In this document: one piece after another, positions 1-35,126 of the stretch
How positions within the stretch are numbered: the stretch's first letter is position 1
Layout: every line of letters starts with the position of its first letter
DNA from: Nitrospira sp.
GTDB taxonomy: Bacteria > Nitrospirota > Nitrospiria > Nitrospirales > Nitrospiraceae
Direction of reading: 5' to 3'
DNA length: 35,126 nt
NCBI GenBank assembly: GCA_023248215.1
Contig: JAHFEW010000046.1
Span: 1 to 35,126, forward strand
Translations under genes and position numbers: made by a program
The notes under the pieces: model-generated
Database searches by the model: none
The model's input: the letters and a program-made list of their open reading frames with translations, nothing else
Told to the model about the DNA's origin: nothing

Positions 1-1946
1 CCGGTTTCTCGGGCCTGCTCCTCAAAGATCGCCTGTTTCTCGGCTATCAGGAAAAAGCCAATATCCTGGAGGTGATCAGTTACAACGAGGCTGCGGGCAG
101 ATTCGAATTCCAGGTGGTGCAAGATTATGGGCCAGGGAAAACTCCCAAGATCCTCTATGCCAACCGCGCGCTCTGTACGGCCTGTCACCAGAATCAGAGC
201 CCCATTTTCTCAAGACCCCTATGGGACGAAACCAACGCCAATCCAAAGATTGCCGCACGCCTCGATCGGCAGCGGGCAGAATTATATGGATTCCCGCTTC
301 GTCAAGGGATCGATGTCCCCAATGCCATCGACGACGCCACGGACAGAGCGAATGAATTTTCCGCCTATCAATTGCTCTGGCAAGAGGGTTGCGAACATGT
401 CCGGTCTCCGAGTGACTCGATTCAATGCCGCGCGGACGTGTTTGGCTTTCTCCTGCAATCTCGCCTGAACGGATCACCGCCGGCGCTTCGCCGATCGTCC
501 CGTTACCGTGAAGAATTTGCTCCACATTTTGCAGCCTCTTGGAAAGAAAAGTGGCCGCAGGGCCTCCTGATTCCGAATCCCGATCTCCTCAACCGCAATC
601 CTCTGGACTACGTTCAGACGATTTCAAGTGACTCCGGCGAATTGCTCATTCCCGCCACCGGCTATGACAACACGCGTGAGCGAGCGATGATCCGTTCCAT
701 TTTTGAACCCACCATCGCAAGAGAACCGTTAGCGGTCTGGTCGGCATCCCGAGAGACACCAGAGGCCGTGGATCGGTTCGTGACGGGCTTGTCGCGCTTT
801 CTGGCGGACGTCGATATCGAACGGTTAGACACCTATCTGTTCCGACAAGCCACCCTGTCCGGCGCTGCCGTGCATCGCTATCAAAGTCGGTGCGAAGCCG
901 ATGTCCGGGAACGGAGCAAATCGGTGGAGCGCATCACGTTTCGGTGCTGGGAACCGGAGCAACGGAGACAAGATCATAATGGCTTCTCGATGGAGGGGAT
1001 TCTGTATCTGAAGGCGGGAACCGTTGTAGACGGCGCGATTGATCGCCTTGTGACCGGCGAGGGACATGCACTGACCGGCCTTAACATAACCAGTGGGACA
1101 ATGAGATCCAAGAACCGCCGGCGCATCGGAAGAATTGAAGTGACGCAGAAAGACCCGGCCCTGCATGCCAGGCTCGCCGATGGTCACGCGATCAAAGCGC
1201 TGACCTTCCAATTCGGCATTCCAGGGAAAGAACAAAGGGAGGCCGGTCGAGCCGCCGATCTCGTGGGGTCCGCCACGATGACTGTTCTGCAGGATTACGC
1301 ATCTGTTCATCAGGCCATTGATGCGATGGCACGCGACACCCTGGCCGGTAAATCGGACGTGTTCGCCCGCAAACCGTTTCGGCGAGCAACCGCGATGAAG
1401 GCGTTGTATGACCAGCTCAACATGCCGCCCTTAAAATGGTGTTGCGAAGATGCTCACAACATGCCGGAACCAGTCTCGACCACGGAAGCGACCCTGCACG
1501 ATTTCGACGCCCCCGCTCGTGACAAGAACATTTCACCTGTCTTCAAGGTCTTCCAGCGATATTGCGCGCAATGCCATCATGAAGACCTGGCCTTCCCGCC
1601 AAATTTTCTTCATGGCTCTCCATCTAAAGTAAAAGAAGAAATAGACCACTGTGCCGAACGCATTTTCTTCCGATTGGAGATGTGGGCGTTGGCTCCTCAT
1701 GAACGACAGGAGGCGCCCATGCCGCCGGCCACTGCGTTGCAGCGGTTGCATCTTTCTCCTGAGCAGTGGGCCAGCCATCCTGATCTCGCATGGCTCAAGT
1801 CGTACACCGCTGCCGTGCTGAAATCACAAGGTGGAAAGCCAACTCGACTCGAAGACCTCGCGACGAAAGGCTACGACAACCTGCAAGCCTGTGTACCACC
1901 CACTAGAGCAGCAGTTGCGGCAGCATCCGATGCGATCCGGGAATAG
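1..1946 (+). CDS. Large di-heme c-type cytochrome (5' end outside the window)
   Basis: The reading frame is open from the first bases (codons begin at position 3) through the stop at 1944-1946, so the true start and any signal peptide lie upstream; a GTG at 72 is only an internal codon. About 648 residues are visible. Two CxxCH heme-attachment motifs are present: CTACH at nt 174-188 and CAQCH at nt 1563-1577. They lie far apart, which is the pattern of di-heme periplasmic cytochromes rather than small electron carriers. The segment between them shows no family I recognise. It is followed after 62 bp by two smaller di-heme cytochromes on the same strand, so the three probably form one transcription unit acting in periplasmic electron transfer or peroxide/oxygen chemistry. 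The exact substrate cannot be read from sequence. Confidence 0.8.
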   Translation, partial: GFSGLLLKDRLFLGYQEKANILEVISYNEAAGRFEFQVVQDYGPGKTPKILYANRALCTACHQNQSPIFSRPLWDETNANPKIAARLDRQRAELYGFPLRQGIDVPNAIDDATDRANEFSAYQLLWQEGCEHVRSPSDSIQCRADVFGFLLQSRLNGSPPALRRSSRYREEFAPHFAASWKEKWPQGLLIPNPDLLNRNPLDYVQTISSDSGELLIPATGYDNTRERAMIRSIFEPTIAREPLAVWSASRETPEAVDRFVTGLSRFLADVDIERLDTYLFRQATLSGAAVHRYQSRCEADVRERSKSVERITFRCWEPEQRRQDHNGFSMEGILYLKAGTVVDGAIDRLVTGEGHALTGLNITSGTMRSKNRRRIGRIEVTQKDPALHARLADGHAIKALTFQFGIPGKEQREAGRAADLVGSATMTVLQDYASVHQAIDAMARDTLAGKSDVFARKPFRRATAMKALYDQLNMPPLKWCCEDAHNMPEPVSTTEATLHDFDAPARDKNISPVFKVFQRYCAQCHHEDLAFPPNFLHGSPSKVKEEIDHCAERIFFRLEMWALAPHERQEAPMPPATALQRLHLSPEQWASHPDLAWLKSYTAAVLKSQGGKPTRLEDLATKGYDNLQACVPPTRAAVAAASDAIRE

Positions 1947-2008
1947 CCGGCTCAGCAGTTTTTCTGGGCCCGCGCCGGGAGCACGAGTCGAAGGGAGGAG
2001 CACCTCGT

Positions 2009-3538
2009 ATGAACGAGCAACCCGCGGAGACAGATTCCCTGAAGGCTGTGAATAGAAAATGCTGGATGGTCTTGCTGCCTTTTCTGCTCCTGATCGGGGG
2101 AATTTCTGGCTTGTTGGCGGCAAGGTTTGGCGCCGATGTCCCGGTGGACTATGCCGACAGCGAAGATCACTTCAAGTACGGCTCCACCGGCGGGGAGCGC
2201 GCGTCCGGGTTCCCCTATTGGATATGGAAAGCAATGCCCCGGGTTTGTGAAGACAAGTTGCCGGGAGGAAAGAATTTTCCGGGTCAAGAATTGAAGGTCG
2301 TGGGATTTCTCTATGAAGGCGACAACGATCTTCCAATCGGGATGTCGAAGCGCCGCCATATGGGATTGGATCGGGTCTTCTTGAATTGCGCCGTCTGCCA
2401 TACCAGCACGGTTCGCGACAAGCCGGACAGCAGTCCCAAGATCATCACCGGCATGCCGGCTAACACGGTTGACCTGATGGCCTTCGAGAAGTTCCTGTTC
2501 GCCTGCGCCAAGGATTCAAAATTTTCACCGGAATACATCATTCCTGAGATTCAGCGCCTTTCCGGTCACAACCTCCACATAGTGAACCGCTCTCTGATCT
2601 ACCCGCTTGCGATTTATCTTATGAGGGACCGTCTCTTGATGTTGGAGGGCCGATTCTCATCCATGTTGCAGCGACCGGATTGGGGACCCGGACGGGTGGA
2701 TACCTTTGGGTCGGCCAAGGCGCTCTTCAATTTTTCCATGGACAAGGCCCCGGCATCCGAATTGATCGGGGTCACCGATTTCCCGTCGATCTGGTTGCAA
2801 GGTCCACGCAAGGACAAGCAAATGCAATTGCACTGGGACGGCAACAACACAAAGGTGGAGGAGCGCAATCGCAGCGCGGCGTTCGGAACCGGTGCCACGC
2901 CGCCGACGCTCGATCGGCAGCGAATCAAGCGCCTCGAAGATTGGCTGCTCACGCGCGAGCCCCCAACCTATCCCTATCCCATCAATCAGACCCTCGCGGC
3001 CAAAGGGGCCTCCGTTTACAACCAGTATTGTGCTGGCTGTCATGGGATAAACGGACGGAACTTCGAGGGCCAAGAGGTCGGAAAGGTCACGCCGATCGAG
3101 CAGATCGGCACCGATCGGCATCGGCTGGATTCATATACCTATGATCTCGCGGTGAATCAAAATCTCCTGTACGCCGGCACTGACGATCCCGACGAACGGT
3201 TCTCTCATTTTCGAAAGACGTTCGGCTACGCCAACATGCCGCTCGATGGGCTGTGGCTACGCGCGCCCTATCTGCACAACGGCTCCGTGCCGACCCTGCG
3301 GGATCTCCTCGAACCGAGTTCTCGCCGACCGAAGATCTTTTATCGCGGCTATGACGTCTACGATCAGGTAAGGGTCGGGTTTGTCTCGAGCAGGGAAAAC
3401 GAGAACGGCCGTCCCTATTTCAAGTTTGATACTACGGTCGCCGGCAATTCCAACAGCGGGCACGAGGGAAAGCGGTACGGTACCGACATGCGGGGAGGCG
3501 AGAAGGAAGCGCTGGTCGAGTATCTGAAAACGTTCTAG
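2009..3538 (+). CDS. Membrane-anchored di-heme cytochrome c, RoxA/peroxidase-like
   Basis: The 509-residue product has one N-terminal membrane segment (about residues 18-37) and then a periplasmic part with CAVCH (127-131) and CAGCH (341-345). The C-terminal block 'LRAPYLHNGSVPTLRDLLEP' is typical, from family knowledge, of the di-heme cytochrome c peroxidase/RoxA-like group. The ATG is preceded by AGGGAGGAG, supporting this start. It is clearly paralogous to the next gene: both share a FPYWIW/VPYWIW motif near residue 70, the heme spacing of about 210 residues, and the 'FYRGYDVY' segment near the C-terminus. Role inferred as periplasmic electron transfer or oxygen/peroxide handling; rubber cleavage as in RoxA is not implied. 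Confidence 0.85.
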   Translation: MNEQPAETDSLKAVNRKCWMVLLPFLLLIGGISGLLAARFGADVPVDYADSEDHFKYGSTGGERASGFPYWIWKAMPRVCEDKLPGGKNFPGQELKVVGFLYEGDNDLPIGMSKRRHMGLDRVFLNCAVCHTSTVRDKPDSSPKIITGMPANTVDLMAFEKFLFACAKDSKFSPEYIIPEIQRLSGHNLHIVNRSLIYPLAIYLMRDRLLMLEGRFSSMLQRPDWGPGRVDTFGSAKALFNFSMDKAPASELIGVTDFPSIWLQGPRKDKQMQLHWDGNNTKVEERNRSAAFGTGATPPTLDRQRIKRLEDWLLTREPPTYPYPINQTLAAKGASVYNQYCAGCHGINGRNFEGQEVGKVTPIEQIGTDRHRLDSYTYDLAVNQNLLYAGTDDPDERFSHFRKTFGYANMPLDGLWLRAPYLHNGSVPTLRDLLEPSSRRPKIFYRGYDVYDQVRVGFVSSRENENGRPYFKFDTTVAGNSNSGHEGKRYGTDMRGGEKEALVEYLKTF

Positions 3539-3570
3539 CCGCAAGACTGGCCTGTTGCAGAGGAGATGCC

Positions 3571-5091
3571 ATGGCACAAGCGAAGACCAGTAGGTGGCGC
3601 AAGATCAAAGTGATCGTCCTCATCCTGCTATTGTTGGCAGGCCTGGGTACTGTTGTCGGCTGGTACAAATTCTTCCGCGAAGAGCCTCAGCCCGACTGGG
3701 TCACCGCCACGCCGGACATGCGTTTCAAGTATGGCTCGATTGGTGCCGAATATGACGCCGGGGTTCCCTACTGGATCTGGTACGTGCTGCCGCGCATGTT
3801 CCCGGAGAAGCTGCCAGGACCAGGCGGCTATGCATCATTGGGCGTCCTCTGGGAAGAGGGGCAGGAATTGCCGATCGGCTTCACGAAGAAAGTGATCGGC
3901 TTTCCCCGCGTCGCCAACACCTGCGCCTCTTGTCACACCGCGAGCTACCGTTCCAAACCGGATGAGAATCCGACCTTTGTGCCGACCGGCCCTAACCACG
4001 CATTGAACCTCGAAGCCTTCTTTCGTTTCATGATCGACTGCGCAAAAGATCCACGTTTTAACCCCGATAACATGATGCGCGAGATCAACCTGGCGGCCGA
4101 CTTGTCCTTGCTCGACCGGGTGATCTATCGCTTCATCCTGATCCCGATTACGAAGAAGCGCTTGCTGGAGCGCGAGCAGCAGTTCGCTTGGATCTACCGG
4201 AAAGATTTTCCCGAATGGGGCCGCGGGCGAGACGACGCGATGAACCTGACTAAGTATTTCATGATCAAGTTTCCGATGGATAATTCGATTGGTCCGACCG
4301 ACATGCCGTCGCTTTGGAATCTCAACAAGTACAAGCCGGAGAAGGGTCATTTCATGAATTTCGCGGGCGACAGCCACGACCCGCGTTCCGTGATCATCGA
4401 CTCAGCGCTGGGCGTGCTCGGCGCGTCGCCGCACGACAAGGAAGAGTTTCTTGGCCACATCAAATGGTTCGAGGCCTATCTTGGGGCCTATCCGGCGCCC
4501 AAGTATCCGTTCCCGATCGACCAGCAGAAAGCGGCAGCCGGAAAGTCGGTGTTCGACAAAACCTGCGCGCGCTGCCACGCGAGTGACCGGACCGGCACGC
4601 CCGTGCCGGTGGAAGAGGTCGGCACGGACCGAGGACGGCTGGAGACCTGGAGCAAGCAGGCAGCGATCGAGGCGAACAAGGTGGTCACTGACATGGGTAT
4701 CGAGCGAAAAGGCCTGGTCGAAGAGAATCCCAGCGGCTACACCGCCGCGTTCCTCGACGGCATCTGGCTTCGGGCGCCCTACCTGCACAACGGCTCGGTG
4801 CCCACGCTCCACGACTTGTTAGAGCCGGTCGAGAAGCGGCCGAAACTTTTCTATCGCGGCTATGATGTGTACAACCAGGTCAAGGTCGGATTCGTCACAT
4901 CTCCGCAGGAAGCGCAGTTGGTCGGGATGCAATGCGAAGTCGAGCAGGGAAAAGTTCTCTGCGAGGTCGAACGGGTCGGCACGCGCTACGACGTGAGCGA
5001 GCGCGGCAGCGGTAATCAGGGGCATGTGTACGGGACGGAATTGCAATCCAAAGAAAAAGACGCGCTGGTGGAGTATCTGAAGACGTTATGA
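3571..5091 (+). CDS. Membrane-anchored di-heme cytochrome c, RoxA/peroxidase-like (paralogue)
   Basis: The 506-residue product starts at an ATG 32 bp after the previous stop, with GAGGAG ahead of it. Residues about 11-30 form a hydrophobic anchor after a Lys/Arg-rich start. Heme motifs are CASCH (118-122) and CARCH (332-336). It shares with its neighbour the PYWIW motif, the 'LRAPYLHNGSVPTLHDLLEP' block and the 'FYRGYDVYNQVKVGFV' segment, so the two arose by tandem duplication. Close to the C-terminus it has a pair of extra cysteines (in 'MQCEVEQGKVLCEVE') absent from the neighbour, possibly a disulfide in the periplasm. The function is inferred only at the level of di-heme cytochrome; the partner and substrate are unknown. 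Confidence 0.85.
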   Translation: MAQAKTSRWRKIKVIVLILLLLAGLGTVVGWYKFFREEPQPDWVTATPDMRFKYGSIGAEYDAGVPYWIWYVLPRMFPEKLPGPGGYASLGVLWEEGQELPIGFTKKVIGFPRVANTCASCHTASYRSKPDENPTFVPTGPNHALNLEAFFRFMIDCAKDPRFNPDNMMREINLAADLSLLDRVIYRFILIPITKKRLLEREQQFAWIYRKDFPEWGRGRDDAMNLTKYFMIKFPMDNSIGPTDMPSLWNLNKYKPEKGHFMNFAGDSHDPRSVIIDSALGVLGASPHDKEEFLGHIKWFEAYLGAYPAPKYPFPIDQQKAAAGKSVFDKTCARCHASDRTGTPVPVEEVGTDRGRLETWSKQAAIEANKVVTDMGIERKGLVEENPSGYTAAFLDGIWLRAPYLHNGSVPTLHDLLEPVEKRPKLFYRGYDVYNQVKVGFVTSPQEAQLVGMQCEVEQGKVLCEVERVGTRYDVSERGSGNQGHVYGTELQSKEKDALVEYLKTL

Positions 5092-5136
5092 TCTCTCAGT
5101 GATGTCGTAAATGATAAAAGGACGAACCCGCTGGGG

Positions 5137-5164
5137 TTAAGTAGAAATGAATTTACATTAGAAT
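5137..5164 (+). promoter_or_regulatory. Possible sigma-70 promoter of the DUF4062 gene
   Basis: A TTAAGT (-35-like) and a TAGAAT (-10-like, five of six consensus bases) are separated by 16 bp in the A/T-rich spacer, ending 25 bp before the ATG at 5190. The -35 match is weak, so this is a candidate only. Confidence 0.3.
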
Positions 5165-5189
5165 CCGTGCCATCCTGGAGAGGTGTCAT

Positions 5190-6203
5190 ATGCGACAAGA
5201 GTTTCGTGTGTTTGTGGCATCGCCAGGAGATGTGCAGTCGGAACGGGAGTCACTTGGCAAAGCTATTGTGGAAGTCAATCAGACTCACGGGCAACCATTG
5301 GGATATCTCCTTGACCTTGTACAGTGGAAATCCCATGCGGTCCCGGATGCGAAACCTCCCCAGTCGGCGATAAATGATCAATTGGGAGATTACGATATCT
5401 TTATTGGAATTATGTGGCGACGATTCGGCACGCCGACGGGAGTTGCAGGATCTGGAACGGAAGAAGAGATTCGTCGTGCTTATAGGAGATGGGAAAAGGA
5501 CGAACGACTGCCCGTCATGCTGTACTTTTCCCAGAAGCAGTTCATGCCGGCGAATGTAGACGAGAACGACCAAATGCGAAAAGTGTTGCTCTTGCGCCAG
5601 GAGCTATCAGGAAAGTCTCTCGTGTGGGAATACCAGGGGCCGGAGGTTTTCGAAGAAACCATCCGCAAGCATCTGTGCCTCCGGATGAGCCGCATCATGA
5701 ATGATAAAACTCGTTCGACCAGCCAGACGAAAAGTTCAAACGATAAGAGTAGCGCCTTATTGCACGAATCCTGGAGTCACATGACACCGGATCTTCAGAA
5801 TGCCTTGAGCATTGCGCATAATGAAAATCGGATGGCCGGAGATGGTGGAATTAAAACCGAGGATCTGTTTGCGGCATTGAGACGGATCGGATCACCGCAG
5901 TTGCAGGCGATCATCAAGGACATCCCAAAACAGGCGCTTCCTCGCCCAACAAAAGGAACCGTCATTGATAAACCCTACCTTCTTGAGGAACAGCCATGGT
6001 TGTCTCACTGTGTTGCATCGTCCATCAGACGTTTAACTAAGCGGGCTGGAACAAAGAAGCAGATTGCTGCAACGGATATTTTTGTAGACATTGCAAAGCA
6101 TGGCTCTGGCAAATCAGTTAGCTTGTTGCGGAAGCACGGTATCGGCCCGGAACAAATTGACAAAATTGTCACACACCACAAAATCAAGGTTTTAAATGCT
6201 TAG
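5190..6203 (+). CDS. DUF4062 domain protein with C-terminal Clp-N-like repeats
   Basis: The 337-residue protein starts at an ATG behind GGAGAGG. Residues 5-165 look like a DUF4062 domain, a TIR-like alpha/beta fold in family knowledge: 'RVFVASPGDVQSERE' at the start, 'YDIFIGIMWRRFG' at 68-80, and SGTEEEI at 88-94. A polar linker (170-190) follows. Residues 196-330 resemble the double helical repeat of Clp ATPase N-domains: 'MTPDLQNALSIAHNE' and 'IKTEDLFAAL' in the first repeat, then 'SVSLLRKHGIGPEQI' in the second. No AAA+ ATPase follows, so this is not a Clp ATPase. Codon use and base composition are visibly more A/T-rich than the flanking cytochrome genes, suggesting transfer. DUF4062 proteins often accompany NTPases in conflict systems; a defence or stress-signalling role is an inference. 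Confidence 0.7.
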   Translation: MRQEFRVFVASPGDVQSERESLGKAIVEVNQTHGQPLGYLLDLVQWKSHAVPDAKPPQSAINDQLGDYDIFIGIMWRRFGTPTGVAGSGTEEEIRRAYRRWEKDERLPVMLYFSQKQFMPANVDENDQMRKVLLLRQELSGKSLVWEYQGPEVFEETIRKHLCLRMSRIMNDKTRSTSQTKSSNDKSSALLHESWSHMTPDLQNALSIAHNENRMAGDGGIKTEDLFAALRRIGSPQLQAIIKDIPKQALPRPTKGTVIDKPYLLEEQPWLSHCVASSIRRLTKRAGTKKQIAATDIFVDIAKHGSGKSVSLLRKHGIGPEQIDKIVTHHKIKVLNA

Positions 6204-6585
6204 AGAGGTGATGATCGGTTTATGACGGCATCAGTCCCGCACGCCTGTGAGTAATGGAAGCAACTTATTACCGAGGCCCGCCCGCCTATGAGGCGAGCCT
6301 CGACGTCCGCGCCCGCTCGCCAAGCAGCATCCGCAGAATTCCGGCTGGCAGAGCGATGTATCGGTGGGGTATGGCCGGGTGAGAACGTATTAGAAAAGAG
6401 GAAGACAAAGAAGGCGCTGAAGGGTTGAAGCGGCCCAGGCAATACGACAGGGAAAACGACTTCGAGTTGGTTTAATCTCGGATTGCAACGCTCAAGGTGA
6501 AAACCGAAAAGGCGATAATGCAGTGAAGATATAAGACCCGTTACGAATCCTTTTCACGAAATACGCATGACGATGGTTATTAAAA
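6204..6585. other. A/T-richer gene-free spacer
   Basis: No convincing coding frame, RNA gene or promoter is seen on either strand. The only structure is the hairpin at 6272-6302. Composition matches the accessory patch rather than the G+C-rich core. Confidence 0.5.
6272..6302 (+). terminator. Two-step hairpin downstream of the DUF4062 gene
   Basis: CGAGGC (6272-6277) pairs with GCCTCG (6297-6302), and inside it CGCCT (6283-6287) pairs with AGGCG (6291-6295) around an ATG loop. It lies about 70 bp after the stop codon at 6203. No T-tract follows, so it may only stabilise the 3' end or be a remnant. Confidence 0.3.
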
Positions 6586-6789
6586 CTAGAGGCGATTGAC
6601 GCATTCTTGCAGAAAAGAAAGTGGCCCGAATGGTCCGCCAGGAAACACCGCAATCGGGATAGAGATCCGTTCGAACCGTTCCAGATCTGCCTGGGTCGGC
6701 GCGGTCACGTCCACCGTTCTGAGCCCCTCCGTGTCCTGCCGGAGTTTTCGGAGACTCAGCCCGCCATGTTCCGGAGACAAGGTTATCAT
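6586..6789 (-). pseudogene. Possible coding remnant, unrecognised
   Basis: A 67-codon minus-strand frame ends with a protein-like stretch ('ISIPIAVFPGGPFGPLSF'). There is no ribosome binding site before its first ATG, it lies 10 bp after the end of the M28 remnant, and no family is recognised. It could be the tail of a decayed gene or chance. Confidence 0.2.
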
Positions 6790-6799
6790 TGTTGACGGC

Positions 6800-7036
6800 C
6801 TAGCCGGTCATCCGGCAAAAGCTCTCGATCTCATCCGCAAATTCTACTCGCTCCGCCTCGAACTCATCCTTCTGCCGACCTTCATCCATCAGATGCGAAA
6901 GCAGATCGAGCCACCGGCCCGTGGCGCCCATGCGCTCATAGGACAGCGTCTCGGCCCGATCGTCAGGCGTATGGTAGTGAGGCGTTCGCGCTGCGAGATG
7001 GGTTTCAAGCCACCTCGGCAGAGAAGCATTATCTGA
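6800..7036 (-). pseudogene. C-terminal remnant of an M28-type zinc peptidase
   Basis: The minus-strand frame ending at 6800 encodes SDN followed about 20 residues later by 'TPHYHTPDDRAETLSYERM'. In M28 aminopeptidases an SDH motif is followed by a metal-binding His in a Y-H-T-P context, then a DT/ET and ERM-like helix, so the match in order and spacing is good. Everything upstream (the catalytic Asp/Glu and first zinc ligands, several hundred residues) is missing; the frame to 7294 has no recognisable family content and no ribosome binding site. I read it as a decayed gene end within the accessory patch. Confidence 0.45.
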
Positions 7037-7366
7037 GGAAGCCGTGGGCCGATAACCTGCTTCACCAAGCCTTGAAGTTATCAACGTGTGAACCACCTTA
7101 ATCCATAGGAGCGGATAGTCTAGCCTCAGCTCACCTATCGGATTGCATACACACCGTATCTGTTTCGATACCGCTTTACTATGTGATCTCACGACTGTCC
7201 ATGAGGTATGGAGAAGATGAGTCTGCAAAGAATGGTCGAATGCCCAGGCAATTTCGCGGTTTTCCCGGTTGTGCGTGTAAACCGTGCTGTCCACCTCCGA
7301 CTGGTACAGATGTTGCTCAATACAGCTCGCAGCAGACTCGACAAGAGCACAAACGGAGATCGTGCC

Positions 7367-7447
7367 ATGAACATCATAATGATTGTCTCACTGATGATGA
7401 GCGCTGGTGCCACTCTCGCATTGCTCAATATGCTCTGGCCCGAGTGA
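7367..7447 (+). CDS. 26-residue single-pass membrane peptide
   Basis: A short frame starts at ATG 7367 behind CGGAGA (7 bp spacing) and ends at the TGA 7445-7447, 22 bp before the response-regulator start. The product is almost entirely one hydrophobic helix, 'MNIIMIVSLMMSAGATLALL' followed by NMLWPE. The good ribosome binding site, the compact membrane helix and the tight spacing to the next gene argue that it is translated. A longer in-frame ORF from 7208 exists but its upstream part does not look protein-like. Role unknown; small membrane peptides sometimes tune sensor kinases, but nothing here demonstrates that. Confidence 0.4.
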   Translation: MNIIMIVSLMMSAGATLALLNMLWPE

Positions 7448-7469
7448 TTCACAAATAAAGGAGAATGCT

Positions 7470-7904
7470 ATGACAGAGTACAGATCAGATTTATTCTTTG
7501 GGGCCTGCACGGGCAATGGCCGCATCCTCGTGGTCGATGATGAGCCCGCGATCCGGACCGTGGTCCGGAGGATGCTCGAAAAGGCGGGCTATGAGGTGTT
7601 GGAAGCGGACAACGGAGAAACCGCCATCGACGCCATCAATACAGGAGAGAATCGGCTCATGTTGGATGCGGTGATTTGCGACATCCGCATGCCGAGGATC
7701 AATGGGCTGGACGCGCTCGCCTATTTCCGCCACGCATATCCCCACGTGCCACTGCTCGTCCTCACCGGCTACCCGGATACGGAGATGGCCATCTCGTGTA
7801 TGCGCGAAGGCGTGGTCGACTATTTGGTGAAACCCGTGGATGGCGAGCGTCTGAAAGCGGCTGTAGGGAAAGCGATGGAACAGCGGGAGTTGGCCTGGCG
7901 GTGA
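7470..7904 (+). CDS. Stand-alone response-regulator receiver (CheY-like)
   Basis: The 144-residue product begins at the ATG preceded by AAGGAG with 6 bp spacing; an in-frame upstream ATG at 7407 has no such site. It is a single receiver domain: acidic pair D23-D24 in 'VVDDEP', phospho-acceptor D71 in 'CDIRMPR', T99 in 'VLTGY' and K121 in 'LVKPVDGE'. No DNA-binding or enzymatic output domain follows, so it should act by protein contact or as a phosphorelay sink, as known for CheY/Spo0F-type proteins. No cognate kinase is adjacent; NtrY, 4 kb away on the other strand, is only a remote candidate. The domain begins at residue 17, after a short non-conserved leader. Confidence 0.85.
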   Translation: MTEYRSDLFFGACTGNGRILVVDDEPAIRTVVRRMLEKAGYEVLEADNGETAIDAINTGENRLMLDAVICDIRMPRINGLDALAYFRHAYPHVPLLVLTGYPDTEMAISCMREGVVDYLVKPVDGERLKAAVGKAMEQRELAWR

Positions 7905-8003
7905 GGCCTCGCACTGAGGGAACGCATCACCTTCCTGGCATTATGGCAAACACCAACATGAAGTGTGATATCTGAGCTATGCGGGAATCAACGATGGTTA
8001 ATT

Positions 8004-8079
8004 TGGTGGAGGGCAGGGGAGTTGAACCCCCGACCCCTACGTTGCGAACGTAGTGCTCTCCCAACTGAGCTAGCCCCCC
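8004..8079 (-). tRNA. tRNA-Ala (anticodon CGC)
   Basis: The minus strand folds as a complete 76-nt cloverleaf. The acceptor stem is GGGGGGC/GCCCTCC with the G3:U70 wobble pair that is the alanine identity element. The anticodon arm is CTACG-TTCGCAA-CGTAG, giving anticodon CGC for codon GCG. The T-loop GTTCAAC is present and the 3' CCA is encoded (8004-8006). It lies just downstream of purN on the same strand. Confidence 0.95.
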
Positions 8080-8151
8080 ACATTTCTCACGTGGCATTAT
8101 ACACAACCAGCGCCCCGGTCTCCATACGAACTTACAATTCTCGCGGGTCCA

Positions 8152-8826
8152 TTATGCGGGATTGTGGAAACCACCAGCGGGCGGCCCTGCTTCCGCCACA
8201 ATCACTCGTCGTCCCTCCACCCGCAGCCTTCCCTCCGCGTACAGTTGAATCGCGCGAGGATAGACCCGGTGTTCCTCCACAAGGATGCGGGCTGCGAGGA
8301 CATCCGCGGTATCCCCTTCCAGAATCGGCACAGCAGCCTGGACGATGATGGGGCCTTCGTCCACCCCTTCCGTCACAAAGTGCACCGTGCAACCGGCGAT
8401 TTTGCATCCATGCTCGATCGCTTTTTTCTGCGCATCGAGCCCAGGGAACGATGGGAGCAGCGACGGATGAATATTCATCATCCGGTTCTCATAAGCGGTC
8501 ACCAGAATAGCCGTCACGATTTTCATGTACCCGGCCAAAAGCACAAGATCCACATCGTGCTTCCGCAACACCTCGAGCACTGCCCGATCGTAGACCTCGC
8601 GGCTATCCGACCGGCCGGCGAACGGCTTCGGATCCAGCCACACATGAGGGGCTCCATGCTTCCGAGCCCGTTCGAGACCACCGGCATCTTGTTTATTGCT
8701 CAGGACGACCGCGATCTCAGCCGAGAGGGTTCCCCCCTCAATCGCATCGATGACAGCCTGGAGGTTCGACCCTCGGCCTGAGACCAGCACGCCAAGGCGC
8801 ACAGGTCGCGACGGGCTACCCGACAT
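8152..8826 (-). CDS. purN: Phosphoribosylglycinamide formyltransferase
   Basis: PurN transfers a formyl group from 10-formyl-tetrahydrofolate to GAR in the third step of de novo purine synthesis, in the cytoplasm. From the chosen ATG the product has 224 residues, close to the family length. 'VSGRGSNL' at residues 15-22 binds substrate phosphate. The catalytic Asn-His pair is N118 and H120 in '[12 protein letters not shown]', and the catalytic Asp is D156 in 'VTEGVDEGP'. The frame extends upstream to 8925, but that part overlaps purM and is not PurN-like; the ATG at 8826 overlaps the purM end by 11 bp, indicating translational coupling. About 25 extra residues follow the usual C-terminus. Confidence 0.95.
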
Positions 8827-9853
8827 ACTCCACCACACCCTCGTCAGCCGATTGCGCCACCATGTCGCCGATATGAAAAGCCCGATCGCCCAACTCCCCA
8901 GCCTTGGCAATGACCAGGTCGGCATGTTCGGGGGCCACGACCAGAATCATTCCGATGCCCATATTAAATACCCGATACATTTCGTCCAGCGCGACCGCCC
9001 CGCGATCCTGAATCGCCTGGAAAATCGGCAGCACCGGCCACGAGCCGCGTCGGATTCGCGCCCCGCAACGAGCCGGAAAGACGCGCGGCAGGTTGTCCGT
9101 AATCCCCCCGCCGGTAATATGTGCGATCCCCTTAATCGGACAGACTTCAGCCAGTGCCAGAATCTGTTTGGCATAAATTCGCGTGGGGGTCAGCAAGGTC
9201 TCACCCAGTGCCTCACCGAGCTCCGGCAGGGCACTATCGACCGTCAGCCCGCTCTTTTCAAAGAGCACCTTGCGCACCAACGAAAACCCATTGCTATGGA
9301 CGCCGGTCGAAGCCAGCCCAATGACGGCATCGCCCGGCACAATCTGCCGCCCATCGATCATCTTCGGGCGATCCACCACCCCGACGGCGAAGCCGGCCAA
9401 GTCATACTCCCCTTCCGCGTAGAACGAGGGCATCTCAGCGGTTTCTCCGCCGATCAAGGCACAGCCTGCCTGGCGGCACCCGTCAGCGATTCCACGCACG
9501 ACGGCCTCTGCCGTTTTCAACGACAATTTCCCGGTCGCAAAGTAATCGAGGAAGAACAGCGGCTCCGCGCCGCTGACGGCAATATCATTGACGCACATCG
9601 CGACCAGATCGATCCCGACCGTGTCGTGCTTGTCCATGAGGAATGCAATCTTCAACTTGGTCCCGACGCCATCGGTCCCGGACACGAGGACCGGATCCTG
9701 GTAGCGATTGGCATGAAATCGGAAGAGGCCCCCGAATCCGCCCAGGTCGGTCAGAACTTCCGGACGAAACGTCGCCCGCACATGGGGCTTGATCCGCTCG
9801 ACGAATTCATCCCCGGCATCGATATCGACCCCGGCATCGCGATAGGTAGTCAT
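8816..9853 (-). CDS. purM: Phosphoribosylformylglycinamidine cyclo-ligase (AIR synthetase)
   Basis: PurM closes the imidazole ring of FGAM with ATP, giving AIR, in step five of purine synthesis. The 345-residue length matches the family. The glycine-rich 'GTDGVGTK' (59-66) and '[11 protein letters not shown]' (135-145) motifs are intact, and the C-terminal '[14 protein letters not shown]' segment of the family is present. It is the upstream partner of purN, with overlapping reading frames, a common two-gene purine unit. The ATG at 9853 is the only sensible start. A repeat element starts about 65 bp upstream of the gene. Confidence 0.95.
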
Positions 9854-9917
9854 AATGAGGAACGCATCTTAGCGATGCGGTAGACAGTTGGTCAACAGTA
9901 GGGGTCGGTAGGAGTCC

Positions 9918-10109
9918 CAGGCTGCTCAAAAAGGTCATCCAACGAGGCCGCAGGCGAGAAAGAACCGGAGGCATACCCTGGGGGGCGCACGGTGCGACGA
10001 ATAAGGAGCACCACGTGTGTGCGCGCCGCTGAGACGGTGAGGCGGCCGGGTCCCCGTTGAGGATTGTTTCGAGCCGAGAACGAAGTTGGAGGCCTTTTTC
10101 AGCAGCCTG
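9918..10109 (+). repeat. Dispersed repeat, copy A (terminal inverted repeats)
   Basis: The 192-bp element begins CAGGCTGCTCAAAAAGG (9918-9934) and ends CCTTTTTCAGCAGCCTG (10093-10109), which are inverted repeats of each other with 16 of 17 matches. Shared internal blocks with copies B and C include a GAGGCCGCAG-like segment near the left end, CCACGTGTGTG (shared with B), and CGAGAAC(G/A)AAG near the right end. It occupies most of the purM-ntrX intergenic gap and its right end stops one base from the ntrX stop codon. No ORF is encoded, so it is a non-autonomous or structural repeat. Confidence 0.75.
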
Positions 10110-10110
10110 T

Positions 10111-11511
10111 TTAGCTTTCTGGGCGCATCTCGACATCGAGGAGTTTGATCTTCCGATGCAGGTGGCTGCGCTCGATCTGCAGGTCTTCGGCCGTGCGGGA
10201 AATGTTCCAATGATGCTCGCGCAGCTTGCGGGCGATGAATTCCTTTTCGAACGCATTGCGCGCATCGCGGAGAGAGTCGTAGTGCCTGGTCAGCAGCGTA
10301 TTGGCTGGTTGAGCCCCCATGACCGGTTGCGGCGCCGACAGATTGGGGCGCACTTGCAGCGCCACCGACGCATGCGAGGCCTCGATCACAGGACCCGGCA
10401 CCATGATCATCAGTCGTTCAATCAGATTGCGCAATTCACGAATATTGCCCGGCCACTCATACTGCATAAATACTTCCATGGCCTCCGGCGACACCTGCTT
10501 GATCTTCAGCCCTTGTTCCTCTGCATGGATATGCAGGAAATGTTTGACGAGCAGTGGAATATCCTCGCGACGGTCTCTCAACGTCGGCACCACGATCGGC
10601 ACCACATTGAGGCGGTAAAAGAGGTCTTCCCGAAACGTACCTTTGTCAATTTCCTTCAGTAGATCCTTATTAGAAGCCGCCAAGACTCGCACATCGACCT
10701 TGATCAGTTTCGTCCCGCCCACCCGCGTGAACTGCTGCTCTTGAAGGGCTCGCAAGACCTTGGCCTGCGTACTCAGGCTCATATCCGCGATCTCATCCAG
10801 AAATAAGGTACCGCCGTCGGCCTGCTCGAACTGGCCGCGCTTCATGGTCGTGGCTCCGCTGAATGAGCCTCGCTCGTGCCCGAACAACTCGCTCTCGATC
10901 AAGGTTTCCGGAATTGCGGCACAGTTCACCGCCACAAAGGGGCGATCTGCCCTGGCGCTATGTTGATGGATGGCCCTGGCCACCAGTTCTTTTCCGGTTC
11001 CGTTCTCGCCTCCAATCAAGACGCGACTGTTGGTCGGACCGGCCGTTTCGATAATTTGCTTCAACTGCTGCATGACCGGCGCATGCCCGACCAACTCGAA
11101 CTTGCGCTCCACCTTGGTGCGAAGCGTACGATTTTCCTGCTCGAGCCTGTGTTGATCCAAGGCATGCTTCACCCGTAGCGTGACGTTTTCGAGCGAGAGC
11201 GGCTTTTCAATGTAGTCGTACGCCCCCAGCTTGATGGCTTTCACCGCCGTCTCGATCGACCCATGCCCCGACATCATCATGACCTGCGTGTTCGGAACCA
11301 ATTCCCGCAGCCGTCTCAGCGTCTCCAGACCGTCCATCTCGGGCATCCAAATATCCAGCATCATCAGTTCCGGCGGATTCACGGCGCACAGCTTCAGCGC
11401 CTCGACGCCGCTCTTGGCCACGCTCACCTCATAGCCTTCATCCTCCAGGATGCTGCTCAAGGAGTTCAGGATCGACACTTCATCGTCGACAATAAGAATC
11501 GAAGCAGACAT
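10111..11511 (-). CDS. ntrX: NtrX-type sigma-54-interacting response regulator
   Basis: The 466-residue protein has three domains in order: receiver (residues 4-118; phospho-acceptor D53, K103), AAA+ sigma-54 interaction domain (138-375) and a Fis-type helix-turn-helix (415-457, 'NISRTAEDLQIERSHLHRKI'). Walker A is GGENGTGKE (167-175) and Walker B is GGTLFLDEI (233-241). The sigma-54-contact loop reads GSFSGA (215-220) instead of the consensus GAFTGA. The ATG follows GGGGAGAAG. It sits after the NtrY kinase on the same strand and should be its phosphorylation partner; in other bacteria NtrYX governs nitrogen, redox or envelope responses. Repeat copies B and A bracket the gene. Confidence 0.9.
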   Translation of the reverse strand: MSASILIVDDEVSILNSLSSILEDEGYEVSVAKSGVEALKLCAVNPPELMMLDIWMPEMDGLETLRRLRELVPNTQVMMMSGHGSIETAVKAIKLGAYDYIEKPLSLENVTLRVKHALDQHRLEQENRTLRTKVERKFELVGHAPVMQQLKQIIETAGPTNSRVLIGGENGTGKELVARAIHQHSARADRPFVAVNCAAIPETLIESELFGHERGSFSGATTMKRGQFEQADGGTLFLDEIADMSLSTQAKVLRALQEQQFTRVGGTKLIKVDVRVLAASNKDLLKEIDKGTFREDLFYRLNVVPIVVPTLRDRREDIPLLVKHFLHIHAEEQGLKIKQVSPEAMEVFMQYEWPGNIRELRNLIERLMIMVPGPVIEASHASVALQVRPNLSAPQPVMGAQPANTLLTRHYDSLRDARNAFEKEFIARKLREHHWNISRTAEDLQIERSHLHRKIKLLDVEMRPES

Positions 11512-11523
11512 GTCTTCTCCCCA

Positions 11524-11718
11524 CTAGCAGGATGTTGAAAAAGCCCGCCAGCTTTGTTCTCGCATCTCGCAGAGGCTCAACGTACGACCTAGAGTCCGCT
11601 CCGCCGCTCAGACACTGCCGGCTCACCGCCTCCCCGGCGTCCACACACGTGGCGGTCATTATGCTTCGCGCCGTGGACCTCGCTGCGGCCTCGCTGGACA
11701 GCCTTTTTGAACATCCTG
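11524..11718 (-). repeat. Dispersed repeat, copy B (inverted relative to copy A)
   Basis: The left boundary is CAGGATGTTGAAAAAGC (from 11528), preceded by CTAG (11524-11527); the right boundary is GCCTTTTTGAACATCCTG (11701-11718). These are imperfect inverted repeats. Read on the minus strand it carries the same blocks as copy A, such as GAGGCCGCAG, CCACGTGTGTG and CGAGAACAAAG, and its core length of 191 bp is nearly identical. It lies inside the ntrY-ntrX gap, 12 bp upstream of the ntrX ATG, leaving only the ntrX ribosome binding site between them. Confidence 0.75.
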
Positions 11719-11819
11719 CAGACTCCGGCTTTGTCGTCCCAGGCTGCCACCACATCTCTGAACGTGAAAGGGTGCCCAAATGGTTTTTCAACGACCCGCG
11801 AGGCGTCGGCCACCGTCGT

Positions 11820-14117
11820 TCACACCGGCAGTTCGAAGGTAAACGAGGCTCCTTTGGGCTGGTGATTCCCCGCGTGAATCTGGCCGTCGTGATCGGTCAC
11901 AATCCGCCGCACAATAGCCAGCCCCAGCCCGGTCCCCGTCTTTTTCCTGGAAAAATACGGCACGAATAACTTCTCCTGATCCTCCGGCGCGATGCCAGTC
12001 CCCTCATCTGCGACCGTCACCATCGCCCGGCGCTGTCTCGTGTCATACCGAGTCGTAATCCACAGGCGCCCCTTGTGATTCATCGCGTGAATACCGTTAT
12101 CGCACAGATTGACCAATACGCGCTTGATCTGTTCCCGATCGAAATTGAACGGCCGCAAGTCGGGGTCGAGATCCACCACACACTCGATCTCGCGATGCGC
12201 ACTCTGATAGAGGGCGACCACTTCCTTCACGATGTCGTCCAGCGAGCCCATCGTCATGTGCGGAGCCGGCATCCGCGCGAACTTGGAGAACTCGTCCAGC
12301 ATTTGTTTGAGGCTACCGACTTCATTCACGATCACTTGCGTGGATTCGTCGCAGATCCGGTCGAAATCCGGCGCCTTGTCCTGGAATTTTTTTCGCAGCC
12401 GCTGCGCGGAGAGCTGAATCGGCGTCAGCGGGTTCTTGATCTCATGGGCGATCCGCTGTGCGACTTCACGCCATGCCGCCGCCTTCTGCGCCTTGATCAG
12501 CTCCGACAGATCTTCGAAGATCAGCACGAATCCAAGATCCTTGTTCGCCTCATCCTTCATCCGGGAACAATTCACGCCGATGGTCAGGAACCGCCCTTGC
12601 AAGTCCAATTGTCCTTCCAACGCGATATTATCCCGCTGGTCGGCCAGCATGCGATCGTACACGGACTGAAAAAGGTCCAGTTTATATTCCTTGAACGCCT
12701 CGTTGGCGGACCGACCGCGGAACCGATCGGCCCAAAGCCCCAGCATGCGCTCCGCCGAGGGATTGAACGTGGTAATGATCCCTTGCCGGTCGATGGACAG
12801 AAGCCCCGCGGCGATCGTGTCGACCACCGTTTCAATGTAGGCGCGCCGTCGATCCAATTCGAGATTGGACTGGCGGAGCGACACGTTGGCCTCTTCGACC
12901 TTCGTTTTGCTGTGCTGCAAATCGGCCGTCATGCGATTGAAGGATTCGACCAAGGTGCCGATTTCATCTGTCGCCTTTGCTTCGATGCGCACCGACAGAT
13001 CTCCCTGGGCGATGGCTTCCGTCGCCTCGGCCAGCCGTTGAATCGGAACGGTGATGCCGCGTGCGACGTAGAACCCGAACCAGGTAGCGCTGAACAAAAT
13101 CATGACGGTGATGACCGCCACGAGCAGATAGGCCCCAGCCTTGATGGGGTTCTTCATCGCCTTCATCTGTTTGTACTCGGCATACTGGCGGCCGATGCTC
13201 TCCATCTTGCCGAGCAACGATTCAGGCACATAGGCATCCACGACCACCACGCCATCGATCTCCCCTCGGCGAATGCTGGAGGCGATGGGAACGCCGGCCC
13301 TCACCAAGCGCCCCGTCTGAGCCTCCTGAACGGATGTGAGCTCCTGCTTGCCGTTGATCACCTGCAACACCAGTTGACCGATCGGCAGATCAAGCACCGC
13401 CACCGGCACCTCGGGATCGAGCGACTTGGTCAGCGTTTCCATTTTCGAAGAAAAGACTTCGATCCCGGCCGTCGCGTATTCCGCTCGTTTACGGGCGATC
13501 GCCGCCACCAGCAAATCCCGCTGTTCGGGCAACAGGAGTTCCTCACGGAAAATCTCATGGCTGATGGCGCGCGCACTATTGATCGCCAACGACACATGGC
13601 CGGCATGGTGCATCCGCGCGACTTCATAGGAATCCTTCATGACATGTTCGATCTGATCGTTGAACCAGACATCGACGGCCTTGTTGACCAAACCACTGGC
13701 GACCAACGCCAGCAACACGGTGGGAATCAGCGAAAATCCGATGAAGGCGGCGACCAACTTCGCCCGGAAGCCCGACCCCACGAGTCGATGCCGCCGCTCG
13801 AAATAGGCTTTGATGAGATTACGCGACAGCAGCAGCGTGAGAACGACGAAACCGATCAGGTCGAGATTGACCAGCAGGAGGACGAAGGCATAACCGGTGC
13901 TGGGCAGGAAGGAATCCGACTCTTCGCCGAGTGGAATCGACGTTTGAGCATAATAGAAGGTCAGGGCCAAACAGGGCAGCAACAGGATCAGGACGATCCA
14001 GACCGGCCGAACGTGGCGTTTGCGCCGCTCGCTTTCGGTGGAGGCGGACGACGACGGCTCCTTCTCACGCAGAACACCCGGCGGGACGAGCTTGGTCATG
14101 TCCATCGATTCAGGCAT
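11820..14117 (-). CDS. ntrY: NtrY-type sensor histidine kinase
   Basis: The 765-residue membrane kinase has hydrophobic segments near residues 40-57, 76-97 and 120-145, a long extracytoplasmic sensor region, a fourth membrane helix (about 328-352), HAMP (about 352-408), PAS (about 425-540) and the kinase core. The phosphorylated His is H558 in 'QRIAHEIKNPLTP'; the N-box is 'NLCDNGIHAM', then DEGTG and GTGLGL for ATP binding. This order is that of NtrY. The ATG at 14117 has GGAG 8 bp upstream; a TTG two codons earlier is also possible. The gap to ntrX is unusually long for a kinase-regulator pair because repeat copy B occupies it. Confidence 0.9.
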   Translation of the reverse strand: MPESMDMTKLVPPGVLREKEPSSSASTESERRKRHVRPVWIVLILLLPCLALTFYYAQTSIPLGEESDSFLPSTGYAFVLLLVNLDLIGFVVLTLLLSRNLIKAYFERRHRLVGSGFRAKLVAAFIGFSLIPTVLLALVASGLVNKAVDVWFNDQIEHVMKDSYEVARMHHAGHVSLAINSARAISHEIFREELLLPEQRDLLVAAIARKRAEYATAGIEVFSSKMETLTKSLDPEVPVAVLDLPIGQLVLQVINGKQELTSVQEAQTGRLVRAGVPIASSIRRGEIDGVVVVDAYVPESLLGKMESIGRQYAEYKQMKAMKNPIKAGAYLLVAVITVMILFSATWFGFYVARGITVPIQRLAEATEAIAQGDLSVRIEAKATDEIGTLVESFNRMTADLQHSKTKVEEANVSLRQSNLELDRRRAYIETVVDTIAAGLLSIDRQGIITTFNPSAERMLGLWADRFRGRSANEAFKEYKLDLFQSVYDRMLADQRDNIALEGQLDLQGRFLTIGVNCSRMKDEANKDLGFVLIFEDLSELIKAQKAAAWREVAQRIAHEIKNPLTPIQLSAQRLRKKFQDKAPDFDRICDESTQVIVNEVGSLKQMLDEFSKFARMPAPHMTMGSLDDIVKEVVALYQSAHREIECVVDLDPDLRPFNFDREQIKRVLVNLCDNGIHAMNHKGRLWITTRYDTRQRRAMVTVADEGTGIAPEDQEKLFVPYFSRKKTGTGLGLAIVRRIVTDHDGQIHAGNHQPKGASFTFELPV

Positions 14118-14321
14118 TTGCAAGACTCCAGATCACGTCCTGGTTAATCGATCCAGCATCACTATAACGAATTTCGCGGGGAGTCTCAAAAGAGGCACAG
14201 ATCCGCTTGGCATACTCCTCATTGAGGAGCGGTCACGGACGGGGAGCACATGGGAGCAGGCTCGACCACGGAAGGGACCGACACCACGGAGCAGGACGGC
14301 ACGCAGGCGGAGGGCACGGGG

Positions 14322-14747
14322 CTACGGGGTGTGCAGCGTCGATTTTCCGGAGGTCAAGCTGACGAATTTCATCCTCAACGCATAGAGCATGTCTTCCATC
14401 ACGACATGCTCGTCCGCAGTGAGGTTGCCCCGCGTTTTGTCTTCGAGCATGGAGAGGAGATCGATGACTTCCTTCGCTTGCGGGAGATTTAGGGGCATCG
14501 GCGGCTGCTGGGGATCCAATTGCTCGCCCATGAGCATCAAGGCCGAACTTCCCATGGAGATCACAAAGGAAGAAAAGTTCACCGGGAGATGCCCGGCCGA
14601 TGTTTTTGGATCGGCGGGCTCGTGATGCGCCTCGAAAGCTGCGGGTGCAGCCGATGAAGGCGGCGACGATGACGAAGGTGACGGAGCGTCCTCGCCCCGT
14701 CCGCGACGGTCGCGGATGACGAACCCGTGTTCCTGTTCATCTCCCAT
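14322..14747 (-). CDS. DUF1844 family protein
   Basis: The 141-residue product starts at the ATG after GGAGG (7 bp spacing), not at upstream in-frame codons that reach 14816. Residues 1-55 are a low-complexity, Ser/Pro/Ala-rich acidic linker. Residues about 58-137 form the DUF1844 domain: 'LPVNFSSFVISMGSSALM', 'NLPQAKEVIDLLSMLEDKT' and a conserved 'MLYALRMKFV' helix. The function of DUF1844 is unknown in the family. It lies 204 bp upstream of ntrY on the same strand, so co-transcription is possible but the gap and an inverted repeat within it (CTCCTCA/TGAGGAG at 14215-14229) leave room for a separate promoter. Confidence 0.75.
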   Translation of the reverse strand: MGDEQEHGFVIRDRRGRGEDAPSPSSSSPPSSAAPAAFEAHHEPADPKTSAGHLPVNFSSFVISMGSSALMLMGEQLDPQQPPMPLNLPQAKEVIDLLSMLEDKTRGNLTADEHVVMEDMLYALRMKFVSLTSGKSTLHTP

Positions 14748-14880
14748 GGGATATCCTCCGATCAGGTCACCTGTAATGCAGCGCCGTACCCTACCATAGG
14801 CCTTGGAGGGGCGCAAGACAGGATGCCCCGTTGAAGGTGCGAAAGAACTCAGCTAGAGTGACGCCACGGAGGGGATACGC

Positions 14881-15777
14881 ATGTCCGACCAGTTTGACAG
14901 AGTCGTGGCCATCATGGCGCAGCTCCGGGCACCCGGTGGTTGCCCATGGGATCGTAAACAGACGCACGAATCCCTCAAGCCCTACCTGATCGAGGAAACC
15001 TACGAAGCCCTGGACACTATCGACCGGCGCGATTTTACCAAGCTGAAAGAAGAGCTGGGCGACGTGCTCCTGCAAGTGTTGTTTCACAGTCAAATCGGAA
15101 CGGAACAGGGCACCTTCACCATCAACGAGGTGCTGCAGCAACTGGGAGACAAGCTGGTACGCCGCCATCCTCATGTCTTCGGTGACGCGGCCGCCGCTGA
15201 GCCGGCCCTTAATTCCGATCAGGTGCTCCATCGCTGGGAAGACATCAAGCGGGCCGAGCGCAAGCACGCCGGGAAACCGGAGTCTCTCCTGCACGACATT
15301 CCCCAAGCACTGCCGGCCTTACTTCGCGCCTATCAAACTCAGGTTCGAGCGGCGCGCGCCGGATTCGATTGGCCCGATGGGCCGCAGGGCTTGACCGACG
15401 TGTTCGCCAAGGTCGATGAAGAAATCGCGGAACTTCGCGAGGCCATCAGCGACGCGGCTGCGACAACGCAGACCACGCCGGAGCCCACGCCGGAGATGGC
15501 CGCGGAACTGGGTGATCTGTTGTTCTCATTAGTCAACCTTGCCCGGCGCCTCAAGGTGAATCCGGAAGAGTCGCTCCGGCAAACCACCAACCGGTTCACG
15601 ACACGCTTCCATTTCATCGAACGACAAGCCGAGCGCAACGGACGGGCGGTCAACGACCTCAGCATGGCGGAAATGGATCACTATTGGGAAGAGGCGAAGC
15701 GGCTGGAGTCACCTCAGCCCGCCGAGACAGCGCCTCCCCTTCCTCCATCGGCAGGTGAGACGCGGGCTCTCACATGA
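14881..15777 (+). CDS. mazG: Nucleoside triphosphate pyrophosphohydrolase MazG
   Basis: MazG hydrolyses NTPs and dNTPs to the monophosphate plus pyrophosphate, cleaning nucleotide pools. The 298-residue protein contains the two tandem MazG modules. The first has 'CPWDRKQTHESL' (21-32), 'IEETYEALD' (37-45) and 'KLKEELGDVLLQVLFH' (54-69), where the Glu/Asp residues bind Mg. The second has 'KVDEEIAELREAI' and 'ELGDLLFSLVNLARRL'. The ATG follows GGAGGGG. The C-terminal 20 residues are Pro/Ala-rich and overlap the next gene start by four bases (ATGA), so the two are translationally coupled. It is divergent from the DUF1844 gene; the two share the 133-bp gap. Confidence 0.93.
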   Translation: MSDQFDRVVAIMAQLRAPGGCPWDRKQTHESLKPYLIEETYEALDTIDRRDFTKLKEELGDVLLQVLFHSQIGTEQGTFTINEVLQQLGDKLVRRHPHVFGDAAAAEPALNSDQVLHRWEDIKRAERKHAGKPESLLHDIPQALPALLRAYQTQVRAARAGFDWPDGPQGLTDVFAKVDEEIAELREAISDAAATTQTTPEPTPEMAAELGDLLFSLVNLARRLKVNPEESLRQTTNRFTTRFHFIERQAERNGRAVNDLSMAEMDHYWEEAKRLESPQPAETAPPLPPSAGETRALT

Positions 15778-16388
15778 GCGACGAACACAATCCCTACGAA
15801 GAAGGCAAACGGGCGGGACTCCATCCGCTCCTCGTCCTCTTCGGTGTCATTCTGGTGATGTGGCTGCTGATCAACCTGGCAGTCCCAAGCGGCAAACAGA
15901 AACAGGCCGCAGGCCCGGAGATTTCGCAGGTGGCCACGGAAGATCCGGATGCAGCCCCGGTGATGTACAAAGTCCAGACAACGTTGACCGAGTTCAATGC
16001 CATGAGCATCGTCGTGCCGGCGCAGGTGACGACCAGCCAGGTCGTCGGCCTCCTGAAGCAATTCAAGCAAGCCAGGCTAACCCACAGCCTTGCGACGATG
16101 CTCCCGGCTACCAGCCCTGGGCACAAACTCGGCGACCAAGCGGTCGCTGACCTGTATATATTTTCAGACCCGAAGTATGCGACGCCGGATGTCGTCGGCA
16201 CATTGGCTCGGGGAGCCCATGCTCCAGGCAACCTTTACCCGCAAGCCATTCCGTTCGAAGAAGCCATGGAACATGTGCGCGGACATTACCGCATCGATCT
16301 GAACGACACCAGCAATCCCGACACCGGTTCCGTCGGATTCGCCGACGAATCCGGGGTGCACAGCAAGCAATACCGCCGCATTTTTTAA
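15774..16388 (+). CDS. Membrane-anchored protein of unknown function coupled to mazG
   Basis: The 204-residue product starts at an ATG overlapping the mazG stop (ATGA). A cytoplasmic start of about 17 residues is followed by one hydrophobic helix ('LHPLLVLFGVILVMWLLINL', 17-36) and a soluble domain predicted to be extracytoplasmic. I recognise no domain. The soluble part has no cysteines and no obvious catalytic motif; the C-terminus has a 'HYRIDLNDTSNPDTGSVGF' segment. Its only functional hint is the overlap with mazG, which implies coordinated synthesis but not necessarily a shared pathway. Confidence 0.75.
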   Translation: MSDEHNPYEEGKRAGLHPLLVLFGVILVMWLLINLAVPSGKQKQAAGPEISQVATEDPDAAPVMYKVQTTLTEFNAMSIVVPAQVTTSQVVGLLKQFKQARLTHSLATMLPATSPGHKLGDQAVADLYIFSDPKYATPDVVGTLARGAHAPGNLYPQAIPFEEAMEHVRGHYRIDLNDTSNPDTGSVGFADESGVHSKQYRRIF

Positions 16389-16792
16389 GTCGCTGCGTCG
16401 AAACACCCAGTCCAGCCTGCCTCCGCTATCCCCAGGCACAATTGGGCCGCGAGATATGTCCCTAGGGGTTTTCATCTCCTACAGGATCTAGTAGGTCGAG
16501 GTGGTGACCACCCCAATGCCTAAAACTTGTGCAGGCCGCTGAAGGACCGGTCCAGTGAGGGTGTCGGGCGAGAAGGAGGCAGATATTCACATGCTTATCC
16601 ACAGATTCTGTGCGCGAAAAATCGGCGACTACACGACGATCAGCGTATGGGTCGACAGAACGCGCCGACATGAACGACAGCGGTGCGCAGAGCAGTGCGG
16701 CAGGCTGGCTGGATTCAGGAAAAAGGTACAGACATGAGCCGTCACCAGACCACAAGCCGCGGATACCGCGCCGCATGCACCAAACGGATGGA
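16389..16792. other. Gene-free convergent spacer
   Basis: This 404-bp stretch lies between two convergent genes. A 48-codon plus-strand frame from 16591 has an AAGGAGG but at long spacing and no protein-like content. A small inverted repeat GGTGG-TGA-CCACC occurs near 16500. No T-tract terminator, RNA gene or convincing ORF was found. Confidence 0.5.
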
Positions 16793-17209
16793 TTAGGATG
16801 AGAGGCCGGTGACTTTCTTGATCTCGGCGCGCAGCGCATCTTGTTCCGCCTGAATCCAGGACTCCAATTGCGAAAAGTACTGCGCTAACGGTCCCGTGAA
16901 CGGCGGCAGCAAGACGTCGCCGCGTTCCTTCAACATGCCTTCCGCCTCCGCAATCCGAAGCTTCTGGTCACCGATCTTGCGAGAAAGAAACTTGTTCAAC
17001 ATCAGCTGCTGGCCGGGACTCCCGGTGACGGTACCGAGCAACTTCTCTTTCACATAATCCAACTCTTCCGCCAACGCGATTTTCACCCGAACGGCATGGG
17101 TCGCCGCCCAGGTCGCCCGCTGTATAGAATAGTCATAGGATAACACTGGCTCGCGCGGCTCCCGAAAGGGGCCGGTCACATCGGAAATCACCAACTGGTC
17201 ATTCAACAT
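16793..17209 (-). CDS. Conserved-looking unknown protein after hemG
   Basis: The 138-residue product is taken from the ATG at 17209, which has a GAGAGGGA sequence upstream; the longer frame reaching 17401 overlaps the hemG end and its added residues are Arg-rich shadow. The sequence is soluble and mostly helical, with no cysteines, signal peptide or membrane segment. It contains 'LAEELDYVKEKLLGTVTG' and a C-terminal amphipathic 'QAEQDALRAEIKKVTGLSS', consistent with helical packing or coiled coil. I do not recognise the family. It starts 43 bp after hemG on the same strand, so it probably belongs to the same transcript as the heme genes. Confidence 0.65.
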   Translation of the reverse strand: MLNDQLVISDVTGPFREPREPVLSYDYSIQRATWAATHAVRVKIALAEELDYVKEKLLGTVTGSPGQQLMLNKFLSRKIGDQKLRIAEAEGMLKERGDVLLPPFTGPLAQYFSQLESWIQAEQDALRAEIKKVTGLSS

Positions 17210-17252
17210 CTGGGTATTCCCTCTCTTCCGGACTCCATCCCAATTCCGGCCG

Positions 17253-18707
17253 TCATGCCATAGTTGTTTGCAAATAACGGAGCGTCTGTCCCGCCGTCTC
17301 CGTTCCATCCCTGATACAATCGGGAATACCCACCCCACGATACGCCGCACCGGTGACGGAGAGGCCGCCGAATCGCGACAGCGCCGCCTCCAGCTGCGCA
17401 AGCCGATCGAGATGCCCGATCGTATACTGCGGCATCGCCCGATGCCACCGATTCACCTCCACGTAGTGGGGTATTGCCTGCAGACCGACGATGGAAGCCA
17501 ATTCCTCTCGCACACATTGCGCCAATGCCTTATCGTCGCGCTGCAAAACCGCTTCTCGCCCCACCCCGCCAAGATAACAGCGCACGGACACCTCCTGCGG
17601 AGGCGCACGATGGGGCCACTTGATCGACGTCCAGGTCGCGGCAATCAGATCGCGACCCTCGATTCGCGGAACCACGAAGCCGAATCCTTGCAACCGGTTG
17701 CCCACCGCGTCAGCCGGATAAATGAGGGAGATGGTCGCGGTCGAAGCATAAGGAATCATATCCATCAATCCGGCCGCCAGGGGAGACAACGGCCGAACCA
17801 ATTCGGCGCTCACATAGGCCGGCGTCGCCAGCACCAGCGCCTCCGCCGATAGGGCCGTGCTGTCGGTGCAGATGACATCGTACATCCAGCGGCCGGCCTG
17901 GTGCGACCGCACCCGCACAGCCTCAGCCTGGACTCCGGTTTTCAGGACTCCGCCGGCCTTCTGAATGTGGCTCGCCAAGACCGTCACCAAATCACCGAGG
18001 CCATTTCGCAGGGTCACGAACATGGTGTGCCGAGGATGCCCACCGGAGCCCTGCTGCCCCCTTGCACGGCGGGCCGCCATCATGCCGCGAATAATGCTGC
18101 CGTGCGCCTGCTCCAATTCGTAGAAACGCGGAAAGGTCGCACGCAGGCTCAGCTGTTCGGCATCACCCGCATAGATGCCCGCCATCAGCGGCTCCATGAC
18201 TCGTTCGCAGGCGTGCCGGCCGAATCGCCGGCGGAAAAATGCGGCGAGCGATTCATCGTCGGTTGACCGGCGTGGCGGAATCAATACATCGCACCCCATG
18301 CGCGCAAGGTCCATCCACGACAACAACCCGCTGCGAAAAAAAGGCCCCAACTGAGTGGGCGTAAACGTCACCAGCCCCTCCGGCAATTCATGCAGCTGGC
18401 TCCCCCACAACACACTCGCTTTTTTCTCAACGGGGTTGGTGTTAATGAGCTGATCGGCCATTCCCAGGCGCCGGCATAACTCCATGGCCCAGGGTTTCTG
18501 CGACAGGAACGAGTCGGGCCCTGCCTCCATCACGAGCTGGCCGACCCGATGGGTCAGGATTTTGCCGCCCCAGACCGGCGCCGCGTCGAGGATGGTGCAG
18601 GCGAGTGGCACGTCAGCCGCCGCGGCCTGCTCCAACAGGGCAAAGGCCGTAGAGAGGCCCGAGATGCCTCCGCCGACAATGATGACTGACTTGGGGGTGC
18701 GCGCCAC
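17253..18707 (-). CDS. hemG: Oxygen-dependent protoporphyrinogen oxidase (HemY-type)
   Basis: This FAD enzyme oxidises protoporphyrinogen IX to protoporphyrin IX, the penultimate heme step, using oxygen. The 484-residue length and order fit the PPOX family (called HemY in Bacillus, HemG in many annotations): N-terminal FAD site GGGISG (12-17), 'GPDSFLSQKPWAMELCRRLG' after the substrate loop, and the C-terminal FAD contact 'LSVTGAAYRGVGIPDCI'. The start is a GTG at 18705-18707 with no strong ribosome binding site. It follows hemH in the transcription direction; about 210 bp, including repeat copy C, separate them. The oxygen-dependent type indicates aerobic or microaerobic life. Confidence 0.9.
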   Translation of the reverse strand: MARTPKSVIIVGGGISGLSTAFALLEQAAAADVPLACTILDAAPVWGGKILTHRVGQLVMEAGPDSFLSQKPWAMELCRRLGMADQLINTNPVEKKASVLWGSQLHELPEGLVTFTPTQLGPFFRSGLLSWMDLARMGCDVLIPPRRSTDDESLAAFFRRRFGRHACERVMEPLMAGIYAGDAEQLSLRATFPRFYELEQAHGSIIRGMMAARRARGQQGSGGHPRHTMFVTLRNGLGDLVTVLASHIQKAGGVLKTGVQAEAVRVRSHQAGRWMYDVICTDSTALSAEALVLATPAYVSAELVRPLSPLAAGLMDMIPYASTATISLIYPADAVGNRLQGFGFVVPRIEGRDLIAATWTSIKWPHRAPPQEVSVRCYLGGVGREAVLQRDDKALAQCVREELASIVGLQAIPHYVEVNRWHRAMPQYTIGHLDRLAQLEAALSRFGGLSVTGAAYRGVGIPDCIRDGTETAGQTLRYLQTTMA

Positions 18708-18793
18708 AGGTTGTGCCGCTAGTAGGGAGTGGAAAAATGCTGCGACGCTATCTGAAAAATTCGAGCGTCAGGACAATCGATGAATGATTCCCG

Positions 18794-18921
18794 CAAGATG
18801 TTCAAAAAGGCCCTGCAGCGCGGCCGCAGCAAGCGACGAGGTGAGTCGTACGTGGTTGGGTACGTCGAGCCTCGGAGCGACGCGAGAACAAAGCTGCAGG
18901 CCTTTTTCAACATCCTCCTAG
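18794..18921 (+). repeat. Dispersed repeat, copy C (shortened)
   Basis: Ends are CAAGATGTTCAAAAAGG (18794-18810) and CCTTTTTCAACATCCTC (18901-18917), inverted repeats of each other with one or two mismatches, followed by CTAG (18918-18921). The orientation equals copy A. Shared blocks include GGCCGCAGCAAGCGACGAGG at the left and CGAGAACAAAGCTG at the right. About 65 bp of the interior of copies A and B is missing. The terminal CTA is, on the minus strand, the TAG stop codon of hemH. Confidence 0.75.
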
Positions 18922-19862
18922 TGAACCAGCGAGGATTCGTGCGCCTCCACCACCGACGTCACAATGTCGATCAGTGGAGCCGAGGCGTTCAACATGGGAA
19001 TACGTTCCAGCTGTATGCCCTTCGTACGGGCCAGCTGGTTCAACTCGATATCGATATCGTACAAGGTTTCCACGTGGTCGCAAATGAAGCCGATCGGCGC
19101 CACCAGCACATGTCGATGGCCTTCTTGGGCCAACTCAGCCAACGTCTCTTCCACCGACGGGCCGAGCCACTTCTCGCCGGACCGCCCCTGACTTTGGTAG
19201 GCGAACCGCGTCGGCTGGGCGCCGAGCCGATCGCAGATCGCCAGAACCGTCCCTTTGACTTCTTCCGGGTATGGGTCTTTCATGGCCACCACCCGCTCCG
19301 GCAAACTGTGGGCCGTAAACAAAACCGGCACGCGTGAACGAACCTCCGCGGGAAATTTCTGCAGGGTCTGGTGAATGTTATCGGTGATACTGGAAATCAG
19401 CAGTGGATGTCGGTGCCAACTCGTCACGAAGCTGATCGGGGTCTCACTGGCGAGTTCGGCCCGTGCCTCCTCGACTTTTTTCATGTAGGCCCCGATGCTG
19501 AGTGAAGAATACTGCGGCGCCATGCACAGCCCGATGACCCGTTCTGGAAAGTCTTCAAGCAGTTCGGCGTAGGTTTCCTTGATGAACGGATGCCAGTGCC
19601 GCAACCCCACATAACATCGATACCGTTCTCCCTCTGGTCCGTTCAGCCTCTGCTCCAACGCACGTGCCACCTCACGCGTGATGCCGAGTACGGGAGATTT
19701 CCCGCCGGTGACACGATAGCGATTACGGATTTCCTCTACCAGCTCAGGTGCTGTCGGTCGCCCTCCCCGAACATCCTTAAGATAGGCCTCCACATTCTCC
19801 AGACGGTCGGGCCCGCCCATAGCCATCAGCAGCACGGCTGTCGGTCGTTGTGGTCCAGGCAT
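18918..19862 (-). CDS. hemH: Ferrochelatase
   Basis: HemH inserts ferrous iron into protoporphyrin IX, the last step of protoheme synthesis, at the inner face of the membrane. The 314-residue length matches bacterial ferrochelatases. The catalytic His is H185 in 'TAHSLPERV', and the metal-handling Glu is E265 in 'APIGFICDHVETLYDID'. The N-terminal 'LLMAMGGPDRLENVEAYL' segment is also typical. The ATG at 19862 has only a weak ribosome binding site (GAAG). It lies between hemE and hemG on the same strand. Its stop codon falls on the edge of repeat copy C, and the last residues (SSLVH) may have been shaped by that insertion. Confidence 0.95.
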   Translation of the reverse strand: MPGPQRPTAVLLMAMGGPDRLENVEAYLKDVRGGRPTAPELVEEIRNRYRVTGGKSPVLGITREVARALEQRLNGPEGERYRCYVGLRHWHPFIKETYAELLEDFPERVIGLCMAPQYSSLSIGAYMKKVEEARAELASETPISFVTSWHRHPLLISSITDNIHQTLQKFPAEVRSRVPVLFTAHSLPERVVAMKDPYPEEVKGTVLAICDRLGAQPTRFAYQSQGRSGEKWLGPSVEETLAELAQEGHRHVLVAPIGFICDHVETLYDIDIELNQLARTKGIQLERIPMLNASAPLIDIVTSVVEAHESSLVH

Positions 19863-19986
19863 CTTAATCTTCGTGAATCATCAATCGTGAAACGTATCTC
19901 GTCTCACGAGAAAGGTTCAATGTTCAATTCTCAATCCTCAATTAAACACTGAACATTGAGCATTCCGCTACTGACCTTTCACACCC

Positions 19987-21012
19987 CTAGCGCGCGCTTA
20001 ATTTATGCACTAGATCGATCGCAGCCGCCACATGCTCAACCGGAGTATTGGGGAGAATCCCATGCCCGAGGTTGAAAATGTGTCCCGGTCGTCCGGCGGC
20101 TCGCCGAAGGATATCCGCTACTCGCCGCTCGATTTCGTGGATTGGCCCGAATAACGTGACCGGATCGAGGTTACCCTGCACCGCACGATCATGGCCCACC
20201 AGGGCCCAGGCTTCGTCGAGATGAATTCGCCAATCGATCCCGATCACATCGCCGCCTGCCTGGCGCATCGACTTCAAAATCGCCGTCGTACCTGTGCCGA
20301 AGTGAATGAGGGGAACGCCTTCGTGCTTCAATCCCTCGAAAATGAGCTGTACGTGCGGCATGACGTATTCGGCATAGTCCCCGGCAGAAAGGCAGCCGAC
20401 CCAACTATCGAAGAGCTGCACGGCCTGAGCGCCGGCCTTGATCTGGCGGCGGAGATAGCCGGTAATCACCCGCGCAAACTTATCCATCAACCGATGCCAG
20501 ACCTCCGGCTCGCTATACATCATCTGTTTCGTGTGGATATAGTTCCGCGAGCTTCCCCCTTCGATGGCATAACTGGCCAGCGTAAAGGGAGCCCCGGCAA
20601 ACCCGATCAACGGCACCCGACCGGCCAGCATGGTGCGGGTCAAGCTGATCGCATCCATGACGTACTGGAGCTCGCCGCCCTCGACCACTTTCAGCCGCTC
20701 GACTGCCGCTCGATCCCGCACGGGATTATGAATGACGGGCCCCTCACCCTCCGCAAACTCCAGAGAGAACCCCATCGGTTCAAGGGGGAGAAGAATATCG
20801 GCAAAAATGATGGCGGCATCGAGCGCGAATCGATCGATAGGCTGGAGCGTGACCTGTGCCGCCAACTCCGGCGTCTTGCACAAGTCGAGAATCGAATGTT
20901 TCTCTCGCAACCGCCGATACTCGATCATGTACCGGCCGGCCTGACGCATGAACCAAACCGGCGTACAATCAACCGGTTCGCGCCGGCACGCCTTGAGAAA
21001 TCGATCATTCAT
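19987..21012 (-). CDS. hemE: Uroporphyrinogen decarboxylase
   Basis: HemE removes four acetate carboxylates from uroporphyrinogen III to give coproporphyrinogen III in the cytoplasm. The 341-residue product has the family signature 'PVWFMRQAGRY' (18-28), 'IIFADILLPLEPMG' with the essential Asp, and 'NLGHGILPNTPVEHV' near the C-terminus. It is the first of the heme genes in the transcription direction. The ATG at 21012 lacks a clear ribosome binding site. The 124-bp gap to hemH holds an A/T-rich inverted repeat (19916-19926 with 19950-19960). No gene for the step between (coproporphyrinogen oxidase or dehydrogenase) is in the window. Confidence 0.95.
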   Translation of the reverse strand: MNDRFLKACRREPVDCTPVWFMRQAGRYMIEYRRLREKHSILDLCKTPELAAQVTLQPIDRFALDAAIIFADILLPLEPMGFSLEFAEGEGPVIHNPVRDRAAVERLKVVEGGELQYVMDAISLTRTMLAGRVPLIGFAGAPFTLASYAIEGGSSRNYIHTKQMMYSEPEVWHRLMDKFARVITGYLRRQIKAGAQAVQLFDSWVGCLSAGDYAEYVMPHVQLIFEGLKHEGVPLIHFGTGTTAILKSMRQAGGDVIGIDWRIHLDEAWALVGHDRAVQGNLDPVTLFGPIHEIERRVADILRRAAGRPGHIFNLGHGILPNTPVEHVAAAIDLVHKLSAR

Positions 21013-21180
21013 AGTGGGGGCATTTTAGAGGGGCGATCTGAACAGAGTCAAACGGTTATGTGGTATTTCACTCACAGACAGAGGCCGATATCCACCGGGC
21101 CAGAGGGCCACAAACAGCGTTTCATCCGCATTCTCGGCAGTCGCACAGAAACACAGGGCCGCGATTCAAAAAAAAATCTC

Positions 21181-21209
21181 AGGACATTCCCCGTAAATCT
21201 GTGTATAAT
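21181..21209 (+). promoter_or_regulatory. Sigma-70-type promoter upstream of the desaturase
   Basis: A perfect TATAAT (21204-21209) is preceded at 17 bp by AGGACA (21181-21186), which matches the last four bases of TTGACA. It lies in the 378-bp divergent gap between hemE and the desaturase and would give a leader of about 175 nt before the ATG at 21391. Nothing else coding is seen in the gap. Confidence 0.5.
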
Positions 21210-21239
21210 CATCCAACGTGTAGTCGAGCCTACGTGACC

Positions 21240-21255
21240 TCGCTCAAGTGAGCGA
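21240..21255 (+). promoter_or_regulatory. Palindrome in the desaturase leader (possible operator)
   Basis: TCGCTCA-AG-TGAGCGA is a perfect 7-bp inverted repeat about 25-30 bp after the likely transcription start of the desaturase mRNA. It could be a repressor site or a small RNA hairpin; no regulator is identified. Confidence 0.3.
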
Positions 21256-21390
21256 CACAACCCAAAGCATTCAGCGGCCTGCCTCATCGTATCACTCACA
21301 AGCGCCGCGATGACTAAGTGACGTCAGTGGAACCACGGCGCGACCCCTCGGTCATACATCGTCGATTCGCATAAAAATTGTGGAGGTGGC

Positions 21391-22395
21391 ATGAGTAGTG
21401 ATCTGCATCCGCTCACCTTACCTGAACGTGGTGAGCCTTCCAAAAGCGCTGAGCAACCCAAGGGTGATGCCCCCTGGCTCACCGTATTACGGTGGTTCGA
21501 CTCCTGGGCCGGCCTCGAGCACATGCGCACCGATGATGCTCCAGCTACTGTAGACTGGTTGAGAGCCATCCCTCTTATCATCGTGCACCTGCTCTGTTTG
21601 GGCGTATTCATTGTCGGATGGAGCTGGACGGCCGTGGGCGTGGCCGCCGCGTTCTACTTCGTGCGCATGTTCGCTATCACCGGATGGTACCACCGCTATT
21701 TCTCGCACCGTACCTTTAAGACCTCACGAGCCTGTCAGTTTGCCTTTGCCATGCTCGGGTCTTCCTGCGCACAGCGCGGCCCACTCTGGTGGGGCGGACA
21801 CCATCGCCACCACCATATCTACTCCGACAAGCCGGAAGACACCCATTCAGTGCGCCAAGGCGGGTTTCTGTGGGCTCACATCGGCTGGATCTCGTCCAAG
21901 AAATTCTTTCCACCGCGCCTGAAGAGCATCGGCGATTTCGCCAAGTTTCCGGAACTGGTCTTCCTTGATCGATTCGATACCCTCGTCCCGACGATCTGTG
22001 GGTTCGGCATGTTCGGCCTGGGCAAGTTGCTGGAGGCCTATGCGCCGAGCCTCGGCACCAACGGCCCCCAAATGCTGATATGGGGCTTCTTTGTCTCCAC
22101 CGTGGTCTTGCTCCACGGCACCTGCACGATCAACTCGCTCTCGCACGTCTATGGATCCCAGCGCTACAAGACCGGAGACGACAGCAAGAATAACTTCATC
22201 CTCGCCATGGTTACCCTCGGCGAAGGCTGGCACAACAACCACCACTACTATGCCGCCTCAACTCGCCAGGGCTTCTACTGGTGGGAAATCGACATTACCT
22301 ATTACCTCTTGCGTGGCCTGCAAGCGGTGGGGCTGATCTGGGATATTCGAGAAGTGCCTTCACATGTGCGAGAAGGCAAGGGCAAACTCGCCTAA
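21391..22395 (+). CDS. Membrane fatty acid (acyl-CoA/acyl-lipid) desaturase
   Basis: The 334-residue membrane enzyme introduces a double bond, probably delta-9, into acyl chains with oxygen and a di-iron centre, adjusting membrane fluidity. All three histidine boxes of the family are intact: HRYFSH (101-106), HRHHH (138-142) and HNNHH (281-285). Hydrophobic stretches lie at about 58-95 and 200-245. The substrate channel motif 'WWGGHHRHHHIYSDKPEDTH' is standard for stearoyl-CoA-type desaturases. The ATG follows GGAGG. It is monocistronic: a promoter and long leader precede it and a strong terminator follows. There is no cytochrome b5 fusion, so the electron donor is encoded elsewhere. Confidence 0.9.
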   Translation: MSSDLHPLTLPERGEPSKSAEQPKGDAPWLTVLRWFDSWAGLEHMRTDDAPATVDWLRAIPLIIVHLLCLGVFIVGWSWTAVGVAAAFYFVRMFAITGWYHRYFSHRTFKTSRACQFAFAMLGSSCAQRGPLWWGGHHRHHHIYSDKPEDTHSVRQGGFLWAHIGWISSKKFFPPRLKSIGDFAKFPELVFLDRFDTLVPTICGFGMFGLGKLLEAYAPSLGTNGPQMLIWGFFVSTVVLLHGTCTINSLSHVYGSQRYKTGDDSKNNFILAMVTLGEGWHNNHHYYAASTRQGFYWWEIDITYYLLRGLQAVGLIWDIREVPSHVREGKGKLA

Positions 22396-22405
22396 CTCAA
22401 GAACC

Positions 22406-22430
22406 AAGGCGGGCGCCCGGCGCCCGCCTT
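22406..22430 (+). terminator. Rho-independent terminator after the desaturase
   Basis: AAGGCGGGCGC (22406-22416) and GCGCCCGCCTT (22420-22430) form a perfect 11-bp stem around a CCG loop, followed by one more T. It lies between convergent genes, and the AA/TT ends make it usable in both directions. The T-tract is short. Confidence 0.8.
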
Positions 22431-22440
22431 TCCATCCGAC

Positions 22441-22911
22441 CTACACCCACTCCGACTCATCAGCCGACATGGGCTTACGCCGATACTGAGATGCCAGCCG
22501 ATCTCGAATCTCTCGGCTGATGGAGTCGATCTCCACAACTTCCTGCGCAGTCGCAATCCAAGCATCTTCCGGCACTAGTTCGATGCGGTAGTGATTCTTC
22601 CGCATTGAAAACCATTCGATGTAGGGATGCGGGACCAGGTGCGGATGCGGGTCGAAGGAAATCAAACTCACCTCGCCGATTTGAGGGATTTCCACATCGC
22701 CCAACACCTGACCGGCGAGATCCTCATCAGCGAACCGCCTATTCTTAAATCGAATCACCTTGCCGAACACCTCTCCCCGACCATTGCCGATGAGATAAAA
22801 ATCTACGGGGCCCAACACCGCGAACGTGATCCTACCGATGATCGTGCCGTCCTGACGGTTATCGAGAAATCCCTCTTGTACCCAACGACTGTTGCCGAAT
22901 TTCTGAGCCAC
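22441..22911 (-). CDS. Unknown protein translationally coupled to the EamA transporter
   Basis: I place the start at GTG 22911, because AAGGAGG stands 5 bp ahead of it and it lies one base after the TGA of the transporter gene; the longer frame to 22965 overlaps that gene. The 156-residue product is soluble, without signal peptide. It has a predicted beta-rich N-terminal half ('TIIGRITFAVLGPVDFYLIG') and a helical C-terminal part ('EVVEIDSISREIRDRL'). The segment 'SFDPHPHLVPHPYIEW' is His/Pro-rich and might bind a metal, but I recognise no family. Coupling to a transporter suggests co-regulation. Confidence 0.7.
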   Translation of the reverse strand: MAQKFGNSRWVQEGFLDNRQDGTIIGRITFAVLGPVDFYLIGNGRGEVFGKVIRFKNRRFADEDLAGQVLGDVEIPQIGEVSLISFDPHPHLVPHPYIEWFSMRKNHYRIELVPEDAWIATAQEVVEIDSISREIRDRLASQYRRKPMSADESEWV

Positions 22912-22912
22912 T

Positions 22913-23791
22913 TCAGCCTCCTTCTGAATGCATAGGCACAGACTCGGGATGCGCCGGAGATACATCGCCTGTCGCCCACGACCCGAGCAGGACGCCGCCC
23001 AGAATCATCGCGCTGCCGAACCATCCCTGCGTATCGAGGGTTTCGCCCAGGAAATACCATGCCAGCCATGCTGCGACGGCCGGTTCCGCAGCAAACAACA
23101 ATGCCACTTGCTGTGCGGGAAGAAGCCGTTGTGCCCACATCTGCACAGCGAACGCGCCCGTCGCCAGAACACCGGTGACCACCAAGCCGATGATCAAGAC
23201 GCGGGTCGGCTCAAACATCGACGCGGCCGGATGCTCCCACCACATCGTCCCCAACATGGCCAGGGTCATAAACAGCAATTGCCACGCGAACAGGGAGACC
23301 GAATCCGCGACGCGGGTATAACGCTCCAGACAGACCATATGGGCGGCAAAGGCTGCGGCGCTCCCCAAAGTCAGCAGATCCCCCAGATTGGCGGAAGCCG
23401 TCGGCCGAACGAGAAACCACAGTCCGACCAGCGCAATCCCATTGGACACCCAGGTGTGCACACCCAGGCGGCGCAAATAGAGCGGAACGAACACGACGTA
23501 GAGCACCGTGATGAAGGCCGAATTGGATGCCGTCGTGAAGCGAAGTCCAACCGTCTGCAGCACATAACCGAGAAACAGCCAGCCCGTCGCGATGAGGCTG
23601 ATCCGCAATGTAAAAGAATCCTTCGCCAGCCGCCGGCGCCCGAGCAACAGGACCCCAAGCACGACGATCATGCCAAGGAGAAACCGCAAGAAGAGAAACG
23701 AGAGCGGAGAGATTTGTTCGAGCGCCGCTTTGGTCGCCGGAAATGTCGCCCCCCACACAATGGTTGTGAGGAGTAGCGCGAGTTGAGGCAT
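22913..23791 (-). CDS. EamA/DMT-superfamily transporter
   Basis: The 292-residue protein is a ten-helix drug/metabolite transporter made of two EamA repeats. The first repeat begins 'LLTTIVWGATFPATKAAL' and includes 'GLRFTTASNSAFITVLYVVF'; the second holds 'ALLFAAEPAVAAWLAWYFLG' near residue 235, the typical EamA end signature. Members export metabolites or amino acids; the substrate cannot be predicted. The ATG at 23791 is the family start. The gene is followed at once by the coupled unknown gene. Upstream (23792-23895) is a spacer with a 9-bp inverted repeat ATGGTGAAT/ATTCACCAT (23825-23833 and 23865-23873). Confidence 0.88.
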   Translation of the reverse strand: MPQLALLLTTIVWGATFPATKAALEQISPLSFLFLRFLLGMIVVLGVLLLGRRRLAKDSFTLRISLIATGWLFLGYVLQTVGLRFTTASNSAFITVLYVVFVPLYLRRLGVHTWVSNGIALVGLWFLVRPTASANLGDLLTLGSAAAFAAHMVCLERYTRVADSVSLFAWQLLFMTLAMLGTMWWEHPAASMFEPTRVLIIGLVVTGVLATGAFAVQMWAQRLLPAQQVALLFAAEPAVAAWLAWYFLGETLDTQGWFGSAMILGGVLLGSWATGDVSPAHPESVPMHSEGG

Positions 23792-23895
23792 GGCGAGGGG
23801 AAATTATGGATGAGAAATGGTGAAATGGTGAATCGAGGAAATCGAGGAGCCCCAGGGCATACCTATTCACCATTCAACATGCATCATCTCTCACC

Positions 23896-24099
23896 TTACG
23901 GTTTGCAGAGCGCACATTTACGTTCGTCGCTCGTGCCGGCCTGTTCCATAGCCGCTAGCGCCCGTTCCTTGTCCGGATAGTCGAACCACCCTCCCTCCCA
24001 GAAATCACTGCTTGAAACGCTGGAAGGCACTTCCGAACAACGATCCCGGTGAAGCGTCACTCGATCGATCGCCCGTGCAATATGAAGCCAATAGACCAT
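23896..24099 (-). CDS. Small unknown protein with C-terminal CxxC
   Basis: The 67-residue product from the ATG at 24099 reads as a real protein: 'MVYWLHIARAIDRVTLHRDR', then 'SDFWEGGWFDYPDKERALAA', ending 'TSDERKCALCKP'. The final CALC pair plus an earlier Cys could bind a metal or form a disulfide. No family is recognised. The longer frame up to 24270 would run through the nested palindrome at 24122-24210 and its added residues are low-quality, so the internal ATG is preferred, although no strong ribosome binding site is visible. Confidence 0.5.
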   Translation of the reverse strand: MVYWLHIARAIDRVTLHRDRCSEVPSSVSSSDFWEGGWFDYPDKERALAAMEQAGTSDERKCALCKP

Positions 24100-24121
24100 G
24101 ATACCCCGTCTAACGCCTGCG

Positions 24122-24210
24122 TCACTGTCACTTGCGGACACCCTACCATGCGAAAAGGCAGGAGGGCAATGCGCCAGAGGCGCCTTGCCGCAGCGAATCA
24201 GTGACAGTGA
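24122..24210. repeat. Nested imperfect palindrome (about 90 bp)
   Basis: Outer arms TCACTGTCACT (24122-24132) and AGTGACAGTGA (24200-24210) are perfectly complementary. Inner arms GGCAATGCGCC (24165-24175) and GGCGCCTTGCC (24179-24189) pair at 10 of 11 positions around an AGA loop. TGCGG (24133-24137) can alternatively pair with CCGCA (24188-24192). There is no T-tract. It lies between two small minus-strand genes. Confidence 0.5.
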
Positions 24211-24247
24211 GGAACGTGAGGTTGTGGGATGAAACCAGGAGGTCGCC

Positions 24248-24424
24248 CTACGGCAGGAGCAGCCACTCATCCTTCTCGATCACGGTCTTGACGCCCGTCT
24301 CTAACTTCTTGACGTCATCCTTGTCGAAGAGGCGCATGTAGCGCTCGATCCGATCCGGATCATCGATACGTTCTTCCTGCATGACACCACTGTTGCCTTT
24401 GTACTTCCGAATTAACAGGGGCAT
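24248..24424 (-). CDS. Small charged protein of unknown function
   Basis: The 58-residue product starts at the ATG at 24424, which has GGAGG 9-10 bp upstream. It is highly charged: 'MQEERIDDPDRIERYMRLFD' then 'KDDVKKLETGVKTVIEKDEW'. No signal peptide, cysteines or membrane helix; probably a small helical cytoplasmic protein. It is divergent from the fmdB-like gene, with which it shares a 156-bp gap. No family is recognised. Confidence 0.55.
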   Translation of the reverse strand: MPLLIRKYKGNSGVMQEERIDDPDRIERYMRLFDKDDVKKLETGVKTVIEKDEWLLLP

Positions 24425-24580
24425 TTGAAGCAATCCTCCAATTGTGACTCGCGTTTCGACACAAATTTTCGGTACAATAGTGCAAAGATATGCACAGGGT
24501 CAAGCGTTACCAACAGGGGAATCGCTTTATCCAGCCCTACACCCGACGCTCGGCCACGGGCTTTATCCAAGGAGTCGGTT

Positions 24581-24898
24581 ATGCCGGTCTACGAATATCG
24601 TTGCGAACAATGCACGCACCAGTTCGAGGCAACTCAATCCATCCATGCGCGGCCGGAAGATACCGTCTGTCCACAGTGCAAGGGACTCGGCGCCACGAGG
24701 GTGCTCTCGGCGTTTGCCTCCAAGGTGAAAGGGACCCATAAGCCCGGCTTCGAAGAAATGAAGGCCTACAATATGCTGCACGAGCGTATGGATCGGTTTT
24801 CCAAACTTCCTCCCGCCATGGGCAAACGGGTCGATGTCACATCGGACATGATGTCCGGTGAGGGAACCCCCACCCCCCCTGAAGGCAACGGCTCTTGA
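24581..24898 (+). CDS. FmdB-type zinc-ribbon protein
   Basis: The 105-residue product begins 'MPVYEYRCEQC', the hallmark of the FmdB/regulatory zinc-ribbon family. The zinc ligands are C8, C11, C30 and C33. After the ribbon comes a polar, Met/Lys-rich tail of about 70 residues with no known domain, as is usual. The ATG follows AAGGAG (6 bp spacing); the frame open back to 24425 is not protein-like. The family is widespread and mostly of unknown role, with links to amidase gene regulation in one case. It is first on the strand, followed about 100 bp later by the PstS-like gene. Confidence 0.85.
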   Translation: MPVYEYRCEQCTHQFEATQSIHARPEDTVCPQCKGLGATRVLSAFASKVKGTHKPGFEEMKAYNMLHERMDRFSKLPPAMGKRVDVTSDMMSGEGTPTPPEGNGS

Positions 24899-24999
24899 GG
24901 TAAGAATTGACGAGGGCCGGTGACCCATTCCGCCCGCCCGCCAACGCCATCTGGCAGGGCAGAACACCGGTTCAGGACTGACAGGGAGAAGCGTTCAGC

Positions 25000-25824
25000 A
25001 TGCACACCCGTATCAGCGGATTTGTCTGTGCCGCCCTATTGTGCCTCCTGGCTATACCGACCTCAGCCGAGGTGGCCGGATCACTGGTCATTGCCGGCCA
25101 CGGCCCCGAACAACGAATGATGGAATCGCTGGCCCACGCATTTGAAAAAGCCAATCCCCGTGCCTATCTCGACCTCGTGTGGGATGACAATTCAAAACCC
25201 GTAGAAATGGTCAAAACCAAACAGGCGAAGATCGCCGTCACCGGGACCGCGGAAGCCGGTCTTCGATCCCTCCAAATTGCCTGGGACGGGATCACCATCA
25301 TGGTGCACCGGTCGAACTTCACGAAGGAAGTCACGAAACAAGAGGTCGCCGAGCTGTTTTCGGGGAAATTCAAGATGTGGGCCGATCTGGGGGGGCCGGA
25401 TACGAAGGTCCTCTTGATCGACCGGCCCCGCAATGAAAATAACCGCGATGCCTTCGAGCAACAGCTGGGCATCGCCGGCAAGATTCCCGCGGGCACCAAA
25501 GTCATCGCCAAAGACGAGAAAGTCATCAAGACGATCGCCGGGACACTCCCTCCTCTCTCGGCGGTGGCCTACCTCTCCCTCGGCCAGGCCTTGGAAGCCG
25601 TGGCATCGGGTGTTCCCGTTCGCCTCTTGCCGGTCGACAAGGTGGAACCGGAAACACCCACCGTCAAGGATGGACGCTATCCCCTTCGCCGGCCGGTCTT
25701 GTTGCTGTCGAGCAATGAGCCCGACCCGCTCGTCGAGGCATTCGAGCAATTCGCCCTGTCGGATGACGGGCAAAAAATCATCAGCGAATCCTATACGCCG
25801 CTCACGAAGACATCATCTCCTTGA
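25000..25824 (+). CDS. PstS-like periplasmic substrate-binding protein
   Basis: The 274-residue protein has a signal peptide (hydrophobic 8-20, probable cleavage after A23 in 'PTSAEVAG') and a PBP2-type fold like phosphate-binding PstS: 'GSLVIAGHGPEQRMMESLAH' at the start, 'DGITIMVHRSNFTKEVTKQE' and 'LFSGKFKMWADLGGPD' in the middle, where PstS proteins have the conserved 'L..IF.GK...W...G' hinge. No ABC permease or ATPase genes accompany it, so it is an orphan binding protein; many PstS-like orphans act in sensing or anion binding. The ATG follows AGGGAG. It precedes a secreted IPT/TIG protein by 11 bp. Confidence 0.8.
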   Translation: MHTRISGFVCAALLCLLAIPTSAEVAGSLVIAGHGPEQRMMESLAHAFEKANPRAYLDLVWDDNSKPVEMVKTKQAKIAVTGTAEAGLRSLQIAWDGITIMVHRSNFTKEVTKQEVAELFSGKFKMWADLGGPDTKVLLIDRPRNENNRDAFEQQLGIAGKIPAGTKVIAKDEKVIKTIAGTLPPLSAVAYLSLGQALEAVASGVPVRLLPVDKVEPETPTVKDGRYPLRRPVLLLSSNEPDPLVEAFEQFALSDDGQKIISESYTPLTKTSSP

Positions 25825-25835
25825 AGGAGGCTTTC

Positions 25836-26291
25836 ATGCGCACTATTGTCATGTCCATCGTCGGCACTGCCCTCTACCTGGGAACCACGTTCGTCGCCAT
25901 CCACGCGGGCCACGCTCAAGAAGGAGCGATGGTGGAGGGTTCCGGATTTTCTCTGTTTGACACGGAATCCATCAAGGGATTCGACGCCAGCAAGGTGGAA
26001 AAAGATCCGGTCTGCGATCGCTCGAAGCGACCGTCCATCGCCAAGGTCGAGCCAGATGAAGCCAAGCCAGGTCAGAAGGTCACGATCAAAGGGGAAAACT
26101 TCGGCAGCCGGGAGTGCTTCCACGGCGTGACCTTTAGTGCTGCCTCCAATGAAAAGGTCGACTATCAATTTCTGAATGACACCACAATCGAAGCCGTTGT
26201 GCCGGAGGCGAAGGCCGGCATGTCCTTCATCATCGTCGTGGCCGGCGGAGGCAGTGCCCAGTCCAAGCCGGTACTCATACAAGCCAAGTAA
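25836..26291 (+). CDS. Secreted IPT/TIG-domain protein
   Basis: The 151-residue product starts at the ATG behind AAGGAGG; a TTG at 25821 overlapping the previous stop is less likely. A signal peptide (about residues 1-28, ending 'AGHAQEG') is followed by about 35 linker residues and one IPT/TIG immunoglobulin-like domain: 'PSIAKVEPDEAKPGQKVTIK' at about 61-80, 'GENFGSRECF', and a last strand 'SFIIVVAGGGSAQSKPVLI'. Two cysteines (in DPVCDR and SRECF) could form a disulfide. Such domains mediate surface or periplasmic protein contacts. The 11-bp spacing to the PstS-like gene suggests a two-gene module. Confidence 0.75.
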   Translation: MRTIVMSIVGTALYLGTTFVAIHAGHAQEGAMVEGSGFSLFDTESIKGFDASKVEKDPVCDRSKRPSIAKVEPDEAKPGQKVTIKGENFGSRECFHGVTFSAASNEKVDYQFLNDTTIEAVVPEAKAGMSFIIVVAGGGSAQSKPVLIQAK

Positions 26292-26301
26292 GATCCCTCG
26301 C

Positions 26302-26326
26302 GGCAGGAGGCCCAGCACCTCCTGCC
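26302..26326 (+). terminator. Hairpin after the IPT/TIG gene
   Basis: GGCAGGAGG (26302-26310) and CCTCCTGCC (26318-26326) form a perfect 9-bp stem with a 7-nt loop, 10 bp after the stop. No T-run follows, so termination would be weak or rho-assisted. Confidence 0.4.
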
Positions 26327-26465
26327 CAGTGCTGCGTCTCTCCCCTTATTCACGTGTCGTCTTCGTTCGTCTCGACAACTCTCTTGACCCTATGCTAGGT
26401 TACGCGATCTTTTTTGGAGGCGAATCAGAGGTGAGGTGCGGCTCCAAGCCTCTCGCAATCCCATC

Positions 26466-27884
26466 ATGTTTCGGAAGATCCTGGTTGCCAATCGTGGCGA
26501 AATCGCCATGCGCATCATCCGTGGCTGTCGCGAGCTCAACATCGCGACGGCGGCGATCTATTCCGAAGCGGATTCTTCCGGCATCTACGTCAAGAAAGCC
26601 GACGAGTCCTACCTCGTAGGTCCGGGGCCCGTCAAAGGCTTCCTGGACATGAAGCAGATCGTGGAGATCGCCAAGCGCATCGGTGCCGATGCGATCCATC
26701 CGGGATACGGCTTTCTCTCGGAGAACGCACAATTCGCCCACCTCTGCCAAGCCTCCGGCATTACGTTCATTGGCCCATCTCCGCAGGCCATTCACCTCAT
26801 GGGCAGCAAGGTGAAGGCGCGCGAGATCGCCAAACAGGCCGGCGTGCCGATTGTGCCGGGCACCGAAGGCGGGGTCACGAATGTCGAAGAGGCTCTGGCG
26901 TTCGCCCACCACATCAATTACCCGGTCATGATCAAAGCCAGCGCCGGCGGCGGGGGACGCGGACTCCGCGTGGTACGGTCGGATCAAGAGTTACGCGAGA
27001 ATATGGAAGTCGCGTCGAGGGAAGCCCTGGCGGCCTTCGGCGACGGCAGCGTGTTCATAGAAAAGTATATTGAGCGCCCGCACCATATCGAATTTCAGAT
27101 CCTGGGCGACAAGCACGGCAACATCATCCACTTGGGGGAGCGCGATTGTTCCATACAGCGCCGTCACCAGAAATTGATCGAGATCGCCCCTTCGCTCGTG
27201 CTAACGCCGAAACTGCGCGCGCAGATGGGTGAGGCCGCCATCGCCATCGCCAAAGCGGTGCAATACGACAACGCCGGCACGGTCGAATTTCTCCTGGACC
27301 ACGAGGGCCATTTCTACTTCATCGAAATGAATCCGCGACTCCAGGTCGAACATACGGTGACGGAACAGATCACGGCCATCGACATCGTCCGCAATCAAAT
27401 CTCGATCGCCGCCGGCAAACCGTTGGAGATTCGCCAGAAGGATGTCACGCTGCAGGGCCATGCGATCCAATGCCGTATCAACGCCGAAGACCCGCGTAAT
27501 AACTTCATGCCCTGCACCGGCACCATCACAGCCTACCTCTCCCCCGGCGGCATCGGAGTCCGGATCGACGGAGCCGTCTATCGCGATTACACGATTCCGC
27601 CCTACTACGACGCGCTGCTGGCAAAACTCACCGTGCGCGGACGCACGTGGGAAGAAACCGTCAGCCGCATGCGGCGATCGCTGGAGGAATATGTCCTGCG
27701 GGGGGTGAAGACGACGATCCCGTTCATGATGAACATTATGATGGAACAAGATTTTCAGGCCGGACGATTCGACACGTCCTACCTGGAGACCCATCCGGAC
27801 CTGTATCAGTACGAAGAGTCCGAGGAGCCTGAGGACCTGGTATTGGCGATTTCCGCAGCGATCGCCGCCTACGAAGGACTCTGA
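26466..27884 (+). CDS. pycA: Pyruvate carboxylase subunit A (biotin carboxylase)
   Basis: The 472-residue enzyme carboxylates biotin with ATP and bicarbonate. It has the family start 'MFRKILVANRGEIAMRII', the ATP-grasp glycine loop 'KASAGGGGRGLRVV' and 'FIEMNPRLQVEHTVTEQIT' with catalytic Glu, Asn and Arg. Biotin carboxylases of acetyl-CoA carboxylase look alike; I prefer the pyruvate carboxylase subunit because pycB follows by 71 bp and the end 'PEDLVLAISAAIAAYEGL' is of the two-subunit PYC type. The start is chosen by homology since no strong ribosome binding site is adjacent; a GTG at 26436 is an alternative. Confidence 0.88.
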   Translation: MFRKILVANRGEIAMRIIRGCRELNIATAAIYSEADSSGIYVKKADESYLVGPGPVKGFLDMKQIVEIAKRIGADAIHPGYGFLSENAQFAHLCQASGITFIGPSPQAIHLMGSKVKAREIAKQAGVPIVPGTEGGVTNVEEALAFAHHINYPVMIKASAGGGGRGLRVVRSDQELRENMEVASREALAAFGDGSVFIEKYIERPHHIEFQILGDKHGNIIHLGERDCSIQRRHQKLIEIAPSLVLTPKLRAQMGEAAIAIAKAVQYDNAGTVEFLLDHEGHFYFIEMNPRLQVEHTVTEQITAIDIVRNQISIAAGKPLEIRQKDVTLQGHAIQCRINAEDPRNNFMPCTGTITAYLSPGGIGVRIDGAVYRDYTIPPYYDALLAKLTVRGRTWEETVSRMRRSLEEYVLRGVKTTIPFMMNIMMEQDFQAGRFDTSYLETHPDLYQYEESEEPEDLVLAISAAIAAYEGL

Positions 27885-27955
27885 CCTCCCCAGCCACCAG
27901 GCAGCAACACCTTAACCCTGTCACGTAAGCGGATCCGCCGCCCAAGGCCGCCAGT

Positions 27956-29941
27956 ATGGCAACGAAAAAGACCAAGAAAACCGCCCCGAAAAAACCCCGG
28001 TCGAAGAAACCTCGCGCAGTTACCGCACGCCCGGCTGCGGCACGCCCTGTGGTGAACGTGCGGCCAGCGAAACCGGCATTTAGCGTGGAACCAGCGCCGG
28101 GGAAAAAACTATTACTGACCGAAGTCGCCTTACGTGATGGGCATCAATGCCTGTTGGCCACCAGGATGCGCACCGAGGACATGCTCCCCATCGCCCAAAA
28201 ACTGGACGCCGTCGGGTTTTGGTCGTTGGAAGTCTGGGGCGGAGCCACCTTCGACACGTGCCTCCGATTCCTCAAGGAAGACCCCTGGGAACGCCTGCGC
28301 GCGCTGCGGGAGGCGATGCCGAACACCAAGCTTCAAATGTTGCTGCGTGGCCAAAACCTCGTCGGCTACCGTCACTACGCAGACGATGTGCTGGAAAAGT
28401 TCATCGAACGGTCCGCGACGAACGGCATCGATGTCTTTCGCATCTTCGACGCCTTGAATGACGTCCGCAATCTGGAGCGGGCGATCCGTGAGGTGAAGGC
28501 CTGCGAAAAACATGTGGAAGCGGCGATCTCCTACACCACCAGCCCGGTCCACCGTTTGGACGGGTTCGTCACAATGGGCAAACGTCTCGAAGACCTGGGG
28601 TCCGATACGATCTGCATCAAGGACATGGCCGGCCTCCTGGCGCCCATGGATGCCTATCGCCTGGTGAAAAAGTTGAAAGCAGCAGTCCGTGTCCCTATTC
28701 ACCTCCATTCTCACTACACATCTGGAATGGGCACCATGTCCTCGTTCATGGCGGTGTTGGCCGGGGTGGACATGCTGGACACCTCTATCTCTCCCTTGGC
28801 TGGAGGAGCGTCGCATCCTCCGACCGAATCGATCGTGTCCGCCTTGCGGGGCACCCCTTACGACAGCCAATTGGACTTGCGAGATCTGAAACCCATTGCT
28901 GAACACTTCCGCAACGTTCGCCGGAAGTACCGGCAATTCGAAAGCGACTTCACGGGCGTCGATGCGGAAATCCTGACCTCGCAAATTCCCGGTGGCATGC
29001 TCTCCAATCTGGCCGCTCAACTGGCCGAACAAAACGCCCTCGACCGGATGAAAGAAGTGATGGATGAAATCCCTCGTGTCCGTAAAGACATGGGCTATCC
29101 ACCGCTGGTCACGCCAACCAGCCAAATCGTCGGCACTCAGGCCACCCTCAACGTGCTCACAGGCGAGCAGGGTGAACGCTATAAGGTCATCACGACGGAA
29201 ACCAAGAATTACTTCCTGGGTCTCTACGGCCGGGCTCCGGGCCCCGTCGATAAAGAAATCATGGCACGAGCCATCGGCGATGAAGAACCGGTCAAGGGTC
29301 GTCCGGCCGACCGACTGGAATCGGAATTTGAAAAGCTCAAGAAAGACATGCCTCAATCCGCCGCCACACTCGAAGACCAGTTGTCGTTTGCACTGTTTCC
29401 GGCGATTGCGCGGGACTTTTTCGAAGCACGGGAGCGCGGCGAGTTGCAGCCCGAGCCGTTGGAGCCGTCCGAAGCGAAAGGACCGGCCGTCGCGCACGAC
29501 CTGCACCTTGCTCCGGCGGAATTTAACATTTCCGTCCATGGCGAAACGTACCACGTGGTCGTCTCCGGCTCGGGCCGAACCACCGACGGTCGCAAACCCT
29601 ACTACATCCGCGTCAACGACCGGCTGCAAGAAGTCTCGCTCGAGCCGCTCCAGGAAGTCCTCGCGGGTGTGCCCGAAGCACCCGCGACCGGCAGCAAGGC
29701 CAAGCCGAAGCGTCCCAAGCCGACCAAGCCCGGTGACGTCGCGCCTCCCATGCCGGGCCGCGTCGTCAAGGTGCTGGTGACGGAAGGCGCCCAGGTGAAA
29801 ACCGGCGATCCGCTCTTGATCATCGAAGCGATGAAGATGGAGAGCCAAGTCCCTGCTCCCATGGATGGACGCGTGATGGCCATCCTCGTCGCCGAGGGCG
29901 ACAACGTCAAGATCGACGAGACCGTCCTGCAACTGGAGTAG
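27956..29941 (+). CDS. pycB: Pyruvate carboxylase subunit B (carboxyltransferase plus biotin carrier)
   Basis: The 661-residue protein transfers CO2 from biotin to pyruvate to make oxaloacetate. After a basic N-terminal extension the carboxyltransferase barrel begins: 'LTEVALRDGHQ' (54-64) with metal-binding D61, 'CIKDMAGLL' with the Lys that is carboxylated in the family, and 'HLHSHYTSGMG'. The C-terminal biotinyl domain carries 'IEAMKMES' with biotin-Lys K627. The same architecture occurs in sodium-pumping oxaloacetate decarboxylase alpha, but beta and gamma subunits are absent here and pycA is adjacent. Residues 1-45 are Lys/Arg/Ala/Pro-rich, which is unusual. No clear ribosome binding site precedes the ATG. 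Confidence 0.9.
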   Translation: MATKKTKKTAPKKPRSKKPRAVTARPAAARPVVNVRPAKPAFSVEPAPGKKLLLTEVALRDGHQCLLATRMRTEDMLPIAQKLDAVGFWSLEVWGGATFDTCLRFLKEDPWERLRALREAMPNTKLQMLLRGQNLVGYRHYADDVLEKFIERSATNGIDVFRIFDALNDVRNLERAIREVKACEKHVEAAISYTTSPVHRLDGFVTMGKRLEDLGSDTICIKDMAGLLAPMDAYRLVKKLKAAVRVPIHLHSHYTSGMGTMSSFMAVLAGVDMLDTSISPLAGGASHPPTESIVSALRGTPYDSQLDLRDLKPIAEHFRNVRRKYRQFESDFTGVDAEILTSQIPGGMLSNLAAQLAEQNALDRMKEVMDEIPRVRKDMGYPPLVTPTSQIVGTQATLNVLTGEQGERYKVITTETKNYFLGLYGRAPGPVDKEIMARAIGDEEPVKGRPADRLESEFEKLKKDMPQSAATLEDQLSFALFPAIARDFFEARERGELQPEPLEPSEAKGPAVAHDLHLAPAEFNISVHGETYHVVVSGSGRTTDGRKPYYIRVNDRLQEVSLEPLQEVLAGVPEAPATGSKAKPKRPKPTKPGDVAPPMPGRVVKVLVTEGAQVKTGDPLLIIEAMKMESQVPAPMDGRVMAILVAEGDNVKIDETVLQLE

Positions 29942-29947
29942 CCGGTG

Positions 29948-30910
29948 ATGCTCCCGGCGTGGCTCGCCCGGCTTGCAACGCTCGCATCGACCAACATCGC
30001 AGCATTCTGTGTCGCGGCGATCCTCATGAGCAGCTGTGCGGCATCCCCGGAAATTCCTCCCTGGTTCGACGCCATCCAGCGATTTCCCATCAAGACCGCC
30101 TCCGTCAATGGCCACCGTATCGCCTATCTCGACGAAGGCCACGGCCCGCCACTCATCTTGATCCACGGCTATGGCGGTTCCATGTGGCAATGGGAGTATC
30201 AGCAGCTGCCCCTGGCTGCACGCTTCCGCGTCATCACGCCGGATCTGATCGGATCTGGGCTCTCGGACAAGCCGGACCTCGACTATCGACCGGAAGATCT
30301 CATCGAATCAATGCGTGGCCTCATGGATGCCCTGGGCCTCTCCACTGCTACACTGGTCGGGAATTCCATGGGAGGCGGCGTCGCGATCGGCATGGCGTTG
30401 ACCCACCCGGAGCGGGTCGATCGGCTGGTCTTGATCGACGGCTTGCCCGACCATGTGCGAGAGCGCCTGGCCAGCCCGCTGATGCAACGCGCGGTGAACA
30501 CACGCGTGCCGGTCTGGCTGGCCCGTCTGGGCAACTGGCTGTTCCCAGGCACCGGAACGGAGGCGGTCCTCAAGGAGATTGTGTTCGACCATGCATTGCT
30601 GACGCCGGCAGTGCTTGATCGTTCCACCCGAAATCGGCAACGGGCGAACATGATCGCCCCTCTGCTTTCGATCCGAGACAGCCTGCCCCTATGGGAACAA
30701 CACTTTGCGACCAGGCTCAACGAAATACGCCACCCCACCTTGATTCTTTGGGGCGAACAGGATCGACTCTTCCCGCCGCAGGTCGGTCGCGACCTCCAAG
30801 CGACGATCCCCCAGGCCCGGCTGATCGTGATTCCCGACTCCGGCCACATCCCCCAATGGGAACAACCGCAGGCGGTCAACCGGCATCTCATCGACTTTCT
30901 GCAACCTTGA
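29948..30910 (+). CDS. Alpha/beta hydrolase, probable lipoprotein
   Basis: The 320-residue product starts at ATG 29948, six bases after pycB ends (a GTG at 29945 is an alternative; GGAG is 6-9 bp ahead). A hydrophobic leader ends in a lipobox-like MSSC with Cys at residue 30, suggesting a lipoprotein. The hydrolase fold follows: 'HGYGGSMWQWEYQ' forms the oxyanion region, the nucleophile is S140 in 'GNSMGGG', the acid is the Asp in 'WGEQDRLFPP', and the catalytic His is in 'PDSGHIPQWEQP'. The triad is complete, so it is probably an active esterase, lipase or C-C hydrolase in the periplasm; the substrate is unknown. Confidence 0.85.
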   Translation: MLPAWLARLATLASTNIAAFCVAAILMSSCAASPEIPPWFDAIQRFPIKTASVNGHRIAYLDEGHGPPLILIHGYGGSMWQWEYQQLPLAARFRVITPDLIGSGLSDKPDLDYRPEDLIESMRGLMDALGLSTATLVGNSMGGGVAIGMALTHPERVDRLVLIDGLPDHVRERLASPLMQRAVNTRVPVWLARLGNWLFPGTGTEAVLKEIVFDHALLTPAVLDRSTRNRQRANMIAPLLSIRDSLPLWEQHFATRLNEIRHPTLILWGEQDRLFPPQVGRDLQATIPQARLIVIPDSGHIPQWEQPQAVNRHLIDFLQP

Positions 30911-30981
30911 CAGAGCGCCCCCGCATCCATACAGTGACGAAAACGCATCCGACGTCATCCGTTCATCCAGGGAGACTCTCC

Positions 30982-31668
30982 ATGCTGCCGATTCGGTCCC
31001 GCGCGATTTGCTCCCATGCACTTCCATGCCTCCTGACTGCGTTGGTATGCCTGGGGCTCAGCAGCTGTGGGACATTGCCCGGTTCGGGCACACGGGACTT
31101 CGCCTACAAAAATCTTCCGATGGCCGACGGCAGCGCGAAAGCGGGCGAAGGCAACAACATCCTGTTTCAAGGCAAGCCCATGATGCTCTCGGGCATGGGG
31201 ATCAAAGTCGGCGACAGCCTGCGTGACGTGAAATTGGTCCAGACGGACCTATCGATGGTCAATATCAACGACACCAAGGGAAAGGGGAAGGTCCGCATCA
31301 TCAGTGTCGTCCCCTCGCTCGATACCAAAGTGTGCGAACAACAAACCCACTATTTGAGTGAAAAGAACAAGGGACTGGATCGGATGGTGGAACTCATCAC
31401 CATCAGCATCGATACGCCCTTCGCGCAAAAGCGTTTCGCGGAAGAGGCGAAGATCGCGAACGTGACTTTCCTGTCCGATTTTCGCGCCGCCGATTTCGGC
31501 AAGGCGCACGGATTGCTGCTCAAGGACCCCCATCTCCTGAGCCGCGCCGTGATGGTGGTGGACAAACACAACAAAGTTCGTTATCTCCAAATCACGCCCG
31601 AGTTGGCGCAGCTGCCGGACTTGGACGAAGCATTCCGATTTGCGCACTCGCTCGTCACAGCCAGCTAA
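30982..31668 (+). CDS. tpx: One-cysteine Tpx-type peroxiredoxin, probable lipoprotein
   Basis: The 228-residue product from the ATG behind GGGAGA has a lipoprotein signal ending LSSC (Cys29). The peroxiredoxin fold follows: 'VVPSLDTKVCEQQTHYL' places the peroxidatic Cys at C118, as in thiol peroxidase Tpx. Where E. coli Tpx has its resolving Cys ('PFAQKRFC'), this protein has 'PFAQKRFA' (A153), and the mature protein has no other Cys besides the lipidated one. It should reduce peroxides outside the cytoplasm with an external thiol as resolver. It lies 71 bp after the hydrolase gene. The frame open upstream to 30691 overlaps the hydrolase and is not real. Confidence 0.85.
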   Translation: MLPIRSRAICSHALPCLLTALVCLGLSSCGTLPGSGTRDFAYKNLPMADGSAKAGEGNNILFQGKPMMLSGMGIKVGDSLRDVKLVQTDLSMVNINDTKGKGKVRIISVVPSLDTKVCEQQTHYLSEKNKGLDRMVELITISIDTPFAQKRFAEEAKIANVTFLSDFRAADFGKAHGLLLKDPHLLSRAVMVVDKHNKVRYLQITPELAQLPDLDEAFRFAHSLVTAS

Positions 31669-31735
31669 GCCGGACGCAGCCTGCACGAATCGGCCGACTC
31701 GGAACAATGAATACGCCTCGTCGCGAGACAGACGA

Positions 31736-31831
31736 AACCGAAGCCCGCAGCTGCCGCTCGCAGCGAAGGCGACGGAGGCGTAGTCTCTGCACTACGTCGA
31801 GGAGACTGAGCGAGAACGACGGTGTCGGGCA
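31736..31831 (+). repeat. G+C-rich structured spacer resembling the dispersed repeat
   Basis: A GCAGCGAAGGCGACGGAGG segment is followed by GTAGT and ACTAC, which form a hairpin, and by ACGTCGAGGAGACTGAGCGA. Copy C contains the same order: GCAGCAAGCGACGAGG, a CGTAC/GTACG hairpin, then ACGTCGAG and GAGAAC. The typical TTTTTCAACATCCTG ends are absent, so this is at best a degenerate relative. It lies between the tpx-like gene and sthA. Confidence 0.3.
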
Positions 31832-31860
31832 AGGGTATCGGCTGTCGCAGCAGAGGTGTC

Positions 31861-33264
31861 ATGGCGCACTATGATCTTTTAGTCATCGGCACCGGCCCAG
31901 CAGGCCAGAAAGCCGCCATCCAGGCGGCCAAACTGGGCAAGAAGGTCGGCATAATCGAGCGCAAACTGGTCCTCGGCGGCGTCTGCACCAATACCGGCAC
32001 GATTCCGAGCAAATCCCTCCGCGAAGCCGTCCTCTACCTCTCGGGGTTCCACCAGCGTGGCCTGTATGGCGCGAGTTACCGCGTCAAACAAGACATCACG
32101 ATGGAAGACCTGACCTTCCGCTCCAATCACGTCATTAAGCGGGAAATCGAAATCATCCACAACCAGATGGCACGGAACAATGTCGAGATATTTGTCGGCA
32201 CCGCCGCATTCGTGGATCCGCATCGCCTCAGCATTGAGAGCCCGCGCGACCATCGCGACCATACGGCCGACTTCATTGTCATCGCCTGCGGGACACTTCC
32301 CGCCAGACCGACTCATATTCCGTTCGACGACGAAACCATCATCGATACTGACGGTCTCCTCACACTGAAGCAGCTCCCCAAGTCCATCACCATCATCGGC
32401 GGAGGAGTGATCGGCACCGAATACGCCTCGATCTTGGCAATGATGGGTATTCATGTCACCCTCATCGAGCGTCGGCCCCGTCTGCTGGAGTTTGTCGACC
32501 AGGAAACGATCGAGGCGCTGCAGTACCACATGCGCAGCATCGGCGTCACACTCCGGTTCAATGAGGAGGTCGTATCGGTCGAGGCGCATCCCGCGCAACA
32601 GGTGATTGTCGGCTTGAAGAGCGGCAAGGAGATCGGCGCCACGACCGTGCTCTATTCAGTCGGCCGAATCGGCGCGAGCGCCAGGCTCAACCTGGAGGCG
32701 GTCGGACTGGCAGCAGACAATCGCGGACGGCTTCAGGTCAATGAGCACTATCAAACCGCGGTTCCACACATCTATGCGGCAGGCGACATCATCGGCTTTC
32801 CCGCGTTGGCCTCCACGTCGATGCAACAGGGCCGTCACGCCGCCTGCCACGCCTTTGGAATTCCTTTTCAAACCCAGACGGAATTGATGCCGTACGGCAT
32901 CTACTCAATCCCCGAAATCTCCATGGTCGGCCGCAATGAAGACGAGCTCACAAAGAATGGAGTCCCCTACGCCGTCGGCATCGCCCGCTACCGGGAGATC
33001 GCTCGCGGACAGATCATCGGAGATGACATTGGCATGCTGAAGCTTCTCTTTCACCACAAGACGCACGAGTTGCTCGGCGTCCATGCGATCGGGGATGGCG
33101 CAACAGAACTCATTCACATCGGCCAAACCGTCATGGCCTACCATGGCCAGATCGACTACTTCGTGGACACCGTCTTCAATTATCCGACCCTCGCGGAATG
33201 TTATCGGGTCGCCGCGCTGGATGGCATTAATCAGTTGCCCAGACCCTGGGCGCCAAGAGCGTGA
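31861..33264 (+). CDS. sthA: Soluble pyridine nucleotide transhydrogenase (SthA-type flavoprotein)
   Basis: SthA exchanges reducing equivalents between NADPH and NAD+ and belongs to the FAD disulfide-reductase family. The 467-residue product has the FAD site 'VIGTGPAGQKAAIQAA' (8-23) and the NAD(P) site 'IIGGGVIGTEYASI'. The motif 'GGVCTNTGTIPSKSLR' keeps one cysteine (C42) but has Thr (T47) where lipoamide dehydrogenases have the second redox Cys, which is the SthA pattern. The C-terminal dimerisation domain is complete. The ATG at 31861 follows AGAGGTG; the frame extending to 31822 is in the structured spacer. A different single-cysteine flavoprotein role cannot be excluded. Confidence 0.8.
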   Translation: MAHYDLLVIGTGPAGQKAAIQAAKLGKKVGIIERKLVLGGVCTNTGTIPSKSLREAVLYLSGFHQRGLYGASYRVKQDITMEDLTFRSNHVIKREIEIIHNQMARNNVEIFVGTAAFVDPHRLSIESPRDHRDHTADFIVIACGTLPARPTHIPFDDETIIDTDGLLTLKQLPKSITIIGGGVIGTEYASILAMMGIHVTLIERRPRLLEFVDQETIEALQYHMRSIGVTLRFNEEVVSVEAHPAQQVIVGLKSGKEIGATTVLYSVGRIGASARLNLEAVGLAADNRGRLQVNEHYQTAVPHIYAAGDIIGFPALASTSMQQGRHAACHAFGIPFQTQTELMPYGIYSIPEISMVGRNEDELTKNGVPYAVGIARYREIARGQIIGDDIGMLKLLFHHKTHELLGVHAIGDGATELIHIGQTVMAYHGQIDYFVDTVFNYPTLAECYRVAALDGINQLPRPWAPRA

Positions 33265-33358
33265 CGCGCAAACGGGAATGATTCTGTCCCTATCATTGTT
33301 CGCGAAATATGATTCACGAGCGACGAGTTACGCTGCACGCTGACGAAGGAGGAACCGG

Positions 33359-34027
33359 ATGTCGTTTTCGAACCATCTTCGCAAGCTGGCCCAGCCCGTG
33401 TGGGACGCGCAGCTGACCCACCCGTTCGTGCGTGCCCTCGGCAAGGGCACGCTGCCGGAGCGAAAGTTCCGCTACTACATCCTGCAGGATGCCCGCTTCC
33501 TCGCGGATCTCGCCCGTGTCTTTGCGGCCGGGGCCCTGCGAGCGCCAGATTCCGAGTCAGCCCTACGCTTTGCCAAACTGGCCGAAGAAACCATCACGGT
33601 CGAACGCAGCCTCCATGAGAACTACGGCAAACGTTGGAAGCTCTCGCCGCAAACGATGCTGAACGAGCCGATGGCCCCCACCAACTATGCCTACACCCGC
33701 CACATGCTCGCCGTCGCCCAGGGCGGCACCGCCACCGAAATCGCTGTCGTCGCCCTTCCCTGCGCCTGGATCTACTGCGTCGTCGGCAAACACTTCCTCA
33801 AGAATGGCACCCCGCCGGCCAAACATCCCTACCGAGACTGGCTGCTGCTCTATGCTTCCCCGGAATTCGAGGCGGTGCAGGAATGGATGCGGGCCAGGAT
33901 CGATACCTGGGCGCGGACCGCAGGGCATGAGGAAAAGAAACGGATGGAGCAGGCGTTCTTAATCAGCTCGAAATATGAATGGATGTTTTGGGAGATGGCC
34001 TGGAATGAGGAGAAGTGGCCGGTGTAG
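33359..34027 (+). CDS. tenA: TenA-family thiaminase II / aminopyrimidine aminohydrolase
   Basis: TenA hydrolyses amino-HMP (salvage of degraded thiamine) to HMP. The 222-residue helical protein aligns well with Bacillus TenA: D44 in 'LQDARFL', Y112 in 'NYAYTRHML', the catalytic nucleophile C135 in 'LPCAWIYC', and a Glu (E207) in 'SSKYEWMFWEMAW'. Residues fall at nearly the same numbers as in the characterised enzyme, so activity is likely. The ATG follows AAGGAGG (6 bp). No other thiamine genes are adjacent, so it is an isolated salvage gene; some TenA proteins lack the nucleophile, but this one has it. Confidence 0.92.
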   Translation: MSFSNHLRKLAQPVWDAQLTHPFVRALGKGTLPERKFRYYILQDARFLADLARVFAAGALRAPDSESALRFAKLAEETITVERSLHENYGKRWKLSPQTMLNEPMAPTNYAYTRHMLAVAQGGTATEIAVVALPCAWIYCVVGKHFLKNGTPPAKHPYRDWLLLYASPEFEAVQEWMRARIDTWARTAGHEEKKRMEQAFLISSKYEWMFWEMAWNEEKWPV

Positions 34028-34333
34028 TCCGGCGAGTGGGATGGATCTTCTGAGCGCGAAAATCAAGGTGTTCGTGGCGCTCCGGGCAACTCAGGTCTTG
34101 GCCTCTCAACTTGTTTCGTTCTGCGCGATGCGGGAACGAAACTTCGAACAGGATAGGCCACCTGCCGGAGCAGGGCGCCCTGAGTCAGCTGGAGCGCTTT
34201 CTCACGACCACCTTGACGACGCTCAGAATCCCCACCCCACTCACCGCAGATACGTAGCCACCGGGGGAAGGGGCAACGGGTCGGAAGGTTGATTAGTTGA
34301 TGGTTACAGGCGCCGGTGTAACTGGGAAAGTCC
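34028..34333. other. Gene-free spacer before the edge gene
   Basis: The 306-bp stretch has no convincing frame on either strand. One perfect 12-bp palindrome CAGGGCGCCCTG lies at 34171-34182. No RNA gene or clear promoter was recognised; it may hold decayed sequence at a junction to accessory DNA. Confidence 0.5.
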
Positions 34334-35126
34334 ATGCCTCAGCAGTATTTTAGCGACCGAGAAACCGGTCCGCGACCACGAACAAGCGAGGACATTTCCC
34401 CCTCCATCTGGGGAGGGATCGTCGCAGCGGTTAGCTCCCGATTACAGGATGGATCATTTGGCTTTCGTTATCCAGAAACATGCCCGGAGACACCAGCTGT
34501 TTGTGGATGCTCAGAAAGAAATTTTTCTCTCGCCGTACGAGCAGACATCCCCGAAGTAAATTGGCCTCTTAGTCCCCACACAGTCCCCTCAAAACCAGCC
34601 ATCCTTGATCTGATAGAGTTCTGCTTTCGAAGCACTGGGAGTCCGATACAGGGCCGACACCACCCCTTCTTTAGCCACTTTCACCTCAGCTTCAATGAGC
34701 AGGAAGGACAAGACGCTTGGCGTGAAGCCATTAATCGCATCTTTGCTCGAAATGGCATCGCCTTCGAGTTGAATGAAGAAGGCACAATACAGCGGCTGGC
34801 GCCGGCAGGGATAAGAGAGGCACTAACCTTGGCCCGGTTCAGTACGGGAGACAATGACCTAAATTTGCTCCTTGAGACTGCGAGGTCGAAGTACCTTGAC
34901 CCGGATTTGGTTATCCGGAAGGACTCTTTAGAAAAACTATGGGACGCTTGGGAAAGACTGAAAACGCTGGAGCACACAGACAAAAGAACATCCATTTCGC
35001 TCCTGCTAGACAAATCTGCCTCAGAGCCAACGTTTCGTAGTCTTCTGGAAAAGGAAGCGCGGGACCTAACTGATACCGGAAATACCTTTAGGATTCGACA
35101 TAGCGAAACCAGTAAAGTGCCCATTG
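34334..35126 (+). CDS. Incomplete protein resembling AbiJ-type abortive-infection proteins
   Basis: The frame starts at ATG 34334, directly after an in-frame TAA at 34319-34321, and stays open for 264 codons to the window edge. It is A/T-richer than its neighbours. The start 'YFSDRETGPRPR' followed by 'IWGGIVAAVSSRL' resembles the opening of AbiJ N-terminal domains (FSER..., then a short helix). Later segments 'HPFFSHFHLSF', 'REAINRIFARNGIAFELNEE', 'DAWERLKTLEHTDKRTSISL' and 'FRIRHSET' look like a conserved helical protein of HEPN-associated type; the usual C-terminal HEPN motif would lie beyond the edge. No ribosome binding site is strong (GGGAAAG). A defence role is inferred, not shown. Confidence 0.6.
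   Translation, partial: MPQQYFSDRETGPRPRTSEDISPSIWGGIVAAVSSRLQDGSFGFRYPETCPETPAVCGCSERNFSLAVRADIPEVNWPLSPHTVPSKPAILDLIEFCFRSTGSPIQGRHHPFFSHFHLSFNEQEGQDAWREAINRIFARNGIAFELNEEGTIQRLAPAGIREALTLARFSTGDNDLNLLLETARSKYLDPDLVIRKDSLEKLWDAWERLKTLEHTDKRTSISLLLDKSASEPTFRSLLEKEARDLTDTGNTFRIRHSETSKVPI

What the first reader, a model, noticed from the sequence alone, without database searches (positions are those of the whole stretch)
5190..6203. DUF4062 (TIR-like) domain fused to Clp-N-type repeats without an ATPase
Residues 5-165 read as DUF4062 and residues 196-330 as two Clp-N-like helical repeats, yet no AAA+ domain follows. Clp-N domains normally recruit substrates or adaptors to ClpA/ClpB/ClpC; here that recruiting module is joined to a domain common in conflict-system proteins. 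The gene is A/T-richer than its surroundings and lies in a patch with a decayed gene. It may be a stand-alone stress or anti-phage sensor that senses or hijacks Clp protease clients. I do not know of a described system with this layout.
Basis: partly seen in the sequence, partly recalled or inferred. Interest (0 to 1): 0.75.

Follow-up and report, generated by a model that had tools for sequence, protein, structure and literature searches.

The report
NAD-cleaving-type domain joined to Clp-N sensor
A Nitrospira gene joins a domain family recently shown to destroy NAD+ during phage attack to a helical module resembling the docking domain of Clp proteases; if it works as it looks, it is an anti-phage suicide switch with an unusual trigger, but nothing about its function has been tested.

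Summary
Window 5190-6203 encodes 337 aa: DUF4062 at residues ~5-165 (Pfam above cut-off; model matches TIR and nucleotide-hydrolase folds, Z about 12), then two Clp-N-like four-helix repeats (~196-332) and no ATPase. Pfam does not call Clp_N. A profile built here from 108 Clp-N repeats does: the C-terminal half outscores 5000 of 5000 shuffles. A low-confidence model of that half alone retrieves Clp N-domains for 34 of its first 36 PDB matches. This protein keeps the catalytic-type motif (SGTEEE, E93) but has a Clp-N-like module where Swarozyc has a winged helix. Most likely it is an abortive-infection NADase with a different sensor. The fusion was found intact in only two Nitrospira genomes. 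A 2463-aa protein in another Nitrospiraceae genus also has Clp-N next to DUF4062. No defence gene was recognised nearby; the gene is AT-rich and patchy. New variant of a known kind. The trigger (phage protein, Clp-binding factor or misfolded protein) is unknown.

The parts
5177..5183 (+). Probable ribosome-binding site GGAGAGG, 6 bases before the ATG
   Evidence: read from sequence
5190..6203 (+). Whole gene, 337 aa: DUF4062 plus Clp-N-like repeats
   Evidence: intact, 99% identical protein in a second Nitrospira genome (L043 = L111) with dN/dS about 0.12 from 10 substitutions
5190..5693 (+). DUF4062 TIR-like domain, residues 1-168
   Evidence: Pfam PF13271; PDC-S60 1-211 E 1.7e-42; model matches TIR domains and DNPH1/MilB-type hydrolases, Z 11-12
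5451..5468 (+). SGTEEE motif (residues 88-93); E92 and E93 invariant in both alignments; E93 is the likely catalytic glutamate
   Evidence: invariant columns in A1 and A3; assignment of E93 is by register with SARM1 and nucleoside deoxyribosyltransferase motifs recalled from memory, not tested
5685..5747 (+). Helical/flexible linker, residues 166-186 (end of helix 151-178, then a Ser/Thr/Lys-rich stretch); possible stalk
   Evidence: model m00e55be51033
5775..5945 (+). Clp-N-like repeat 1, residues 196-252; helices 200-215, 223-233, 236-243; T199 and E224 at the positions of ClpC T7 and E32
   Evidence: profile 16.2 bits, 0 of 5000 shuffles; helices
5985..6185 (+). Clp-N-like repeat 2, residues 266-332; helices 269-283, 289-304, 307-315, 320-329; the ClpC E106 position is T295
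   Evidence: profile 7.7 bits, 2 of 5000 shuffles; helices

Best explanation
A horizontally acquired, single-gene abortive-infection switch of the DUF4062/Swarozyc kind. The N-terminal TIR-like domain is an NADase (inferred from family and motif) held inactive in the resting oligomer. The C-terminal Clp-N-like pair of repeats is the auxiliary sensor. It binds a protein or peptide that appears during phage infection; as it derives from a Clp docking domain, the likeliest ligands are a phage protein that binds the host Clp N-domain, or a multimeric phage protein directly. [quoted passage not shown] Shown here: fold and family of the N-terminal domain, conservation of the glutamates, Clp-N-like repeats above chance, absence of an ATPase, patchy distribution. 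Inferred: enzyme activity, oligomer switching, ligand, anti-phage role.
For: DUF4062 above the Pfam cut-off, and all 12 scanned homologues match the candidate-defence profile PDC-S60. E92, E93, S88, G89 and T90 are invariant in homologues. TIR/NAD-glycohydrolase fold, Z about 12. Published: DUF4062 is a TIR-like NADase, active-site Glu and C-terminal auxiliary domain both needed for defence, auxiliary domain senses the phage portal (PMC13174449). Same domain elsewhere joined to interchangeable partners (NACHT, DnaB/KaiC-type ATPase, AAA/STAND, HEAT, FHA), as expected of effector plus sensor. Homologues lie on phage/prophage contigs and beside a type I restriction system on a plasmid. Clp-N-like C-terminus above shuffles, and Clp N-domains fill 34 of the first 36 Foldseek rows. 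AT-rich, absent from 22 congeners sampled, yet intact and nearly identical in a second genome while the flanking remnant decays. A second Nitrospiraceae protein places Clp-N directly after DUF4062 within a TIR-STAND-NACHT-WD40 protein.
Against: No credible defence gene among the PADLOC-scanned neighbours. The C-terminal model is low confidence (pLDDT 57, single sequence) and its global superposition on Clp N-domains is poor (TM 0.2-0.3; VIA Z 3.7). Pfam does not recognise Clp_N. Only two sequences of this exact fusion, so conservation of the sensor cannot be judged. PDC-S60 is matched only over its first 212 of 906 positions.
Confidence: 0.55

Rival explanations
1. Proteotoxic-stress or Clp-status sensor: the Clp-N module binds misfolded or tagged cell proteins, adaptors or Clp itself, and the DUF4062 domain cuts NAD+ or makes a signal under stress; phage is only one of several triggers or none.
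For: Clp-N domains bind substrates, adaptors and phosphoarginine (PMC12583610); the E32-equivalent E224 and T199 are present in repeat 1; clpC2 is also induced by heat (section heading).
Against: The repeat-2 glutamate is T295; the gene is patchy and AT-rich rather than core; relatives sit in phage and restriction contexts.
Confidence: 0.17
2. ClpC2-like sponge or adaptor: the protein mainly captures peptides or toxins aimed at the host Clp N-domains, and the DUF4062 part only dimerises.
For: Mycobacterial ClpC2 has a dimerising N-terminal domain, a ClpC1-NTD-like C-terminal domain, no ATPase, and acts as sensor and sponge for cyclomarin A (PMC10030653). ClpC2 is among the Foldseek rows.
Against: The invariant active-site motif of DUF4062 is kept, which a mere dimeriser would not need; the C-terminus is too diverged to be an obvious mimic of this genome's own Clp N-domains (pairwise scores mostly at shuffle level).
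Confidence: 0.1
3. The C-terminal half is not Clp-N but an unrelated helical auxiliary domain of a Swarozyc-type protein that directly binds a phage structural protein.
For: Pfam finds no Clp_N; low model confidence; VIA ranks other folds higher; other DUF4062 partners are very varied.
Against: Both repeats score above shuffles with a Clp-N profile and Foldseek's first 36 rows are almost all Clp N-domains.
Confidence: 0.13
4. An inactive or decaying gene with no present function.
For: It lies in an AT-rich, eroding patch beside a gene remnant.
Against: The frame is intact in two genomes; 7 of 10 substitutions are synonymous, dN/dS about 0.12, whereas the flanking remnant carries stops in the second genome.
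Confidence: 0.05

Closest known systems
Swarozyc (KpSwz), DUF4062 TIR-like NADase of Klebsiella and others (PMC13174449)
   Same: N-terminal DUF4062 with conserved Glu-type active-site motif, helical link, C-terminal auxiliary domain, single gene
   Different: KpSwz auxiliary domain is an HTH/winged fold that grips the phage portal; here the auxiliary part is a pair of Clp-N-like repeats, and the gene is not in a recognised defence island
PADLOC candidate PDC-S60
   Same: First 211 residues match its profile at E 1.7e-42
   Different: The profile is 906 positions long and only its first 212 are matched; the rest of this protein is different
ClpC2 of mycobacteria (PMC10030653)
   Same: A Clp-N-type C-terminal domain joined to a different N-terminal domain, without AAA+ ATPase; acts as a sensor
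   Different: Its N-terminal domain is not described as DUF4062; it represses its own promoter and soaks up cyclomarin; no NADase reported
ClpN repeats fused to vWA proteins in ternary conflict systems (PMC7159879)
   Same: Clp-N repeats used as a module in a predicted conflict system
   Different: Partner is vWA/MoxR with ubiquitin-like machinery, not DUF4062
TIR-STAND-HEAT-NACHT-DUF4062-ClpN-WD40 protein, 2463 aa, genome G204 (L198)
   Same: Clp-N-like repeat directly after DUF4062, in the same bacterial family
   Different: Giant multidomain receptor-like protein with its own TIR and STAND NTPases; only one clear Clp-N repeat; DUF4062 of a different subtype

Membership tests
DUF4062 (PF13271), TIR-like NADase family | Pfam score over the curated cut-off | tested here: met
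   30 bits against 24.7
DUF4062 (PF13271), TIR-like NADase family | TIR/NDT-like fold | tested here: met
   Model residues 1-173 match TIR domains and DNPH1/MilB, Z 11-12
DUF4062 (PF13271), TIR-like NADase family | Conserved catalytic glutamate | tested here: met
   E92 and E93 invariant in two sets of homologues; which one is catalytic is inferred
[quoted passage not shown]
   needs enzyme assay
Swarozyc defence system | C-terminal HTH/winged auxiliary domain like KpSwz | tested here: not met
   C-terminal half is all-helical with Clp-N-like repeats; no winged helix predicted, though model confidence is low
Swarozyc defence system | Location in or near defence genes (over half of published homologues) | tested here: not met
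   Fifteen other window ORFs scanned with PADLOC, no credible hit
Swarozyc defence system | Portal-triggered phage defence | not testable with these tools
   needs phage assay
Clp_N (PF02861) | Recognised by the Pfam model | tested here: not met
   No match up to E 10, whole C-terminal half or parts
Clp_N (PF02861) | Sequence profile similarity above chance | tested here: met
   20.7 bits, 0 of 5000 shuffles; both repeats separately
Clp_N (PF02861) | Two four-helix repeats in Clp N-domain arrangement | tested here: inconclusive
   Helix order repeats twice and Foldseek's first rows are Clp N-domains, but pLDDT 57, TM 0.2-0.3 and VIA Z 3.7
Clp_N (PF02861) | Phosphoarginine-site glutamates (ClpC E32, E106) | tested here: inconclusive
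   E224 at the E32 position, T295 at the E106 position by register
ClpA/B/C ATPases | AAA+ domain after Clp_N | tested here: not met
   ORF ends at residue 337; no AAA+ in it
PADLOC PDC-S60 | Match over the full 906-position profile | tested here: not met
   Only positions 1-212

The most novel reading that the evidence does not exclude
The Clp-N-like module is an integrated decoy: it copies the docking domain of the host Clp unfoldases so that phage proteins which bind or disable Clp also bind this protein and trigger NAD+ depletion. That would be a bacterial guard system watching protein quality control, parallel to integrated decoys in plant immune receptors.
Probability: 0.15. Interest if true: 0.85.

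Novelty: new variant of a known kind. Interest (0 to 1): 0.5.

Why it matters
DUF4062 proteins have just been shown to be NADases in bacterial immunity and in the vault particle, and the open question is what their many different auxiliary domains sense. A Clp-N-type module as the sensor would tie NAD+-depleting immunity to the protein quality-control machinery and suggest concrete ligands (Clp adaptors, phage Clp-binding proteins, phosphoarginine proteins) to test. It would also add DUF4062 to the few known proteins that use Clp-N without an ATPase.

Tried and rejected
Pfam, NCBIfam and solved-structure sequence searches gave nothing useful for the C-terminal half. PDB sequence hits (calmodulin-like, oxytocin receptor) are noise. 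C-terminal homologues were sought in 396 Nitrospirota genomes, genome contigs, viral contigs and plasmids: only the second Nitrospira copy was found; the weak hits at E 0.009-0.1 were not pursued. A survey of about 110 DUF4062 ORFs with a Clp-N profile found only this protein and L133/L198. Large ORFs were read only as far as the fetched stretch, so fusions could be missed. VIA-align 2 did not put Clp N-domains first for the C-terminal model; with a pLDDT 57 model this is uninformative. Direct pairwise alignment with the genome's own ClpB/ClpC N-domains is mostly at shuffle level, so I do not claim close mimicry. The PADLOC RtcR hits to the response regulator at 10111-11511 rest on its sigma-54 AAA+ part and were rejected as defence evidence.

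Full report
What was checked. The ORF at 5190-6203 (+) is intact, encodes 337 aa and has a good ribosome site. The genome is a Nitrospira: the close copy L043 is labelled Nitrospira defluvii MAG, and the genome search placed that copy's genome, G396, in the same genus as the window genome.

N-terminal half. DUF4062 is found above the Pfam cut-off, and the candidate-defence profile PDC-S60 matches residues 1-211 at E 1.7e-42. Homologues in 25 of 396 sampled Nitrospirota genomes align to about residue 165-180 and no further. In two independent alignments the motif S88-G89-T90-x-E92-E93 is invariant, with W76, R78, G80 and T83. The AlphaFold2 model of this half is good (most blocks pLDDT 70-90) and matches TIR domains (RPP1, AbTir, SPARTA) and nucleotide N-glycosidases (DNPH1, MilB) at Z 10-12. 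By register with motifs that I recall for SARM1 and deoxyribosyltransferases, E93 is the catalytic glutamate; this is an inference.

What the domain does. A preprint of May 2026 (PMC13174449) reports DUF4062 as a family of TIR-like NADases. In bacteria a DUF4062 protein with a C-terminal auxiliary domain (Swarozyc) is activated by the phage portal protein, depletes NAD+ and causes abortive infection; both the glutamate E97 and the auxiliary domain are needed. That auxiliary domain is an HTH/winged fold. The text does not mention Clp. Many of the phage/prophage-contig homologues found here have a C-terminal region ending in a conserved KWxxALxEL...GxKGExFxxTxxG pattern, which I read as that winged type.

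C-terminal half. Pfam and NCBIfam do not recognise Clp_N. A stricter test was made with a profile of 108 Clp-N repeats from Nitrospirota ClpB and ClpC: the C-terminal half scores 20.7 bits, against at most 8.9 in 5000 shuffles; repeat 1 (16.2 bits, 0 of 5000) and repeat 2 (7.7 bits, 2 of 5000) are each above chance. The predicted helices recur in the same order twice. A model of this half alone, from a single sequence and at pLDDT 57, gives Foldseek rows of which 34 of the first 36 are Clp N-domains or ClpT/ClpC2 (the other two a malarial proteostasis protein), aligned over the whole length, but at E 0.1-1.6 and TM 0.2-0.3, and VIA-align gives ClpC1 only Z 3.7. I take Clp-N-like as probable, not proven. 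The repeat-1 positions of ClpC T7 and E32 are T199 and E224; the E106 position of repeat 2 is T295. E32 and E106 are phosphoarginine-site residues (PMC12583610).

Is the fusion known or recurrent? The exact fusion was found only here and in the Nitrospira defluvii MAG (L043/L111), at the same place behind the same cytochrome c peroxidase genes, with 3 amino-acid changes and dN/dS about 0.12 from 10 substitutions. Two complete congeners (G141, G247) with the same cytochrome genes lack it; in G141 other genes follow the cytochrome genes. Among about 110 DUF4062 ORFs scanned, one other carries a Clp-N repeat right after DUF4062: a 2463-aa protein of another Nitrospiraceae genus with TIR, STAND NTPase, HEAT, NACHT-type, DUF4062, Clp-N and WD40 parts. 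Its Clp-N piece reaches Pfam E 0.096 and finds, in 60 genomes, mostly proteins of 812-941 aa, the sizes of ClpB and ClpC. Clp-N repeats in conflict proteins were noted in 2020 (PMC7159879). ATPase-less Clp-N proteins that sense ligands are known from ClpC2 (PMC10030653). I found no paper on DUF4062 with Clp.

Context. No scanned neighbour is a credible defence gene. The gene is AT-rich (49.2% GC, third-position GC 52%, against 57.9% for the window and 76% third-position GC in the neighbouring gene) and absent from the 22 other congeners in the sample. Related DUF4062 genes lie on phage-like contigs and plasmids, one directly behind a type I restriction system, and are joined to NACHT, DnaB/KaiC-type, AAA, HEAT or FHA parts. 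This is the pattern of an effector domain combined with changing sensors.

Mechanism. Best reading: a one-gene abortive-infection NADase whose Clp-N-like repeats bind an infection-linked ligand. What is shown is anatomy, conservation and distribution. What is inferred is the enzyme activity, the switch and the ligand. The most novel reading not excluded is an integrated decoy of the host Clp docking domain that senses phage proteins which target Clp. Against close mimicry, the module is strongly diverged from this genome's own Clp N-domains.

Verdict. Observation confirmed, interpretation partly supported, new variant of a known kind, interest 0.5.

Noticed in passing
window 6800-7040 (-): Remnant of a protein whose intact relative in this genome (L224:370-1737, 455 aa) has the GAHYDHLG / DDNASS look of an M28-type metallopeptidase (my reading). 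Relatives are in 28 of 29 congeners searched; the same remnant in the second genome carries stops.
   Followed up: partly
window 8004-8079 (-): tRNA-Ala (cgc) about 1.8 kb behind the gene, also closing the same stretch in L111; a possible integration site bordering the AT-rich patch.
   Followed up: no
window 3571-5091 against L043:2830-4350: The second cytochrome c peroxidase gene differs by 145 bases between the two genomes (dS 0.28) while its neighbours on both sides differ by 8-10 bases; looks like a local recombination patch.
   Followed up: no
L198:1889-9277 (-): A 2463-aa Nitrospiraceae protein with TIR, nSTAND1, HEAT, NPHP3_N/NACHT-type, DUF4062, Clp-N-like and WD40 parts and possibly a CHAT-like end (the last is my reading); two TIR-superfamily domains in one chain.
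   Followed up: partly
L010:613-1995 (-) and L011:589-2010 (-): DUF4062 joined to a DnaB_C/KaiC-type RecA-fold ATPase in other Nitrospirota.
   Followed up: no
L017:1498-2352 (+): A DUF4062-like protein with a C-terminal FHA-type domain, a weak match just under the cut-off; possible phosphopeptide sensor.
   Followed up: no
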